Assembly: GCA_949290395.1 (NCBI GenBank) | Contig: CASERQ010000004.1 | Span: 149,598 to 213,597 of the forward strand | Direction of reading: 5' to 3' | DNA: 64,000 nucleotides | Origin: an uncultured bacterium | GTDB taxonomy: Bacteria; Bacillota_I; Bacilli_A; RFN20; CAG-826 | Shown here: piece by piece, positions 1 to 64,000 of the stretch | How the letters are laid out: each line of letters opens with the position of its first letter | Numbering within the stretch: position 1 is the first letter of the stretch | Translations under genes and position numbers: made by a program | The notes under the pieces: generated by a model | What the model saw: the letters and a program-made list of their open reading frames with translations, nothing else | Told to the model about the DNA's origin: nothing | Databases searched by the model: none

Positions 1-126
1 AAAAAAGGTGAAATCCAAGTAGGAGAAGAAGATATAGAAATTGTTGCGATTTATGATGAAGATGGAATGAACATCCTTGATTATTTTGATATAAGAATTC
101 ATCCAGGAAAGTTGGTGTTGAAGTAA
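1..126 (+). CDS. C-terminal end of a secreted repeat protein (partial)
   Basis: An open frame runs from the first base to a TAA at 124-126 and encodes 41 residues. It contains a phrase of the type 'ED(G)MNILDYFDIRIHPGKLVL', which resembles the end of MBG-type repeats in the next gene, where each unit closes with a 'V.Y.I....G.L.I' strand. The following gene starts one base after this stop, so the two are probably co-transcribed and of the same surface-protein class. The N-terminus and anchoring are outside the window. Confidence 0.6.
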   Translation, partial: KKGEIQVGEEDIEIVAIYDEDGMNILDYFDIRIHPGKLVLK

Positions 127-127
127 G

Positions 128-3100
128 ATGCGTACAGCTGTTTATAACAAAAAAATAGGTGCTTACATTAAGTTTTATAAATTCTGTTATCGTTTCAGAA
201 CATTTTTAACAATCTCTGCTACAATTCTTGCTGGAACTACCGCAACTTTAATGGGTATTAAAGGCATTATTACTGAAGATATTTCTTCTAATGATGTTTA
301 TTATGGCGATCCTATTAACTTTACTAATGGTAAAAGTTTTTATGGAGATGATACAACTATTGAGTATCGCGATGTAAATCAAGAAGTACGGAGTGAAGAA
401 AAGCCTACTTTAGTTGGTAATTACGAAGCTCGTGCGGTTGCTAAAAATATATTTGGTGGCAATTCTTATGGAACTGCTCATCCTTTTGCTATTAAGCAAA
501 AACAAGTAAAGCCAGTCGTCGAAGATACAAATATCGTTTATGGATCGAGTCCAACAATATCTTTTAATGATTTAGCCGATGGTGATAGACTTGCTAACGC
601 AAATTTTGAACTTATCAATATTACAACAACTCCTCAAATAACTTTTAAAGAAGGGGATTTTTTAATTGTTGACGAAGAAGGAGTAGATGTTACAGCAAAC
701 TATTCAATTGATTATTCTCCAATTGATTTTAAAGTTCTTCCTAGAGACGTAACTTATGTTGCAGCTAGTGAAAAAGTTTATGATGGTACTCCACTTTATG
801 CTTCTGCTGATTGCTATTTATCAAGCGGAACTTTAGTTGAAGGCGATCATATTGAAGTTTTAAGTTCGGATAGCATTACTAATCCTGGTTCCATTAAAAC
901 AAACGCTAAAGTAAGAATTGTTAGCGAAAAATATGGCGATGTTACTAGTTTATATAATATAAATGAAGGCAGTAATTCAACTTTAACCGTGCAAAAACGC
1001 ACTATTTCTTTAGAAGTCGAGAGTGGAAATAAGGTTTATGATGGTAAAGCCACCAATTTTAATAATGTATCAACTGTTGATGATTTATATGAGATAAAAG
1101 AAGGTTCTTTAATTGATGGGCATACTTTAGAAGTAACTTTCGATGATTTTTTATATGTTGGTTCTTATGAAATGAAACCAAATAGTTATAAAGTCTTAGA
1201 TAAAGATGGTAACGATGTTACAAATTTTTATAATTTAACAATCGAATCCGGAACTTATACAATTGAAAAACGTCCTATTACTATTAATACTCCTTCTAAG
1301 TCCTATGACTATGATGGAAGTCCTAAATCTTTTGGCGATTATAATATTGTAGAAGGTGAAGGCACTTTAGCAGAAACTGATAAAATAGTTGTCGAAACTC
1401 CATTTTCTACTGGTATTGACGTTGGAATTTATAATGATGAGACAAATTTTGATATTCAAAATGATAATGAAGAAAGTGTAATAGATAATTATGATGTTAC
1501 ATGGCAACGTGGAAGCATTGAAATCAAAAAAACCCCATTAGAAATTATGACTAATGATATTGAGGGTGTTTATAATGGTGCAGGTGAACCTCAGTTCACA
1601 TCTAATTTTACTTATGATTACGATGCTTCTAAGATTGCGGCAACAGATGAAATAGTGATCTCCTTTAATAAAAGCTATGCTTACAAACCTGCTGGAGAAT
1701 ATCCAGATGAAAATGAAGTTGAGGTAAGTATTATTGATAGGGAGACTAAAGCTGATCGAAAAAATAACTATGAAATTACCATTAATCCTGGAACAGTAAA
1801 AATTTTACCTCGCGAAACTAATTTCCAGACTAATAGTGGACTTTTCTATTATAATAAGGATCTTGAGTATAAAGTCGAAGATACTATCGCAAATAACTTA
1901 GGTGAGAAAGATATTTTGACAGCTAAAGATGTTAAATCATTTAAAGAAATTGGTGTTTACGAAAACTCCATGACCCCTGTTATCACTAATGATCAAGGAG
2001 TCGACGTCACCTCATCTTATATAATAAATAATATTTGGGGTAAAATTGAAATAACAGCCGACCCAAATATTGAGGAAACAGAAGATGTTGATCCGGAAGA
2101 AGGGGAAAAACCTGATTACGTTGATGATCAAACTGCCGCTAATTCAAATATCACCTTTAATAATGGGAAAGAGGAGATAGAAGAACCAGAAAATCCTGAT
2201 GATCCTCAGGAACCAGAACAAGATCCAGTCGATCCTAATAATCCAACTGATGTTGTTAAGCCAGAAGAACCTAGTGATCCTAGCGATCCTACTTCAAAAG
2301 AGCCTGAAGGATATTTTACTTACCAAACTTTAGATACAAATAGAGTTTATTATAGACAAAATGTGTATGGGAATTATGCAAATGGTAGCATTCAAAAATC
2401 TCCAAGTTATAATTCATATGCTTTAAGCATGGAAGCTGATCCTGATTTGTACTTAGGTAGACTTTTAGATGGCGCTTATGAAAAATACACAACTTACATT
2501 GATTATATTTCTGTATTCCGTAATGATATAGCGCCTAATAATGTTGCAAGCTATAACGCTGGCGATTTACCTATCAGACAATATTACGATAATAAGTTCA
2601 ATTATAATGGCGCAAAAAATAATATTCGGTTTGAGTTTTACGACTATAATTATCTTAAAGATGGAATTGATAAAATTAACCTTGATAAGGTTTCGAAAAA
2701 TTTGAATAGAGAAAATTATGCTCAGTTTGTAAGAAATAACTATACTTATGTCCCAGATTATTTGAAGACTGAAATTGATAAAATTACATCAGAATATTTA
2801 TTAAAAGCAGAAACTGAGTACGACACTATTTATAATGTTGCTCGTTATATTTCCTTACACCACACAAAAAATGATCAGGCAGCTTATCCTAATGATGTTG
2901 ATTCGATACTTAAATTTTTAACAGATTCACATGAAGGATGGAATACTCATTTTGCGACCGCAACTGCATTAATGTTAAGAACTTTAGGTATACCTGCTCG
3001 TGTTGTAAGTGGTTATGTTAGTAGTAGTTACGACCAACAATATGATGGAAAATCTTATATTTATAGAGAAGGAAGACACGTTTGGACAGAAGTTTTTAGT

Positions 3101-4264
3101 AGTGAATTAATGGCTTGGGTAACAATTGATACTACCCCTGGTTATCATATTGACTATAAACCTGAACCTCTTAATCCTAATATTGTTTTCTCAGTTGTTG
3201 GCACAACTGATGGAAATGGTGAAGTTTCTGTTGATAAGCAAAATGGAATGGTTGGAGAAACGGTAAATATCACCTATACTCCTAACGAAGGCTATGACGT
3301 TGATACTGTTAAGATTAATGGCGAAGAACAATACTTTGTTCCTTATAATTTCACTCCAGTAAGAGGCGTTAATACAATTGAAGTAACGTTTAAAGAAAAA
3401 CCAAAATATACAGTAAAAACTTTAACTGATGGAAATGGTGAGGTAAGCGTTGATAAAACTTCGGGTTATGTCGGAGACACTGTTTACATAACAATCACTC
3501 CTAACGAAGGTTATGAATTAGAAGAAATTAGCGTTAATAATAACTCGCAAATAACTCCATTAAATAACTTTATGCCTATTGAAGGTGAAAATACTGTAAA
3601 AGTTAAATTTAAAGAGATAGAAAAAGAACCTGAACCAGAACCAGAACCTGAGCCTGAGCCTGAACCTGAACCAGAGCCAGAGCCTGAAACGGATCCTCGT
3701 AATGATATTATTATTACAGTTGAATCTAACAATATAGGTCGGACTTATGATGGTACTTATCACTCGGTTCCTGTAACATCAGAAAATTTCTATCTTTCAC
3801 CAACCAGTGCCCCACTTTATGGGAATGATAGACTAGTTTTTGAATCAACAGTAAGAAAAATTGATGCGGGTAATTATCAAAGAGCGAATAGATTTACTGT
3901 TCGTGTAGAAGATGAAACAGGCAAAGATGTTACTCGTAAATATAAGAAAGTTAATCGTAAATATGGAAATATTAATATAAGTTCTGCTGATCTAGATGTT
4001 AAAAGTAGAGATAGAGAAGTTGCTTACCAAGAAAATCTTGAAATTAACTTTGATAGCACGAGTTCAGCTGATCTTGAGTTCCTAAATGGCAACTCTTTAA
4101 GGGGCAACGATCAAATAACTAGAGTTTATTTCAATAGAGTAAGTACAAGTAAAGGCGAGCATCTTATTAAGTTTAGAATCTTACAAATTTCCAGAAATGG
4201 TAAAGCAATTCCTTTAACTAACTACAATATTAATTCCGAATCTGGTACTTTAAGAATATACTAG
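128..4264 (+). CDS. Large cell-surface protein: MBG-type repeats, transglutaminase-like domain, InlB B-type repeats
   Basis: 1378 residues. A basic N-terminus is followed by one hydrophobic segment (about residues 25-46), a signal anchor or uncleaved signal. Residues about 55-650 form a series of MBG-type beta repeats, recognisable by recurring 'K.YDG' and 'N..NI....GT..I' phrases. An acidic Pro-rich linker (about 650-740) leads to a transglutaminase-like core (about 905-1005) with 'FATATALMLRTLGIPARVV'. Two InlB B-type repeats (about 1016-1165), a (Glu-Pro)10 spacer and two more MBG-like units follow. In the core, His984 and Asp1001 fit the catalytic His and Asp, but the nucleophile position is Asn939 instead of Cys, so enzymatic activity is doubtful. 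There is no LPXTG motif. A role in surface binding or scaffolding is inferred. Confidence 0.7.
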   Translation: MRTAVYNKKIGAYIKFYKFCYRFRTFLTISATILAGTTATLMGIKGIITEDISSNDVYYGDPINFTNGKSFYGDDTTIEYRDVNQEVRSEEKPTLVGNYEARAVAKNIFGGNSYGTAHPFAIKQKQVKPVVEDTNIVYGSSPTISFNDLADGDRLANANFELINITTTPQITFKEGDFLIVDEEGVDVTANYSIDYSPIDFKVLPRDVTYVAASEKVYDGTPLYASADCYLSSGTLVEGDHIEVLSSDSITNPGSIKTNAKVRIVSEKYGDVTSLYNINEGSNSTLTVQKRTISLEVESGNKVYDGKATNFNNVSTVDDLYEIKEGSLIDGHTLEVTFDDFLYVGSYEMKPNSYKVLDKDGNDVTNFYNLTIESGTYTIEKRPITINTPSKSYDYDGSPKSFGDYNIVEGEGTLAETDKIVVETPFSTGIDVGIYNDETNFDIQNDNEESVIDNYDVTWQRGSIEIKKTPLEIMTNDIEGVYNGAGEPQFTSNFTYDYDASKIAATDEIVISFNKSYAYKPAGEYPDENEVEVSIIDRETKADRKNNYEITINPGTVKILPRETNFQTNSGLFYYNKDLEYKVEDTIANNLGEKDILTAKDVKSFKEIGVYENSMTPVITNDQGVDVTSSYIINNIWGKIEITADPNIEETEDVDPEEGEKPDYVDDQTAANSNITFNNGKEEIEEPENPDDPQEPEQDPVDPNNPTDVVKPEEPSDPSDPTSKEPEGYFTYQTLDTNRVYYRQNVYGNYANGSIQKSPSYNSYALSMEADPDLYLGRLLDGAYEKYTTYIDYISVFRNDIAPNNVASYNAGDLPIRQYYDNKFNYNGAKNNIRFEFYDYNYLKDGIDKINLDKVSKNLNRENYAQFVRNNYTYVPDYLKTEIDKITSEYLLKAETEYDTIYNVARYISLHHTKNDQAAYPNDVDSILKFLTDSHEGWNTHFATATALMLRTLGIPARVVSGYVSSSYDQQYDGKSYIYREGRHVWTEVFSSELMAWVTIDTTPGYHIDYKPEPLNPNIVFSVVGTTDGNGEVSVDKQNGMVGETVNITYTPNEGYDVDTVKINGEEQYFVPYNFTPVRGVNTIEVTFKEKPKYTVKTLTDGNGEVSVDKTSGYVGDTVYITITPNEGYELEEISVNNNSQITPLNNFMPIEGENTVKVKFKEIEKEPEPEPEPEPEPEPEPEPEPETDPRNDIIITVESNNIGRTYDGTYHSVPVTSENFYLSPTSAPLYGNDRLVFESTVRKIDAGNYQRANRFTVRVEDETGKDVTRKYKKVNRKYGNINISSADLDVKSRDREVAYQENLEINFDSTSSADLEFLNGNSLRGNDQITRVYFNRVSTSKGEHLIKFRILQISRNGKAIPLTNYNINSESGTLRIY
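3626..3688 (+). repeat. (Glu-Pro)n coding repeat
   Basis: Twenty-one codons alternate Glu and Pro (residues 1167-1187 of the surface protein) using a mixture of GAA/GAG and CCT/CCA. It separates the InlB-type repeats from the C-terminal MBG-like units and probably forms a stiff extended spacer. It creates spurious open frames on the opposite strand. Confidence 0.9.
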
Positions 4265-4270
4265 TAATTG

Positions 4271-6988
4271 ATGATCGAACTTAAGAATCTTTCTAAAACC
4301 TACATTTCAAAAAACAAAGAAGTTATCCAAGCTTTGGATAACTTTTCTTATACCTTTCCTGATAGAGGTTTAATAGGAATTTATGGTGACTCTGGATGTG
4401 GTAAAACAACACTTTTAAATTTAATAGGTGGAATTGATACTTTAACAAGTGGTGATATTTTAATTAATAATAAATCTATTAAATCTTATAAAAGTAAAAA
4501 CCTAACTAAATATAGAAACAAAGAAATAGGCTTTATATTTCAAGATGATAATTTAATCGATAACTTAAATGTTTTTGATAATGTTGCATTATCTTTATCT
4601 TTAAGAAAAGTAAGTTTTAAATCTAGAAAGAAAATAGTTGAAGAAGTGCTTGTTAGACTTGGGATGCTAGAAAAGAAAAACAAGTATCCAAGTGAACTAA
4701 GTGGCGGCGAGAAGCAAAGAGTTACTATAGCTCGCGCTCTTATTAAATCTCCTTCAATTATATTAGCTGATGAACCCACTGGTTCTTTAGACAAAGAAAA
4801 TTCTTTAGAGATCATGAAGATTTTAAAAGAGTTAAGTAAAGATAAACTCGTCATTTTAGTGTCTCATGAAGAAGAACTCATAAGAACATTTAGTGATGAA
4901 ATATTAAAGATTGAAAAAGGCTGTTTAAAAAGCATAGAAAATATGAATAAACTTAGTTTTGCAGGGTTTTTAAGTGAAAATGAAGATAATAAAATCACCA
5001 ATTTAAAGGTAAGTGATAGCATAAAACTTGCCTTTAAAAACTTATTTTATAAAAAGTTTAAATCTTTAATTGTTGCTTTTAGTTTATCTTTATCTATTGC
5101 TTCATTAGGACTTGTACTTGCTATTCAAAGTGGTTTTTCTTCTTATTTAGCTAGTTTAGAAAATGAAACTTTAGCTCGATATCCTGTGTCAATTGAATCA
5201 ACGAGTTTAATAAGTAATGATATTTTTGATTTAGCGAAAAACAAAGGTAGTTTTCCAGAGGAAGAAAAAGTAACTTCAGTATATAACTCTAATTCTTTTT
5301 TGCGTAGCAATAATATTACGCCTGAATTTATCTCTTATTTAAATAATATTGATGAAAGTTTAAGGGATTCTATCGTTATTAATAACAGCACTTCAATGAA
5401 TGTTTTATATCTTGATTCGCTTAATAACAAAGTTAAAAATTTCTATTCTTCATCTAATTCTTTTTTAAATGATTTTGCTAATTCTGGTTTAACTAGTTGG
5501 AGAGCTTTACCTGAAAATAATGATACCTTACTTGAAGAGTATGATGTCTTAAAAGGCTCGCTTCCTTCTAATAAAAATGAAGCTATATTGATCGTTAATG
5601 CAGATAACGAAATTGATTCAAATATCTTAAATAGTTTAGGTTTTGAAGGACTTTTAAACGAAAATAAAGAAATTAGTTTTGATGATATTTTAGGAAGAAA
5701 GTTTAAAGCTATTAATAATAACGACTTTTATAAAAGAAAAAGATTAACTGTCCAAGAAAGCGAAGTAAGTGCAATCTTTTTAAAAAGAGGATATGAGCTT
5801 TATAACGAAAACTTAAATTTAAAAGATCTATTAAAGTATCAAGATTTATTTGGTGAACTTGTTGATCAAGATATTGAAGACGTAGATTTGAATCAATATA
5901 AAGATGATTTAAAAGAATTTATTAAATATATTGATGTCCCTTCTCAAAATGAAATAAATCTAGATGAAATAGATTTAAATAATGAAGATAGTTTATATAC
6001 TTTGTTAACTTCTTTAGTTTCTACTCGTTATCTTGATTTATATCGAGAGTTAAATGATGAAGAACTCTTAGAGTTCTATAATGATTCGACAAAAGGCGAA
6101 GAAGTCAAGATAACAGGAATTTTAAGGGCTAAAAAAGATGTGCTCTTTGCTAGCTTAAATCCTGGTGTTTATTATGAAGCTGAGTTAGCAAAAACTTATA
6201 AAGAAAGTAATACTCCTGAATTTATTGATTTAAATAATGATGGCAAAATTACAAGCGAAGAAGATAAAAGATCAAATATTATTAAGAGTTATGAAAGCAA
6301 TATCTTCCTTAGATTTGATGGTAGTTTTTCACTTTGTGTAAGAGAGATTTTAGACGCAAATAGTGAAAGTAATGACTACATTAAATATTTATCTAATAGA
6401 TTAAAATTTGGAATGGATGAAGAAGTAGGTTCAATTACAATTTTCCCTTCTAATTTTGAAGAAAAGTCTGCAATTTTAAACTATATTGATAAATATAACT
6501 CTAACATGAGTGAAGAAAATAAGATTATTTATACCGATTTAACTTCACTTATATTTGGCAACGTTGAAACATTAATTGGTCTTATTTCTCTTGTTTTGAT
6601 TATCTTTAGTTTGATTTCTCTAGTTGTCACTATTTTACTTGAATCATTAATTACTTATTCAAATATTAGTGAAAGAAAACACGATATTGGAATATTAAAA
6701 TCACTTGGTGCCTCGCGCATTGATATCTTTAAGATTTTTAGTTTTGAAAGCATATCAATTGGATTAGTTAGTTCATTAATTTCATTAATACTTATATTGA
6801 TATGTGGATTATCTTTAAATACATGGATTAACTCAATGTTTGATTTAATGGCTGTCTCTTTAGTTAGCTTTGATTTCTTATTAATTCTTATTGTTATCTT
6901 GCTTGGCATAGCTTTACAGTTTTTAGCTTCTTTTGTTCCAATCATTGCTTACTCAAATAAAACTCCAATAGAAACAATGAAAAGATAG
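4271..6988 (+). CDS. ABC transporter, fused ATPase and FtsX-type permease
   Basis: 905 residues from ATG 4271; an in-frame TTG directly before it (4268) is less likely. Residues 1-220 are a LolD/MacB-type ATPase: Walker A GDSGCGKT (39-46), signature LSGGEKQRV, Walker B IILADEPTG and a switch His in 'LVSHEEE'. A first membrane span lies near residues 265-290, then a long extracytoplasmic domain of about 480 residues, then three spans from about residue 770 typical of FtsX-like permeases. The external domain carries an EF-hand-like loop (D653-E664). The family exports or extracts lipoproteins, peptides or lipids, or signals envelope state. It sits between genes for two very large exported proteins, so a link to surface assembly is inferred. 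Confidence 0.85.
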   Translation: MIELKNLSKTYISKNKEVIQALDNFSYTFPDRGLIGIYGDSGCGKTTLLNLIGGIDTLTSGDILINNKSIKSYKSKNLTKYRNKEIGFIFQDDNLIDNLNVFDNVALSLSLRKVSFKSRKKIVEEVLVRLGMLEKKNKYPSELSGGEKQRVTIARALIKSPSIILADEPTGSLDKENSLEIMKILKELSKDKLVILVSHEEELIRTFSDEILKIEKGCLKSIENMNKLSFAGFLSENEDNKITNLKVSDSIKLAFKNLFYKKFKSLIVAFSLSLSIASLGLVLAIQSGFSSYLASLENETLARYPVSIESTSLISNDIFDLAKNKGSFPEEEKVTSVYNSNSFLRSNNITPEFISYLNNIDESLRDSIVINNSTSMNVLYLDSLNNKVKNFYSSSNSFLNDFANSGLTSWRALPENNDTLLEEYDVLKGSLPSNKNEAILIVNADNEIDSNILNSLGFEGLLNENKEISFDDILGRKFKAINNNDFYKRKRLTVQESEVSAIFLKRGYELYNENLNLKDLLKYQDLFGELVDQDIEDVDLNQYKDDLKEFIKYIDVPSQNEINLDEIDLNNEDSLYTLLTSLVSTRYLDLYRELNDEELLEFYNDSTKGEEVKITGILRAKKDVLFASLNPGVYYEAELAKTYKESNTPEFIDLNNDGKITSEEDKRSNIIKSYESNIFLRFDGSFSLCVREILDANSESNDYIKYLSNRLKFGMDEEVGSITIFPSNFEEKSAILNYIDKYNSNMSEENKIIYTDLTSLIFGNVETLIGLISLVLIIFSLISLVVTILLESLITYSNISERKHDIGILKSLGASRIDIFKIFSFESISIGLVSSLISLILILICGLSLNTWINSMFDLMAVSLVSFDFLLILIVILLGIALQFLASFVPIIAYSNKTPIETMKR

Positions 6989-7310
6989 GAGTTTTGTGAA
7001 GTTTTTGTATTAAAATCAAAATTTTTCAAAATAATTAAAATTTTTCAAACAAACTTAATTTTAGATTGTATTAATAAATATAAGGAAGGATGGAGGAATA
7101 AAATTCGCGAAGATTATAAGAAACTTTCTTAATCTAACGCATCTTACATAGAAGTTTTTAGTTTTAAAAATTTTGCTTACTTTGTTTTAAAAATAATAAT
7201 CAAGGAACGTTCTTATAATAAAGGAAGGAACTAATAGTACTAAATAAAATTAATTAATTCGTAAACCATAAAAGGTAAATAATTTAAGTCTTATTAAGGA
7301 GGACAATTTT
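6989..7310. other. AT-rich gap with direct repeats and orphan Shine-Dalgarno-like sites
   Basis: No long gene is visible. A 13-bp direct repeat (AAAATTTTTCAAA) lies at 7018-7030 and 7037-7049. Purine-rich ribosome-binding-site-like tracts occur at 7082-7097 (ending GGATGGAGGA) and 7221-7230 (AAGGAAGGAA) without a following ATG, GTG or TTG frame. The first is followed six bases later by an ATT opening a nine-codon frame (7103-7132). A third tract, AAGGAGG at 7296-7302, serves the next gene. This may be a translated leader or a decayed gene. Confidence 0.5.
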
Positions 7311-7739
7311 ATTAATTACTATTCTGTTACATGTAAATGTGGTCATGTGGGAAGAGCTTTTTATATACGAGTTTCTTTTCCTGTTGTTGCTGAAAGTGCC
7401 AAAGAAGCTAGCAGGATTGCTCGCTATATTCCACGAGTGAAGCATGATCATAAAGATGCTATTTTAAATTGTGTAAAAATTTCTCTAGAAGAATATGAAG
7501 AACTTAAAGAAATAAATAGAAATGATGAATACCTTCAGTGCAAAAATAAACAAGAACAAAATAAGATTTCTGATTTTGATTCAAGGTTGGTAAAAGAAAC
7601 AAAAAGAGGAAGAAAGTGTTATGTAAGTAAGAAAGATAATCTTGAATATAAAAGAAGAAAAGACAATTTAATGAAATTAGAGTTTCTTCAAGATGTTTCT
7701 GATTATTTAGCGGATGAATTTTATTATTTAAATTCATAA
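7311..7739 (+). CDS. Small conserved-type cytosolic protein with CxCGH motif, probable ATT start
   Basis: 142 residues when started at ATT 7311. A strong ribosome-binding site AAGGAGG (7296-7302) is eight bases upstream of that ATT, and no ATG, GTG or TTG occurs in frame between the site and GTG 7347. Starting at GTG 7347 would remove the 'TCKCGHVGR' segment, which looks like a real N-terminal Cys/His cluster, and would leave the site 44 bases away. The remainder is charged, with 'AKEASRIARYIPRVKHDHKDAIL' type helices and a Lys/Arg-rich C-terminal half. It resembles small Firmicute proteins of unknown function; I assign none. Initiation at ATT is known for infC and pcnB. Confidence 0.65.
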   Translation: MNYYSVTCKCGHVGRAFYIRVSFPVVAESAKEASRIARYIPRVKHDHKDAILNCVKISLEEYEELKEINRNDEYLQCKNKQEQNKISDFDSRLVKETKRGRKCYVSKKDNLEYKRRKDNLMKLEFLQDVSDYLADEFYYLNS

Positions 7740-7883
7740 GTCTAATTTTCCTATTTATTTTTCTATCTATTTAAATATAAAAAAGTAAGAAATTGTAGTC
7801 ATTAAAGTTGCTTAAGGATGGCAAATAATAACTTTCGCTCGAAACTAAATTTTACTATAATTAACTCAAGGTGGAGGGGGCTC

Positions 7884-10800
7884 ATGAAAAGAAAAAAGAA
7901 AATAATTTTAGCTCTTAATTTATTATTAGGCGGATTTATTACATCCGCTCTTGTTGGTTGTAATGAACAAACAAGTCAATTTTATAGTTTAGATATAAAA
8001 TATGATGAAACTTTAGGTACTGTAACAACTGATACACCTCAAGGCGTTGCGGGTGATACTGTTAATATCAAAATTACGCCAAATGAGGGTGTTATTATTG
8101 AAAGTGTTGTCGTTAACGGCACTGAAGTTGAAGTAACAGATGGTACTTTAACTTTTACCGCTATAGGTGGCTTAAACACAGTTGATGTAAATTTTAAAGA
8201 TCCTGCTGCAGAAACACCAATTGATAATAGTTTCTCTGTTGAATTAGATTATGATTCTTCAAGAGGAACGGTTGTTGCAGATAAAACATCCGGTACTAAT
8301 TATTTAGATTCTAATAGTGCTGTAAAGATAACTATCACTCCTAATAACGGTTATTATGTTCAATCTATTGTTGTCAACGATGAGGATAGAGATGCAAGCG
8401 CAACAGAGTTTGCCTTCCAACCTCAAAAAGGTTTAAACACTGTAAAAGTACTTTTTGGTGAATCTGAAGGCCCAGTTGAAGAGACTAAGAAATATTCCTT
8501 TACTGTAACTTATAACGAGGAAGGCGGAACAGTAATTGGTGATAAAACGGCTGGTGATTTAGTAGAAGGAACTGTTACTAAATTTACAGTAACACCAAAA
8601 GATAATTACATTGTTAAATCTGTCTTATTTAATGGCACAGAACTTACTCTTGAAGCAGATGGCGTTTATGAAGTTAAGCCAGTTGAAGGAGCAAACACAT
8701 TTGATGTTGTTTTTGTTATTAAAGAAGTCGAGCCAACAGAAAATATTTATTCTATTGAAGTAATGGTAAATGATGAAAATGGTGGAACGTTTACATTATC
8801 AAAGACTAGTGGAGAGGTAGGAGAAACAGTAGATTTAACAATTTCTCCAAATTCAGGATATTTAGTTTCTGTAATGTTTAATGGTGGTTTTGTTACACTA
8901 GATGATGATTATAGAGCTGTCCTTACTCCTAACAAAGGAACTAATCAATTAGATATCATTTTTTCAAAACCTCAAAGTGGTTTAGGAATGCTTGAAGGTG
9001 GATATAATGTCGATTTAACAGACAAGAGTTTACTCGGAACACCTGATTTTGATAGTGATTACTTCTATGAAAATTGCATGAGAGTAATTTATGATAGTAT
9101 ACCTAATGGTGAATTCGAAGAAAGCGAAATGAGAAAATATAGCGACGAATTCTACAATAATATAATTTCGAAGCTCAGTATTACTAAAGAAAGCGCAGAA
9201 CACTTAATGAGTGTTATGAAAGAAACCGATGCTGTTAAGAAATTTACTGAACTTTCTCAAAATAATTCTAATAATTTAGATAGAAAAACTTTCACAGGTT
9301 ATGTTTCTTTGGTTTTGGAATTAAAAGGCAAACTTACACAAGACGAATTCTCATATTTTGTTTTTTCCTTTGGTTCATATATGAATATTGGTCTTGTTAC
9401 ATCTTCATATAGTGGAAGATTTGCGGGGCTTAATAATGAAGAGCTTAGTAGAGCGGCTAATTATTTTGAAAATCACGGCGACAGCGCAACAGCTAGTGAG
9501 ATTCGAGCATTTAGCGATAGTATTAACGCTGAACAACAAGTTTTTAGTGTTGACGATCTTTTAACTACTTATGAAAAGCCTTTATTATATGCTTCTCGAT
9601 TACTTTATCCAATGGCTGATGCATTATCTGCAATCGAAACTGATAAAGATAAATTGGGTGGTTTGCTTTATGATGCTATCGAAATCTTTAAGAAATTAAC
9701 TAATGGCGGATCTTTTGATTTCCTTCTTGATGAAGAAAACAAGGCTAGAAATATTGAAGTTTTCCAATTCATAGGAAAAGTTTTATTTAGAGCCTTGCCT
9801 AATATAGAGTCATTTAAGGAAATTATTAAAAAAAGCGATTTAGTCCAAGATATGGTTGATGCTGTTAAAAAGCTTAATTCTTTTGTATCAACGAGTTTAG
9901 ATAGGCCAATAAATGATTCGTTTTATGAACGATTAAAAGAGGATGGAGAAAGCTTATACTATCTTCTTAAGTTTATTGGCAAGAGTTTAGAAAATTTACA
10001 GACAACAGATTATGATGCATTAGTTGGCTTACTTAGTGCCATGATGAGTGGAGAACAAGCAAGTCAAGAAAATGTCTATAAATATGCAATTAAAATTTCC
10101 AAGTTGTTTGTAAGAACTTTAACTGAGTTTGGCGCCGCATCAACAACACTTACAGAGCATTTTGCTGATGGTGTTTCTCTTTTTGGTGAATTATATGCAG
10201 TTAATAATAGACTTATTTCTTATGGTCAAATTCAAGAAAATATTCCTGATGAAGATTCTGAGAGAATAAAGAAATTTAGAACAAATGTAGTCATGGTTAT
10301 GCTGAATCACGGCACGAATTTGTTTGGTAATTACGATTTCAGTAAACTTCCAGAATTTATCGCTAATGTATCTACCTATGATCCTGAGAAGATTGGCGAA
10401 ACAGAGATGACTTATATCCAAAACTTTATTGCCGAAATTCAACAAGCCATTGGAACATATGCAACTAACGAGAATTACTCTCTTTACCAGATTGAATATG
10501 CTGACAATCCAGATTTAAATGGCGATCTTGGTTTAAAAATTTCTGAACCTGAAAGTGGTCAAAAGGTTGATTACACAGTTGGTGAATATGATACAAAAAC
10601 TAGAACCAGAAAATCTGTGAATATTAACTTTGATGGCTTTGGTAGTGTTGATCTTTTCTATGAGGTAGGCATTCTTGATAATACAGTTATCGGTAAAAAT
10701 TTACGTATTGAGTTACAATCAGAAAGATTCTCTACTTATGGTCATGATTTTGTTATTAGAAATGATCATACCTATGCTGCCGGGGATGGCTTATATCTAA

Positions 10801-12614
10801 TTGAGTATGATCAATACCAAGAAACTCCAAAACGCACGTTAATAAAAGCTTTGAATTTAAATACATCTGAACTTGGATGGCATTACATTAGATGCGATAT
10901 CGACAATAATATCTATTTCCTTAAATATTACGTTTATAGAAAAGAAGATATTAAATATGATTATCATTTTGAATTGAGCGACATTTATCTTGAAGGAGAG
11001 ATGAAAACACTTAATAGCATATATTATCAAAGCTATGTAGAAGACGAAGATGGAGAAAGAGTTCACATTGATAGTGGACATAAGGAACTTAAAGAAGCTG
11101 TTACTCTAGATACTTCTAAAGTAGGTGGAAATAGTGTTGATGTAGAACTAATTGACGGGACAAAATTAACCGTTTCTTACTATGTATGTGAAATTATTGA
11201 ACACGAGAAATATCTAGATTCTACTTATATAGAAGCCGAGTTTTATTATCAAGGTCTCGAATTACAAGAGAAGTACGGTTTCTATTATGTAGAAAAATTA
11301 ACTTATGTTGACAGGCATGGAAAGGAAGAAACTATTGAACATCCTGGATCATATATTGATATAGGTGTTTCAGAATTTGAAAATGGATTATCTAATACTG
11401 AAGCCGGCGAACATATAGATTATGTAACGATTGACGGCGAGAGATATCAATTTACTTATTATGTAAACGAAAGACTCGAGAGTAGTGATACTGATTTTGA
11501 ATATTATGTGGATACTCCATACATAGAAGGTTCGGGTTTTGAAATTTTTGATGGCGAAACTTGTGTTAGTAGAGCACAAAGATTGTTCTATGAAAATAGA
11601 GATGGGGAAGTATTTTCTATAGTTAATTTAGATGAATCTGCGAGATTTTATGTAGATTATTCAATGATTGATACAAGTAATGCAGTTAATGCACTTGCAG
11701 GCGATATGGTATCTGCAAAAATAGCTGTTAGCCCAGAAGAAACAATTCATGCCAATCTTTTTGTCAGTTCGCTTCGCTTACAATATCATGATTATTGGCT
11801 TGACAATCTAAGTTATTTAATTCCTCAAAACCTTCCTGATGATGATTATGAGGTTATTATTTCTAGAAATGTTGACTATATTTATGACACCTGGAGAGGT
11901 TATGAAGAAGGCATCAACATTCCTGAGACTTTAGGAACCTTTAAGTTCGGAGACATTAAAAATTATTTAGACTTTGAATATCCTGGTAACAAATCATTTA
12001 ATTTTGAATATAACGGTAACGTATATGAAGTTTGGTATAGCGTTACTGATATCAGTGAGATGAGCATTGGCAATCATATTGAAGGATATGATGATAGCAA
12101 AAATTCACATGGGTTACATGTCACTGGCTTGGAAGGCAAAGATAAAATCGTAATTAAGTTAAGAGAGGGATATATTTCTGATTTAAATTTTTCTTCTTCA
12201 AGATATATCACAGACGAATTCTATGTAAACGAATATACGTATTATATTTTAGATGTTTCAGAATCAAGTGATATTTGGTTATATTCAGAATTATATGGTG
12301 AATACTCTATTGAAGTCATGGATTTTAACCAATTTAAACATTTTGTTGAACAAGATTCTTTAAGGTATGACCTTTACTTGATGGAAGAAGAAAACGTTTA
12401 TTGTCTCCAAATTTTTTATTATCAAGAAATAACAATTGAGGAAGAGAATTTCGGCATTGAAGGCGACAAAGCTCTAACTTATACACTTGAAGAATTACAA
12501 ACTCTTTATTTGGAAAATGGAGATGGCAATACAATCCATATAGACGTTGAAATTGATGGAGAAATATTTACTATTGATCTAGATGTCTCTAATTACCCTG
12601 AAATTATCGGATAG
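7884..12614 (+). CDS. Very large surface lipoprotein with four InlB-type repeats
   Basis: 1576 residues from ATG 7884, chosen because it follows GGTGGAGGGG and begins a good lipoprotein signal (KRKKK, hydrophobic core, lipobox LVGC with Cys26). An upstream in-frame ATG (7818) has no ribosome site and would bury the signal. Four divergent InlB B-type repeats occupy about residues 30-370, each with 'G.V..DK.(S/A)G......V.ITP..GY.V.SV..N'. A helical stretch follows (about 390-880), then a long aromatic-rich beta region (about 900-1576) whose units look loosely repetitive ('Y.VE.L.Y.D..G.E'). No enzyme motif is visible. It shares its repeat type with the 1378-residue protein upstream, so both may act at the surface together. 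Confidence 0.7.
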   Translation: MKRKKKIILALNLLLGGFITSALVGCNEQTSQFYSLDIKYDETLGTVTTDTPQGVAGDTVNIKITPNEGVIIESVVVNGTEVEVTDGTLTFTAIGGLNTVDVNFKDPAAETPIDNSFSVELDYDSSRGTVVADKTSGTNYLDSNSAVKITITPNNGYYVQSIVVNDEDRDASATEFAFQPQKGLNTVKVLFGESEGPVEETKKYSFTVTYNEEGGTVIGDKTAGDLVEGTVTKFTVTPKDNYIVKSVLFNGTELTLEADGVYEVKPVEGANTFDVVFVIKEVEPTENIYSIEVMVNDENGGTFTLSKTSGEVGETVDLTISPNSGYLVSVMFNGGFVTLDDDYRAVLTPNKGTNQLDIIFSKPQSGLGMLEGGYNVDLTDKSLLGTPDFDSDYFYENCMRVIYDSIPNGEFEESEMRKYSDEFYNNIISKLSITKESAEHLMSVMKETDAVKKFTELSQNNSNNLDRKTFTGYVSLVLELKGKLTQDEFSYFVFSFGSYMNIGLVTSSYSGRFAGLNNEELSRAANYFENHGDSATASEIRAFSDSINAEQQVFSVDDLLTTYEKPLLYASRLLYPMADALSAIETDKDKLGGLLYDAIEIFKKLTNGGSFDFLLDEENKARNIEVFQFIGKVLFRALPNIESFKEIIKKSDLVQDMVDAVKKLNSFVSTSLDRPINDSFYERLKEDGESLYYLLKFIGKSLENLQTTDYDALVGLLSAMMSGEQASQENVYKYAIKISKLFVRTLTEFGAASTTLTEHFADGVSLFGELYAVNNRLISYGQIQENIPDEDSERIKKFRTNVVMVMLNHGTNLFGNYDFSKLPEFIANVSTYDPEKIGETEMTYIQNFIAEIQQAIGTYATNENYSLYQIEYADNPDLNGDLGLKISEPESGQKVDYTVGEYDTKTRTRKSVNINFDGFGSVDLFYEVGILDNTVIGKNLRIELQSERFSTYGHDFVIRNDHTYAAGDGLYLIEYDQYQETPKRTLIKALNLNTSELGWHYIRCDIDNNIYFLKYYVYRKEDIKYDYHFELSDIYLEGEMKTLNSIYYQSYVEDEDGERVHIDSGHKELKEAVTLDTSKVGGNSVDVELIDGTKLTVSYYVCEIIEHEKYLDSTYIEAEFYYQGLELQEKYGFYYVEKLTYVDRHGKEETIEHPGSYIDIGVSEFENGLSNTEAGEHIDYVTIDGERYQFTYYVNERLESSDTDFEYYVDTPYIEGSGFEIFDGETCVSRAQRLFYENRDGEVFSIVNLDESARFYVDYSMIDTSNAVNALAGDMVSAKIAVSPEETIHANLFVSSLRLQYHDYWLDNLSYLIPQNLPDDDYEVIISRNVDYIYDTWRGYEEGINIPETLGTFKFGDIKNYLDFEYPGNKSFNFEYNGNVYEVWYSVTDISEMSIGNHIEGYDDSKNSHGLHVTGLEGKDKIVIKLREGYISDLNFSSSRYITDEFYVNEYTYYILDVSESSDIWLYSELYGEYSIEVMDFNQFKHFVEQDSLRYDLYLMEEENVYCLQIFYYQEITIEEENFGIEGDKALTYTLEELQTLYLENGDGNTIHIDVEIDGEIFTIDLDVSNYPEIIG

Positions 12615-12676
12615 AGTTTTAGTTATAAATACTAATTTTTAGATAAAAACTCATCAAAATATTCTAAAAATTTCTC

Positions 12677-12705
12677 TTGATAAGGACTTTTCACTGTTGT
12701 AATAT
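12677..12705 (+). promoter_or_regulatory. Promoter of the rpsL operon
   Basis: TTGATA (12677-12682), 17 bases, TAATAT (12700-12705). It lies inside the terminator hairpin of the preceding gene, and the predicted start is about 75 bases upstream of rpsL. Confidence 0.5.
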
Positions 12706-12735
12706 ATTTCAGCAACTGAAAAGTTCTTATTTTTT
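12682..12735 (+). terminator. Rho-independent terminator after the lipoprotein gene
   Basis: AAGGACTTTTCA (12682-12693) pairs with TGAAAAGTTCTT (12717-12728, one G-T pair), followed by a T-rich tail to 12735. It overlaps the rpsL promoter, so the upstream unit ends where the ribosomal operon begins. It could instead act on the rpsL leader if transcription started further upstream. Confidence 0.7.
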
Positions 12736-12788
12736 AGTTAATAGTATGATACACCAGGTATTGTGTGTATAAGTGAAGGAGAAAAAAG

Positions 12789-13208
12789 ATGCCAACTATT
12801 AATCAGTTAGTTAGACAAGGTAGAAAAGCACCTACCTTTAAATCAAAAGCACCTGCACTTTTAAAAAGATTCGATTCTTTAAATAAAAAAGAAAGAGATC
12901 AAAATAGTGCACAAAAAAGAGGAGTTTGCACCCGTGTTGGAACAATGACTCCTAAAAAACCAAACTCTGCTTTAAGAAAATACGCAAGAGTTAAGCTCTC
13001 CAACGGATATGAAGTTACAGCTTATATCGGTGGAGAAGGACACAACTTACAAGAACACTCCACCGTTATGATTAGAGGTGGTAGAGTTAAAGACCTCCCA
13101 GGTGTTAGATATCACATCATCAGAGGTTGCCTTGATTGCGCTGGTATTGAATCCCGTAGACAAGGTAGATCCTTATATGGCACAAAGAAGCCAAAAGAAA
13201 AGGAATAA
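12789..13208 (+). CDS. rpsL: 30S ribosomal protein S12
   Basis: 139 residues, full length for the family. The diagnostic '[11 protein letters not shown]' loop near the decoding site and '[13 protein letters not shown]' near the C-terminal half are both present. The Lys of the PKKPNSA loop that is mutated in streptomycin resistance is wild type. The ribosome-binding site GAAGGAG precedes the ATG. First gene of the conserved rpsL-rpsG-fusA-tuf operon; 15 bases separate it from rpsG. Confidence 0.98.
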
Positions 13209-13223
13209 TAAAGGAGATTCGTT

Positions 13224-13694
13224 ATGCCAAGAAAAGGTAGTGTTGGAAAAAGAGATGTTTTACCAGATCCAATTTATAATTCAAAGTTAGTTACAAGATT
13301 AATTAACAAAATTATGATTGATGGTAAAAAAGGTACAGCTCAAAAGATTTTATATACAGCATTTGAAAAAATCGAAGCTAAAACTCAAAAAAATGCAATG
13401 GATGTCTTTGCTACAGCAATTAACAACATCATGCCAGAAGTTGAGTTAAAGGCTAAGAGAATCGGTGCTGCTAACTATCAAGTACCAACCGAAGTTAGCA
13501 AAGAAAGAAGAGTTACTCTCGGTTTAAGATGGTTAGTCAACTATGCTCGTTTAAGAAAAGAAAAATCAATGGAAGATAAACTCTGCAACGAAATCATCGA
13601 TGCTGCTAACGGCACTGGTGCTAGCGTCAAGAAGAGAGAAGATACACACAAAATGGCAGAAGCTAATAAAGCTTATGCACATTATAAGTGGTAA
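13224..13694 (+). CDS. rpsG: 30S ribosomal protein S7
   Basis: 156 residues, the normal bacterial length. It starts '[23 protein letters not shown]' in family fashion and keeps the basic '[16 protein letters not shown]' helix that contacts 16S rRNA and '[18 protein letters not shown]' at the end. It nucleates folding of the 3' major domain of 16S rRNA and in many bacteria represses its own operon translationally. The AAAGGAG ribosome site is present, and fusA follows after 24 bases. Confidence 0.98.
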
Positions 13695-13718
13695 TTTGCT
13701 TAATTTAGGGGAACATTT

Positions 13719-15788
13719 ATGGCTCGTGAATATGATTTAGCCCACACTCGTAATATCGGTATCATGGCTCACATCGATGCTGGTAAAACTACAACTACAG
13801 AACGTATCTTGTTCTTTACACATAAGATCCACAAGATTGGTGAAGTCCACGAAGGCGCTGCAACAATGGACTGGATGGTTCAAGAACAAGAAAGAGGTAT
13901 TACAATTACCTCAGCCGCAACAACTTGTTTCTGGAAAAACTATAGATACAACATTATCGACACTCCTGGGCACGTCGACTTTACAGTTGAAGTTGAACGT
14001 TCATTAAGAGTTCTCGATGGCGCTATCACAGTTTTAGATGGTAAGAATGGTGTTGAACCACAAACTGAAACTGTTTGGAGACAAGGAACAAAATATGGTG
14101 TTCCAAGAATTGTTTTCGTCAATAAACTCGATGCTATTGGCGCTGATTTTGAAATGTCTTGGAAATCAATCCATGAAAAACTTGGTGCAAATGCACGTCC
14201 TGTCCAATATCCAATTGGAATTTCAAATACATTAAGTGGTGTTATTGATCTTATTAAAATGGAAGGTTGGGACTTCACAGATATTAACAATCCTAAATTA
14301 GTTCCAATTCCAGAGCAATATATGGCAAGATGCCAAGAATTAAGACAAGAACTCATTGAAGATTTAGCTGGTTTCGATGATGACTTCTGTATGAAAGTCT
14401 TAAATGGTGAAGAACCAACAGTCGAAGAAATCAAAGCAGTTATCAGAAAAGCTACAATTAAAGGCGAATTCCACCCAGTTTTCTGTGGAAGTGCTTATAA
14501 AAATAAAGGTGTTCAATTACTCCTTGATGGCGTTATTGATTACTTACCATCCCCACTTGATATTCCACCTGCAAAGGGAACTGAAAGTGATGGAACAGAA
14601 TATGATTGTATTGCAGATGATTCTAAACCAATGGTTGGCTTAGCATTCAAAATTGCTACAGACCCATTCGTTGGAAGACTTGCTTACGTTAGAGTCTATT
14701 CTGGTATCTTAAAATCAGGAAGCTACGTCTTAAATAGTAACAAAGGCGTTAAAGAAAGAATTGGTAGACTTGTTTTAATGCATTCAAACCGTAGAGAAGA
14801 AGTTGAAGCTCTTCACGCTGGTGAAATTGGTGCAATTATTGGTTTAAAGAATACTACAACAGGTGAAACACTCTGTGATGAGAATCTCGATGTTATGCTT
14901 GAAAAGATGGAATTCCCAGAACCAGTTATTGAAGAAGCAGTTGAACCAAAAACAAAAGCTGACCAAGAAAAAATGGGTCTTGCACTTGCTAAACTTGCCG
15001 AAGAAGATCCAACATTCAAAGTTCATACAAACGAAGAAACAGGTCAAACAATTATCGCTGGTGTTGGCGAACTTCACCTAGATATTATCGTCGATAGATT
15101 AAGAAGAGAATTCAACGTTCAAGTTAACGTTGGTAAACCACAAGTTGGATACCGTGAAACAATCAAAAGAGAAGGTGATTGTGAAGGTAAATACATCAGA
15201 CAATCCGGTGGTAGAGGTCAATATGGTCACGTTATTATCAAATTTGAACCTAACCCAGGAAAAGGATTTGAATTCGTCAATGCTGTTGTTGGTGGAACTG
15301 TTCCAAAAGAATATATTAAGCCAACTCAAGACGGTTTAATTGATGCTATGCAAAAAGGTCTTGTTGCTGGATATCCTGCAATAGACATTAAAGCTACATT
15401 ACATGATGGTTCTTACCATGATGTTGATAGTAGTGAAGCAGCTTATAAGATTGCAGCAAGTATGGCTTTAAAAGAAGCTGCTAAAAAATGTGATCCAGTT
15501 ATCCTTGAACCTATTATGAAGGTTGAAGTCACTGTCCCAGAACAATATTATGGTGATGTTATTGGTGATATCAGCCGTAGAAGAGGACAAATGACTGGTG
15601 AATCTCAAAGAGGAAATGCAAAAATCGTTGAAGCTGAAGTACCACTTGCAGAAATGTTTGGTTACGTCACCGATTTACGTTCATTTACTCAAGGTAGAGG
15701 AAGTTACTCCATGGAATTTGATCACTTCGGAGAATGTCCAAAATTCATTCAAGAAGAGATCATTAAAAAGAGTGGAGTTAACAATTAA
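13719..15788 (+). CDS. fusA: Elongation factor G
   Basis: 689 residues, a canonical EF-G. GTPase motifs: G1 'AHIDAGKTT', G2 with 'RGITITSAA', G3 'DTPGH', G4 'NKLD', G5 'GSA'. Domain II, the '[16 protein letters not shown]' segment of domain III, domain IV with 'RGQYGHV', and a domain V ending 'FGECP' follow. It catalyses translocation of tRNA-mRNA on the ribosome and, with RRF, recycling. Third gene of the operon; a weak purine site (AGGGGAAC) precedes the start. Confidence 0.98.
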
Positions 15789-15889
15789 TTTTGGGCTTTT
15801 ATAATTACGATACTTATTGATAAACGTAATTAATTTAAGTAAAATATTTACATTGCGAAAGCTATTTATTCTAGGAGGAAAAATTACTT

Positions 15890-17074
15890 ATGGCAAAAGA
15901 GAAATTTGATAGAAGTAAGGTCCATATGAACATTGGTACCATTGGACACGTCGACCATGGTAAAACAACATTAACCGCTGCTATCACACACGTTCTTGCT
16001 AAAGGTGGTAACGCAAAATCAATGGATTACGATCAAATTGATGCTGCACCAGAAGAAAAAGCAAGAGGTATTACAATCAACACAGCTCACGTTGAATATC
16101 AAACAGCAAAAAGACACTATGCACACGTTGACTGTCCAGGGCACGCTGACTATGTTAAGAACATGATCACAGGTGCTGCTCAAATGGATGGTGCTATCCT
16201 CGTTGTTGCAGCTACAGATGGTGTTATGCCACAAACAAGAGAACACATTCTTCTCGCAAGACAAGTTGGTGTTCCATACATTGTTGTTTTCTTAAATAAA
16301 TGTGATTTAGTCGAAGATCCAGAACTTATCGACCTCGTCGAAATGGATGTTAGAGACTTACTCAGCAAATATGGTTTCCCAGGTGATGAAATTCCAATCA
16401 TCAGAGGTAGTGCAAGAAAAGCTCTTGATGGCGATCCAGAAGCAGAAAAATCAATTATCGAATTAATGGATACAATTGATAGCTATTTCCCAGATCCAGT
16501 CAGAGATACTGATAAACCATTCTTAATGCCAATCGAAGACGTTCTCACCATCACAGGTAGAGGTACAGTCGTCACTGGTAGAGTTGAAAGAGGTACAGTT
16601 AAACTCAACGACCCTGTTGAAATTGTTGGTATCAAGCCTACAAAATCCTCAGTTGTTACTGGTATTGAAATGTTCAGAAAAACACTCGATTACGCAGAAG
16701 CTGGCGATAACGCAGGTATCTTATTAAGAGGTGTTAACAGAGACGAAGTTGTTAGAGGACAAGTTCTTGCTAAACCAGGATCCATTACTCCACACAGCAA
16801 ATTCACATGTCAATGTTACATTCTTACAAAAGAAGAAGGTGGTAGACATACAGCTTTCTTAAGCAACTACAGACCACAATTCTACTTCCACACAACTGAT
16901 ATTACTGGTACAATCACTCTTCCAGCAGGAACAGAAATGGTTATGCCAGGCGATAACGTCACATTTACTGTTGAACTTATCCACGCAGTTGCTGTTGAAA
17001 AAGGTACCAAATTCTCCATCCGTGAAGGTGGTAGAACAGTTGGTGCTGGTACAGTTAGCGAAATTATTAAATAG
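15890..17074 (+). CDS. tuf: Elongation factor Tu
   Basis: 394 residues, normal length. GTPase motifs [24 protein letters not shown] and GSA are all present, with domains 2 and 3 complete ('GRVERGTVK', '[17 protein letters not shown]'). It delivers aminoacyl-tRNA to the A site. The gene lies 101 bases after fusA with a strong AGGAGG site. The spacer contains a small hairpin (AATTACG 15803-15809 with CGTAATT 15825-15831) and a TAAAAT-like box, so tuf may also have its own promoter. Confidence 0.98.
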
Positions 17075-17107
17075 TTTCAAAACTGTTTCAAAATCTTACA
17101 AATTTAA

Positions 17108-17131
17108 GGTCGCCAATATGGCGGCCTTTTT
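17108..17131 (+). terminator. Rho-independent terminator of the tuf operon
   Basis: GGTCGCC (17108-17114), loop AATAT, GGCGGCC (17120-17126), then five T. This is one of the few GC-rich hairpins in the window. Confidence 0.9.
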
Positions 17132-17146
17132 CGTTTGCATATAAAA

Positions 17147-17193
17147 ACTCTTAAAGAGAAGTAAAGTTAATTGGGTACGTTCTCTTTAAGAGT
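17147..17193 (-). terminator. Terminator of the ZIP transporter gene
   Basis: A perfect 14-bp inverted repeat: 17147-17160 pairs with 17180-17193 around a 19-base loop. On the minus strand it is followed by TTTTATAT and it lies 40 bases beyond the ZIP stop, so it terminates the convergent gene. Confidence 0.75.
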
Positions 17194-17233
17194 CTCTGAT
17201 TTAATTTTTATTATGATTTTTAAATTAGATTAG

Positions 17234-18067
17234 TTAATGAACATGTAGGAATATTAATGATCCACAAATTAAAATTCCTAATAAGACATAGATAAAAGAA
17301 TATTTTGACTTATATTGTTTAAAAACTTGAGGTAGCAGTTCAATAAATAACACATAAAATAAACTACCTGCGGATATTGAGAAGATAATACCTAATGAGA
17401 GATCATTCATTGATAATGTAGAGATAAAATATCCTATAATTGAAAAAATATAAGCAGGAATAGCGCTTAATGTTGTAATCAAAATAGAAAATTTATTTGA
17501 TTTGCCGCTATTTTTAAAAGAACTACCCATTGAAAACCCAACTAAAAGATTGTGGAGAAATAAAATAATACTCATGATAAGTCCATTTAAAGGGAAAACG
17601 TCTTGAGATTCAAAGAAAGTGATACCAAGTGATAAGCCCTCAGGTATGTTGTGAATTGAAATAGCTAAAAGAAAGATTAATGAAGCTGATAAGAGAGATT
17701 TTTCATGAAAAACTTCGGTAGAATGAGCGTGGTCATCACATAATTCTTCATCATTTTTATCGTGTTCATGATGGTGTGAAATCTTGTGAGTTATTTCATG
17801 AAGTCCAAAAAATAATAATCCAACACCAATTATTATTAAAAGTGAATAAAGTGCACCCAAAAAATCATTATTGGAAGCCAGTTGAAAATGATTAATTCCT
17901 TCTAGAATAATCTCCAAGAAGAGTAAAGCAATAATTCCACCTACTGATAAATTTTGTAAGAATACAAACGCACCCTTTTTTAGTTTTGTGGCAAGTGATG
18001 AAAGACTTGCACCTAAAAGAGTTGCTCCAAGTGTGCCAAGCGCACTAAAAATAAACATATAAATCAT
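17234..18067 (-). CDS. ZIP-family divalent metal transporter
   Basis: 277 residues when started at ATG 18067. A start at 18121 would lie upstream of the predicted promoter, so it is rejected. About eight membrane spans, with a His-rich cytosolic loop between spans 3 and 4 ('HEITHKISHHHEHD', then 'DDHAHS'). Conserved span 4 'SIHNIPEGLSLGITF' and span 5 'HNLLVGFSMG' carry the His/Asn/Pro/Glu metal-binding residues of the ZIP/GufA branch. It probably imports Zn2+ or another divalent ion. Monocistronic, with its own promoter and a nearly leaderless mRNA. Confidence 0.9.
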   Translation of the reverse strand: MIYMFIFSALGTLGATLLGASLSSLATKLKKGAFVFLQNLSVGGIIALLFLEIILEGINHFQLASNNDFLGALYSLLIIIGVGLLFFGLHEITHKISHHHEHDKNDEELCDDHAHSTEVFHEKSLLSASLIFLLAISIHNIPEGLSLGITFFESQDVFPLNGLIMSIILFLHNLLVGFSMGSSFKNSGKSNKFSILITTLSAIPAYIFSIIGYFISTLSMNDLSLGIIFSISAGSLFYVLFIELLPQVFKQYKSKYSFIYVLLGILICGSLIFLHVH

Positions 18068-18080
18068 AATACAATGCAAG

Positions 18081-18108
18081 ATTATAACTTTTTTATGCCA
18101 AAATTCAA
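18081..18108 (-). promoter_or_regulatory. Promoter of the ZIP gene
   Basis: On the minus strand: TTGAAT, 16 bases, TATAAT. The -10 ends 13 bases before ATG 18067, leaving a leader of about six bases with no ribosome-binding site. Confidence 0.7.
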
Positions 18109-18139
18109 GTTTTACGCACATTTTAAGGTTTTTAAATGT

Positions 18140-18145
18140 TAAAAT
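18140..18145 (+). promoter_or_regulatory. -10 box of a leaderless promoter (flavoprotein gene)
   Basis: TAAAAT ends eight bases before ATG 18154, so the transcript should begin at or next to the start codon. There is no Shine-Dalgarno and no clear -35 box. It diverges from the ZIP promoter. Confidence 0.5.
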
Positions 18146-18153
18146 AAATTAAT

Positions 18154-19341
18154 ATGAAAATTGGTGTTCTTGGACAAGGTTTTGCTGGTATCTTTTTAGC
18201 CTTATTTTTAAAAGAAAAAGATCCTAAAATTGATGTTACACTAATTGATAAGGAAGAAACTGCGGGAAGGAAAGTGTTAGCGACAGGGAATGGAAGATGC
18301 AACATCACTAATTTAGTTATCCAACCAAATGCCTATAATTCGGAAGATGCTTTAAGTGTTGTTAGTGATTTTCCAGGTGAGAAAATTGTTAGTTTCTTAA
18401 AATCAATTGGTATTTTCACAAGGGAATACAATAATTTAGTTTACCCTTATTCTAATAGTGCTAAATCTTTTTTGGATTATTTAATCGCACTTTGCAAAGA
18501 AAGAAAAATCAAATTTGTTAATCGTGAAAAACTAATTGATTATACTTTAGAAAACGGAAAAATAAGAGTTAAAACTTTAAACAAAATATTTATCTTTGAT
18601 AAATTTGTTTTAGCTTGTGGCAATGTTAGTGCTCCTCAACTTGGAGGAAGTGACTTAGTCTTTAAGGTTTTAGAAAAGCATGGATATAAAATGGTCACTC
18701 CAAAAGTTGGACTTGCACCAATCCAAACAGAAGAAAAACCTGTAACCATTCAAAACGAAAGAGTAAAAGCTAAAGTAAGTTTGTATATTGACAAGAATCT
18801 ATCTTATGAAGAAACCGGTGAAGTTTTATTTAAGAAAGATGGTTTGAGTGGAATTGTCATTTTTAACTGCGCTTCTATGATTGCAAGAAGTAAGAGATTT
18901 AAGAAAGCGACAATTTCATTAGATTTAATGCCAGATTACGATGTAGACAAGCTTGTTGCTCTTCTTACAAAATTAAATGATGTTTCAAAAGCTTCTGTTT
19001 TAAGTGGTATTTTTACAAAGCATGTTGCTGAATATATTAGGAAAGCAAGTGGTGTTAAAAACTTAAATTCTTACACACCAACAGAAATTAAGAAGATCGC
19101 TGTCACTTTGAAAAACTTAGTATTTACTTATAGAGCTACTTATGATTTTAAAGATGGTCAAGTTGCAGTGGGTGGTGTTGATTTTTCAAACCTTGATTTT
19201 GATCTTGAAAGTAAAAAAGAACCAGGAATTTATTTTGCTGGAGAGCTTATAAATGCAGATGGATTATGTGGTGGTTATAACATTACATTTGCTATTGCAT
19301 CTGCTCATAAAGTCGCTGAAGCAATACTAGAAAATGCTTAA
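18154..19341 (+). CDS. HI0933/YhiN-family FAD-dependent oxidoreductase
   Basis: 395 residues. The N-terminal dinucleotide fold has GQGFAG (GxGxxG) and an acidic end to strand two ('LIDKEE'). The family phrase 'GRKVLATGNGRCNITN' follows, and the C-terminal FAD motif is 'YFAGELINADGLCGGYN'. Members bind FAD and are often named aminoacetone oxidase-like or BaiN-like; the substrate of this branch is not established. Monocistronic with a leaderless promoter, ending at a bidirectional terminator. Confidence 0.85.
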   Translation: MKIGVLGQGFAGIFLALFLKEKDPKIDVTLIDKEETAGRKVLATGNGRCNITNLVIQPNAYNSEDALSVVSDFPGEKIVSFLKSIGIFTREYNNLVYPYSNSAKSFLDYLIALCKERKIKFVNREKLIDYTLENGKIRVKTLNKIFIFDKFVLACGNVSAPQLGGSDLVFKVLEKHGYKMVTPKVGLAPIQTEEKPVTIQNERVKAKVSLYIDKNLSYEETGEVLFKKDGLSGIVIFNCASMIARSKRFKKATISLDLMPDYDVDKLVALLTKLNDVSKASVLSGIFTKHVAEYIRKASGVKNLNSYTPTEIKKIAVTLKNLVFTYRATYDFKDGQVAVGGVDFSNLDFDLESKKEPGIYFAGELINADGLCGGYNITFAIASAHKVAEAILENA

Positions 19342-19361
19342 AAATATTCGCTAATTTTAAT

Positions 19362-19385
19362 AAAAACGCTGTAAAAAGCGTTTTT
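19362..19385. terminator. Bidirectional terminator
   Basis: AAAAACGCT (19362-19370) pairs perfectly with AGCGTTTTT (19377-19385) around a six-base loop. It serves the flavoprotein gene from the left and the minus-strand phosphodiesterase from the right. Confidence 0.85.
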
Positions 19386-19845
19386 ATTTTTCGTTTTCAA
19401 GAGTTTTAAACTCGTATTCTATAGGTAAATCTTTTGTTAAATATAAGAGTAAATAAGTGCCAATTTCTGAATTACGAGGTCTTGTAATACTACCAGGATT
19501 AAACACAAAAGTTTTACCAATCTTTTTTGCGTACTTAACATGTGTATGGCCGTACAAAAAGATATCGCATTTCTTACTTTTTATATAATTTGTAGTGTCA
19601 ATCATAAAGTTGAATGAGTTACCGTGCTCCATGTGAATTTTAAACCCTTCGATTTCAACATCTTTCTCAAGAGGCAAATCATTATAGTCGCAGTTTCCTC
19701 TTATAGCACAGAACTTAGTTAAAAGATATTTTGGAAGTTCGCTATCGCCAAGATGAAAAAAATAGTCTGCATCATAATTCTTCATTAATATCTCATTTAA
19801 GACATCGTAATTTGAATGACTATCACTAACTATTACTATTTTCAT
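19384..19845 (-). CDS. YfcE/MJ0936-family metallophosphodiesterase
   Basis: 153 residues. The metal-binding calcineurin-like motifs appear in order: SDSHSN near residue 7, 'HLGDSE' near 32, 'RGNCD' near 49 and 'YGHTHV' near 99, giving a dinuclear metal centre. Family members hydrolyse phosphodiesters in vitro; the natural substrate is unknown. Monocistronic with a leaderless start; its stop codon lies within the shared terminator. Confidence 0.88.
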   Translation of the reverse strand: MKIVIVSDSHSNYDVLNEILMKNYDADYFFHLGDSELPKYLLTKFCAIRGNCDYNDLPLEKDVEIEGFKIHMEHGNSFNFMIDTTNYIKSKKCDIFLYGHTHVKYAKKIGKTFVFNPGSITRPRNSEIGTYLLLYLTKDLPIEYEFKTLENEK

Positions 19846-19851
19846 ACTTTT

Positions 19852-19857
19852 ATTTTA
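19852..19857 (-). promoter_or_regulatory. -10 box of a leaderless promoter (phosphodiesterase)
   Basis: TAAAAT on the minus strand ends six bases from ATG 19845. A TAAACA at 17-base spacing (19875-19880) may be the -35. Confidence 0.5.
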
Positions 19858-19982
19858 TTCTTCTTTAAGCAAATTGTTTAGAAAATACATTATTAAGATT
19901 ACAGAATTTATTATAAAAATGTTATTCGAAGAAAGTGTTAATTAGATACAATTTTTATTATTTATTTATCGTTTAATATGTT

Positions 19983-19988
19983 TATAAT
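19983..19988 (+). promoter_or_regulatory. -10 box upstream of the PLP decarboxylase
   Basis: TATAAT, ending 17 bases before ATG 20006. The predicted leader is about ten bases and has no ribosome-binding site. Confidence 0.5.
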
Positions 19989-20005
19989 AATAGCGTTTAA
20001 CAATT

Positions 20006-21496
20006 ATGAACAAGAAAGAACAACTCCAAACACCTTATTTAAAGGCTTACGAAAAATATCTTAAAGATCATACTTCTGTCTTTGATGTTCCAGGACATCA
20101 TCAAGGAAAAATCAGAACAGATTTTGATAAGATTTTTACTCATGTTGTTTATAAAAACGATGTTAATTGTCCTCGTGGAATGGATAATATCTTACATCCA
20201 ACAGGACCTATAAAAGATGCTCAAAATTTATTTGCTAAAGCTTGTGGAGCTGATTATTGTAAATTCTTGATAAACGGATCAACAAGTGGAAACTTAATCA
20301 TGTTTTTAAGTGCACTTCAAGCCAATGATAAAGTAATTCTTCCTCGAAATGTTCATAAATCCGTTATTAATGGTTTGGTTTTAAGTGGGGCAGTTCCTAT
20401 TTTTATAATGCCAGAATTAGATAAAAAGACAGAAATTGTTAATCAAATTTCTTTTAAAGATCGGAAAAAAGCAATTGATGAAAACCCTGATGCAAAAGCT
20501 ATATTTATTATTAATCCAACGTACTTTGGTGCTACATGCGATCTTAAAAAGATTGTAAATTATGCGCACTTAAATAACAAAATTGTTCTTGTTGATGAAG
20601 CACATGGCTCGCATTTTTATTTTTCGAATAAACTTCCTGTTACAGCAATGCAAGCAGGAGCTGATATGTCTACTTTAAGCATTCATAAAACGGGAGGCAG
20701 TTTAACTCAATCAAGTGTGCTTTTAGTTAAAGGAAAACGCGTTCATAAATATGATGTCATTAAATCTTTTAACATGCTTACAACAACGTCTCCAAGTTCA
20801 ATTCTTTTAGCTTCTTTAGATGCAGCAAGAAAATACCTAGTTTTTAAGGGAAGTGCAAAGATTTATGGCGCAATTAAACTTGCTAGACAAGCCAAAGATA
20901 GAATTGACCAAATTCCAGGGTTTTTAGCTCACACTAAAGACTATTTTGTTAACGAATGCCAAGCATATGACTACGACGAAACTAAACTCTGTGTTGAAAT
21001 AGATAAACTCAATTTAAGTGGGTTTGATTTATACAAGCTACTTAAAGATAAATACCATATTCAAATAGAACTTGCTGAAACATATGTATTTTTACTTTTA
21101 TTTACAATCGGTTCAACACAAGAAGATGTAGATGTATTAATTAGTGCACTAACTGAAATTTCTAAAGAATACTATGATCCTACTTTGGTTTACGAAGATC
21201 ACCATTATTCTAATGGTTTCCCAGAGATGAAAGTTAGACCTAGAGTTGCTTATCATGCTCCATTAAAAGTTTGTAAGATTAAAAATGCAGTAGGAAAGAT
21301 ATCAAAAGAAATGATAATGATTTATCCTCCTGGAATACCAGTTATTATTCCTGGAGAAGTATTTACTCAAGAAGTAGTCAATGAGCTTCTTTATTACAAA
21401 AACAAAAAAGCAAACATTTTAAGTGATTGGCCTGCTTCAAATGAAGTAAGTGTCATAGACGAAAAAAAGTGGAAATATACGATAAGCGAAGATTAG
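20006..21496 (+). CDS. Orn/Lys/Arg decarboxylase-family PLP enzyme
   Basis: 496 residues of the fold-type I, compact (SpeA-like/YaaO) basic amino acid decarboxylase branch. The N-terminus has 'FDVPGHHQGK', then 'LINGSTSGNL' (phosphate cup) and 'VDEAHGSHFYF' (PLP-ring Asp and His). Lys228 in 'SIHKTGG' is the Schiff-base lysine. The C-terminal domain has 'IMIYPPGIPVIIPGE'. It most likely decarboxylates arginine, lysine or ornithine to a polyamine; the choice cannot be read here. Monocistronic, no ribosome-binding site. Confidence 0.87.
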   Translation: MNKKEQLQTPYLKAYEKYLKDHTSVFDVPGHHQGKIRTDFDKIFTHVVYKNDVNCPRGMDNILHPTGPIKDAQNLFAKACGADYCKFLINGSTSGNLIMFLSALQANDKVILPRNVHKSVINGLVLSGAVPIFIMPELDKKTEIVNQISFKDRKKAIDENPDAKAIFIINPTYFGATCDLKKIVNYAHLNNKIVLVDEAHGSHFYFSNKLPVTAMQAGADMSTLSIHKTGGSLTQSSVLLVKGKRVHKYDVIKSFNMLTTTSPSSILLASLDAARKYLVFKGSAKIYGAIKLARQAKDRIDQIPGFLAHTKDYFVNECQAYDYDETKLCVEIDKLNLSGFDLYKLLKDKYHIQIELAETYVFLLLFTIGSTQEDVDVLISALTEISKEYYDPTLVYEDHHYSNGFPEMKVRPRVAYHAPLKVCKIKNAVGKISKEMIMIYPPGIPVIIPGEVFTQEVVNELLYYKNKKANILSDWPASNEVSVIDEKKWKYTISED

Positions 21497-21723
21497 CTGA
21501 CTTATCTATGTAATATATTAAAAAGTATTAGATAGTCTCACCTCCTTTCTTTAAGCTTTTTTATAGCTTTCACTTAATACAACATATATATTTTTAAACA
21601 ATCTTAAAAAATTTAAGATTTGCAAGGTTTTTACTTTAAAAATATCATTTTTTTAAATACCATTTTGCTTATATTTTGTCTTTTTTCCCTTTAAGGAAAA
21701 ATTTAAAGTGGTAAAATATTTAC
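21497..21723. other. Intergenic region with inverted repeats and anti-Shine-Dalgarno-like tract
   Basis: An imperfect inverted repeat (21499-21508 with 21529-21537) is followed by a C-rich tract CACCTCCTTTC (21540-21550). A 9-bp perfect repeat (21600-21608 with 21612-21620) and a small hairpin with arms TTTTTCC and GGAAAAA just before the mscS -10 box follow. No terminator of convincing quality follows the decarboxylase, and no gene is visible. Confidence 0.4.
21712..21717 (+). promoter_or_regulatory. -10 box of a leaderless promoter (mscS-atp unit)
   Basis: TAAAAT ends six bases before ATG 21724. Transcription should start at the codon itself, and no ribosome-binding site exists. Confidence 0.5.
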
Positions 21724-22653
21724 ATGATTTTAACCGATGGATGGACTAGCTTTTGGAGTGATGTTTGGAAATCGATCACTGATGCATGGAATCAGGTCGT
21801 AAAGTTTTGGGCTGGAGATGGGGAATCTATTCCTTATGTAGCCAATTTTTTATTAGCAATTATCGTTTTATTACTTGGTGTTGCTTTAATTAAATTTATT
21901 ATCTTTATTATTAACCGTGCATTTAAAATCAATAGAGGAATAATCAAAGAAAGAAGTGTTAAATCTTTTATTGTTTCAACGATTAAAATAATTCTCTATT
22001 TTATCCTTGTTTTAATTGTTTTAAACATTTTAAGAGTAAGTTTAACAGGAGTTGCCGAAATATTTTCTAGTGCAATTCTTGCTATTGGTCTTTCTTTGCA
22101 GGATGTTATCTCTAATTTTGCTAGTGGAATTATTATTCTTACTTCAAAGCCATTTGTAACTGGTGACTATATTAAAATTGGCGAATCAACAGTTGAAGGA
22201 AATGTTGTTGATGTTAGATTTTTGGTAACAACAATTGAGACAGTAAATAAACAAGTTGTCACAATTCCAAATAAAACAATAACAGGCTCTATTATTACAA
22301 ACTATACTAAAAACCCTCTCAGAAGAGTTGTTGTTGATATTGGTGTTGATTATTCAACAGATATTAATAAAGCTAAAGCGGTTTTAGTTGAGATTGCTAA
22401 TAAAGATAATAGAGTACTTTTAGATCCAAAACCAGTTTGCTATGTTACTGCGTTTGAATCTAGTGATATAAATCTATCTTTAAGATGTTATGTACCTAAT
22501 GCTTTGTACTGGGATGTCTACTTTGAATTAAACGAGAAGATACTTATCGAATTTAATAGACAAGGAATTAAAATTCCATATAATAGACTTGTTATTGAAT
22601 CACTTAACGCTGAAGAAAAGATTAATCTTGAAAATAAAGGAAAGGTCTTATGA
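21724..22653 (+). CDS. mscS: MscS-family mechanosensitive channel
   Basis: 309 residues. Three membrane spans: about 40-65, 80-105 and the pore helix about 113-145, whose 'AIGLSLQDVISNFASGIIIL' matches the MscS TM3 and its kink into the beta domain ('KPFVTGDYIKIG'). The soluble C-terminal alpha/beta cage is complete. It releases solutes upon hypo-osmotic shock. Its last four bases overlap the start of the AtpI-like gene, so the channel appears to head the ATP synthase operon, an unusual neighbour. Confidence 0.92.
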   Translation: MILTDGWTSFWSDVWKSITDAWNQVVKFWAGDGESIPYVANFLLAIIVLLLGVALIKFIIFIINRAFKINRGIIKERSVKSFIVSTIKIILYFILVLIVLNILRVSLTGVAEIFSSAILAIGLSLQDVISNFASGIIILTSKPFVTGDYIKIGESTVEGNVVDVRFLVTTIETVNKQVVTIPNKTITGSIITNYTKNPLRRVVVDIGVDYSTDINKAKAVLVEIANKDNRVLLDPKPVCYVTAFESSDINLSLRCYVPNALYWDVYFELNEKILIEFNRQGIKIPYNRLVIESLNAEEKINLENKGKVL

Positions 22654-23072
22654 AAATTTGTAAAAATGATAAATCTACACTTATTACTTACTTAATAATA
22701 ACTGTAATTTGTTTAGGACTTTCATCAATTGCTTTTGCCTTTGATACAAAATATAGTTATTTCCCTATTGTAATCACCGCAATTTCTTTTGTTTGCGGTT
22801 TCTTTTATTTATGGGCAATGCTTTATTCAATGAAAAAGAGACTAGAAATTACAGAAGAAAATAAAGGAATGCGCTTTGCTGGCCAGATGGGAAGCAATTT
22901 TTTACGTTTTTCAATTATGGTCATCGCCGTTTTATGTAATTTTTTGTTTGTTTATTTTACACCAGTTGAAGGCGAACCAGAAAAATGGGTTTATGCTTTG
23001 ATTCTTATTGCTGGATTACCAATGATTATTGATATTGCTTTATTTTATTTAAGAAGTGCTTACGTAGAGTAA
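22650..23072 (+). CDS. AtpI-like small membrane protein
   Basis: 140 residues with four predicted spans (about 12-32, 38-60, 88-108, 116-136). It overlaps mscS by four bases (ATGA) and lies three bases before atpB, the position of atpI (ATP synthase subunit I) in most operons. AtpI proteins are poorly conserved, help assemble the c-ring and may conduct Mg2+. I recognise no sequence motif, so the assignment rests on position, size and topology. Confidence 0.5.
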   Translation: MKICKNDKSTLITYLIITVICLGLSSIAFAFDTKYSYFPIVITAISFVCGFFYLWAMLYSMKKRLEITEENKGMRFAGQMGSNFLRFSIMVIAVLCNFLFVYFTPVEGEPEKWVYALILIAGLPMIIDIALFYLRSAYVE

Positions 23073-23075
23073 TTT

Positions 23076-23885
23076 ATGGACATTTCAAAACTTTGGAGAT
23101 TTGACTTTGAATCATTTTTTGTTCCAGAGATCGTGGTCTCTCTTTTTGCAATGTTAATAGTTGCCATTATTAGTTTTGTTATTTATTTTAAATTTAAAAA
23201 ACTTAATGAAAATCCTTTAGAAACACCTAAAGGTTTTACTCTTATTGTTTCTTGGTTTGTTGAATTTATCGATAAACTTACCGTTAATACAATGGGTGTT
23301 AAAAATAAAAAATTCGCAGGCTTAATGCTTGCTTTATCAATGTATATATTTTTAGCTTTCACTATAAGTTTAACTGGACTTCCATCTCCTGTAACTTATC
23401 TTGGAGTGCCTTTATCAATTGCTTTAATTACTTTTATTTTGATACATTACACGGCTGCTAAAGAAAATAAACGGGGATACTTTAAGCGTTTTATTGAACC
23501 AGTCCCAATCTTTTTACCAATCAACTTACTTACAATGTGGGCGCCATTACTTTCTTTAACACTCCGTATGTTTGGAAATGCTCTTAGTGGTTTTTGCATT
23601 ATGAGTATTGTTTATTTTGGTTTAGAGTCTATCTCTGATATGATTTTTGGAAGCTCGTTTAGTGGAGTTTACTGGGCTAATGCAACAGGCGCTGTTGTAA
23701 GTGGCGCATCTGGTCCAGCAGGAATTTTTATCGCTCCATTTATTACCCCAATTTTACATTTATACTTTGATTTATTTTCTGGATTTGTTCAAACTACAGT
23801 CTTTATGTTACTTACGATGATTTTAGTTTTAAATGAACAAAGTGAAGAGCCAATTGAAGCTCAACTTGAAGTCAGTAGAAATTAG
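23076..23885 (+). CDS. atpB: ATP synthase subunit a
   Basis: 269 residues, about six spans. The essential Arg of the ion path is in 'LTLRMFGNALSG' (Asn also conserved), and the C-terminal span has the usual 'DLFSGFVQTTVF' with a conserved Gln. It forms the two half-channels next to the c-ring. It begins three bases after the previous stop (TAA-TTT-ATG) without a ribosome-binding site, suggesting translational coupling. Confidence 0.95.
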   Translation: MDISKLWRFDFESFFVPEIVVSLFAMLIVAIISFVIYFKFKKLNENPLETPKGFTLIVSWFVEFIDKLTVNTMGVKNKKFAGLMLALSMYIFLAFTISLTGLPSPVTYLGVPLSIALITFILIHYTAAKENKRGYFKRFIEPVPIFLPINLLTMWAPLLSLTLRMFGNALSGFCIMSIVYFGLESISDMIFGSSFSGVYWANATGAVVSGASGPAGIFIAPFITPILHLYFDLFSGFVQTTVFMLLTMILVLNEQSEEPIEAQLEVSRN

Positions 23886-23897
23886 GAGGAGAAACTA

Positions 23898-24161
23898 ATG
23901 GATATATTAATGAATTTATTAAATGTACTTGCTAGCGATCCAACAGGCATGGTCTACATTGGCATTGGGTTAATGTCTTTTGGACTTGGTGCTAGTGGTA
24001 TTGGTGAAGGTTATTGTTGTGGTAAAACAATGGAAGCCATGGGAAGAAATCCTGAAATGTATTCTAAACTTAGAACTGGTATGATTCTTGGCTGTGCATT
24101 AACTGAAACTACCGCAATTTATTCACTTTTAATTGCTTTATTAATGCTCTTTATTGGCTAG
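23898..24161 (+). CDS. atpE: ATP synthase subunit c, two-carboxylate (Na+-type) motif
   Basis: 87 residues, two helices in a hairpin. Helix 1 has 'GASGIGEGYCCGK' and helix 2 'LTETTAIYSLLIALL'. Glu70 is the ion-binding carboxylate, followed by Thr71-Thr72 and Tyr75, matching the Glu-Ser/Thr-Thr...Tyr pattern of Na+-binding rings. Glu37, 33 residues earlier, takes the place of the Gln in Ilyobacter tartaricus, giving the Glu/Glu pair described for the Fusobacterium nucleatum rotor. Na+ coupling is therefore likely. A good AGGAGGAG ribosome site fits the high copy number needed. Confidence 0.96.
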   Translation: MDILMNLLNVLASDPTGMVYIGIGLMSFGLGASGIGEGYCCGKTMEAMGRNPEMYSKLRTGMILGCALTETTAIYSLLIALLMLFIG

Positions 24162-24164
24162 TTT

Positions 24165-24770
24165 ATGAAGAAAAAAGGGAAATATTTAAAATACATATTA
24201 GTTCTTTTCCCTGTTTTGTTTTTATCTAGTTGTAACATGGATAGCTTAGGTGATGACCTAAGCAGTTCGATAGAAGCAAAACTTATTCCAAATATTTGGG
24301 CTTTTTTAGTCCAATTTATTGCTTTTATTATTCTCATTTTAATCGTTATAAAGTTTGCCTATAAACCTGTTAAAAAGTATTTAGATAAAAGAAGTGAACT
24401 TTTAACAAGCGAAAGAGAAGAAGCAAAAAATATGAAAGAAAAAGCTCAAGAAAATCTTCTTGAATCCGACAAAAAACTTGCAGAAGTTAGACAAAATGCA
24501 ACAAATATCATTAACGATGCTAAAACAAAAGCGCTTAATGAAAGAGAAAATATTTTACAAAATGCTAATGAAGAAGCACGTAAGATAAAAGAAAATGCAT
24601 TTAAGTCTATCGAAGAAGAAAAGTTAAAAGCAAAAAGTGAACTCAAAGAAGAGATTGTTGATGTTGCTTTTTCAGCAACTTCAAAATTACTTGAAAGAGA
24701 AGTTAACGATAAAGACAACAAAAAGATTGTTGATGATTTTATAAAAGATTTAGATAAGAAAACTAAATAA
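24165..24770 (+). CDS. atpF: ATP synthase subunit b, lipoprotein type
   Basis: 201 residues. Unlike the usual b subunit, it begins with a signal peptide and lipobox LSSC (Cys23), then the normal single membrane span (about 47-67) and a long coiled-coil stalk (about 70-195) rich in Lys, Glu and Ala. A lipoprotein-type b subunit is known from mycoplasmas. It begins three bases after atpE (TAG-TTT-ATG) with no ribosome-binding site. The stalk couples F1 to the membrane. Confidence 0.93.
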   Translation: MKKKGKYLKYILVLFPVLFLSSCNMDSLGDDLSSSIEAKLIPNIWAFLVQFIAFIILILIVIKFAYKPVKKYLDKRSELLTSEREEAKNMKEKAQENLLESDKKLAEVRQNATNIINDAKTKALNERENILQNANEEARKIKENAFKSIEEEKLKAKSELKEEIVDVAFSATSKLLEREVNDKDNKKIVDDFIKDLDKKTK

Positions 24771-24775
24771 AGAAA

Positions 24776-25327
24776 ATGAGCGAACCTGTATTATTTAATA
24801 ATTACGCAATTGCATTACTAGAAACTGCAATAGATGAAAAGAAAGTTGAAGAGTTTCGTAAAGAAGCTAAGATTCTTCGAGATATTTTTAAAGAGAACAA
24901 AGAGTATCTTGAATATTTAGCTGATTACAATATTTTAGACTCTAAAAAGTTTGTTTCAATTGATAAAAACTTTAAAAACTTTGAACCCTCAATTATTTCT
25001 TTTGTGAAAGTAATTATTAAAAATAAAAGGGGTAAATATTTATTTAAGATTTTTAAAGAAAGTGTTTATCGATTTAATGATTATCTCCATATTGAAGAAG
25101 GGAAAATCTTTTCAGCTAAAAAACTTGATAAGAGATCTTTAAATAAGATTATTAAAGCTGTTGAAACTCATGAAAACGCTAAAGTTGAACTTCAAGAGAT
25201 AATTGACGAATCTTTACTTGGTGGATTTATCATATCTATTAAAGATAATGTCTACGATGCTTCTCTTGTTAATAAACTCGATAAGATGAAAGCATCTTTA
25301 TTAGGAGGCGATAAAAATGGAAATTAA
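24776..25327 (+). CDS. atpH: ATP synthase subunit delta
   Basis: 183 residues, normal length. The N-terminal helical domain starts 'NNYAIALLETAIDEKK', and the C-terminal part has the conserved 'DESLLGGFIISIKDNVYDASL'. It joins the b stalk to the top of F1. It overlaps atpA by eleven bases; the ribosome site AGGAGG of atpA lies inside its end. Confidence 0.92.
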   Translation: MSEPVLFNNYAIALLETAIDEKKVEEFRKEAKILRDIFKENKEYLEYLADYNILDSKKFVSIDKNFKNFEPSIISFVKVIIKNKRGKYLFKIFKESVYRFNDYLHIEEGKIFSAKKLDKRSLNKIIKAVETHENAKVELQEIIDESLLGGFIISIKDNVYDASLVNKLDKMKASLLGGDKNGN

Positions 25328-26837
25328 AGCTAACGAAATATCCTCACTCATTAAAGAAGAAATAAAAGAATTTAATAAAGCTTCAACTTTTAATAAAAGT
25401 TTAGGAACCGTTGTTGAAGTTGGAGATGGTATCGCTATTATTTACGGATTAAAAGATGTTATCTTAGGTGAACTTTTAGAATTTAAAGAAGATGTCTTTG
25501 GAATGGTCATGAATCTTGACGAAGATTCATTAAGCGCTGTTTTGTTAGGTGATGCAAATAAAGTTAAAGAAGGGGACACCGTTAAAGGAACTGGAAGAGT
25601 TGTAAGCGTTCCAGTTGGAGATGAACTTTTAGGACGTGTTATTGATTCTTTAGGAAGAGCAATTGATGGTGGGAAAGAAATCGTAACTAAAAAAAGATTA
25701 CCTATTGAAAGAAAAGCCCCTTCAATTATAGATAGAGAATCGGTCAATGCTCCTCTTGAAACCGGTATTAAATGCATTGATTCATTAATTCCGATTGGAA
25801 AAGGACAAAGAGAACTTATAATTGGCGATCGTCAAACTGGAAAAACCGCAATTGCAGTTGATACAATCATCAATCAAAAAGGCAAAAAAGTTTATTGTAT
25901 TTATGTTGCAATTGGACAAAAAAACTCAAGTGTTGCAGGGATTTACGATAAATTAAACACTTATGGAGCGATGGAATATACAGTTATCATTAACGCAAGT
26001 GCTAGTGAACTTTCTCCACTTTTATATATTGCTCCATTTGCAGGAATGTCAATTGCTGAAAACTGGATGGAAGAAGGAAAAGACGTTTTAATTGTTTTTG
26101 ATGATTTATCAAAACATGCAACTTCTTATAGAGCATTATCTTTACTTTTAAAAAGGTCGCCAGGAAGAGAAGCTTATCCAGGAGACATTTTCTATTTGCA
26201 TTCAAGACTTTTAGAAAGAGCGGCTAAACTTAATAAAGCTCATGGAGGAGGCAGTATTACCGCTCTTCCAATTGTTGAAACTTTAGCTGGTGACATTAGT
26301 GCTTATATTCCAACAAACGTTATTTCAATTACTGATGGACAAATTTTCTTATCAAATGACTTATTTAATGCTGGTCAAAGACCTGCAATTGATGTTGGTT
26401 TATCAGTCAGTAGAGTTGGAAGTAACGCTCAATATAAAGTAATGAAACAAGTTTCATCTTCTTTAAAAATGGAAATTGCTACCTACCATGAACTTGCTAG
26501 CTTTGCCCAATTTGGTAGTGACTTAGATAAAAATACAAAAGATATTATTAAACACGGTGAGATCGTAACTGAAGTTTTAAAACAAGATCAATATCTTTCT
26601 TATTCTTTTGTTCGTGAAGCGATTGAAATTTTTACAGCTAAAAATAAATTCTTAGATGATTTAAATAAAGAAGATGTTAGAAGTTATTTAGATGAAGAGT
26701 GGCAATTTATAAATAATTTCTATGCATCCACTTTAAAAGAAATTGAAGAGAAAAAAGAATTTTCAGAAGAGTTAGAAAAGAAAGTTTTATCTATACTTAG
26801 CGATTTTAAAAAGGATTATAAGATTAAAAGACAATGA
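25317..26837 (+). CDS. atpA: ATP synthase subunit alpha
   Basis: 506 residues, canonical. P-loop GDRQTGKT, the 'VEVGDGIAIIYGL' N-terminal barrel and the nucleotide-contact segment 'PAIDVGLSVSRVGS' are present. It is the non-catalytic nucleotide-binding subunit of F1 and supplies the arginine finger to beta (Arg in 'SVSRVG'). Ends in TGA, four bases overlapping atpG. Confidence 0.98.
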   Translation: MEIKANEISSLIKEEIKEFNKASTFNKSLGTVVEVGDGIAIIYGLKDVILGELLEFKEDVFGMVMNLDEDSLSAVLLGDANKVKEGDTVKGTGRVVSVPVGDELLGRVIDSLGRAIDGGKEIVTKKRLPIERKAPSIIDRESVNAPLETGIKCIDSLIPIGKGQRELIIGDRQTGKTAIAVDTIINQKGKKVYCIYVAIGQKNSSVAGIYDKLNTYGAMEYTVIINASASELSPLLYIAPFAGMSIAENWMEEGKDVLIVFDDLSKHATSYRALSLLLKRSPGREAYPGDIFYLHSRLLERAAKLNKAHGGGSITALPIVETLAGDISAYIPTNVISITDGQIFLSNDLFNAGQRPAIDVGLSVSRVGSNAQYKVMKQVSSSLKMEIATYHELASFAQFGSDLDKNTKDIIKHGEIVTEVLKQDQYLSYSFVREAIEIFTAKNKFLDDLNKEDVRSYLDEEWQFINNFYASTLKEIEEKKEFSEELEKKVLSILSDFKKDYKIKRQ

Positions 26838-27682
26838 GCCAAAGTTTAAACAAGGTAAAAAAGAGAATTGGGGTTGTTGAGTCTACTAAAAAAGTGACCA
26901 ACGCCATGAAACTTGTTAGTAGTGTTAAATTTTCTAAATTATCTAGAGAATATAACAATCGACAAGATTATTTTCTTTATTTAAACGAACTTGCTTCGAC
27001 TTGTTTTAGTGTGGCTTCTGTAAATCATTTAAATGTTCCTTATATTGCGTCTAACCCAAAAGCAAATGCTAGACTTATTGTAGTTATTGGCTCTTCAATG
27101 GGTCTATGTGGAGGATACAATTTAAATATTAAAAAACTTCTTGAAAGTGAATATAAAGAAGGCGACGAACTACTTCTTATTGGTAAAGTGAGTCTTGATA
27201 TTAATAAAGAAGATAATATTAAAATTAACAGTGATTTTGCAGAGATTTTGAAAAATTTTTCAATAAAAAGCGCAGAAAAATTAGCTTTATTTTTATTAAA
27301 AGCATTTGAAAAAAACGAATATAAAGAAATCGTCTTACTTTATACTCGCTATGTTAATTCAATTAGTTTTATTCCTACAAAAGTTTCAATTTTGCCAGTT
27401 GAATTTAAACTAAATAAAAAGGTTGGTTTAAATCCAGGTGATTTTGAACCTAGTATTGGAGAATTTTCAAAAATTTTAATCAAGCAATATTTAACAACCG
27501 ACTTATATTTTAAAATTTTTGAAAGTTATTTGTCTGAAACTGTTTCAAGAAGAAATGCAATGGATAACGCTGATAAAAACGCTGAAGAACTTATTGATAA
27601 ATTAACTCTTGAATATAATAAAGCGCGTCAAGCAAGTATTACTCAAGAAATTACAGAAATTGTTAATGGTAGTAAAAAGTGA
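26834..27682 (+). CDS. atpG: ATP synthase subunit gamma
   Basis: 282 residues, the rotor shaft. N-terminal helix 'KKRIGVVESTKKVTNAMKLV' and C-terminal helix 'ETVSRRNAMDNADKNAEELI' are the two coiled-coil strands that enter the alpha3beta3 core; the central 'GSSMGLCGGYN' is conserved. Overlaps atpA by ATGA and ends in TGA. Confidence 0.96.
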   Translation: MSQSLNKVKKRIGVVESTKKVTNAMKLVSSVKFSKLSREYNNRQDYFLYLNELASTCFSVASVNHLNVPYIASNPKANARLIVVIGSSMGLCGGYNLNIKKLLESEYKEGDELLLIGKVSLDINKEDNIKINSDFAEILKNFSIKSAEKLALFLLKAFEKNEYKEIVLLYTRYVNSISFIPTKVSILPVEFKLNKKVGLNPGDFEPSIGEFSKILIKQYLTTDLYFKIFESYLSETVSRRNAMDNADKNAEELIDKLTLEYNKARQASITQEITEIVNGSKK

Positions 27683-27690
27683 GGAGATGA

Positions 27691-29103
<1,413 letters not shown>

Positions 29104-29105
29104 AA

Positions 29106-29513
29106 ATGGCAAAACTTATTAAGTTTAAAATATTTTCTATTGATGGAAAGTTTTATGAAGATGACGTTGAGGCCATATATTTAGATGTACCTTCAAGCGG
29201 CGTCATTGGAATTTTACCAAGTAGAATTTCTTATTATGGAATTTTAGATATTTCTACTTTTTATATTGTTAAAGATAATAAGAAAATTTATTTTGCTGTA
29301 AGTGACGGTTTAATTAATTACCGTAATAATGAAGCTATAATTCTTGCAAGAAATTATGAAAGAGAAGATGAGATTGATAAAGAGCGAGTTGAAAGAGATC
29401 GTGATGAAGCTCTTAAAAAATTAAAAGAAATTAGTAAAAAAGACGAAGACACTTACTCTATAACTTCATATACTTTAAAGAAAGCTTTAAATAGATTAAA
29501 ACTTTTAAAATAA
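29106..29513 (+). CDS. atpC: ATP synthase subunit epsilon
   Basis: 135 residues, last gene of the operon, two bases after atpD. The N-terminal beta sandwich has the typical 'SGVIGILPSR' turn, and a charged two-helix C-terminal domain (about 85-135) follows, which in this family can insert into F1 and inhibit ATP hydrolysis. No clear terminator follows at once; a short GACAA/TTGTC hairpin lies further on, before the next promoter. Confidence 0.93.
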   Translation: MAKLIKFKIFSIDGKFYEDDVEAIYLDVPSSGVIGILPSRISYYGILDISTFYIVKDNKKIYFAVSDGLINYRNNEAIILARNYEREDEIDKERVERDRDEALKKLKEISKKDEDTYSITSYTLKKALNRLKLLK

Positions 29514-29739
29514 TATTTCCAAGTAAAAAGCCTGCAAAACCTTAATTATTTTGGTTAATTTGATCAATTTTGACTGAGATTTTATTTTGTGTTTTTCTTA
29601 TAATTTATCTTTTATATTTATATAAAAATCTGAACTGCCTTTTATATATTTTTGATAATGTAAAAGTTTTTTGACAATTTTAGGTTGTCTGATTTTCTCG
29701 TTTAAAAAATAAAAAATTGCGCTAAAACTAAATTAAAAA

Positions 29740-29768
29740 TTAACAGACAAAAAGTTTTAAAGTAGAAT
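29740..29768 (+). promoter_or_regulatory. Promoter of the ATP-grasp gene
   Basis: TTAACA (29740-29745), 17 bases, TAGAAT (29763-29768). A purine-rich GAAGAGGG site lies between it and ATG 29793. Confidence 0.65.
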
Positions 29769-29792
29769 AATATAAGAAGAGGGTTTGGGTTT

Positions 29793-30995
29793 ATGAAAAA
29801 TTTTGTGTTTATTTCACCACATTTTCCATCAAGTTATTGGAGATTTTGTCTCGCATTAAAAAATAGAGGATTTAGAGTTCTTGGAATAGGAGACGCTCCT
29901 TATAATGAATTAAGTGAAGAATGTCGCTTTGCACTTGATGAATATTATTGCTGCACCGATATGGGAGATTATGAAAATGAGAAACGTGCAGTTAAATATT
30001 TTGAAGACAAATATGGAAAAATAGACTATTTAGAGAGTAACAATGAATATTGGCTCGAAAAAGATGCACACTTAAGAAGTGATTTTAATATAACATCAGG
30101 CCCAACTTTAAAAGATATAGAAAAATACAAATTAAAATCAGTTCAAAAACAATATTATGAAAAAGCTGGCTTAAAATGCGCTCGTTATATCCTTGTAGAT
30201 ACATTAGATAATGTTAAAAAATTTGTTAAAGAGGTAAATTACCCTGTTTTTGTTAAACCAGATAATGGAGTAGGTGCTCAAGATTCTCATAAAATTAAAG
30301 ATGATCTTGAATTAGAAGTCTGGTTTAAAAATAAAGACAGCAAGAAAACATACATCATGGAAGAATATGTCAACGGACAAATTATTTCCTTTGATGGTAT
30401 TACAAATTCTAAGGCTGAAATAATTTTTGCTACTTCAAATGTCTTTGAAAACGATAATAGTGAAATCGTCGAAAAAGAACTTGATGATATGTATTATTGC
30501 GTTCCAAAAGTTGACGATGCTTTACTTGAAATGGGTAAAAAAGCAATCGCATCTTTTGAAGTCAGAAATAGATTCTTCCATCTTGAATGGTTTGTCTTAA
30601 AAGAAGATCACCCATATTTAGGCAAAAAAGGAACTATCGTTCCTCTTGAAGCTAATATGAGACCAGCTGGAGCTTATACTCCTGATTTAATAAATTACGC
30701 AAACTCAACAAACTGTTATGAAATTTTTGCCGACAGTATTGCTTATGATGAAAATAGAGAAGATATGACTTATACAAAATTCTTCGCATGTGCTTGTAGT
30801 AGAAGAAATAAATATAAGTATGTTCGTTCTTTAGATGAAGTTTTAAGTAAATATCATAACAACGTTACTTTCTATGGAAGTTACCCAGCTGTTTTAAGAG
30901 ATGATATGGGTGATACATTCGTTATGGCAAAGTTCTTAACTCTTGAAGAAATAAGAGAGTTTGATAAATTTGTCAGAGAAAAAATTGCTCAATAA
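29793..30995 (+). CDS. ATP-grasp ligase of unknown substrate
   Basis: 400 residues. After an N-terminal Rossmann-like domain comes an ATP-grasp fold: 'YPVFVKPDNGVGAQDS' (ATP-binding Lys and Gly loop, about 150-170), 'YIMEEYVNGQIISFDGI' (about 188-205), and the metal-binding 'PLEANMRPAGAYTPDL' (Glu and Asn, about 287-303). Such enzymes join a carboxylate to an amine, thiol or imino nucleophile through an acyl-phosphate. The fold is that of carbamoyl-phosphate synthase or carboxylase relatives, but the substrate is not visible. Monocistronic, with its own promoter and terminator. Confidence 0.8.
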   Translation: MKNFVFISPHFPSSYWRFCLALKNRGFRVLGIGDAPYNELSEECRFALDEYYCCTDMGDYENEKRAVKYFEDKYGKIDYLESNNEYWLEKDAHLRSDFNITSGPTLKDIEKYKLKSVQKQYYEKAGLKCARYILVDTLDNVKKFVKEVNYPVFVKPDNGVGAQDSHKIKDDLELEVWFKNKDSKKTYIMEEYVNGQIISFDGITNSKAEIIFATSNVFENDNSEIVEKELDDMYYCVPKVDDALLEMGKKAIASFEVRNRFFHLEWFVLKEDHPYLGKKGTIVPLEANMRPAGAYTPDLINYANSTNCYEIFADSIAYDENREDMTYTKFFACACSRRNKYKYVRSLDEVLSKYHNNVTFYGSYPAVLRDDMGDTFVMAKFLTLEEIREFDKFVREKIAQ

Positions 30996-31021
30996 AGTAA
31001 ATTTTAAAAGAATGACTATTT

Positions 31022-31053
31022 AAAATTGGTGTCGATATTGACATCAATTTTTT
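31022..31053 (+). terminator. Terminator of the ATP-grasp gene
   Basis: AAAATTGGTGTC (31022-31033) pairs with GACATCAATTTT (31040-31051), one G-T pair, loop GATATT, then T residues. Confidence 0.85.
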
Positions 31054-31161
31054 ATTGCTAAAGATTGATTTAGTTTTTTAAGAAAAACAATCCATGAGAA
31101 ATTATTAAACAAGATAGTTTTGCTTTATCGTGAGTTGTTTAAGTATTAATTGAATTTTATG

Positions 31162-31170
31162 TGTTATAAT
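31162..31170 (+). promoter_or_regulatory. Extended -10 promoter of a candidate small RNA
   Basis: TGT-TATAAT gives the TGn extension of an extended -10 promoter, which can act with a poor -35. It is followed by about 95 bases ending in a strong terminator, with no coding frame. Confidence 0.5.
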
Positions 31171-31176
31171 TAAGCA

Positions 31177-31262
31177 CGCTTTCCTAAATGTTTATTGGAT
31201 AGCTCCTTTCTTAAACAAGAAGACTAATTTTTGGTGGTTTATAAGAGTCTTCTTGTTTTTTT
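31177..31262 (+). ncRNA. Candidate small RNA (or terminated leader of ppa)
   Basis: From the predicted start (about 31177) to the end of the T-run the transcript would be about 86 bases. It holds two pyrimidine-rich single-stranded tracts (CTTTCCTAA at 31179-31187 and GCTCCTTTCTT at 31202-31212) and ends in a perfect 12-bp terminator stem: 31214-31225 with 31246-31257, then seven T. C-rich tracts able to pair with Shine-Dalgarno sequences are typical of trans-acting Firmicute sRNAs. I do not recognise an Rfam family. A leader that attenuates ppa, which begins 98 bases after the T-run, is the alternative. Confidence 0.45.
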
Positions 31263-31359
31263 ATTTGCTTATAAAAAATTTTGATAATCCCATAAAAGTC
31301 TTTTTACTATGAAAAAAACCTAACTTTCTTTAAAATATTCTTATCAAGAGGTGAAAAAT

Positions 31360-31899
31360 ATGGCAAAAGAAGGACAAAAAAGGCTTTTTTCGTTATTTAA
31401 AGAAAGTGATGTTAAACCAGAATTATTTAAAGCTGTAATTGAAATTCCAAAAGGAAGTAAAACAAAATACGAGCTAGATAAAGAAACAGGTCTTGTAAAA
31501 CTTGATAGAGTTTTATTTACATCAACCCATTATCCTCATAATTATGGATTTATCCCTTTAACTTATTGCGAAGATGGCGATCCACTAGATGTATTAGTTT
31601 TATGTAGTGAAGTGCTTTTCCCTTTAACAAGTTTAACTGTTAGACCGATTGGTGTTTTAGACATGGTCGATAATGGGAAAAGAGATTCTAAAATCATTGG
31701 TGTTAGTGTAGATGATCCTTTTTATAATTCATATTATGATACAAAAGATCTTCCTAAACATATTTTTGATGAAATTAAAAATTTCTTCGATGTTTATAAA
31801 AAATTAGAAGGTTCAACAATGCTTACGGGGGAAGTTGAAGGAGCCGAAAAAGCAAAAGAAGTTATTAAGCACTGCATTGATTTATATAAAAGCAGGTAA
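31360..31899 (+). CDS. ppa: Family I inorganic pyrophosphatase
   Basis: 179 residues from ATG 31360. The in-frame GTG nine bases earlier overlaps the AAGAGGTG ribosome-binding site, so the ATG is preferred. Active-site residues are present: 'GSKTKYELD' (Lys and Glu), '[12 protein letters not shown]' and '[12 protein letters not shown]' with the metal-binding Asp cluster, plus '[10 protein letters not shown]'. It hydrolyses pyrophosphate in the cytosol and so drives biosynthesis, including the glgC reaction encoded further on. Confidence 0.93.
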
Positions 31900-31902
31900 T
31901 AT

Positions 31903-32757
31903 TTAATATTTGTAATAACCTTTTAAAGAAATCATTCCTTCTTTAATACGATTAAATTTTTCAATGGCGATATCATAATAAATCTTATCGCCTCTTTTTT
32001 TATAATAATGTAGTGCCCAATAATAAAATAAAATATCCAAAAAGCGAACATAAGCATCGACTTTTTTCATTTTTAAATTTGAAAATTTAAAACCATAGTA
32101 AAGTTTTAAGAAGTAAGTTTCTTGCTCTTCACTAAGATTATTTTCACTTATAAAGGAAGCAAGGTCAAAAAGCGGCGAGTTCATTGAAGCGTATTCCCAG
32201 TCAATTAAAATAAATCCATTATATTTATATAAAAGATTATGGTGAACAAGGTCGTTATGACAAAGAGTATACTCTTCTTTTTTGTCTATTTCTTCATAAG
32301 CTTTTTTTACAAGTTTTTCATATCTTTCATCCAAAAACGCTGCAGACTCAACATATTTTTTATAGTAATCAAGTTTTTTAAATGGTTCATAGGACTTAGA
32401 AACCTTAATTTTTGCTGAATGAAGTTTCTTTAAAGTTTTAACAGTATTTCGAATTTGTTCATCTGTTGGCGTATTGAAATAGAAGCGAGTATTATGAACA
32501 AATTTTGAAATTTTAATGCCTGTTTTTGTATCCATTACAACTATTTTTTCAGAGATTTTTAAAGGCTCAATTTTCTCATAGACTTCTTTTTCAAGTTTAT
32601 AATTTATGCATTCATCATGGTCTTTTCGAGGATAACGTAAAACAAAGGCATCATTGATTAGATAATTTTCATTGGTGATGCCTTCTTTAATTTGTTCTTG
32701 TGATCGGACTTCACGCCCTGTCATTTCTTCAAAAAGTCTTTTGATGCCATGAATCAT
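31903..32757 (-). CDS. LicA/choline kinase-like phosphotransferase
   Basis: 284 residues of the APH/choline kinase fold. The Brenner-type catalytic loop reads 'LCHNDLVHHNLLY' (Asp and Asn) near residue 170, and the metal-binding 'FILIDWEYA' follows near 188. 'TNENYLI' near residue 28 is the nucleotide loop. LicA-like enzymes phosphorylate choline or ethanolamine; a thiamine-kinase-like role is also possible. Its 3' end lies four bases from the convergent ppa gene, and it diverges from trmL with closely packed promoters. Confidence 0.75.
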   Translation of the reverse strand: MIHGIKRLFEEMTGREVRSQEQIKEGITNENYLINDAFVLRYPRKDHDECINYKLEKEVYEKIEPLKISEKIVVMDTKTGIKISKFVHNTRFYFNTPTDEQIRNTVKTLKKLHSAKIKVSKSYEPFKKLDYYKKYVESAAFLDERYEKLVKKAYEEIDKKEEYTLCHNDLVHHNLLYKYNGFILIDWEYASMNSPLFDLASFISENNLSEEQETYFLKLYYGFKFSNLKMKKVDAYVRFLDILFYYWALHYYKKRGDKIYYDIAIEKFNRIKEGMISLKGYYKY

Positions 32758-32767
32758 AACTACAATA

Positions 32768-32773
32768 ATTATA
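32768..32773 (-). promoter_or_regulatory. -10 box of a leaderless promoter (LicA-like gene)
   Basis: TATAAT on the minus strand ends ten bases from ATG 32757, predicting a leader of about three bases. Divergent from the trmL promoter only about 20 bases away. Confidence 0.5.
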
Positions 32774-32794
32774 AATTTGACTTCCTCTTTGTGC

Positions 32795-32800
32795 TACAAT
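32795..32800 (+). promoter_or_regulatory. -10 box of a leaderless promoter (trmL)
   Basis: TACAAT ends seven bases before ATG 32808; no ribosome-binding site. Confidence 0.5.
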
Positions 32801-32807
32801 TTTAAAC

Positions 32808-33332
32808 ATGATTGGAATTATTTTATACCGCCCTGAAAAACCAGCTAATGTTGGTAATATTATTCGTACATGTATGGCAACAGAAGCCAAACTTTATATT
32901 ATTGGTCCATTAAGTTTTTCCTTAACAACAAAGGAGCTTCAAAGAGCAGGAATGGATTATATTAAAGAAAGTGATTTTGTAATTTATGAAAATTACGAAG
33001 TTTTCTTAAAAGATTTTGAAGATAAAAACATTTATTACGTAACTCGTTATTCAAATAATTTATATTCTTCTTTTGATTATTCGCGTGTTGATGAAGAAAT
33101 TTATTTTATGTTTGGAAGAGAATCAACTGGGATTCCTCATGACATTTTAAGAAAAAATATCAATAAAACAGTTAGAATTCCAATGACAATAAGTGCAAGA
33201 AGTTTAAATTTAAGTAATTCAGTTGCAATCGTTTTATATGAAGCTTTAAGACAAAGAAAGTTTTATGGACTTGCAACTTATGAAACTATAAAAGGAGAAA
33301 ACTTCTTAGAAGAAGAAGTTAAAAACGATTAG
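32808..33332 (+). CDS. trmL: tRNA (cytidine/uridine-34-2'-O)-methyltransferase
   Basis: 174 residues, SPOUT superfamily, TrmL/YibK type. The three knot motifs are 'YRPEKPANVGNIIRTCMA' near the N-terminus, 'FMFGRESTGIPHDIL' near residue 102 and 'RIPMTISARSLNLSNSVAIVLYEALRQ' near 125, which form the SAM pocket. It methylates the wobble ribose of tRNA-Leu isoacceptors. Its last 14 bases overlap the convergent rqcH gene, so there is no terminator between them. Confidence 0.9.
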   Translation: MIGIILYRPEKPANVGNIIRTCMATEAKLYIIGPLSFSLTTKELQRAGMDYIKESDFVIYENYEVFLKDFEDKNIYYVTRYSNNLYSSFDYSRVDEEIYFMFGRESTGIPHDILRKNINKTVRIPMTISARSLNLSNSVAIVLYEALRQRKFYGLATYETIKGENFLEEEVKND

Positions 33333-34698
33333 CCTTTTTTAGATATTCTTCAAAGTTATAATGAAATTCTTTAATAAAATAGGATTCGTAGTTAGATAGT
33401 AAAACTAGACCTGGCTCGTTTCCTTTTTTTATTGTTTTAACTTTAGCAAGGATTACTTCAGCATCATTTTTCTTAGAAAGATAAGTAGCAAACTCTAAAG
33501 CAAACTCAAGGGTCTTATCATCTAAATCTTTCTTAAAAATTATGATGTGATTAGAATGTACATTTTTAAGGTGAACAAAATAATCATCTTTTGAAGCATA
33601 CTTAAATGTTAAGTTATCGTTTTGCATGGAGTTTTTTCCGAAGCCAATTTTAGTGTCATTAAACAAAATATAATAAGGTTTTGCAGCGTTTTTTAAATTT
33701 TTAGGCTTTTTATAATGCGAAACTTTGAGGATTTTTTTGTTTACTAACTCCTCTAAAATTTCTTCATAATCATTTTCATTAAAGATTCCAAGATTGTTTA
33801 AGATGTTATTTAAGTATTCGATTTCATCTTCTGTTTTTTTGATGAATTCTTGAGTTGAAGCAATTGTTGCTTTAGCTTTTTTATAAAGCTTATAAAATCT
33901 TTCAAGATTTTGAGAAGGAGAAAAAGAAGCATCGAGTTTGATTTTTTCATCATTAAAAACAAAGAATTCGTCTCCTCTTTTAACCTCATCTAACATAACA
34001 AGAAGTGCATCTGCGTAATCTTTATGTATTAATTTCTTTTTAGCTTCATCTTGATCTTCTTTAATTTTTTCAAGTTTCTTCTCTAAAGATTTTTTTCTTC
34101 TTTTGATTTCTAAATTAATGTTTTTATATTTTTCATTTAGATGTAGTCTTTCAATACTTTCAAAATAATTTTCTTCAGCGATCTTATCTTTTTCTTTGAC
34201 TTCTTTTATGAAGGATATTTTGGTTGGCGCTTCATAAAGTGCGTTTTTGATAATTGGATGATGTGTATCGATTCCTTTATAGCGGAAAGCTTCATCAACT
34301 TTTCCATCAACAAGTAAAACTAGATTGGAGTTGCTTTTAAAAATTTCAAAAAGAAGTGTGTAATGAATTTTGTCGTAAGTATCAGTCGTTTTAATGAATT
34401 CTAAAGCAAGAATATTATCGTCGTTATAGATCGATGCTTTTAAAAATAAAGAATTGAGCAATTTATTTTTAAGTCTTATAAAAAATGCATTTGAATTATT
34501 AAAGTAAAATTTCTTATCTGTTAATCTAAAAAATGGATTTTTAACATTTAAAGATATAAATAAAGAAGGAGACTTACTTTTTGAAAAAGAAAAAAGATAA
34601 TCATATTCGCTGAGCGATTGGATTTTATTTAAGTAAGTACCTTTTAAAAGAGTGTTTATTTCTTCAACTTTATTTTTAGTTTCTTCAATAATTTGCAT
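33319..34698 (-). CDS. rqcH: RqcH/Rqc2-family NFACT protein, short form
   Basis: 459 residues, against about 570 in Bacillus. NFACT-N domain (about 10-165), two-helix coiled coil (about 190-290) and NFACT-R domain (about 335-445, 'KIGFGKNSMQNDNLTFKYASKDDYFVHLKNV'). RqcH binds split 50S subunits with peptidyl-tRNA and recruits tRNA-Ala to add Ala tails in ribosome rescue. In Bacillus the Asp97-Arg98 pair of NFACT-N is needed for tRNA use; the equivalent here reads Asp94-Asn95. The coiled coil and helix-hairpin segment are shortened. Family assignment is firm, tailing activity uncertain. Confidence 0.82.
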   Translation of the reverse strand: MQIIEETKNKVEEINTLLKGTYLNKIQSLSEYDYLFSFSKSKSPSLFISLNVKNPFFRLTDKKFYFNNSNAFFIRLKNKLLNSLFLKASIYNDDNILALEFIKTTDTYDKIHYTLLFEIFKSNSNLVLLVDGKVDEAFRYKGIDTHHPIIKNALYEAPTKISFIKEVKEKDKIAEENYFESIERLHLNEKYKNINLEIKRRKKSLEKKLEKIKEDQDEAKKKLIHKDYADALLVMLDEVKRGDEFFVFNDEKIKLDASFSPSQNLERFYKLYKKAKATIASTQEFIKKTEDEIEYLNNILNNLGIFNENDYEEILEELVNKKILKVSHYKKPKNLKNAAKPYYILFNDTKIGFGKNSMQNDNLTFKYASKDDYFVHLKNVHSNHIIIFKKDLDDKTLEFALEFATYLSKKNDAEVILAKVKTIKKGNEPGLVLLSNYESYFIKEFHYNFEEYLKKANRF

Positions 34699-34704
34699 AT
34701 CGCT

Positions 34705-34710
34705 ATTATA
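34705..34710 (-). promoter_or_regulatory. -10 box of a leaderless promoter (rqcH)
   Basis: TATAAT on the minus strand ends six bases from ATG 34698; no ribosome-binding site. Confidence 0.5.
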
Positions 34711-34817
34711 TCAAGTTATTAAAATCTTTATTAATTTTTTCTTTATTTATATTAAAATGACAAAATTGTAAACGCTTTCTATTCTAAAATAACGATTTTT
34801 ATGCTTTTTTCCTTGCT

Positions 34818-35420
34818 ATGAAAAAAATTAAAGTCTATATTCAAAATATGAAGGGATTACTTGTTGTCTTAAGCGGACCTAGCGGAGTTGGAAAAGGTAC
34901 AGTTAGAAAGATACTTATGGAAGATAAGTCTCTTAATCTTGCTTATTCAATTTCTATGACAACAAGAAAGCCAAGAGTTGGGGAAGTTGATGGAGAAGAT
35001 TATTTCTTCGTTAGCCAAGAAGTTTTTGATAAAGCAGTAGAAAATGGCGAGTTACTTGAACATGCTCGTTTTGTAAATAATTCATATGGAACACCAAAAC
35101 CTTATGTTGAAAAATTAAGAAACGAAGGAAAAAACGTTATTCTTGAAATTGAAACACAAGGGGCAAGATCCGTCATGGAAAAATATAAAGATGATAATTT
35201 ATTTATCTCAATTTTTATACTTCCTCCATCCTTTGAAGATCTTGAAAAAAGAATTAGAGGAAGAAGAACTGAAGAAGAATCGGTCGTTCAAGAAAGACTT
35301 AATAAAGCTAAAAGTGAGTTAGAACTTAAAACTTTATACGATTTTAATGTTATAAACTTTACTCCTGAACAAGCCGCAAGTGAAATTAGTAATATAATTA
35401 AATCTAAAATAAATTTATAA
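34818..35420 (+). CDS. gmk: Guanylate kinase
   Basis: 200 residues. P-loop SGPSGVGKGT is followed by the GMP-binding 'SMTTRKPRVGEVDGEDYFFV' region and a lid with 'RIRGRRTEEE'. It converts GMP and ATP to GDP and ADP. Start is uncertain: ATG 34818 gives ten extra basic residues, while ATG 34848 begins the usual 'MKGLLVVLSGPSG'. Neither has a ribosome-binding site. It heads the gmk-priA pair found in most Firmicutes, here without rpoZ between them. Confidence 0.93.
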   Translation: MKKIKVYIQNMKGLLVVLSGPSGVGKGTVRKILMEDKSLNLAYSISMTTRKPRVGEVDGEDYFFVSQEVFDKAVENGELLEHARFVNNSYGTPKPYVEKLRNEGKNVILEIETQGARSVMEKYKDDNLFISIFILPPSFEDLEKRIRGRRTEEESVVQERLNKAKSELELKTLYDFNVINFTPEQAASEISNIIKSKINL

Positions 35421-35427
35421 TTTAAGT

Positions 35428-37626
35428 ATGTATTTACTTAATGTTCTTACTCAAAGAAATCTCTATCTTTTGGATAGAACTTTTTATTATTTATCAAAAG
35501 ATAAAGTTAATGTTGGAGTAAGAGTAAATATTAAATTTAATAATTCTCAAATTGTTGGTTATGTAATTTCATCTGAAGAAATAAATAAAAGCAAAGAAGA
35601 GATTGAAGATGAAGTTGGGATGAACTTAAATTTCATTGATAGTATCATTGATGAAAAACCTATTTTAACAGAGGAATTAATGAAGCTTGCTTTTGAGCTT
35701 AAGAAAAAATATGTCTATCCTTTGATTGGCGTTTTACAAACAATGCTCCCACCTTCTTTAAAGCCAAAACATACCTATATTAATGCTGCAAAAATAAAAA
35801 TAGTGAAGTTTTACGAGGTTTTTTGGGAAAAAGTAAAGGGTTTTGAACTTAATAAAAATGAATTAAAGCTTCTTGAAAAACTTAAAGGAAAGAAAAGAAT
35901 TTTAAAAAGTGAACTTAATCTAACAAAGTCTTTAGAAACTTTAATTCAAAAAGGAATTATTCTTGAAAAAGAAGAAGAGGCTTTTCGCTACAAAATAAAT
36001 ACTGTTTTTAAGGACTACGAAAAAAAGATAATTCTCACTGAGAATCAGAAAGAAGCTTATGAAAAAATAGTAGACTCTAAGCAAAATGTTATTCTTTTAA
36101 AAGGCGTCACAGGAAGTGGAAAAACCGAAATTTATATTGAACTAATTAAAAAGTATATTGCTGAAGGGGAAGGTGCTATAGTTTTAGTTCCAGAAATTGC
36201 TTTAACTCCTTTAATGATTTCTAGACTTTATAATTTTTTTGATGATAAGATTGCGGTTCTTCATTCTTCTTTAACAAGTGCTGAAATATACGATGAATAT
36301 CGTAAAATTTCTGAAGGAAAAGCAAGTGTTGTTATAGGAACAAGAAGTGCAGTTTTTGCTCCTGTTAAAAACTTAGGTTTAATCATAATTGATGAAGAAA
36401 ACGATGAATGTTACAAGCAAGATGATCAAGGTCTTTTATATAATGCAAAAGATGTAGCTTATCTAAGAGCAAAACTTGAAAACGCTAAAGTCATTTTAGG
36501 TTCGGCAACACCTTCTATTGAAGATTACGCAAAAGCTAAAAACGGAAGTTTTGCTCTTGTTGAACTTGATGAAAGATATGGCGGGTTAGAACTACCTTAC
36601 GTTTTCTTAATAGATAACAAAAATTACAAAAACTATTCTTCAAAGAGTAGAGTTTTTTCTCTAGAACTTATTAGGCAGTTAGAAAATGTAATTAACGAAG
36701 GAAAACAAGCAATTTTATTTATAAATAGAAGGGGTTTTGCGAGTTATTTAAGTTGTAGAGAGTGCGGGCACGTTTTTAAGTGTCCTCATTGTGGACTTCC
36801 TTTGCATTACCATAAAGAGAAAAATATTCTTTATTGCCACCATTGTGAATACCAAGTTAAAAAGCCTAAAGTTTGTCCAAAGTGCGGCTCAGCATTTTTA
36901 TCTTATGGACATTTTGGAATTGAAAAAGTTGAAGAAGATTTTAAAAAACTTTTCCCAAATGTTAACTATTTAGTTTTGGATAGTGATAGAACAAGTAAGA
37001 CTTTTCAAATTGAAAAAGTGTTGACTGAATTTAACGAAGGTAAAGCTAGTGTCTTAATTGGAACTCAACTTGTGGCAAAAGGTCATGATTTCAATAATGT
37101 AAAGCTTGTTGGAGTTTTAAACGCGGACACTTTACTGAATTTCCCTAACTATAGAAGTAATGAAATGACCTTCTCTCTTTTAACTCAAGTTATAGGAAGA
37201 GCGGGTAGAAAAAACGAAAAAGGTATCGCGATAATTCAAAGTTCAGAAACTACAAATTCAGCAATCATCCAAGCGTTAAAACAGGATTATGATGCTTTTT
37301 ATCATGACGAAATTTCAAAAAGAAAAGTCATGAGTAATCCACCTTTTAAATCTATACTTTCTATAGAAATTTCAAGCGATAAGCCTTCAAAACTCGATGA
37401 TTTTGTTAAAAGAGTAAAGAATTATTTCATTAGTTTAGACCTAGAAGATGTTGAAGTTTTAGGTCCTTCAATCATCCATTACAACAAGTTTAAATCCTGG
37501 AAAAATATTTTCATTAAATACAAAAAATTATCTGTTGTGATTGAACACATTGAAGCACTTCTTGAAGTTTATAAACTTGAGAAAAATGTTTCTTTGAAAC
37601 TTAATTTCAACCCTTATTCTTTCTAG
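35428..37626 (+). CDS. priA: Primosomal protein N' (replication restart helicase PriA)
   Basis: 732 residues. N-terminal DNA-binding domain; helicase P-loop GVTGSGKTE near residue 228; Walker B reads DEEN, not the usual DEEH, in 'IIDEENDECYKQD'. The zinc-binding insertion has paired Cys clusters ('CRECGHVFKCPHCG', 'CHHCEYQ', 'CPKCGS'), and the second RecA lobe has 'LIGTQLVAKGHDF' and 'VIGRAGR'. It reloads the replisome at stalled forks. Starts seven bases after gmk. An imperfect inverted repeat (37672-37710) follows it. Confidence 0.95.
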   Translation: MYLLNVLTQRNLYLLDRTFYYLSKDKVNVGVRVNIKFNNSQIVGYVISSEEINKSKEEIEDEVGMNLNFIDSIIDEKPILTEELMKLAFELKKKYVYPLIGVLQTMLPPSLKPKHTYINAAKIKIVKFYEVFWEKVKGFELNKNELKLLEKLKGKKRILKSELNLTKSLETLIQKGIILEKEEEAFRYKINTVFKDYEKKIILTENQKEAYEKIVDSKQNVILLKGVTGSGKTEIYIELIKKYIAEGEGAIVLVPEIALTPLMISRLYNFFDDKIAVLHSSLTSAEIYDEYRKISEGKASVVIGTRSAVFAPVKNLGLIIIDEENDECYKQDDQGLLYNAKDVAYLRAKLENAKVILGSATPSIEDYAKAKNGSFALVELDERYGGLELPYVFLIDNKNYKNYSSKSRVFSLELIRQLENVINEGKQAILFINRRGFASYLSCRECGHVFKCPHCGLPLHYHKEKNILYCHHCEYQVKKPKVCPKCGSAFLSYGHFGIEKVEEDFKKLFPNVNYLVLDSDRTSKTFQIEKVLTEFNEGKASVLIGTQLVAKGHDFNNVKLVGVLNADTLLNFPNYRSNEMTFSLLTQVIGRAGRKNEKGIAIIQSSETTNSAIIQALKQDYDAFYHDEISKRKVMSNPPFKSILSIEISSDKPSKLDDFVKRVKNYFISLDLEDVEVLGPSIIHYNKFKSWKNIFIKYKKLSVVIEHIEALLEVYKLEKNVSLKLNFNPYSF

Positions 37627-37671
37627 TGCTTTCAGAAAATATGCTGGAAATTTAATTCCTCTTTTTCTTTT

Positions 37672-37710
37672 TGACACCTAAAATATGTCATATTTCATTT
37701 TAAAGTGTCA
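37672..37710. repeat. Imperfect inverted repeat after priA
   Basis: TGACACCTAAAAT (37672-37684) and ATTTTAAAGTGTCA (37697-37710) are near-complementary around a 12-base centre. It could be a terminator of poor quality or an operator for the promoter just downstream. Confidence 0.4.
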
Positions 37711-37730
37711 TTAAAGTGCCTTTTAATTCA

Positions 37731-37759
37731 TTGAAATTGAAGTGTTAATAATCTATGAT
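37731..37759 (+). promoter_or_regulatory. Promoter of the 37786-43560 gene run
   Basis: TTGAAA (37731-37736), 17 bases, TATGAT (37754-37759). The predicted transcript starts about 20 bases before ATG 37786 and includes its AGTGAGGG ribosome site. Confidence 0.65.
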
Positions 37760-37785
37760 TATTATTGTTAAAAAGTGAGGGCAAA

Positions 37786-38268
37786 ATGATTACAGTTTCA
37801 ATTTTAGGTTTAGATCCATATTTAGTTAGACAAATTTCTAAGGCGATGACTCCAAAATTAAAGGATATCTATGAATGTTCATCGGATGACATTGATTTTT
37901 ATTGTCCTGAATGTTTGTATATTCACGATGGAGTTGAACAAAACACCTGGAATATTTTAGTAAGGGTACACGCTCCTTTAAAAGTTAAAGTTTTACAAAA
38001 TGAAGCTGTTAAAGTCATCCGTGCATTTTTAAAAGACGCATGCATTAATCTTGCTGTTGAATTTTATTATTACAGCCAAGATGATCGTTATGAATTTATA
38101 GATGAAACTCATCCTCGTTTTATGACTGAAAGTAATAGCGTTGAAATCAGTGAAGATGACTACGAGGAAGAAAACGAAGATGAAAAAGGTGAAGGATGGT
38201 ATGACGAACCTTATTTAGGCAATGTTTTTGAAGGGTTCGAAGATAAATTAAATGGAGGGAAGAAATAA
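37786..38268 (+). CDS. Small protein of tautomerase-like (DUF1904-like) type
   Basis: 160 residues from ATG 37786, which follows AGTGAGGG; an in-frame TTG 21 bases upstream coincides with the predicted transcription start and is rejected. The first 110 residues ('GLDPYLVRQISKAMTPKLKDIYECSS', then strand-helix-strand) resemble the DUF1904/MIF-like fold, though there is no N-terminal Pro as in active tautomerases. The C-terminal 45 residues are very acidic (Asp/Glu runs). It begins the operon that contains the RsmB-like protein and rlmN, so a ribosome-related role is possible but unproven. Confidence 0.45.
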   Translation: MITVSILGLDPYLVRQISKAMTPKLKDIYECSSDDIDFYCPECLYIHDGVEQNTWNILVRVHAPLKVKVLQNEAVKVIRAFLKDACINLAVEFYYYSQDDRYEFIDETHPRFMTESNSVEISEDDYEEENEDEKGEGWYDEPYLGNVFEGFEDKLNGGKK

Positions 38269-38271
38269 TTT

Positions 38272-39552
38272 ATGAACACCAAGGTTTACGATTTAAGTTT
38301 TAACGTACTTAAAAGCATTTTAAGAGAACATGCAACTTTCTCAGCTGCGATTAAGAATTCTAGCAAAGGAAGTACAAAAGATGAATTTGCTGGAATGAGT
38401 TCTTTGTCGGGAATATTCTTAAGAAATTATTTTGCAATTAGAGTTATCGCCGAAGGAATTTTTGGTGCAACTCAAGATGAAGCTGTAATTTACATTGGTC
38501 TTGTCTATGTAAATAACATGTTCAAAAAACTCGTTGATGAAAAAGAATCCTTAACTTATCTCGTAAACAAATTAAATCTTTATCAAATTAAGTTTGATGA
38601 CTCAATTAAAGAAGAGTTCAAAAAGAGTGTTGAAGATAAAAATGCTGCAATTAAAAACATTCTTGCAACTAAAAAGATTACCTCCAAATCTCCAAGAACA
38701 TATTTATCTTGCGTAACCAACATCCCAGAATGGATTATTAAAATGCTCCATACTCAATATGGAAGAGACTATGCTCTCGATATCATCCATTCTCTCTTCA
38801 AAATGCCAAAACAATATGCTGTTTTAGATTCGCTTCTTGAAGAAGTAAATGCTAGTGAATTAACTGATAAATTTAGAGAAATTGAACCAACTCTTTATGA
38901 ATACAAAAACAAAACATCTATCAGAAAAGAAAATATTGTTCGCGATGCAAAACTCATGCCAATTCAAAAAGCAGAGTTCGATATGATCAAAAATCTTCCA
39001 AGTGTTGAAGGAGGAGCAGTTACTTTCTTTACTCAAGAAAAAACTTCAATCTATGTTCCATTTATCAACAAATATCTTGCTTTAAATAACAAGGTTTCTG
39101 TTGCTTGCGATGATCCAAAAATTAACTCTGATTTATATGCAAAGATTAAGCCACTTAAAAAAGATGGTTTAGATATTTACGAATCAACAGGAAGTGAACT
39201 TATTGCTCATCTTTCAGAAAAACAAGATATCTTCGTTTATTTACCAAAAAATAGTAACTTTGAACAACTTAGAAGAACTCCAGAATATGGAATTATCTTT
39301 GAAGCTCAAAGTTTAGATTCATTAATTGAAGGTGAACTAAAAGGACTTGAAGAAGTAGGACAATACGTTAGAGATGGCGGAAAATTAGTATACGCTGTTC
39401 CAACATTTAACATTAAAGAAACTATGATTACTGTCCATAAATTCTTAGAAGATAGAAAAGATTTTAAACTTGTTAAAGAAAGCACCTTCTTCCCATTTGA
39501 AAAAGATAACTCAGTATTCTATTACGCAATTTTAGAAAAGAAAGAAAACTAA
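38272..39552 (+). CDS. RsmB-like protein lacking methyltransferase catalytic cysteines
   Basis: 426 residues in the place of rsmB (16S rRNA m5C967 methyltransferase) in the gmk...rlmN-prpC-prkC-rpe order. The N-terminal half is helical, as in the NusB-like domain. The C-terminal half follows the RsmB outline: 'LRRTPEYG' matches the segment after motif IV, and 'VRDGGKLVYAVPTF' matches the strand with motif VI. But motif VI (Y-S-T-C-S) reads Y374-A-V-P377, the DAPCSG motif IV is gone, and the motif I SAM loop is not recognisable. It is probably a non-catalytic rRNA- or ribosome-binding descendant. No ribosome-binding site; it starts three bases after the previous stop. Confidence 0.65.
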   Translation: MNTKVYDLSFNVLKSILREHATFSAAIKNSSKGSTKDEFAGMSSLSGIFLRNYFAIRVIAEGIFGATQDEAVIYIGLVYVNNMFKKLVDEKESLTYLVNKLNLYQIKFDDSIKEEFKKSVEDKNAAIKNILATKKITSKSPRTYLSCVTNIPEWIIKMLHTQYGRDYALDIIHSLFKMPKQYAVLDSLLEEVNASELTDKFREIEPTLYEYKNKTSIRKENIVRDAKLMPIQKAEFDMIKNLPSVEGGAVTFFTQEKTSIYVPFINKYLALNNKVSVACDDPKINSDLYAKIKPLKKDGLDIYESTGSELIAHLSEKQDIFVYLPKNSNFEQLRRTPEYGIIFEAQSLDSLIEGELKGLEEVGQYVRDGGKLVYAVPTFNIKETMITVHKFLEDRKDFKLVKESTFFPFEKDNSVFYYAILEKKEN

Positions 39553-39555
39553 TTA

Positions 39556-40599
39556 ATGTACAATTTTTACGATTATAGTCTTCCAAAACTCGAAGAGTTG
39601 ATTGTTTCGTTTAACGAAAAAAAGTATCGTGCAACTCAACTTTTTAAATGGGTTTACAAAAGAAAGGTTTTTGATTTTGATGCAATGAGCGATGTCTCAA
39701 AAACTTTTAGAGAGTTTTTAAAAGAAAACTTTGTTTTTATTAAACCTAAAATTTATAAAAAACAAGTTAGTAAAGATGGTACTATAAAACTTCTTTTAGA
39801 ACTTGAAGATGGCGCTAAAGTTGAAACGGTTTTAATGCGTTATAACTATGGAAATGTAGCTTGCGTTTCTAGTGAAGTTGGCTGCAATATGGGCTGCGCA
39901 TTCTGCGCAAGTGGCATTTTAAAAAAGCAAAGAGAACTTAAAGTAAGTGAAATTTTAGGTCAAGTTTTAGTGCTTAATGACCTTCTTTTTGAAGAAGGAA
40001 ATGACGAAAGAATAACTCACGTTGTTGTAATGGGAACCGGCGAGCCATTTGACAATTATGATAACGTCATGGACTTTATTAGAATTTTAAATAATCCTCA
40101 TGGACTTGAAATTGGTGCAAGACATATAACGGTTTCAACTTGTGGCATTGTTCCTAAAATTTATGATTATGCTAACGAAGGGCTTCAAATTAATTTAGCT
40201 ATCTCTTTACATGCACCAAATGATGAAATTAGAAATAAAATAATGGCCATTAGCAGGGTTTATCCTCTTGATGAACTTATGAAAGCCGTTAAATATTATG
40301 AAAAAACCGCTGGTAGAAGAGTAACTTTTGAATATATTCTTTTAAAAGGTATTAATGATTCTAAAGAAAACGCTAAAGAACTAGCTAAATTGATTAAAGG
40401 CACATTGGCCTACGTCAACTTAATACCTTATAATGAAGTTAGTGAAATGAAATATCGTCGAAGTGATGAAAAAACAGTTCATGAATATTTAGATACTCTT
40501 ATGAAACTTGGGGTTACAGCAACTATTAGAAAAGAATTTGGTAGTGACATTGATGCTGCTTGTGGTCAATTAAGAGCGAAAGAAGAAAGACGTGATTAG
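39556..40599 (+). CDS. rlmN: Dual-specificity 23S rRNA/tRNA adenine-C2 methyltransferase
   Basis: 347 residues, radical SAM. The iron-sulfur cluster motif is CNMGCAFC (CxxxCxxC, near residue 113). 'MGTGEPFDNYDNV' is the SAM-contact loop. The two methylation cysteines fit Cys in 'TVSTCGIVP' or the C-terminal 'DIDAACGQL' as in the family. It methylates A2503 of 23S rRNA and A37 of some tRNAs. TAA-TTA-ATG junction with the preceding gene, and eight bases overlapping the phosphatase gene. Confidence 0.95.
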   Translation: MYNFYDYSLPKLEELIVSFNEKKYRATQLFKWVYKRKVFDFDAMSDVSKTFREFLKENFVFIKPKIYKKQVSKDGTIKLLLELEDGAKVETVLMRYNYGNVACVSSEVGCNMGCAFCASGILKKQRELKVSEILGQVLVLNDLLFEEGNDERITHVVVMGTGEPFDNYDNVMDFIRILNNPHGLEIGARHITVSTCGIVPKIYDYANEGLQINLAISLHAPNDEIRNKIMAISRVYPLDELMKAVKYYEKTAGRRVTFEYILLKGINDSKENAKELAKLIKGTLAYVNLIPYNEVSEMKYRRSDEKTVHEYLDTLMKLGVTATIRKEFGSDIDAACGQLRAKEERRD

Positions 40600-41335
40600 G
40601 GGAAATTATTGTTATAGAACTGATATAGGTAAAGTCAGGAGTACAAATGAAGACGAGACTAGAATTGTAATAAACTCTAGTGGAAACGTTCTTTTAATTG
40701 TGGCCGATGGAATGGGAGGACACAATAAAGGAGACTACGCTTCTTTTGAAACTGTAAGAATAATTAGTGAAGCTTTTAAAGATAAAAAAGGTTTTTTAAC
40801 TGCTCATTCAGCAGCAAACTGGTTAAAAAATATCTCAAAATTAGCAAATTCCACAATTTATAATTTACAGGATCAAGACGTCATTTATAAAGGCATGGGA
40901 ACAACCCTTTCTATGGCTCTCATTTTTAAGAACAAATTAATCACTTTAAATTGTGGTGATTCGAGAATCTACTCAAAAAAGAGTCATAAGTTAGAGCAAT
41001 TAAGTGAAGATCAAACTTACGTCAATTTCCTTGTTAAATCAGGCCAAATATCACAAGAAGAAGCCCTTATTCATCCTGAAAGACATGTTTTGACAAATGC
41101 TGTTGGAATTTTCCCTTCTTTAAGTGCTGATATAAAAATTATTGATTACAATAACGAAACGTTACTTTTATGCACTGATGGACTTTATAACAACATCCGT
41201 GATAAAGATATTTTAAATATTTTAGAAATGAATATTGCAACAAGTGAAAAAGTTCAATCGTTAATTTCACTTGCTAATTTTAATGGTGGAACTGATAACA
41301 TAAGCGTAGCTCTTTGGGAGACTTTAGATGATTAA
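40592..41335 (+). CDS. PP2C-type Ser/Thr protein phosphatase (PrpC/Stp-like)
   Basis: 247 residues from GTG 40592, overlapping the rlmN end. Metal-binding Asp residues occur in 'STNEDE' (motif 1), 'VADGMGGHNKGD' (motif 2), 'LCTDGL' (motif 8) and 'GGTDNISVAL' (motif 11). Together with the next gene it forms the usual phosphatase-kinase pair acting on Ser/Thr-phosphorylated proteins in the cytosol, overlapping it by eight bases. Confidence 0.92.
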   Translation: MIRGNYCYRTDIGKVRSTNEDETRIVINSSGNVLLIVADGMGGHNKGDYASFETVRIISEAFKDKKGFLTAHSAANWLKNISKLANSTIYNLQDQDVIYKGMGTTLSMALIFKNKLITLNCGDSRIYSKKSHKLEQLSEDQTYVNFLVKSGQISQEEALIHPERHVLTNAVGIFPSLSADIKIIDYNNETLLLCTDGLYNNIRDKDILNILEMNIATSEKVQSLISLANFNGGTDNISVALWETLDD

Positions 41336-42212
41336 AGTTAATGAGGTCATCGGACAAAGATATAAGATAATTAGTGAACTTGGTGAAGGTGGGATGGCTA
41401 ATGTTTTTGAAGCGCGTGATGTTATCTTTAAAAGAGAAGTTGCTTTAAAAATTATTAAACTTGATAATGCTAAAAAAATTGATAACTTAATTCGTTTTCA
41501 AAACGAAGCCCGCTTTTCAGCAGCTTTTAGCCATAAAAACATTGTTAAAATTTATGATTATGGCGAATATAACAATCTTCCTTATATTGTTAACGAATTT
41601 GTTAAAGGCCAAACTTTAAGAGATATTCTTGATTATAAAAGATGTTTTTCTTTAAATGAAAGTTGCTCAATTATGCTTCAACTTTGCGATGCTGTTAGTG
41701 AAGTACATTCTAAAAAAATTATTCATCGTGATATTAAAACTCATAACATTTATTACACAAATGATGGCGAAATTAAGCTTGGTGATTTTGGAATTTCGAT
41801 CTTGCTTAATAGTGATTTAAACGTTAACGAAAATAAACGTATTATGGGAACTGCTCAATATCTTGCTCCTGAACTTGTTTATGGAGATAAACCAAGTTTT
41901 CAAAGCGATATTTATGCAATGGGAATCACCTTTTTTGAACTTTTAACAGGACGCGTTCCTTTTGATGGAAAAAATCCTCATGATATTGCAATTATGCAAG
42001 TTGAAAAAGAAATCCCATCTCCTTTAAAAATTAATCCTAACCTTCCTAAAGAAGTGGAATATATAATTTTCAAAGCTACTAAAAAAGATTTAAATGAAAG
42101 ATATAAAAGTTGTGAAGAAATGAAAAAAGACATTTATTCAATTTATAAAAATAAAAAACTTGTAAGAAAAAATACTGGATTTTTTTCACGAATTTTTGGG
42201 TTCACAAAGTAA
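41328..42212 (+). CDS. Soluble Hanks-type Ser/Thr kinase, no PASTA domains
   Basis: 294 residues holding a complete kinase domain: glycine loop GEGGMANVF, Lys in 'VALKII', catalytic loop 'IIHRDIKTHNI', DFG in 'LGDFGIS', activation segment 'GTAQYLAPE', 'SDIYAMGITFFELL'. The protein stops about 20 residues after the kinase C-lobe with a basic tail. PrkC/PknB in related operons continue with a membrane span and external PASTA repeats that sense muropeptides; both are absent here. It is therefore cytosolic, and sensing must differ. Confidence 0.9.
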   Translation: MIKVNEVIGQRYKIISELGEGGMANVFEARDVIFKREVALKIIKLDNAKKIDNLIRFQNEARFSAAFSHKNIVKIYDYGEYNNLPYIVNEFVKGQTLRDILDYKRCFSLNESCSIMLQLCDAVSEVHSKKIIHRDIKTHNIYYTNDGEIKLGDFGISILLNSDLNVNENKRIMGTAQYLAPELVYGDKPSFQSDIYAMGITFFELLTGRVPFDGKNPHDIAIMQVEKEIPSPLKINPNLPKEVEYIIFKATKKDLNERYKSCEEMKKDIYSIYKNKKLVRKNTGFFSRIFGFTK

Positions 42213-42215
42213 ATT

Positions 42216-42872
42216 ATGAAACACGTTGATATTTCAATTTCAATTTTAAATGCTAATTTTTTATATCTAAATGAAGAGATTTTAAAGGCAGAGAATCTTG
42301 GAATAAGATATCTTCATTTTGATGTAATGGACGGACATTTTGTTCCAAACATTTCTTTTGGAGCACCAGTTTTAGAATCTATTAAAGGAAAATTTAATCT
42401 TATAAATGATGTTCATTTGATGATTAGTGATCCTAAAAAATATGTTGATGATTTTATTAAAGCTGGCGCCAATATTATCACGTTTCACTATGAAGCAATG
42501 AAAAATGAAGAAGATATCTTTTCTTTAATTAAATATATAAAAGAAAAAGGAGTTAAGGCAGGAATTTCAATAAAACCAAAAACTAATGTTAAAGTTTTAC
42601 TACCTTTTTTAGATCTTCTTGATTTAATTCTTGTAATGTCAGTTGAACCTGGCTTTGGCGGACAAAGTTTTATGGATTCATCTTTAGATAAGATTGAATT
42701 TTTATCTAATTATAAAAAAGAAAATGGTTTAGAATATTTAATAGAAGTAGATGGAGGGATAAACAATTTAACCTTTAAAAAGTGTGCTCTTAAAGGTGTT
42801 GATATTTGTGTTATTGGGAGCTACTTGTATAAAAGCGAAAACATGAAAGAAAGTTTTGAGGCGTTAAGTTAA
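42216..42872 (+). CDS. rpe: Ribulose-phosphate 3-epimerase
   Basis: 218 residues, TIM barrel. Signature segments 'HFDVMDGHFVPNISFG' and 'VHLMI', 'MSVEPGFGGQSF' and 'EVDGGIN' carry the metal and phosphate ligands. It interconverts ribulose-5-phosphate and xylulose-5-phosphate in the pentose phosphate pathway. In many Firmicutes rsgA lies between the kinase and rpe; here it is missing. TAA-ATT-ATG junction with the kinase. Confidence 0.95.
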   Translation: MKHVDISISILNANFLYLNEEILKAENLGIRYLHFDVMDGHFVPNISFGAPVLESIKGKFNLINDVHLMISDPKKYVDDFIKAGANIITFHYEAMKNEEDIFSLIKYIKEKGVKAGISIKPKTNVKVLLPFLDLLDLILVMSVEPGFGGQSFMDSSLDKIEFLSNYKKENGLEYLIEVDGGINNLTFKKCALKGVDICVIGSYLYKSENMKESFEALS

Positions 42873-42873
42873 T

Positions 42874-43560
42874 ATGAGTGAATTACAATATGCATTTTTA
42901 CTTGGAGCATTTTTAGGAATTATCCTTCTTGTAGGTGTCTATCTTTTTGAAGGAAGAAGCTTCTCTAAGACTGGCAATGACAAATATAACATATTTAGAT
43001 ATTTTCCTTTTGAAATAAATTGTTTTAAAAGAAACAACAAAGCAAGTTATATTTATCCAGTTGTTCAACTTATTGGAACACTATTAATTTCTTCTTGTTT
43101 TCTCTTTTTTGCTATTGAAACATGGCATAACGGAGGTGCCTTAATAATCTCTTTTATCCTCTTTGCGATCTCATTTTTAACAGCATTAACCTATAACGCT
43201 TTAACCTTTATAAAGCTCTCAAATTATCAATTACATCTTATTTTTGCGGTAATTTTTGTTTGTTTAAATCTTTTAGAACTTGTTTTATCTTTGTTCTTTT
43301 TAACAAATGCAAATTATTATTTTGTTAATCCAACTCATCAAGGAACACAAATTGCAGTCTTTATTATTATCTTTATAATTTTAATTTTTGAAGCAGTTTT
43401 GATGTTCAATCCATCCTATAAAAGATGGAACAAAATGGTAAAAGTTGATGCTGAAATTTTTAATAGGCCTAGATTTAATTATCTAGCAATGCTAGAGTGG
43501 GGCAACTTAATTATTTATGTTTTAAATCTAATTCCTCTCGGAGTGATGATGTATTTCTAA
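42874..43560 (+). CDS. Polytopic membrane protein of unknown function
   Basis: 228 residues with about six hydrophobic spans (approximately 6-24, 62-82, 90-113, 122-145, 157-178, 208-226). No motif recognised. It is the last gene of the run, one base after rpe, and ends at a strong bidirectional terminator. Confidence 0.7.
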   Translation: MSELQYAFLLGAFLGIILLVGVYLFEGRSFSKTGNDKYNIFRYFPFEINCFKRNNKASYIYPVVQLIGTLLISSCFLFFAIETWHNGGALIISFILFAISFLTALTYNALTFIKLSNYQLHLIFAVIFVCLNLLELVLSLFFLTNANYYFVNPTHQGTQIAVFIIIFIILIFEAVLMFNPSYKRWNKMVKVDAEIFNRPRFNYLAMLEWGNLIIYVLNLIPLGVMMYF

Positions 43561-43593
43561 ATTGTTGGTATTTTTGTGTCAAAAACGCAAAAT

Positions 43594-43624
43594 AAAAAAA
43601 GTCGCCTAACCCGGCGACTTTTTT
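43594..43624. terminator. Bidirectional terminator (membrane protein / rpmB)
   Basis: AAAAAAAGTCGCC (43594-43606) and GGCGACTTTTTT (43613-43624) around TAACCC. A-run and T-run flank the GC stem, so it works in both directions. Confidence 0.9.
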
Positions 43625-43626
43625 AA

Positions 43627-43821
43627 TTAATTTTCTTTAAGTGATTTGTTAAGAGTACGATAAGCTCTAGCGCTCATTCTTACTTTACAGATTTGACCAT
43701 CGATTTCAACTCTGTATGTATGGAGATTTACATCCCATCTTCTTCTTGTGGCTCTTAAACTGTGTGAACGATTGTTTCCGCTCATAGGTTTTTTACCAGT
43801 AACAGGACAAATTCTTGACAT
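43627..43821 (-). CDS. rpmB: 50S ribosomal protein L28
   Basis: 64 residues starting at ATG 43821, which follows GAAAGGAGG; an upstream ATG (43839) lies within the ribosome site region and gives an atypical N-terminus. 'CPVTGKKPMSGNNRSHS' and 'RRWDVNLHTYRV' are the family phrases. The paired Cys of zinc-binding L28 versions are absent, so it is the zinc-free form. Confidence 0.95.
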   Translation of the reverse strand: MSRICPVTGKKPMSGNNRSHSLRATRRRWDVNLHTYRVEIDGQICKVRMSARAYRTLNKSLKEN

Positions 43822-43945
43822 TTCGTTTCCTCCTTTCAAATCAGCCTTAAGATTTTAGCATAGTTATATTTTTAATGTAAAGTAAAAAATGTAACTAAAT
43901 CCCTAGGTTCAAAAATTTTATCGACAACAGTAGACCTCTGTCAAT

Positions 43946-44506
43946 TTATTTTTTTAAAGCTTTCCCGTCTTTAAAAGCATTTCCGACTTTTTCTTTTACA
44001 AGTAAATAAGCAAAATTTACTGAATCATAAGAAATTGCTTCAAGTTTTTCAGGATCGATTTTTCCTTCAGTTAAGATCGATTCATCAACCGAGACGTTTA
44101 CAATTTCACCAGTTACAATTTCAGTTTCTGGATCGATAGAAATTAATTTACATTCAAGAGTAAGTGGAAGCTCTTCAATGATAGGAGCATCAACAAATTC
44201 TGATTTCTTTGTGTGGAAATTACAAACTTCTAATTTGTTGCTTACATCATTTCCGCTAACAATTCCTAAATAGTCGCACTCTTTAACATATTTTTTAGTT
44301 GCAGAAGATACTGTGAATGCTTTTTTAAGAAGAATGTTCTTGGTTGTTTTGTGGTCGCTTGCTAAAGCAATTGAAATCTTATTGTAATCAGTTATCCCAC
44401 CCCATGCGGCATTCATGCAATCAGGGACGCCTTTTTCATCATAAGTAGCAATCATTAAAACAGGCTGAGGAAAAATCCAAGTTTTAGCTCCAAAATTTTT
44501 ACGCAT
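43946..44506 (-). CDS. Flavin reductase-like / FMN-binding split-barrel protein
   Basis: 186 residues. 'PQPVLMIATYDEKGVPDCMNAAWGG' is the N-terminal strand and FMN loop of the flavin reductase-like family; 'ITGEIVNVSVDE'-type strands near the end complete the barrel. Members bind FMN and use NAD(P)H, but specificity cannot be read. Sixteen bases after the minus-strand membrane protein gene, so the two probably form one unit. Confidence 0.82.
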   Translation of the reverse strand: MRKNFGAKTWIFPQPVLMIATYDEKGVPDCMNAAWGGITDYNKISIALASDHKTTKNILLKKAFTVSSATKKYVKECDYLGIVSGNDVSNKLEVCNFHTKKSEFVDAPIIEELPLTLECKLISIDPETEIVTGEIVNVSVDESILTEGKIDPEKLEAISYDSVNFAYLLVKEKVGNAFKDGKALKK

Positions 44507-44522
44507 AATTTTTTAAACTCCT

Positions 44523-45005
44523 TTACATTTTTACGCCCGGAAAACGACTTTTAAAACTTTCCTTGTCCATAAGGTTAGTCGCGTTTTTCTTCATAGCATT
44601 TAATATTTTTTCTTCCTTGTCTAAAACAAGAAAAAAAGAAGCACCTTTATTATCATAAAAAAGCAAGATTGAATGTTTTTCAGTGTATTCTTCATCAATA
44701 AATAAAACGTTTTTAAAATCAAATTTTATCTCTTTAGTCCATTTATGATGAACGATGCCATCTTTTAAAATTACATAGTAGTTTTGCTTAGTCATAATGT
44801 AATAAGAAATGCCACAAATAACAGCCCAAGCAACAATAGTTATAACGTCTTGAATTATGCAAGAAGTGACTTGATCTTCAGGTAGATAAGCCCATCCAAA
44901 ACGTGATGAAAAAATAGCATAAATTAAAAGCAATAAAACTAGACAATATATCGAAAAAAGTTTTAAAATCTTGCTCTTTTTTGGAAAAATACGTTGATAA
45001 TTCAT
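44523..45005 (-). CDS. Small membrane protein with a PH-like C-terminal domain
   Basis: 160 residues. Two membrane spans (about 14-35 and 50-70), then about 85 cytosolic residues forming alternating strands ('YYVILKDGIVHHKW', 'FDFKNVLFIDEEY') and a final helix, the layout of bacterial PH-like or YcxB-type proteins. Function unknown. Its start is just over 50 bases from the divergent jetA start, with back-to-back -10 boxes in the gap. Confidence 0.55.
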   Translation of the reverse strand: MNYQRIFPKKSKILKLFSIYCLVLLLLIYAIFSSRFGWAYLPEDQVTSCIIQDVITIVAWAVICGISYYIMTKQNYYVILKDGIVHHKWTKEIKFDFKNVLFIDEEYTEKHSILLFYDNKGASFFLVLDKEEKILNAMKKNATNLMDKESFKSRFPGVKM

Positions 45006-45039
45006 AAAAATTTTGTAGGTTTATTATATCAATAAATGA

Positions 45040-45045
45040 TATAAT
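45040..45045 (+). promoter_or_regulatory. -10 box of the jetABC-glgCDA unit
   Basis: TATAAT ends 18 bases before ATG 45064. The short leader has no ribosome-binding site. A second TATAAT in the opposite direction (45023-45028, minus strand) serves the divergent membrane protein. Confidence 0.5.
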
Positions 45046-45063
45046 TTAATAGCATTAAAGAAA

Positions 45064-46482
45064 ATGAATTTATTTGATATTATTCCGCAAAACTATTTTG
45101 GTCTTTTCGGGGGGAAAAATAAAAATATTTATATTGAAAGTCTCCTTATTCTTTTTGAGATGGTTGAAAAAGATGAGAGCATAATTTCAAAAAATGATTA
45201 CATAAAAACCCTAAAAGACAAAGCTGATGATCTTGCTAATTTTACTTATGAAGACGAAGAGTTTGATAGTACAGAAGATGATGCTCTCCTTTTAAATACA
45301 GTCTCAAGTAAAGCAAGTTTTATTTGCCGTCGTTTAGAAGAAACTGGCTGGATTGATGTTGCTATGAATCCAGACACTTTTGAAGAAACAATCGTTTTAC
45401 CTCAATATACGATTATCATTTTAAAAGCTTTTAAGGACATCATCTCTGATGAAGAATCTCCTTATTTATCACTTGTTCATTCAACTTATAGTGAACTTAA
45501 ACTTGAAGATGAAGAACGCGATGAACTCATGTATGCAACTCTTTTAAGAGCTTTTGACAATACTAAAAAACTTAAGGTTGAACTTTTAACACTTACTAAC
45601 TCAATTAGAATTTTCCAAAATAAATTATCAAAATTATTCGATACTAATCGTGTTTTACACGATTATTTTGATGTTTATAAAAGAAAAATCAGCGATAGAT
45701 ATTATCACCCACTCAAGACTTTTGATAGCGTTGCTCGTTTTAAAAGACCTATTATTAGAATTCTTGATGGCTGGTTAAATGACCGCGAAATTAGAGATAA
45801 GTTAGTTTTTCAAGCAACCACAAGTTCAGCAACTAACGATAAAAAAGAAATTGAAAAGGATATTATTGAAAAAATTAACTATATTACTGATACTTACGAA
45901 AAACTTAATATTTTAATTAGTTCAATCGATAAAGAAAATAATGCCTACACTAAAAGTAGTACAAATAAGATTCTTTATCTTAATAATAATGACCGTACAA
46001 TTAAGGGACATCTTGAAAATATTCTTAAAACTTATGCTAAAAACGTTAATGATACAAGAACGCTTTCAAAGATTCTTTCAAAGATGCAAGATGCAACCTA
46101 TTTTTATGAACAAGGCTACATTGATCCTAACTCTGTAACTTTACCAATTTTAAGAAGATTCAAACTTGAAGGAACTCCAATGGAACTTGTTACTTTCGAT
46201 GAAGCAACAGGATTCATGATGGATAGCTTCCTTGAAGAAACAAAAGCAATCTTCACCGACGATAAAGTTTATGGCTTTATGGAGCAAGCTTTTGCGGACA
46301 AATCAAGAATTCATATCAGTGAAATTCCTCTTGTAAATTTTGACGCATTTATTTGTTTAATTCTTGCTGTTATTAAAAAAGATGATGATAACTGTTTCTA
46401 TTACGTTGAAGAGATCGATAGAGGAAAAGTTCATACTTGCGGTTATGTAGTCCCTAATTTTGATTTTATTAAGAAGGAGTGA
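45064..46482 (+). CDS. jetA: JetA / MksF-type kleisin subunit of a Wadjet-like SMC complex
   Basis: 472 residues, all helical and acidic, matching JetA in size and opening ('FDIIPQNYFGLFGGKNKNIY' is a family-like start). JetA is the kleisin-like subunit that bridges the JetC heads. The N-terminal winged-helix-like part is followed by long helices (about 150-330) and a C-terminal winged helix. It is the first of three genes in JetA-JetB-JetC order, overlapping jetB at the nucleotide level only by a few bases of ribosome site. No -35 is evident. Confidence 0.82.
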   Translation: MNLFDIIPQNYFGLFGGKNKNIYIESLLILFEMVEKDESIISKNDYIKTLKDKADDLANFTYEDEEFDSTEDDALLLNTVSSKASFICRRLEETGWIDVAMNPDTFEETIVLPQYTIIILKAFKDIISDEESPYLSLVHSTYSELKLEDEERDELMYATLLRAFDNTKKLKVELLTLTNSIRIFQNKLSKLFDTNRVLHDYFDVYKRKISDRYYHPLKTFDSVARFKRPIIRILDGWLNDREIRDKLVFQATTSSATNDKKEIEKDIIEKINYITDTYEKLNILISSIDKENNAYTKSSTNKILYLNNNDRTIKGHLENILKTYAKNVNDTRTLSKILSKMQDATYFYEQGYIDPNSVTLPILRRFKLEGTPMELVTFDEATGFMMDSFLEETKAIFTDDKVYGFMEQAFADKSRIHISEIPLVNFDAFICLILAVIKKDDDNCFYYVEEIDRGKVHTCGYVVPNFDFIKKE

Positions 46483-46487
46483 GGTTT

Positions 46488-47138
46488 ATGTTTAATGAAG
46501 ATTTTGTTAAATTACCACCAAGTGAACAAAATGAATTTGCTTCAATAGTAAATACACTTTTATTAAAAGGATTTGTTGTCCGTGATATTTTTGATCCAAA
46601 AGAAAAATTAATGAGAACAAATCCTGTTTATAGATACATCGAACGTCACTTTGACTTAATTCAAGATTATTTAAAATTTAGTGGATGGAATATTGAACGC
46701 GATGCTATTTTAGGGGTTATCGCTTTATCAAATTATTACACTGAAAATAGAATTAGACTTGATAGAGAAACTTCTCTTATTCTTTTTGCTTTAAGATTAA
46801 TTTATGAAAATGAAAAGAATGAATCTAATTCTACTAACCAAGCAATTTATATTACAACTCCTGGTTTAATTAAAACGATGGTGGACGATGGAATTGTTAT
46901 GCCTGGTAAGAGATTATATGGAAGAGGAATTGCTAAATCTTTAAGATTTTTAAATAACCACAACATAATTTCTAAAGTTAGCGGGAGCTATGATGAAGGA
47001 AATGTTTCTTTTTATATTCTTCCTAGCATAGTCTATGCTCTCGATAACGATAAGATTGTTGCAATGAGCAATGCTCTTGATGAACTTAATAAACAAAAAG
47101 ATAACAAGGGAGGCTTATTAAATGAAACTTCTAACTAG
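46488..47138 (+). CDS. jetB: JetB / MksE-type (DUF4194) subunit
   Basis: 216 residues from ATG 46488, eight bases after the AAGGAG site; an upstream GTG lies inside that site. 'LLLKGFVVRDIFDPKEKLM' and 'YRYIERHFDLIQDYLKFSGW' followed by tandem winged helices match the DUF4194/MksE (KITE-like) partner of the kleisin. 'LDRETSLILFALRLIYENE' is typical of the family. It overlaps jetC by 17 bases, implying coupled translation and stoichiometric assembly. Confidence 0.85.
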   Translation: MFNEDFVKLPPSEQNEFASIVNTLLLKGFVVRDIFDPKEKLMRTNPVYRYIERHFDLIQDYLKFSGWNIERDAILGVIALSNYYTENRIRLDRETSLILFALRLIYENEKNESNSTNQAIYITTPGLIKTMVDDGIVMPGKRLYGRGIAKSLRFLNNHNIISKVSGSYDEGNVSFYILPSIVYALDNDKIVAMSNALDELNKQKDNKGGLLNETSN

Positions 47139-50100
47139 AGTAAAAATTATTAATTGGCACTACTTTTGGGATGAATTAATTGAAATTAAGCCTATTGTTT
47201 TCTTAACTGGTGTTAATGGTAGTGGTAAATCAACTTTAATCGATGCTTTCCAAGTTGTTCTTTTAGGTGATACAACTGGAAGATATTTTAATAAAGCTGC
47301 TCTTGAAAAGAGTGCTCGTACTTTAAAGGGCTATCTTAGAGGTGAACTTGGTGACACTATTGATGGTGGATTTAAATATTTAAGAAATGGACGTTTTACC
47401 TCTTACATTGCTTTAGAGTTTTTCGATGATTTAAATAATATTCCTTTTGTAATGGGTATTGTTTTTGATTCTTATGAAGATGGAAGTGAAGAACACCATT
47501 TCTTCTATCTAGAAAGCACGCTTCCTATCAATAATTTTGTTAAAGATAGAGTTCCAATGGATTATAAAACTCTCCTTGCTTTCTTTAACGAAAATTATCC
47601 TGACCATTACCAATTCTTTGAAAGTAATCGTCAATACCAAGATTTCTTAAAAAGAAAATTTGGTGGACTGAAAGATAAATATTTCTCTCTTTTAAAGAAA
47701 GCAACATCTTTTACACCAATCACCGACATTACAACATTTATTACAGATTATGTTTGTGATCCTCAAGCTAATATTGAACTTGATGCCCTTCAAGATAACA
47801 TTCTTCAATATAAAAAACTTGAAGTTGAAGCCTCAAATATTGAAAAAAGAGTCCAAAGACTTGAAGAAATTTCTAAGACTTATGAATCTTATAAAAGACA
47901 AAAAGAAAATTTTGTTATTGCTCAATATATTATTGAAAAATGTCAACTTGAACAAAGTTATAACAAACTCAGAAGTTTAAATAATTTAATTGAAAGAAAT
48001 CAAAGAAGAATTGCTGAAATCGATGAAGAATTAAAAGATTTTGCAGCAAATCTTGATGAACTTGAAGCTAAAAAGACAAAACTTATCTCAGATAGAGCAA
48101 GTAATGATTCAATTCGTATTGCTCAAAATTTAAGAGATGAAAAAAGAGATTGTGAAGATAAAATTAAAGCCATAAATAGCAATATTTTTGCTGTTAGAAA
48201 TTCTCTTACTCAATATTTAGATAACTTTGATAGTTGCGCAAAAGCTTTAAGCAAAGACCTTGAAACAATTGATGTTAACGCTCTTGGTGAAGATAAAGTA
48301 GAAGAAATTAATGAAATTAAAACTTCAAGTAAATCTGTAATTGGGGCTTGTGCAAGTTTTAGAGATACTTTCTTAAATGATTTAACAAAACTTACCAAGA
48401 TGGATCTTTCAGATTTAAGAGATACTTTCTTAATCTTTAAGAACCAAGTTTCTAATTTAGCAGTAAGTTTAGCAAGAACTATTCAAACTCTTGAGAAAGG
48501 AATTAGAGAAATTAAAGCTCAAGAGCAGGATATCAAACAAGGTACAAAAACCTACGATTCTCGTTTAACTTTAATCAAAAATTCCTTAGAAGATAGACTT
48601 GAAGAAGAGTTTGGAAAACATATTGAAGTATCAATTTATGCTGATTTAATCGATATTGATGATTTAAGCTGGGCAAATGCAATTGAAGGACTTTTAATTA
48701 ACCAAAAGTTTAATCTTTTCGTTGCTCCAAAATATTATGATGATGCTTATAGAATCTTAAAAGATTTATTAAATACATATTCATATTACGCAACTGCTTT
48801 AGTAGATGAAGAAAAAATCATCGCTAGAGAACCAGAATGTATGCCAGGATCTCTTGCTGAAGAGATTAATACAACACACGAAGGAGCAAGAGCTTATACT
48901 AACTTCCTTTTAGGCCGTGTTCATAAATCAAAGAACCCTCAAGAAGCTAGAGAAAGTGGTAATGGTATTACCAAAGAATGCGATTTATATCGTAATTTTG
49001 CGATGTCTCGACTTAATCCAAGAACTTATCAAACAAGTTATATTGGACGCAAAATGGATGATCGTTTCTTAAATGAGAAAGCTAAACAATTAGCAGTTAA
49101 TAACGAAAATTTAAAAGTTTATAAAGATATTAAAGGTTTAATTGATGAAGCTAATAGACTTGAACTTATTACAACAGGTGAAATCGAAAATATTTTCGTT
49201 TTGCTTAAGAGAATTAGCGACCTTCCAGGTCTTGAAAATACTCTTAAATATATCGAAGAAGAACTTAAAAACAACGATTCCCCACTTGCTCAATCTTTAG
49301 ATTCTAGAATTGCTGATGTTGATGCTGATATTAAATCAATCAACGAAAGCAAAGAAAAAGTTGTCTTAGAAAAAGGTAACTTAATTAAAGATATTGAAAA
49401 TATTAAAACTGAAAGAATTATTTCTGAGCAAAAAATTATTGAAGAAAAAGAAAATTCAATTAATTCTCACTATGATCCATTCCTTGTTAGTGACCAAGCT
49501 CTTCCAATTTATGAAAGAGAAATCGCTGATGGAAAATCAGTTATGGAAATTTTCCAAGAATTTAATGTTGAATTCTCTCGTTTACAATACATCGTTAATA
49601 ACATCAATAACCAAGTTATTCGTTTTAGAAGAGATTATTGTCAAGACTATCACCTTAGTTATGATGTTGAAGCAGAAAGTAATGACGTTTTTGAAAATGA
49701 ACTTAAAGAATTTAGAGACGTTAAACTTCCTGAATATAAAGAAAAGATTGAAGATTCTTACAATAAAGCCACAAAACAATTTAAAGATGACTTTATCTTT
49801 AAATTAAGAGGAGCTATTGAAGATGTCGAAGATCAAATTGAAAACTTAAATACAGCCTTAAAACAATCTTCTTTCGGACGTGATCTATATCGTTTCACTG
49901 TCAAACCATCAACTGTTTATAGAAGATATTACGATATGTTAAAAGATGATTTAGTCATTAATGGTGGTAAAGACGATAGCGAATTTGTTAACAAATACAA
50001 AGACGTCATGGAAGATCTCTTTAGACAAATTGTCGATGTTGGCGACAATTCTAAAAATTCCCAACTCCTTGAAAATATTTCTAAATTTACAGACTATAGA

Positions 50101-50487
50101 AGTTATCTCGATTTTGACTTAATAGTGTATAATAAAGATACTGGTGATGAACAAAGACTCTCAAAAATGATTAAGAAGAAGAGTGGTGGCGAAACTCAAA
50201 CACCATTTTACATCGCTGTTCTCGCATCATTTGCACAACTCTACCATGTTAATGATGAAGGAGAAATGGGAAACACCTTGCGTCTTATAATTTTTGATGA
50301 AGCATTCTCCAAAATGGATAAAGGAAGAATGACTGAAGCTATTAAACTTTTAAGAAAATTCTCCTTACAAGTTATCCTCAGTGCTCCATCTGATAAGATA
50401 CCTGATATTTCGCCACTTGTTGATGAAACCTTAATCGTCTTACACGATAAGAACAAGAGCTGCGTTCGTCTTTTTGAAAAAGAATAA
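47122..50487 (+). CDS. jetC: JetC / MksB-type SMC ATPase
   Basis: 1121 residues. Walker A GVNGSGKST (30-38) within an N-terminal head half; long coiled coils (about 255-470 and 680-960) surround a hinge-like globular part (about 490-650); the C-terminal head half has signature 'KKKSGGETQTPF' and Walker B 'RLIIFDEAFSKMD', then 'VILSAPSDKI'. This is the SbcC/MukB-like ATPase of Wadjet and MksBEF. In Wadjet such complexes extrude DNA loops and JetD then cleaves small circles. All ATPase residues are intact. No jetD follows; glgC starts 20 bases later. Confidence 0.9.
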   Translation: MKLLTRVKIINWHYFWDELIEIKPIVFLTGVNGSGKSTLIDAFQVVLLGDTTGRYFNKAALEKSARTLKGYLRGELGDTIDGGFKYLRNGRFTSYIALEFFDDLNNIPFVMGIVFDSYEDGSEEHHFFYLESTLPINNFVKDRVPMDYKTLLAFFNENYPDHYQFFESNRQYQDFLKRKFGGLKDKYFSLLKKATSFTPITDITTFITDYVCDPQANIELDALQDNILQYKKLEVEASNIEKRVQRLEEISKTYESYKRQKENFVIAQYIIEKCQLEQSYNKLRSLNNLIERNQRRIAEIDEELKDFAANLDELEAKKTKLISDRASNDSIRIAQNLRDEKRDCEDKIKAINSNIFAVRNSLTQYLDNFDSCAKALSKDLETIDVNALGEDKVEEINEIKTSSKSVIGACASFRDTFLNDLTKLTKMDLSDLRDTFLIFKNQVSNLAVSLARTIQTLEKGIREIKAQEQDIKQGTKTYDSRLTLIKNSLEDRLEEEFGKHIEVSIYADLIDIDDLSWANAIEGLLINQKFNLFVAPKYYDDAYRILKDLLNTYSYYATALVDEEKIIAREPECMPGSLAEEINTTHEGARAYTNFLLGRVHKSKNPQEARESGNGITKECDLYRNFAMSRLNPRTYQTSYIGRKMDDRFLNEKAKQLAVNNENLKVYKDIKGLIDEANRLELITTGEIENIFVLLKRISDLPGLENTLKYIEEELKNNDSPLAQSLDSRIADVDADIKSINESKEKVVLEKGNLIKDIENIKTERIISEQKIIEEKENSINSHYDPFLVSDQALPIYEREIADGKSVMEIFQEFNVEFSRLQYIVNNINNQVIRFRRDYCQDYHLSYDVEAESNDVFENELKEFRDVKLPEYKEKIEDSYNKATKQFKDDFIFKLRGAIEDVEDQIENLNTALKQSSFGRDLYRFTVKPSTVYRRYYDMLKDDLVINGGKDDSEFVNKYKDVMEDLFRQIVDVGDNSKNSQLLENISKFTDYRSYLDFDLIVYNKDTGDEQRLSKMIKKKSGGETQTPFYIAVLASFAQLYHVNDEGEMGNTLRLIIFDEAFSKMDKGRMTEAIKLLRKFSLQVILSAPSDKIPDISPLVDETLIVLHDKNKSCVRLFEKE

Positions 50488-50507
50488 ATAAAAGGAGGAA
50501 GACGCTA

Positions 50508-51623
50508 ATGGCGCAAAAGGTTGTAGCGATGATACTTGCGGGCGGAAAAGGTACCCGTTTAAAAGCGCTCACTAGAAAGATTGCAAAACCTGCAGTCCAT
50601 TTTGGTGGCAAATATCGTATCATCGATTTTTCGTTGTCCAATGTTGCAAATAGTGACATTACAGTATGTGGTGTTTTAACGCAATATGAGTCGGCAGTTT
50701 TAACAAATTATGTTGGAAATGGTTCAACATGGGGTTTTGATGGAGTTAATGGTAAGTGTCAATCACTCGCACCTCATCAAACTGAAGAAGGTGCAAACTG
50801 GTATAATGGCACCGCTGATGCAATTTATCAAAACTTAGACTTCTTAGACGACGAAGATCCTGATTATGTCTTAATTTTAAGTGGCGATCACATCTATAAA
50901 ACAACTTATAATGATATGATTGATCTCCATATTCAAAGTGGAGCAGTTTGTACAATTTCTGTTATTGAAGTTCCATGGGAAGAAGCTTCTAGATTTGGTA
51001 TTTTAGAGGTTAATAGTGATGATGAAATCACAAAATTCGTTGAAAAACCTAAAAAACCACAATCTAATCTTGCAAGTATGGGAATTTATGTTTTCTCATA
51101 TAAAGAACTTAGAAAAGCTCTTATTGAAGATGCAAAAGATCCTGATTCAAATCACGATTTTGGTAGCAATATTATCCCAACTCTTCTTGCTCAAAATAAA
51201 AAGCTCATGGCTTATAGATTTAGTGGATATTGGAGAGATGTTGGAACACTTGATTCGCTCCATGCAGCAAACGTTGAGTTGCTTCCTTCAATGGGCAAAG
51301 AAGATGTTATTCATTTTTCTGAATTCCCAACAGTTTTCAGTGAAGATACCCACTCAATGCCACAATTTGTTGGTAAAAACGCATCAATTGATGATTGCTT
51401 AGTTAATCAAGGTGCAATTATTTTAGGTCACATTTCTCATTCTGTTATCTCTAATGAAGTTTATGTTGGAGAAGATGCTGAAGTTGTTGATTCCTATATT
51501 ATGCCAGGCGCAAAGATAGGAAAAGGCGCTAAGGTTTATAAGGCAATCGTAGGACCAAATGAAGTCATTAAAGATGGCGAAGTCATTAACCAAGATATGG
51601 CTGAAGTTGTTCTTGAGGCATAA
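50508..51623 (+). CDS. glgC: Glucose-1-phosphate adenylyltransferase, catalytic subunit
   Basis: 371 residues. The nucleotide loop is 'LAGGKGTRLKALT'; 'KPAVHFGGKYRIIDF' and 'SGDHIYK' carry the substrate-binding Lys and catalytic Asp; the C-terminal left-handed beta helix follows. It makes ADP-glucose from ATP and glucose-1-phosphate, the first committed step of glycogen synthesis. An AAAGGAGG site lies before the ATG, 20 bases after jetC with no terminator, so it is probably co-transcribed with jetABC. Confidence 0.95.
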   Translation: MAQKVVAMILAGGKGTRLKALTRKIAKPAVHFGGKYRIIDFSLSNVANSDITVCGVLTQYESAVLTNYVGNGSTWGFDGVNGKCQSLAPHQTEEGANWYNGTADAIYQNLDFLDDEDPDYVLILSGDHIYKTTYNDMIDLHIQSGAVCTISVIEVPWEEASRFGILEVNSDDEITKFVEKPKKPQSNLASMGIYVFSYKELRKALIEDAKDPDSNHDFGSNIIPTLLAQNKKLMAYRFSGYWRDVGTLDSLHAANVELLPSMGKEDVIHFSEFPTVFSEDTHSMPQFVGKNASIDDCLVNQGAIILGHISHSVISNEVYVGEDAEVVDSYIMPGAKIGKGAKVYKAIVGPNEVIKDGEVINQDMAEVVLEA

Positions 51624-51634
51624 GGAGATATGTT

Positions 51635-52750
51635 ATGAATAATGTTTTAGCACTTGTTGATTTATACGAAAATTCAGATTTAGGTTTATTAACTCGTGAT
51701 AGACCTCTTGCAAGTACAACTTTCTTAGCTAGATATGCTTTTATTGATTTTGCATTATCTAATTTATCAAATAGTGGCATCGATAATATTTGTGTTCTTG
51801 CAAAAAATCACTCAAACAGCATTTATAAACATATTGGAAATACAAATACATATTTAGCAAATCCGAAAACTGGTTATCTTTCAATTCTTATTAACGAAGA
51901 AGGTATTATTAACCCAGTTTTCAATACTGATATTAATAACATTAAAGAAAACGACTTTGTTTTATATGATGACAAAGTTAAATATGTTGTAATAACAAAT
52001 GCTTCATTTATTATGAAGCTTGACTATAAAAAAGTAGTTGAAGATCATATTAAAAGTGGTAAAAACGTCTCGCTTGTTTATAAAAAAGTTGAAGATGCAC
52101 ATGAATTTGCAAGTTGTACAAAACTTGTAGTTGATAACTTGAATTGTGTTCAAAAATTATATACTGATAACAAATCATCCAAAGCGAATATCCTTTTAGA
52201 TACTATCGTTATTGATAAATCACTTCTTTCTGATTTACTTTCAAAAGCTAGCCAAATCTCAGCTATGATTAGTGTTGAAGCAATGGTTGGCTATCTTGTG
52301 AATTATGTTACAAAAATTAACGCAATTGAATTTAAAGGATATGTCCGTAAATTTGATTCACTTGAACATTACTTTAAGTATTCCTTAGAATTTTTAAATA
52401 ATCCTGAACTTTTAAGAGAATTTTTCCAAGATCAAGATTGGGTTTATTACACAACAACCCATAACTCTCATCCAGTTTTATATGGACCAAATGCTAAAGT
52501 TACTAATTCGCTTGTAGCAAATGGAACAAGTATTGAAGGTACAGTTAAAAATTCTATTATTTCTCGTGACGTTACAATTGAAGAAGGCGCAATTGTTGAA
52601 AATTCAATTATTTTTACTCACACCACAATCAAAAGAGGTGTTCACCTTAAAAATGTAATTGCTGATAAACGTACAATTTTTGAAAATAAAAAAGACGTTT
52701 ATGGTACAGAAAGTCATCCACTTTATTTTCCAAGAGGAGTTATCGTTTAA
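51635..52750 (+). CDS. glgD: ADP-glucose pyrophosphorylase regulatory subunit GlgD
   Basis: 371 residues, homologous to GlgC over its length but lacking the GGxGTRL nucleotide loop (here 'LLTRDRPLASTTFLARYAFIDF'). It keeps the C-terminal beta helix. GlgD forms a heteromeric GlgC-GlgD enzyme in Firmicutes and is a regulatory, largely non-catalytic subunit. AAGGAG ribosome site; 11 bases after glgC. Confidence 0.93.
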   Translation: MNNVLALVDLYENSDLGLLTRDRPLASTTFLARYAFIDFALSNLSNSGIDNICVLAKNHSNSIYKHIGNTNTYLANPKTGYLSILINEEGIINPVFNTDINNIKENDFVLYDDKVKYVVITNASFIMKLDYKKVVEDHIKSGKNVSLVYKKVEDAHEFASCTKLVVDNLNCVQKLYTDNKSSKANILLDTIVIDKSLLSDLLSKASQISAMISVEAMVGYLVNYVTKINAIEFKGYVRKFDSLEHYFKYSLEFLNNPELLREFFQDQDWVYYTTTHNSHPVLYGPNAKVTNSLVANGTSIEGTVKNSIISRDVTIEEGAIVENSIIFTHTTIKRGVHLKNVIADKRTIFENKKDVYGTESHPLYFPRGVIV

Positions 52751-52753
52751 TTT

Positions 52754-54205
52754 ATGAATATTTTAATGGCAAGTAGTGAAGCTTTACCATTTAGCAAAAC
52801 TGGTGGTTTAGCTGATGTTGTCTATGCTCTTTCAAAAGAGATAGAACGCAAAGAAAAAGATGTAACAATGAGCATTGTTTCACCATTTTATGGCTCAATA
52901 AATAAAGCAAAATATAAATTTAAATCACTTTATTCTTTTAATGTTAAGATGCAATGGAGAAATATTCCTACTGAAATTATGCACGTAACTTATGAAGGAA
53001 TTGATTATTATCTTGTTAAAAATGATGGATATTTTGCTCGAAATGGCGGATTATATGGCTATTTTGATGATGGAGAAAGATTTGCTTATTTCTCTTTAGC
53101 AGTTTTAGAACTTATTAAACGCTTGCCATATGAAATTGATGTTGTCCATTGTCATGATTGGCAAACTGGAATGATTCCTTGTCTTTTAAAAGAAAGATGG
53201 AGAGATGATCCAATTTTAGGAAAAGTAAAATCAATGATCACTATCCACAATCCTTTATTTAAGGGATATTTTGGAGTTGGTTCTTTAGGTGATTTTTATG
53301 AACTTAATGATTCGCTTTTCTACTCTGGAAAAATTAGACTTGATGGACAAGTTTCAACTTTAAAAGCAGGGATTTATTACGCTGATAAAATCACAACAGT
53401 TTCACCAACCCATGCTTATGAGCTTAAAACTCCAGATGGATCAAAAGGTTTATGGTATGACCTCATTTTAAGACAAAATGATTTTTCAGGCGTTTTAAAT
53501 GGAATGGACTATAAAGAATTTAATCCTCAAACTGATAAATTAATTTATAAAAACTATACTCAAAAAACTTTATCTGAAGGGAAAAGAGAAAATAAAAAGG
53601 CTTTTTGCGAGGAATTTGAGTTAGAACAAGGGAAACCTTTATTTAGCGTTGTATCACGTTTAAGTGATCAAAAAGGTTTAGAATTAATTAATGCAATGGC
53701 TGATTTTGTTGTTACAAGTGGAGGCAATTTCGCTATTGTTGGAAGTGGAGAAAAGTATGCTGAAGATTATTACAATGCTTTACATATGAAATATCTCCAT
53801 AATGTTAGAGTTTATATTGGCTACAACAATGAAATGGCTCATAAATGTTACGCAGCTAGCGATTTCTTCATTATGCCAAGTGCTTTTGAACCATGTGGTC
53901 TTGGGCAAATGATTGCTCAAAGATATGGAACTTTACCAATTGTTAGAAGAACCGGAGGCTTAAAAGATAGTGTTATTCCATATAATTATGGAATTAATAA
54001 CTATAAAGATGCCGATGGATTTGGTTTTGATGGATATAACGCATCTGATGCAATTAAAGCAACTGCTAATGCTCTTATGGTTTATGATTCTCGACCAAAA
54101 GAATTTGAAAGAATGAGACTTAATGCCTTTAAGGTTGATCATTCTTGGACAAAACCTTCTAAAGAATATCTAACAATTTATAGAAGTTTAGCTAATAGAA
54201 AATAA
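52754..54205 (+). CDS. glgA: Glycogen synthase (ADP-glucose)
   Basis: 483 residues, GT5 family. N-terminal 'SSEALPFSKTGGLADVV' holds the KTGGL ADP-glucose motif, and the C-terminal lobe has 'PSAFEPCGLGQMIAQRYG' with the catalytic Glu and 'RRTGGLKDSV'. It extends alpha-1,4-glucan chains. Starts three bases after glgD (TAA-TTT-ATG). glgB and glgP are not in the window. A terminator follows. Confidence 0.95.
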   Translation: MNILMASSEALPFSKTGGLADVVYALSKEIERKEKDVTMSIVSPFYGSINKAKYKFKSLYSFNVKMQWRNIPTEIMHVTYEGIDYYLVKNDGYFARNGGLYGYFDDGERFAYFSLAVLELIKRLPYEIDVVHCHDWQTGMIPCLLKERWRDDPILGKVKSMITIHNPLFKGYFGVGSLGDFYELNDSLFYSGKIRLDGQVSTLKAGIYYADKITTVSPTHAYELKTPDGSKGLWYDLILRQNDFSGVLNGMDYKEFNPQTDKLIYKNYTQKTLSEGKRENKKAFCEEFELEQGKPLFSVVSRLSDQKGLELINAMADFVVTSGGNFAIVGSGEKYAEDYYNALHMKYLHNVRVYIGYNNEMAHKCYAASDFFIMPSAFEPCGLGQMIAQRYGTLPIVRRTGGLKDSVIPYNYGINNYKDADGFGFDGYNASDAIKATANALMVYDSRPKEFERMRLNAFKVDHSWTKPSKEYLTIYRSLANRK

Positions 54206-54212
54206 ATTAAAG

Positions 54213-54238
54213 AGGCTCCTCTAGGGAGCCTGCTTTTT
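54213..54238 (+). terminator. Terminator of the glg operon
   Basis: AGGCTCCT (54213-54220), loop CTA, GGGAGCCT (54224-54231), then GCTTTTT. Confidence 0.9.
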
Positions 54239-54262
54239 ATAAAATTTCCTTCTTTATCTTAC

Positions 54263-54291
54263 TTGAAACTAGCTCTTTTTATCTTTATAAT
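54263..54291 (+). promoter_or_regulatory. Promoter of leuS
   Basis: TTGAAA (54263-54268), 17 bases, TATAAT (54286-54291): the closest match to a consensus promoter in the window. Transcription would start about 54298. Confidence 0.8.
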
Positions 54292-54297
54292 TTTTTT

Positions 54298-54479
54298 GAT
54301 GATTAATTAAGAACAAAATCTTCTTAGAGAGTTACTGGTTGGTGAAAAGTAATAGGGTTTAACTTAAGTCTCACATCAGATTTATCTTATTTATTAAATT
54401 AAGTGCATACTTCATAGAAGTATGAACTAAGGTGGTACCGCGTAAATTACGTCCTTAGATTATGTCTAAGGATTTTTTT
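54298..54479 (+). promoter_or_regulatory. T-box riboswitch leader of leuS
   Basis: The conserved T-box motif AAGGTGGTACCGCG is at 54429-54442 and is followed by an intrinsic terminator: TCCTTAGA (54452-54459), loop TTATG, TCTAAGGA (54465-54472), then seven T. Stem I begins near 54325 and contains the GGTTGGTG element (54351-54358). A CTT or overlapping TTA Leu codon at 54363-54366 is the likely specifier. Uncharged tRNA-Leu should pair with the specifier and the T-box bulge and allow readthrough into leuS. Confidence 0.92.
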
Positions 54480-54494
54480 ATAGGAGGAAAAAGC

Positions 54495-56897
54495 ATGTAT
54501 AACCATAAAGAAGTTGAAAAGAAATGGGCTGAAATTTGGGACAAAAACAAAGAATACAAGTGTGATACAAGTGATTTTTCAAAACCAAAATACTATGTCT
54601 TAGATATGTTCCCTTATCCAAGTGGACAAGGCTTACATGTTGGTCATCCAGAAGGCTACACAGCAACTGACATTGTTGCCCGTATGAAAAGAATGCAAGG
54701 TTTCAATGTCTTACACCCAATAGGATGGGATGCTTTTGGTCTTCCTGCTGAGCAATATGCAATGAAGATGAACGAACATCCTGAAAAATTCACCTTAAAA
54801 AACATTGATAACTTCCGTAGACAAATCAAAATGCTTGGTTTTTCTTATGACTATGATAGAGAAATCATGACTTGTGATCCAAAATACTACAAATGGACTC
54901 AATGGATCTTCAAAAAAATGTTTGATAACAACCTTGCTTACGTTGATTATAAACCTGTTAACTGGTGTGAAGAACTTGGGACAGTTTTAGCAAATGAAGA
55001 GGTTATTGATGGAAAAAGTGAAAGAGGCGGGTATCCTGTCGTTAGAAAACCAATGAGACAATGGATGCTTAAAATTACTTCTTACGCAGATAGACTTGAT
55101 GAAGATTTAAAAGGTCTTGATTGGCCACAATCTACTATTGAACTTCAACATAACTGGATTGGAAAATCTCTCGGAACAGAAGTTATTTTTAAGATAGACG
55201 GAAGTGATAAAACTTTCAAAGTTTTCACAACAAGAGCTGATACACTTTTTGGTTGTACATATTGCTGCCTTGCTCCTGAGCATCCTTTAGTTAAAGAAAT
55301 TGTAACTGACAAGATGAGAAGTGAAGTTGAAAAATATATTGAAACTGTTTCTCATAAATCTGATTTAGATAGAACAGAGTTAAATAAGGATAAGAGTGGC
55401 GTTTTTGTCGGAAGATATGCAATTAATCCAATTAACAACAAAAAAGTTCCTATTTTTATTGCAGATTATGTTTTAGCAAGTTATGGAAGTGGGGCAGTTA
55501 TGGCTGTTCCAGCTCATGATGAAAGAGATTATGCTTTTGCTAAAAAATATAGCCTTGAAATGATTCAAGTTCTTGAAGGTGATATTTCTGAAAATGCTAT
55601 GACAAAAGACGCAAAACATATTAATAGCGACTTTATTAATGGCAAAAATATCGAAGAAGGCAAAAAACTTGTTACTGAAAAATTAATTGAATTAAATGCT
55701 GGTAATTTTAAAGTTAATTATAAATTGAGAGATTGGTTATTCTCACGTCAAAGATATTGGGGCGAGCCAATTCCAATTATTAATTTTGAAGATGGTTCAA
55801 TGAAAAGTTTAAATGAAGATGATTTACCACTTGTTTTACCAGAATTAAAAGAATATAAACCAAGCGGAACTGGCGAATCACCATTAGTCCACGCAACAGA
55901 TTGGTTAAATGTTGAAATAGATGGTAAAAAAGCGATAAGAGAGACAAATACTATGCCACAATGGGCCGGAAGTTGCTGGTACTATCTTAGATATATTGAT
56001 CCAAAAAATGATAATTTTATCGGAGATAAAAAATTATTAGATCACTGGTTACCAGTTGATTTATATATTGGTGGACAAGAACATGCTGTTTTACACTTAC
56101 TTTATGCTCGTTTTTGGCATAAATTCTTATATGATCAAGGAGTTGTTTCGTCTAAAGAACCATTCAAGAAATTATTCCATCAAGGTATGATTCTCGGTGA
56201 AAATGGTGAAAAAATGTCTAAATCAAGAGGGAACGTCATTAATCCTGATGAAATCGTTGATAAATATGGCGCAGATACTTTAAGACTTTATGAAATGTTT
56301 ATGGGACCACTTGAAGCTTCACTCCCTTGGTCAAGTAAAGGACTTGAAGGCGCAAGAAGATTTATAGACAGAGTCTACAGAATGTTTGAAGAAGATTCTT
56401 TTAGAGCAAAGTTCTCTGATAAGAATGATGGAAGCCTTGATTATATCTATAACTTCACAGTTAAAAAAGTCACTGAAGATTTTGAAAAACTTCAATTTAA
56501 TACAGCAATCTCACAAATGATGATTTTTGTAAATGAACTTTATAAAGCTAGCTCAATTTATAAGGTCTATCTTGAAAACTTCATTAAGATGTTTGATTGT
56601 ATTTGTCCATTTATTGGTGAAGAAATTTGGCATAAATATTTTGGTCACGATGACATGATTACATATACTTCTTGGCCAACTTATGATGAAAGCAAAATTA
56701 ATTTAGCGACAGTTAAAATCGCTGTTCAAGTTAATGGTAAATTGAGAGATACAATTGAAGTTAATAAAGACGAAGACGATGAAAAAGTTAAAGAAATTGC
56801 TCTTACTTCAGAGAGAGTTCAAAACTTTACAAAAGATAAAACAATTGTTAAAGTCATCGTTGTTAAGAACAAAATCGTCTCAGTTGTTGTAAAATAG
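54495..56897 (+). CDS. leuS: Leucyl-tRNA synthetase
   Basis: 800 residues from ATG 54495, preceded by AGGAGG. An in-frame ATG at 54462 lies within the T-box terminator stem and is rejected. Class I motifs: HVGHPEGY (HIGH) near residue 42 and EKMSKS near residue 568. The editing CP1 domain (about 215-405) includes 'TTRADTLFG' and 'AVPAHDERD', and the C-terminal anticodon and extension domains are complete. Ends before a strong terminator. Confidence 0.98.
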
Positions 56898-56952
56898 CTG
56901 AGATTTGCAGGCTTTTTCATTAATTAAGTAGTATTTAAAATTTTAAATTTTA

Positions 56953-57000
56953 GCAAAATCACGTTTATTTTCTTTCAAAAATTCCGTGATTTTGCTTTTT
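56953..57000 (+). terminator. Terminator of leuS
   Basis: GCAAAATCACG (56953-56963) and CGTGATTTTGC (56985-56995) form a perfect 11-bp stem around a 21-base loop, then five or more T. Confidence 0.85.
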
Positions 57001-57087
57001 TATTTGATTTGCTATGGATACATAAATATGGTTAAATATAAGCGTTGTTTTCACGGTACTTATTAAAGACTGTAGAAAGGATTTTAT

Positions 57088-57852
57088 ATGATTTTATGTG
57101 TTGATTGTGGTAACACATCTATTAAGTTTGCTCTTTTTGAAAAGGAACACTTAGTTAAAAGTTACCTATTAAGAACTTTAAGAGAAAAAAGTAGTGATGA
57201 ATATGCATTATCTTTTTCTTCTATTATCGGGAAAGATGTAAGTGTAGAAGGAGCAATTATTAGTAGCGTTGTACCTTTTTTAACGCCTGTTCTTTTTAAT
57301 GCATTAAACAAAGTTTTTAATATTACGCCTCTTATTTTAGGTAAGCATTTAAAGACAAAATTAGCTTTAAAAATTGACAATCCTTCTGAACTTGGAAGTG
57401 ATATTATTGCGGGCGCTTTAGGAGCAAAAGAGAAATATGGTGATTCAACTCTTGTTGCAGATTTGGGAACCGCAACGAAAATTTATGTTATTGATCAAAA
57501 AGGCGCTTTTATTGGTGTTGCAATTGCAGTAGGTATGGAAATTAGCCTTAAAACGCTTGTAAGTTCAACCTCTCAACTCTTAGAAACAGCATTTGTAACT
57601 CCTCAAAAAATTATTGGAAAAAATACAAAAGACGCAATTCAATCAGGTATTGTTTATGGTCAAGCATTTATGATTGAGCGTTTTGCTGAAAAAATGGAAG
57701 ATGAATGTGGTTATAAACTTAAAAGAGTTGTAACTGGAGGTTATTCCCGTGTTGTTAAAGATGAACTTAATGGATTTATCTTCAATGAAGACTTAGTCCT
57801 TGAAGGTTTATATCATATTTATGAAATTAATGGAGGCGTAAAAAATGATTAA
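57088..57852 (+). CDS. coaX: Type III pantothenate kinase
   Basis: 254 residues, acetate-kinase/sugar-kinase fold. Phosphate motifs 'VDCGNTSIKFALFE' and 'VADLGTATKIYVI', pantothenate motif 'GSDIIAGALGAKEKYG' and 'TGGYSRVV' for adenosine are present. It phosphorylates pantothenate, the first step to coenzyme A; the type III enzyme needs a monovalent cation and is not inhibited by CoA. AAAGGA ribosome site. Overlaps the next gene by eight bases. Confidence 0.95.
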   Translation: MILCVDCGNTSIKFALFEKEHLVKSYLLRTLREKSSDEYALSFSSIIGKDVSVEGAIISSVVPFLTPVLFNALNKVFNITPLILGKHLKTKLALKIDNPSELGSDIIAGALGAKEKYGDSTLVADLGTATKIYVIDQKGAFIGVAIAVGMEISLKTLVSSTSQLLETAFVTPQKIIGKNTKDAIQSGIVYGQAFMIERFAEKMEDECGYKLKRVVTGGYSRVVKDELNGFIFNEDLVLEGLYHIYEINGGVKND

Positions 57853-58621
57853 ATATAATATTTTTCATATTGCCTTTGATGCATTATTTTTAGCTCTTTT
57901 TGCCATTTTATCTTATGTTCCTTATATTGGTTATATAACTATAGGTCCAATAAGTTTTACAACAATGCATATTTTGGTTCTTGTTGGAGCAATGCTATTT
58001 GGAAAAAAGAAAGGTGCATTATTTGGGCTTTTTATGGGAGTCTTTTCTCTTCTTGTTTCTCTTCAATATCCAGGAACTGTTAACTATCTATTTTTGAATC
58101 CTTTTGTTTCAATTTTACCTAGAGTTTTATTTGGTCTTATATCCGGTGTTATATTTGATATTTTGAAAAAAAGAACGAGTTTTGCAAGCTTTTTAATGAT
58201 TGCAGCACCTTTAGCAGGGATTTTAACTCTTTTACATACTGTTTTAACTTTATTATTCTTATATGTTTTTGGCTACCTTGATATTTTCTATATTTCTTAT
58301 CTTATGGGAATGAGCGATATCATCGAAGCTAATAATAATGCTTTTGGTAGCTTTGGAAATTTCGTTGCTGCTTTTATTGCTCCTGGTGCAATTTGTGAAA
58401 TAACAGCAGGAATTATTATTGCTCCTGCAATTATGGCCGCTTTATATAAAGCAGTTATTAGTAAAAACAATATGAGTCTTGGTTTAAAGGTAGAATTTTT
58501 AGATCAAGATGATGAGAGGTGTTTGAGTAAAAAATCATTAATTTTAATTACAGTCATTTTAGGAATTGTTGTTATTGCTCTTTGTGCACTTGTTTTGACT
58601 TTATACTATGTTTATAAATAG
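57845..58621 (+). CDS. ECF transporter S component, probably for pantothenate
   Basis: 258 residues with about six spans and a C-terminal extra span after a charged loop. Family features include 'ITIGPISFTTMHILVLVGAMLFG' in the second to third span and the small-residue-rich 'FIAPGAICEITAGIIIAPAI' span near the C-terminal half. S components bind a vitamin and dock to a shared EcfA-EcfT energising unit (not in the window). The eight-base overlap with coaX points to pantothenate, as in PanT. Confidence 0.8.
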   Translation: MIKYNIFHIAFDALFLALFAILSYVPYIGYITIGPISFTTMHILVLVGAMLFGKKKGALFGLFMGVFSLLVSLQYPGTVNYLFLNPFVSILPRVLFGLISGVIFDILKKRTSFASFLMIAAPLAGILTLLHTVLTLLFLYVFGYLDIFYISYLMGMSDIIEANNNAFGSFGNFVAAFIAPGAICEITAGIIIAPAIMAALYKAVISKNNMSLGLKVEFLDQDDERCLSKKSLILITVILGIVVIALCALVLTLYYVYK

Positions 58622-58678
58622 TGTCTTTTATTAAGTAAAAATCTAAAAATATAATATAATTTTTCGTGAGGTTAATTT

Positions 58679-60049
58679 ATGAAGATAGATTTTAAAAAGA
58701 TTTGTAAAAAATATGAAAATGAAGCGTTAGAAACATTAATTAAAGATTGCTCCATAAACTCGGTTTATGATGAGTCAACAATTAATGAAAAAATGCCTTA
58801 TGGAAAAGGAGTTTTTGATACTTTTGAATTCTTAAAAGAACTTGCTTTAAAAGATGGTTTTGAAGTTGATATGTGTGATGGAAGATGCATTGAAATTTCT
58901 TATGGAAAAGGCGAAAAATTAATTGGAATTTTTGCTCATCAAGATGTTGTGCCGGCAACAGGAGATTGGGATCACGATCCATTTACCCCTTATTTAAATA
59001 AAGAAGAAAATAGATTATATGCTAGAGGAACAAGTGATGATAAAGGTCCTGGAATAGCATCATATTACGCTTTAAAAGCACTTAAAGAAAACGGATTAAT
59101 TGATGGATATCGCGTAAAACTTGTTTTTGGAGGTGACGAAGAAAGAGGTTCATCTTGCTTAACTTATTATTTTGAAACTCTTAAAAAAGAAGAACCTACT
59201 TTTGGGTTTACACCAGATGCCGATTTCCCATTAATTTATGGAGAAAAAGGCATTGTAAATTATGCTTATGATGGGAAATTACCATTAAATAATGTAATTT
59301 CTATTAAAGCTGGAGTTGCAAGTAACTTAGTTATAGATAGTGCAGTTGTCAAAGTCGAAGAACCAGAAAAACTTGTCGAATATTTAAAACATGATGACAA
59401 AGTTAACTGCAAAAGACTTGATGAAAATACCTTTGAGTTTATTGGAAAATCAGCTCATGGATCAACTCCAGAACTTGGATTAAATAGTGGCGTTATAGCT
59501 TTAGGCGTTTTAGGTGAAGTTTATAACAACCCAATGTTAACTTTATTATGTAACGAATATTCTGATGTTAATGGCCAAAATATGCATGTAAAGTGCGAAA
59601 GTAAAGATATGGGACTTACAACATTTAACGTTGGTACTATAAATTATGAAGATGGACACTTTAATATGGTTGTTAACTTTAGATATCCAGAAAACTGTGA
59701 TGTAGATAAAACACTTGAAAAGATTCAAGATTGTTCCCCACTTTTAATTAGAGTTTTAAGTAAAGCCCCATATTTATATTTCGATCCAGAAAATACCACC
59801 TTTATCAAAGAACTTTACAATGTTTATGTTGAAGAAACAGGTGACACCACTAATAAACCTAAGGCAATTGGAGGCGGGACATACGCTAAAGAAGCAAAGA
59901 ACACTGTTGCTTTTGGAAGCTGCTTCCCTGGAAAGGTCGACCACATTCATGAAGCAAATGAAAAGATAGATTTAGAAGATTTCTATGCCTCAATTCCAAT
60001 TTATGCTCACGCTATCTATGCTTTAGGAAATTTAAAAGATGAGAAGTAG
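58679..60049 (+). CDS. M20-family metallopeptidase (Sapep/PepV-like dipeptidase)
   Basis: 456 residues. Metal ligands: His in 'GIFAHQDVVPATGDW' (about residue 82), Asp in 'TSDDKGPG', catalytic Glu and metal Glu in 'FGGDEERGSS', Asp in 'FTPDADFP', and the late His in 'KVDHIHEANE'. It should hydrolyse Xaa-dipeptides with Mn2+ or Zn2+ in the cytosol. GAGG ribosome site and a TATAAT box just upstream. Overlaps trmB by 11 bases. Confidence 0.9.
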   Translation: MKIDFKKICKKYENEALETLIKDCSINSVYDESTINEKMPYGKGVFDTFEFLKELALKDGFEVDMCDGRCIEISYGKGEKLIGIFAHQDVVPATGDWDHDPFTPYLNKEENRLYARGTSDDKGPGIASYYALKALKENGLIDGYRVKLVFGGDEERGSSCLTYYFETLKKEEPTFGFTPDADFPLIYGEKGIVNYAYDGKLPLNNVISIKAGVASNLVIDSAVVKVEEPEKLVEYLKHDDKVNCKRLDENTFEFIGKSAHGSTPELGLNSGVIALGVLGEVYNNPMLTLLCNEYSDVNGQNMHVKCESKDMGLTTFNVGTINYEDGHFNMVVNFRYPENCDVDKTLEKIQDCSPLLIRVLSKAPYLYFDPENTTFIKELYNVYVEETGDTTNKPKAIGGGTYAKEAKNTVAFGSCFPGKVDHIHEANEKIDLEDFYASIPIYAHAIYALGNLKDEK

Positions 60050-60707
60050 ATATAAACCTTGGGCGATTGAATATTTAAAAACTAATACTCAAAATGAATT
60101 CTTTTTAAACGAAGATTCAATTGAAGAAAATAGAATTTTTTCTTTCATTAATGAAAGAGATACATTTTTAGAAATTGGACCTGGAAGAGGACAATTTATT
60201 TTGACAATGGCTGCTAAATTTCCTAATTTTAATTTTCTTGTAATTGAACTTGATAAATCGATTGCTGGATCAACTTTAAAAAAGATTGATGATGCTAAAT
60301 TAAGTAATGTGAAACTTATTGCTGGTGATTTCTATGTTCTTTCAAAACTTTTGAAAAAAGATTGCTTTTGCGGGATTTTTCTTAATTTTAGTGACCCTTG
60401 GCCTAAGAAAAGACATGAAAAGAGAAGATTAACTTCACCTAATTTTTTAGTTGAATACGCTAAAGTTTTAAAAAGTGATGGGAAGATTTATTATAAAACC
60501 GACAATGATTTATTTTATGAATATTCTTTAGAAAAGTTTAATGAATATAAATGGAATATTGTTTATCAAAATGAAAATTATGATTCTTTAGAAAATGATT
60601 TTGATGTCGAAACGGAATTTGAAAAACGTTATAAAGAAGAAGGCATAAAAATTAAAAGACTTGTTTTAGAGAAAACAGAACTAACTTTAAAAGAAGTGAT
60701 TGAATAA
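60039..60707 (+). CDS. trmB: tRNA (guanine-46-N7)-methyltransferase
   Basis: 222 residues. SAM loop 'LEIGPGRGQF', acidic residue after strand two in 'LVIELDKS', and the tRNA-contact segment 'LNFSDPWPKKRHEKRRLTSPNFL'. Full length. It forms m7G46 in the variable loop. Followed by a strong bidirectional terminator. Confidence 0.95.
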   Translation: MRSRYKPWAIEYLKTNTQNEFFLNEDSIEENRIFSFINERDTFLEIGPGRGQFILTMAAKFPNFNFLVIELDKSIAGSTLKKIDDAKLSNVKLIAGDFYVLSKLLKKDCFCGIFLNFSDPWPKKRHEKRRLTSPNFLVEYAKVLKSDGKIYYKTDNDLFYEYSLEKFNEYKWNIVYQNENYDSLENDFDVETEFEKRYKEEGIKIKRLVLEKTELTLKEVIE

Positions 60708-60708
60708 G

Positions 60709-60738
60709 AAAACCGCTTGAGTATCTCAAGCGGTTTTT
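60709..60738. terminator. Bidirectional terminator (trmB / Wzz-like gene)
   Basis: AAAACCGCTTGAG (60709-60721), loop TAT, CTCAAGCGGTTTT (60725-60737): a perfect 13-bp stem flanked by A-run and T-run. Confidence 0.92.
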
Positions 60739-60757
60739 AACAACAGATTTAAATTTA

Positions 60758-62152
60758 CTACTTATTTAAATTTTCAGTTTCTTCTTTTAAACTATTCTCT
60801 TTTTTAATATCAATCGAACCTTTAATTCCAGCAACAACAAGAGCAATGATTAAAGCAAGAACAAGGCTAACAGCTAAATTTAAAACAAGTGAGAACCCAC
60901 CAGTTTTTGTGATTACGTTTATTAATGGATAAATTGGAGTCCCATAAGTTGTATATAAATAAGTTGTAGCACTCTTTAATTCAAGAGCAGAACTTTTTAA
61001 TTTAGCAGTTGCAGATTTAATATCTTCAACAAAGTATAGTGGAGTTTCGCGTTTAAGAATGTCTTCAATTGATTCAGGATATGCGATTTCAATTGGACTA
61101 GTTTCGTAATTTATTGTTGCATTGAGTTTTTTAGCAAGTAAATCAGCTTGATGTTTAATGCCAATATTTGTTTCGGTTAATGTTGCAATTCTAGTGATAA
61201 ACTCATTAGTACCTGCAATTTCAACGTTTCCAGCACCTGCTAAAATCTTATTTAATTGAGCTTGTAATTCATCAATTTTTGCTTTGTTTAAATCATAAGT
61301 TTTAAGAAGCCCTTCAAGCTCAGATTGTAAACTTTTAATTGTGTTTGAATTAGAAGTTTCATCATCACTTAACTTTAAATAACCTTGAAGCTCAGCTTCA
61401 TTAAGCATGTTTTCTAATTTATTGTTAGAGACGAATTGATTTAAATCAAGAAGGGCATTTGTCAAAGTTGTATCAGAATTTGCTGCTACAGGAACATAAA
61501 ATCCAAAAGTGTTACCTAAGTTAGTGTAATTTTCAATAAGTAAGTCTCTTTGACTAATTAAATAAGAAATTTCTTGTTCATAAGTTGAAGAAGAATCAGC
61601 TAAAACTAAATTTTCATCAAAACTTAAGTTGTCGTAGTAGCTATTTGCGACCGTATAAGGAGCATTTAAAAGATCGTTAATAAAATCTCTTGCTTGACCT
61701 TGATTTTGGAAATTACTAGCAGGGATTGAGATAATAACGTGATTTAAAGCAGGAGATGTAACTGTTTCTCCGTTTTCATTTACAATACTATCAGTTCCTA
61801 AAGAAAGAGTAATCTGATTATTATCAATAATATTTTGAATGTCAATGTCTTGATATTCTTCTTTTGAGTTTTTAATTTTCACCAAGTTTTCTTCACTTGT
61901 TAAATTTCTATAATCAAATCTTGCTCCGCTAGGATAAAGTCCTTCATCAGCTCCCATAAATTGATAAATAATTTCGCCAGTATATGTTTCGCTTGGTTTA
62001 GATATAGCAAACTCAATGCCGACAACTGCAACAACAAAAATTGCTACAAAAGTAACAAGGAGAGTGATTTTGGCGTGCCAAATTCTTTTAAAAATATCTG
62101 TAAGGGAGATGCCTTCTTTTTGCTCAACGATTTCGATGTCTTTTGTTTCCAT
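60758..62152 (-). CDS. Wzz-like polysaccharide co-polymerase (chain-length determinant) protein
   Basis: 464 residues. N-terminal span at about 29-50, a large external domain with coiled-coil helices (about 190-300), and a second span (about 415-440) before a short charged tail. 'ISLTDIFKRIWHAKITLLV' is the usual Wzz entry segment. There is no C-terminal tyrosine kinase. Such proteins set the length of exported polysaccharide, but no polysaccharide gene is nearby. GGAGGAC ribosome site before ATG 62152. Confidence 0.7.
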   Translation of the reverse strand: METKDIEIVEQKEGISLTDIFKRIWHAKITLLVTFVAIFVVAVVGIEFAISKPSETYTGEIIYQFMGADEGLYPSGARFDYRNLTSEENLVKIKNSKEEYQDIDIQNIIDNNQITLSLGTDSIVNENGETVTSPALNHVIISIPASNFQNQGQARDFINDLLNAPYTVANSYYDNLSFDENLVLADSSSTYEQEISYLISQRDLLIENYTNLGNTFGFYVPVAANSDTTLTNALLDLNQFVSNNKLENMLNEAELQGYLKLSDDETSNSNTIKSLQSELEGLLKTYDLNKAKIDELQAQLNKILAGAGNVEIAGTNEFITRIATLTETNIGIKHQADLLAKKLNATINYETSPIEIAYPESIEDILKRETPLYFVEDIKSATAKLKSSALELKSATTYLYTTYGTPIYPLINVITKTGGFSLVLNLAVSLVLALIIALVVAGIKGSIDIKKENSLKEETENLNK

Positions 62153-62188
62153 AGTGTCCTCCGTTCAACATATTATAAAGAAAAAAAG

Positions 62189-62206
62189 AAAAAGTATATA
62201 CTTTTT
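62189..62206. repeat. 18-bp palindrome in front of the Wzz-like gene
   Basis: AAAAAGTATATACTTTTT is perfectly self-complementary and lies at the -35 distance upstream of a minus-strand TATAAT (62171-62176). It could be an operator; it is also simple AT-rich sequence. Confidence 0.35.
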
Positions 62207-62349
62207 TGAAAAGTAGGAGTAACAGGAGCTAGTTCTATTTAATTTGAAATTAAATTTAAGATACGAGGAATCGAACTTTAAATTATAAAAGATTTAATAA
62301 AAAAATAAGGTTTAATAAGTTATAATAAGTAGCGCTTTAGGAGTAACTT

Positions 62350-62964
62350 ATGAATAGATATGCTTTATTTTATAACTACAAAACTTTAGGAGATGTTTTA
62401 CTTATTGTACTTAAACCATTAGATATTGCTGATGAAGTTATTAAAAAAGATGACCTTGTAATTTTAAAAAGAAATGGTGAATTAATCGGCTATAACATTT
62501 TTAATATCTCTAAAATTATGAAAATTAAAGCTAATGGTTATATACCTTTAGCAAACGAACAAGTTTTAAATATCATCAATCACATTTTAGAAAATCACAA
62601 TGAAAAACCTCTTGAAAAACTTGAGAATAGTGGGTTTAAAGTTGCAAAAATAGTAGATATTGAAGAACATCCAGAAAGTGACCATTTACATATTTGTACA
62701 GTTGATGTTGGCGAAAAAGAACCTCTTCAAATTGTTTGTGGAGCATTTAATGCTAGACAAGATTTAAAATGCGTTTGTGCATTACCTTATTCTTTTATGC
62801 CTAGTGGAAAACAAATTGTTCCTGGAAAGTTATTAGGAATTGGAAGTAATGGAATGCTTTGTTCAGGAAGAGAACTTGCTTTAGATGGATACGAAAATAA
62901 AAGAGGTCTTTTAGAATTAAATGATTCCTATAATGTAGGTGATGATTTCTTTAATAACAGATAG
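62350..62964 (+). CDS. ytpR: YtpR-like tRNA-binding domain protein
   Basis: 204 residues. N-terminal 90 residues match the DUF4479-type domain; the C-terminal part (about 95-200) is the OB-fold of PheT/Trbp111: 'VDIEEHPESDHLHICTVDVG', 'QIVCGAFNAR', 'SNGMLCSGRELAL'. YtpR proteins are found beside tRNA synthetases or alone, with an unresolved role in tRNA binding. TATAAT at 62321-62326 and an AGGAG site precede it. Confidence 0.85.
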   Translation: MNRYALFYNYKTLGDVLLIVLKPLDIADEVIKKDDLVILKRNGELIGYNIFNISKIMKIKANGYIPLANEQVLNIINHILENHNEKPLEKLENSGFKVAKIVDIEEHPESDHLHICTVDVGEKEPLQIVCGAFNARQDLKCVCALPYSFMPSGKQIVPGKLLGIGSNGMLCSGRELALDGYENKRGLLELNDSYNVGDDFFNNR

Positions 62965-63064
62965 TTTTTAAAGAAAAATTCTTAAATTTTTCAATTATTT
63001 ACAATTAATTTACAATTTTTAAAAGATAGGTCTTTATCGATTTTTCTTTACTATTTTCGTTAAT

Positions 63065-63105
63065 CTATGTAATGTAATTACATAGGAAATGAAAAAATTT
63101 TCATT
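63065..63105. promoter_or_regulatory. Tandem palindromes upstream of the LacI-family regulator
   Basis: CTATGTAA-TGTAA-TTACATAG (63065-63085) and AATGAAAA-AA-TTTTCATT (63088-63105) are adjacent perfect 8-bp inverted repeats. The second has the 14-16 bp size of LacI/CcpA operators (TG....CA ends) but lacks the central CG. Position before the regulator gene suggests autoregulation. Confidence 0.4.
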
Positions 63106-63143
63106 AACCTGAAAAATATTTACATTTAAACAGGGGGACTCAT

Positions 63144-64000
63144 ATGGAAAACCTAAAAGAACGTGTAACTATTTATGAAGTTGCAAAAGCGAGCGGCGTT
63201 TCTTTAGCAACTGTTTCTAGAGTCATGAATGATAGTGGAACAGTCAAGGAAGAGACAAAGAAAAAAGTTTTATCTGTTATTAAAAAATTAGGCTATAAAC
63301 CTAGTGGACTTGCTCAAGCTTTAGCTACTAATAAATCAACAAATATTGGCGTTATCATTCCTAGTGCAAACTATGTTTACATTGCGAATATGCTAAATGG
63401 TATTACTGAAGTTTGTAAGGCAAATGGCTTTACAGTTTCTTTATATACAACATCACACAGTAGAGATGACGCACTTAACTGCCTTGAAAGAGTTATTAAA
63501 TCTCACGTTGATGGCGTTATCGTTTTCGATGATGAACTTGATGGAGATGATCTTGAAGTCTTTAATTCCTACGCAGTTCCTGTAATTAATGTTAATAACT
63601 CAATCACAGCTAGTAAAATTGGCTGTATTCCATTTGGCTATGAACACTTAGTTAAACACATTATTGAAGATAACTTCATTAAAGGCGATAAGAAAATGAC
63701 TTTCCTTCATGTTCATAATGCTGGTCGACTTTTATCAAGAGTTGAAAATCAATTTATCAAGGTTCATTTAGAAAATGATCGCGAATATAACATTGTAAAC
63801 TGTGATGATTCTTATCAAAGAACTTATCAAGATTTCATGGAAAGATTTAAACAAAAAAGAAAAGAATATATTATCGCATATCGTGATTCAATCGCTGCCG
63901 CTGTTTTAAACGCAGCAACTGATTCTGGTCTTAGAGTTCCAGAAGATATTGAAGTTCTTGCAATCATTGGAACAAAATATTCTTCAATCTTAAGACCTCA
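63144..64000 (+). CDS. LacI/CcpA-family transcriptional regulator (partial)
   Basis: 285 residues visible; the C-terminal end is outside the window. Start ATG 63144 follows CAGGGGG. The helix-turn-helix is 'TIYEVAKASGVSLATVSRVMNDS' with 'VKEETKKKVLSVIKKLGYKP', the hinge helix 'GLAQALATNKS', then a periplasmic-binding-like domain ('NIGVIIPS', 'DGVIVFDDEL'). The DNA-binding and hinge parts resemble CcpA closely; whether it binds HPr-Ser-P cannot be read here. Confidence 0.85.
   Translation, partial: MENLKERVTIYEVAKASGVSLATVSRVMNDSGTVKEETKKKVLSVIKKLGYKPSGLAQALATNKSTNIGVIIPSANYVYIANMLNGITEVCKANGFTVSLYTTSHSRDDALNCLERVIKSHVDGVIVFDDELDGDDLEVFNSYAVPVINVNNSITASKIGCIPFGYEHLVKHIIEDNFIKGDKKMTFLHVHNAGRLLSRVENQFIKVHLENDREYNIVNCDDSYQRTYQDFMERFKQKRKEYIIAYRDSIAAAVLNAATDSGLRVPEDIEVLAIIGTKYSSILRP

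Follow-up and report, generated by a model that had tools for sequence, protein, structure and literature searches.

The window analysed here, a stretch of 64,000 nucleotides from an uncultured bacterium, harbors the gene order gmk-priA-DUF1904-X-rlmN-PP2C-pkn-rpe, in which X encodes a protein of 426 amino acids with an ATG start that we call pseudo-RsmB (Table 1). The names of the gmk-like gene and of the PP2C-like phosphatase and Ser/Thr kinase genes are our presumption from their sequences. Three bases separate X from the end of the DUF1904-like gene and another three from the start of rlmN at 39556; the latter junction was correctly given in a preliminary description of this DNA, which had placed an RsmB-like protein in the rsmB slot before rlmN. 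The gene order is preserved in nearly all loci of relatives, with tight junctions, most loci having between -14 and +15 bases, and the slot proteins share the orthologous place before rlmN. In relatives an rsgA gene is found between the kinase gene and rpe (L070 560-1420, TIGR00157 E 1.9e-61; L279); it is absent at 42212-42216 of the window, and a tblastn search with RsgA gave no match within these 64,000 nucleotides.

Table 1. Features of the pseudo-RsmB locus in the window, and loci of inactivated RsmB homologues in family f23 (numbered within each locus).
Feature	Position	Strand	Description
gmk-like gene	34818..35420	+	Upstream anchor; equivalent place in relatives
priA	35428..37626	+	Upstream anchor of the conserved order
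DUF1904-like (tautomerase-fold) gene	37765..38268	+	Directly upstream of pseudo-RsmB; best ATG 37786
pseudo-RsmB	38272..39552	+	RsmB homologue over its full length; catalytic and SAM-binding motifs absent
N-terminal helical NusB-like domain	38272..38706	+	Residues ~1-145, boundary estimated; predicted helices, 1sqf alignment
Degenerate motif I (SAM loop)	39022..39051	+	Residues 251-260, VTFFTQEKTSIY; aligned to VLDMCAAPGTK of intact relatives
Degenerate motif IV	39226..39264	+	Residues 319-331, DIFVYLPKNSNFE replacing DxxLLDAPCSGxG
Degenerate motif VI	39376..39423	+	Residues 369-384, GGKLVYAVPTFNIKET replacing GGxxVYSTCTLNKKEN
rlmN	39556..40599	+	Radical SAM and RlmN_N domains; 3 bases downstream of pseudo-RsmB
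PP2C-like phosphatase and Ser/Thr kinase genes	40592..42212	+	Downstream anchors in relatives
f23 dead RsmB locus L239	336-1415	+	Adjoins rlmN
f23 dead RsmB locus L240	1495-2574	-	Adjoins rlmN
f23 dead RsmB locus L241	1492-2586	-	Adjoins rlmN

The relationship of the protein to RsmB goes far beyond chance, and its profile scores lie well under the family cut-offs. The NCBIfam model NF011494 (RsmB) matches with E 5.7e-15 and 55 bits (cut-off 319), TIGR00563 reaches 26.7 bits (curated cut-off 269), and Pfam PF01189 scores 21.3, which is under its gathering score of 27, so that routine annotation could miss the gene. Comparison of a profile of the dead forms (slot homologues with a lost active site, see below) with one of intact RsmB proteins by hhalign gave E 3.4e-52 over 420 columns, and a PDB profile search matched 2yxl (E 1.4e-23) and 1sqf (E 6.1e-20). 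The AlphaFold2 model (pLDDT 93.7, pTM 0.89) has 1sqf/1sqg, E. coli Fmu (RsmB), as its top matches in Foldseek and VIA-align, with Z 32.4 and an rmsd of 4.2 over 401 residues of 1sqf (model residues 3-424), covering both the NusB-like N-terminal domain and the RsmB/F methyltransferase core to which it is joined. An unrelated fold is ruled out by these comparisons, and by descent, fold and operon place the window gene is the orthologue of rsmB. RsmF/YebU and other Nop2/NSUN m5C methyltransferases share the Rossmann and RRM-like core fold but lack the NusB-like domain; the C-terminal extension of RsmF-type proteins is likewise missing from the window protein, which ends with the methyltransferase core.

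Compared with RsmB (Fmu/Sun; TIGR00563, NF011494; 1sqf/1sqg), the 16S rRNA m5C967 enzyme, the window protein is alike in its slot before rlmN, both domains, fold and full-length alignment, but has neither the SAM loop nor the cysteines of motifs IV and VI. Alignment to intact relatives places VTFFTQEKTSI opposite motif I, VYLPKNSN opposite LLDAPCSG and VYAVPT opposite VYSTCT. Thus the observations of the preliminary description that the SAM loop is gone, that DAPCSG is missing (the sequence reads LPKNSN) and that YSTCS of motif VI has become YAVPT all agree with the alignment, and the landmarks LRRxPE and GG.LVY noted there are present as LRRTPEY and GGKLVY. The motif IV cysteine is replaced by Asn327, with Ser328 of the old CSG retained, and the motif VI nucleophile by Pro377, with T378, N380, K382 and E383 of the old TxNxKE retained. 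Residues common to the dead form and intact RsmB include P152, G370, Y374, T378, E383, F391 and Y417. Judged by these motifs, pseudo-RsmB would have no capacity to methylate C967, the helix 31 position that the consulted portions of two reports name as the RsmB target (PMC4014445, PMC6259748).

No second active rsmB, for which the preliminary description had proposed a search, was found in the 96%-complete genome. Its only active-type homologue (G000:C6, locus L035) has DAPCSG and YSTCS, is RsmF-like without a NusB domain, and is fitted best by RsmF models. In genus g6, stand-alone m5C methyltransferases of 296/297 amino acids with DAPCSG and YSTCS were observed (L085 3295-4185, minus strand; L148 2533-3426, minus strand), and the single g6 operon that was read (G030, L279) no longer contains the slot protein.

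The loss of the active site extends across a clade. The motif VI nucleophile cysteine is present in none of 117 slot homologues from families f1, f3 and f5 (82, 12 and 23 proteins; 40 genera in our own tally) and in all 31 intact proteins from sister families and another order. At motif IV a cysteine occupies the column in 10 of the 117, none of which has the motif VI cysteine, and in families f2, f6, f7 and f8 of the same order RsmB carries all motifs (9/9). By our tally a match to the dead profile at E <= 2e-30 exists in 239 of the 265 f1, f3 and f5 genomes, a count that includes many incomplete metagenome-assembled genomes and in which motifs were read only for the 117. The best explanation is that the pseudoenzyme state dates to the common ancestor of f1, f3 and f5 and was then kept. 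Secondary loss of the slot protein is seen in G030 and G033, the slot is empty in the f4 genome G049 and occupied by thyX in G037; the gene is therefore not essential to the group.

Among 18 close pairs of pseudo-RsmB proteins dN/dS ranged from 0.027 to 0.485, with 17 pairs below 0.27, and RlmN gave a lower value in 17 of the same 18 pairs, which indicates that pseudo-RsmB is constrained, but less so than RlmN. The 117 homologues and this purifying selection rule out a sequencing artefact or an isolated pseudogene. Residue retention was examined in 67 columns conserved to at least 90% in the 31 intact proteins; the 17 columns that we picked by hand as active-site columns had a mean retention of 0.11 in the dead forms, versus 0.30 for the other 50 (Mann-Whitney p 0.005). 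The NusB-like domain has likewise lost the majority of its conserved residues, several of its columns being kept as badly as the active site, and this argues against RNA binding having simply been retained. For the window protein a pI of about 7.0 is predicted, the means being 8.5 for intact relatives of the order and 7.2 for intact f23 proteins. Catalytic residues are thus lost clade-wide in a protein under purifying selection and, together with fold and synteny, this marks pseudo-RsmB as an RsmB descendant that has become fixed as a pseudoenzyme and is maintained by selection. With no replacement in the genome, the same evidence upholds that part of the preliminary description which saw a catalytically dead RsmB descendant in the rsmB position. 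Its preservation across the clade with the active site lost suggests a job other than methylation.

Dead homologues of RsmB also occur in f23, a family of the same class, in which 22 full-length RsmB proteins are intact while G315, G523 (genus g86) and G363 (genus g121) carry dead homologues, also full-length at 359-364 amino acids, directly before rlmN. In these, motif I is broken, the motif IV cysteine is replaced by serine and that of motif VI by asparagine, with APSSN-like and TNT sequences in place of PCSG and TCT. In the tree they are nested within f23 with SH-aLRT values of 99-100, apart from f1, f3 and f5; forcing all dead forms together gave p 0.0454 in the AU test, a borderline rejection obtained with a quick tree and a post hoc group. 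On these sequences the inactivation in f23 is apparently a second origin, independent of that in f1, f3 and f5. Family f17, considered as a further dead lineage because of weak RsmB matches (E 1e-16 to 1e-22), was not supported as such; the dead profile matches 4 of 32 f17 genomes tested, with scores (E 1e-11 to 1e-14) of the level seen for RsmF.

The rRNA substrate differs as well. Among the matches listed with a readable helix 31, the 966-970 loop reads GCAAC in all 35 genomes with intact RsmB, whereas among those listed with dead RsmB it is GCUAC in 39 of 55, GCAAC in 13, GAUAC in two and GAUCC in one (Fisher p 2e-14, phylogeny ignored). For genomes without RsmB, 41 of the 42 rows among the matches listed read GAUAC, GGUAC or GCUAC (41 genomes, one read twice). 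Kept outside these counts are the one f4 genome read, G049, which has no RsmB and reads GCAAC, and two g6 genomes that lost the slot protein and read GCUAC. In three of the 55 dead-RsmB genomes (G017, G132 and G170) C967 is replaced by A, and G971 is A also. A search for the 16S rRNA gene of the window's own genome found none. The loop looks freed from constraint in most, not all, dead-RsmB genomes, similar to lineages that lack RsmB.

The DUF1904-like protein matches PF08921 weakly (E 0.0015), and its top Foldseek match is 4m1a, a DUF1904 structure. Its profile matches 43 of 45 f1, f3 and f5 genomes, 3 of 4 f4 genomes weakly and none of 10 genomes of f2, f6, f7 and f8, and the gene mostly lies directly upstream of the slot gene. 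Many f1 members have an acidic linker and a C-terminal tail resembling YLGNxFExFE, and other members have Cys/His-rich tails that look metal-binding. From this distribution DUF1904 may be a partner of pseudo-RsmB, or the two may merely have a common clade history. What goes beyond the preliminary description is that the pseudoenzyme state has become fixed in some 40 genera, with an apparent second origin elsewhere and an association with the DUF1904 gene.

As an explanation of function we favor, at a confidence just short of even, that an rsmB orthologue became a pseudoenzyme under selection with a methylation-independent role in early 30S assembly. In this scheme pseudo-RsmB, made together with the 23S rRNA enzyme RlmN, would still engage early 30S precursors near helix 31 and act as a non-catalytic assembly factor, either chaperone or checkpoint, while the loop, with the methyl mark lost, would be able to drift (A968U, sometimes C967A). 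The consulted portion of a study of E. coli (PMC7056703) reports that 17S precursor accumulates in a delta-rsmB strain and that RsmB acts on early 30S particles, before S19 joins; its authors suggest that RsmB accelerates assembly or prevents misassembly. Assembly roles independent of catalysis are described, in the parts consulted, for RlmB and RlmKL (PMC11194073) and for METTL15 (PMC11197891). From the early-30S role of the E. coli protein and these precedents we infer a non-catalytic assembly role at that same confidence. The other part of the preliminary description, a retained ribosome-assembly or rRNA-binding role, is plausible, resting on the 17S effect of the early-30S factor in E. coli and the drift of the helix 31 loop. 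Against an assembly role stand the low retention of consensus columns outside the active site too, with the residue losses in the NusB-like domain, the predicted pI below the mean of intact relatives of the order (if close to that of intact f23 proteins), the deletion of the gene in some genera and its faster evolution than that of RlmN, and against the part concerning helix 31 the GCAAC loops kept in 13 of 55 dead-form genomes and in the RsmB-less G049. A broader version, in which RsmB turned at least twice into a dedicated non-catalytic 30S assembly factor that selection maintains instead of the enzyme, the loop co-evolved (GCAAC to GCUAC or GAUAC) and DUF1904 became a partner in the larger clade, is possible but doubtful.

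The same losses in the NusB-like domain would fit a fold that had given up ribosome binding and was re-used to bind another protein, the likeliest candidate being the DUF1904-like one. The gene of the latter is clade-restricted and mostly adjacent, and the protein has a tautomerase-like core, an acidic linker and, in many f1 members, a conserved C-terminal motif that could dock a partner. Such re-use is rather unlikely, as DUF1904 persists without the slot protein (G030, G033 and weakly f4), is unlinked in G038 and G058, and could owe its association to common phylogeny alone, and as RlmN follows RsmB in the second dead lineage, f23. Less probable still is an inhibitor or placeholder at helix 31 or on the pre-30S particle, which would keep RsmD, RsmF or IF3 from the decoding region by competition. 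Helix 31 touches both the P-site tRNA and initiation factors, and IF3 complements mutants of 966/967 (PMC6259748), but the binding itself, like such competition, is putative. The tight junctions, the absence of the gene from some genera and its fast evolution might also reflect slow decay of a relic with little protein function, held by its frame between translationally coupled genes (the rlmN start overlap). Selection already disfavors this, and the full length of the gene, dN/dS values far under 1 in all 18 pairs, the confident two-domain fold, specific residues conserved to above 90% across three families and the profile's presence in 239 of 265 genomes make it very unlikely. A methyltransferase or other enzyme with different chemistry or cofactor has no more in its favor: although the Rossmann core persists in the model and S328, T378 and E383 beside the old site are conserved, there is no conserved acidic-Gly loop of motif I, no acidic residue of motif II and no nucleophile-column cysteine in any of the 117, and a free assortment of residues (Pro, Asn, Tyr, Thr, Ser, Phe and others) fills the old catalytic positions, so that altered catalysis is highly improbable.

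It has long been asked whether evolution conserves rRNA methyltransferases because of the mark they make or because of the protein itself. KsgA is an rRNA modification enzyme with an activity-independent assembly role, and in inactive methyltransferase subunits of the METTL14 or Trm6 type the fold is kept as a scaffold paired with an active paralogue. Pseudo-RsmB resembles the latter in its possible use of the fold as a scaffold, but has no active RsmB here to pair with. RlmB, RlmKL and METTL15 are precedents for a methyltransferase protein that matters without methyl transfer; those are active enzymes, whereas the clade studied here has given up the active site permanently. In Mollicutes, related reduced Bacilli, RsmB was lost and m5C967 methylation is dispensable, as stated in the consulted part of PMC4014445; the gene is absent there but kept as a dead protein here. 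No description of an RsmB pseudoenzyme or catalytically inactive RsmB was found among the matches listed in the open-licence literature searched. The dead forms represent a separation of function by nature, seemingly made twice, in which the RsmB protein was kept, its chemistry removed and the substrate loop changed, and the assembly-factor hypothesis for RsmB becomes directly testable. Under the broader version given above, RsmB would owe its lasting value to its part in assembly, and the m5C967 mark would come second. Orthology of rsmB by synteny should not be equated with the presence of m5C967.

Other occupants of the slot were observed in f4. The open reading frames there were considered as hidden pseudo-RsmB genes, but that of G037, between DUF1904 and rlmN (L280 1435-2283, minus strand), is ThyX (PF02511, E 9.8e-64). 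In G054 the slot holds an open reading frame of 477 amino acids without a recognised family (L282 707-2140, minus strand), which showed no similarity in a single-sequence hhalign comparison, a weak test. In genome G180 the dead RsmB copy in the slot is accompanied by a second one at another place (L118, L126).

What the first reader, a model, noticed from the sequence alone, without database searches (positions are those of the whole stretch)
45064..50507. JetABC (MksFEB) SMC complex without the nuclease JetD, tied to glycogen genes
Three intact subunits of a Wadjet-like loop-extruding complex are present, but the topoisomerase-like nuclease JetD/MksG is missing on both sides: upstream is a divergent membrane protein, and downstream glgC starts after 20 bases with no terminator. 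A nuclease-free set could serve as a chromosome condensin (as MksBEF) or as a defence core that recruits another effector. Co-transcription with glgCDA would connect DNA organisation with carbon storage, a link I have not seen described.
Basis: partly seen in the sequence, partly recalled or inferred. Interest (0 to 1): 0.75.

Follow-up and report, generated by a model that had tools for sequence, protein, structure and literature searches.

The report
Nuclease-free Wadjet as sole chromosome condensin
These three genes make a DNA-looping motor that elsewhere destroys plasmids, but here, across a whole order of uncultured bacteria that has lost the usual chromosome-folding machine, the motor has no DNA-cutting subunit and is probably used to fold and separate the chromosome.

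Summary
Confirmed: window 45064-50487 encodes intact JetA (kleisin), JetB (KITE) and JetC (SMC ATPase) of a type I Wadjet/MksBEF complex, with no JetD beside it and none found in the assembly. The bigger finding lies outside the window. The same JetD-less operon is in 54 of 55 sampled genomes of the seven other families of the order and in 11 of 35 genera of this family. All 141 genomes of the order lack Smc-ScpAB, apart from one SMC fragment that is probably contamination. Relatives outside the order nearly always carry jetABCD. A second clade of the class, including Acholeplasmataceae, also lost Smc-ScpAB and also carries JetD-less JetABC; a ribosomal-protein tree rejects one shared loss (AU p=6e-6). 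Best reading: JetABC without its nuclease works as the chromosomal condensin, as MukBEF does in enterobacteria. Against it, several families and 24 of this family's 35 genera have neither SMC nor this orphan operon. The glycogen link is chromosomal neighbourhood, probably one transcript in this genus: jetABC lies far from glg in other families, and glgCDA persists where jetABC was cleanly lost. Function is inferred; no experiment was available.

The parts
45064..46482 (+). jetA (mksF-like), kleisin subunit, 472 aa
   Evidence: Pfam PF18982 E=1.2e-89, PADLOC JetA1 404 bits; AlphaFold model best matches Wadjet-II JetABC 9qe0_E and MukF
46488..47138 (+). jetB (mksE-like), KITE subunit, 216 aa from the ATG at 46488 (the ORF from GTG 46479 is 219 aa)
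   Evidence: DUF4194, PADLOC JetB1 217 bits; start by RBS and alignment of relatives; AlphaFold model matches JetB 8dk1_E/8as8_C and MukE
47122..50487 (+). jetC (mksB-like), SMC ATPase, 1121 aa
   Evidence: PADLOC JetC1 1108 bits; PDB JetC chains 9qxt, 8as8 E=1e-16 to 1e-14
47209..47235 (+). JetC Walker A, GVNGSGKST (residues 30-38)
   Evidence: sequence; G30, N32, G35, K36, T38 invariant in 16 JetC of the order
50182..50199 (+). JetC ABC signature SGGETQ (residues 1021-1026)
   Evidence: sequence; invariant
50284..50319 (+). JetC Walker B and D-loop region, LIIFDEAFSKMD (residues 1055-1066)
   Evidence: sequence; D1059, E1060, D1066 invariant
50488..50507 (+). 20-base gap between jetC and glgC with AGGAGG ribosome-binding site at 50493-50498; no terminator, no jetD
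   Evidence: gap is 11-95 bases in 20 genomes of the genus
50508..54205 (+). glgC, glgD, glgA: downstream glycogen genes, probably on the same transcript in this genus but not part of the complex
   Evidence: they remain in place where jetABC is lost
54213..54231 (+). terminator-like hairpin after glgA, likely end of the jetABC-glgCDA transcript
   Evidence: 8 pairs, 5 G-C, T tail
44523..45005 (-). divergent 160-aa protein with two predicted membrane helices: the gene that flanks the site in both jetABC-bearing and jetABC-lacking genomes
   Evidence: no Pfam hit

Best explanation
JetABC here is a Wadjet type I (MksBEF) loop-extruding complex that has lost its nuclease and does the job of the missing Smc-ScpAB: it loads on the chromosome, extrudes DNA loops with ATP, and so compacts and helps separate sister chromosomes without cutting. 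Shown: the three intact subunits, absence of JetD, absence of Smc-ScpAB, vertical retention, purifying selection. Inferred: loop extrusion in vivo, the condensin role, lack of plasmid cleavage. The glycogen genes are neighbours that probably share its transcript in this genus.
For: (1) Subunits and ATPase motifs intact. (2) No JetD at any of 67 examined loci of the order with this operon, nor anywhere in this assembly; JetD in the order sits mostly with a separate, patchy Wadjet whose JetC is about 27% identical. (3) Relatives outside the order mostly have jetABCD in order. (4) SMC over cut-off in 2 of 144 relatives and ScpA in the same 2, both outside the order. (5) JetC or JetA in 54 of 55 genomes of families f2-f8; the one miss is 65% complete. 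(6) A second SMC-less clade with JetD-less JetABC; single SMC loss rejected, p-AU 6e-6. (7) dN/dS about 0.03-0.12 in the closer pairs, like glg and leuS. (8) Housekeeping neighbourhoods, not defence islands.
Against: Neither SMC-ScpAB nor this orphan operon is found in 24 of 35 genera of this family (a few of these have another Jet-type locus) or in families f12, f19, f21, f23, so no condensin is strictly needed at these genome sizes. JetABC without JetD also occurs beside SMC in family f14. JetD-less JetCs are not one clade relative to jetABCD (p-AU 0.016), so JetD loss or gain happened more than once. No subunit shows a clear JetD-interface signature. Most genomes are metagenome assemblies. 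No functional data.
Confidence: 0.68

Rival explanations
1. It is still a defence complex: JetABC senses and loops small circular DNA and either silences it without cutting or recruits an unlinked nuclease.
For: JetABC is the shape-sensing part of Wadjet (PMC10586767). Frequent loss in one family looks like a dispensable system. A few genomes of the order have a JetD elsewhere.
Against: No JetD in 127 of 144 genomes; in most genomes with JetD it belongs to a second complete jetABCD. No conserved effector next to jetABC across families. Near-universal vertical presence in seven families is unlike a patchy defence system. It does not explain the link with SMC loss.
Confidence: 0.17
2. It is an accessory condensin for a special step (DNA repair, replication restart, terminus handling), and the chromosome is mainly organised by something else in these small genomes.
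For: Many relatives live without SMC and without the orphan operon. C. glutamicum tolerates smc deletion (PMC11898615, abstract listed).
Against: Strong purifying selection and near-universal presence in families f2-f8; no other MukB-like protein found with PF13558 in the sampled jetABC-bearing genomes of the order.
Confidence: 0.12
3. JetABC and glycogen synthesis are functionally coupled through a shared operon.
For: 20-base gap, no terminator, one terminator after glgA; order conserved in all genomes of the genus with the locus assembled.
Against: jetABC is remote from glg in other families; glgCDA stays in place without jetABC in 18 sampled genera; jetABC stays without glg in L067, L069, L072, L089, L090 and L092.
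Confidence: 0.03

Closest known systems
Wadjet type I (JetABCD; MksBEFG)
   Same: JetA, JetB, JetC homologous with the same gene order; best PADLOC matches are JetA1, JetB1, JetC1
   Different: No JetD/MksG nuclease, so the defining cleavage step is missing; vertical housekeeping distribution instead of patchy
MksBEF of Pseudomonas aeruginosa (Petrushenko 2011; PMC7485682)
   Same: MukBEF-like complex that contributes to chromosome segregation (that some Pseudomonas sets lack MksG is from own knowledge)
   Different: P. aeruginosa also has Smc-ScpAB; here Smc-ScpAB is absent from the whole order
MukBEF of enterobacteria
   Same: A MukBEF-superfamily complex that replaced Smc-ScpAB in a lineage (PMC10586767)
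   Different: Independent lineage in Bacilli; JetC 1121 aa against MukB about 1486 aa (own knowledge); close jetABCD relatives still exist, so the step from defence can be traced
Smc-ScpAB
   Same: Presumed job: chromosome compaction and segregation
   Different: Different SMC family; not found in this order

Membership tests
Wadjet type I anti-plasmid system | JetA, JetB, JetC homologs in one operon | tested here: met
Wadjet type I anti-plasmid system | JetD nuclease (TOPRIM, PF09983) in the operon or genome | tested here: not met
   none beside the operon, none in this assembly
Wadjet type I anti-plasmid system | Cleaves small circular plasmids | not testable with these tools
   Needs an experiment
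MksBEF (nuclease-free MukBEF-like condensin) | Kleisin, KITE and SMC with intact ATPase motifs, no MksG | tested here: met
MksBEF (nuclease-free MukBEF-like condensin) | Condensin activity in vivo (segregation, compaction) | not testable with these tools
   Only indirect: absence of Smc-ScpAB, distribution and selection
MukBEF | Match to MukB | tested here: not met
   Only 20.5 bits to the MukB N-terminal Pfam model, below its cut-off of 23
Smc-ScpAB | SMC_prok_B (TIGR02168) and ScpA (PF02616) present in the genome | tested here: not met
   controls and class-level outgroups ring clearly

The most novel reading that the evidence does not exclude
Twice within the class Bacilli, Smc-ScpAB was lost in lineages whose only SMC condensin is a Wadjet-type JetABC stripped of its nuclease: a plasmid-defence motor turned into the chromosomal condensin, as has been speculated for the origin of MukBEF. 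Some descendants then lost it too and live with no known condensin.
Probability: 0.55. Interest if true: 0.87.

Novelty: new variant of a known kind. Interest (0 to 1): 0.74.

Why it matters
A 2023 review (PMC10586767) speculates that MukBEF and MksBEF descend from a Wadjet-like defence system, but calls the origin unresolved. Here the intermediates are visible: close relatives with jetABCD, orphan jetABC with SMC still present (family f14), orphan jetABC without SMC (this order, Acholeplasmataceae), and loss of both. If right, it adds independent replacements of Smc-ScpAB, shows how an SMC nuclease system is disarmed, and offers culturable test organisms (Acholeplasma) plus natural loss lineages. 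It also warns that annotation tools will call these housekeeping genes 'Wadjet defence'.

Tried and rejected
Glycogen coupling: rejected by synteny breaks and by glg persisting without jetABC. Replacement effector beside jetC: neighbours differ (glg, PTS enzyme I, PepC, MalK, RsmE, SepF, UvrD-like), no shared nuclease. LeuS as organism tree: scrambled, families split, probably gene transfer; replaced by seven ribosomal proteins. Conservation contrast of JetA/B/C with and without JetD to find a lost JetD interface: all three subunits are merely less conserved in the orphan set, inconclusive. One SMC hit in the order (G127): a fragment on an 8.2 kb contig with no ScpA, judged contamination. One paper on Mollicutes and SMC was held only in part (PMC7203096).

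Full report
What is there. Three genes, jetA 45064-46482, jetB 46488-47138 and jetC 47122-50487, lie on the + strand with overlaps or gaps of a few bases. They match the type I Wadjet subunits strongly. JetC finds only solved JetC chains in the PDB by sequence. JetA finds none by sequence, but AlphaFold models of JetA and JetB find JetABC and MukEF structures first (the JetA model has pTM 0.51, so its match is the weaker one). ATPase motifs are intact.

No nuclease. The JetD domain PF09983 is absent from the 1.37 Mb assembly and from 127 of 144 relatives. In most of the 17 that have it, it belongs to a second, patchily distributed jetABCD whose JetC is about 27% identical to this one. Exceptions: G116, where only one JetC was found, and fragmentary or weak cases in G025 and G091. 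An HMM made from the order's own JetD proteins finds JetD right after JetC in nearly all relatives outside the order (Caldicoprobacter, Desulfosporosinus, Alicyclobacillus, Treponema and others), but at none of the orphan loci of the order. So the absence is a property of this lineage, not a sequencing gap.

No Smc-ScpAB. The curated SMC model passes its cut-off in only two of 144 relatives, and ScpA in the same two; both lie outside the order. The 141 genomes of the order have neither, apart from one SMC fragment that looks like contamination. In a class-wide sample of 296 genomes, with a ScpA check on 55, Smc-ScpAB is absent in families f1-f8, f10, f12, f16, f19, f21, f23 and f26-f28, and present in f9, f11, f13-f15, f17, f18, f20, f22, f24, f25 and f29 (ScpA was not detected in the one f13 genome tested, although its SMC is present). 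JetABC without JetD occurs in f1 (part), f2-f8, f10, f16 and f26-f28, and also in f14, which keeps SMC. Family f16 is Acholeplasmataceae: two contigs have exactly the lengths I remember for A. laidlawii PG-8A (1,496,992) and A. palmae J233 (1,554,229). That identification rests on memory.

History. A tree of seven ribosomal proteins places the SMC-less families in two separate clades, the order of this window and the Acholeplasma-like group, with SMC-bearing families between them. Forcing all SMC-less genomes together is rejected (p-AU 5.9e-6). Within the order, JetABC is in all eight families (for f7 only JetA was found, in one 69%-complete genome). It was lost more than once in family f1 (at least three changes, single loss rejected, p-AU 9e-6); counted by genus, 11 of 35 genera of f1 keep it. 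At those sites the flanking genes are mostly unchanged (rlmN, PP2C, kinase, rpe, membrane protein, then directly glgC-glgD-glgA-leuS), so only jetABC left. In the JetC tree the JetD-less forms fall in several clades among jetABCD (p-AU 0.016 against one clade within the order), which means repeated loss of JetD, or some regain.

Selection. dN/dS between close relatives is about 0.03-0.12 for jetA, jetB and jetC, the same range as glgC and leuS. The operon is under purifying selection, so it is functional.

Glycogen. In this genus jetABC-glgCDA is probably one transcript. In other genera and families an extra membrane-type gene of about 300 aa lies between, or glg is absent, or jetABC is elsewhere. 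The link is neighbourhood.

Mechanism. By homology, JetABC is an ATP-driven loop extruder that senses small circular DNA and hands it to JetD for cutting (PMC10586767). Without JetD and without Smc-ScpAB, the economical reading is a condensin. This matches MukBEF, which replaced Smc-ScpAB in enterobacteria (PMC10586767), and P. aeruginosa MksBEF, which contributes to segregation (PMC7485682, abstract). Steps shown: parts, absences, vertical retention, selection. Steps inferred: loop extrusion, loading on the chromosome, segregation role.

Limits. Most genomes are incomplete metagenome assemblies; genome searches score only the best candidates of a first look; JetD was searched with PF09983 and a local HMM, not PF11795; ParB and parS were not searched. 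The many lineages with neither complex show that a condensin is dispensable in this group, so 'essential' is not claimed. The genus is probably Candidatus Onthovivens (L136 has the contig length of G020:C17); the order is probably GTDB RFN20 (inference). Literature searches found no description of SMC replacement by JetABC in these orders; the library holds open-licence papers only.

Noticed in passing
L067:6916-7866, L070:6963-7877, L083:6384-7316, L093:6738-7763 (27 loci in all): A 240-420 aa protein (mostly about 310 aa) with two N-terminal membrane helices and a weak DUF3137 match sits just after jetC in families f1 (other genera), f3 and f5. It stays with jetABC when glg is gone and was not found at any of the 24 family-f1 loci examined where this jetABC is missing. 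Possible partner.
   Followed up: partly
families f12, f19, f21, f23 and 24 genera of f1 (for example G042, G043, G144, G151, G159, G166): Nearly complete genomes with neither Smc-ScpAB nor the orphan JetABC: possibly condensin-less bacteria. G151 has a contig of 1,878,735 bases, perhaps an Izemoplasma (from memory).
   Followed up: partly
L121:7990-11295 and L123:7893-13271 (genus g25 of f1): A different, distant JetC (with a JetA-like gene upstream in L123) and no JetD beside it, in a genus that lacks the orphan operon described here.
   Followed up: partly
L227-L285 (LeuS genes): The LeuS tree disagrees strongly with the ribosomal-protein tree and splits families, which suggests transfer of leucyl-tRNA synthetase in this group.
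   Followed up: no
window, 16 genes between 39556 and 58621: No CGG codon and only six AGG codons in 6056 codons, several of the AGG near misannotated starts. Codon reassignments of CGG and AGG are reported for Onthovivens and for family CAG-288 (PMC13092985); here the codons look unused.
   Followed up: partly
L220:11332-11676: In family f27 the gene right after the JetD-less jetC encodes the cell division protein SepF.
   Followed up: no
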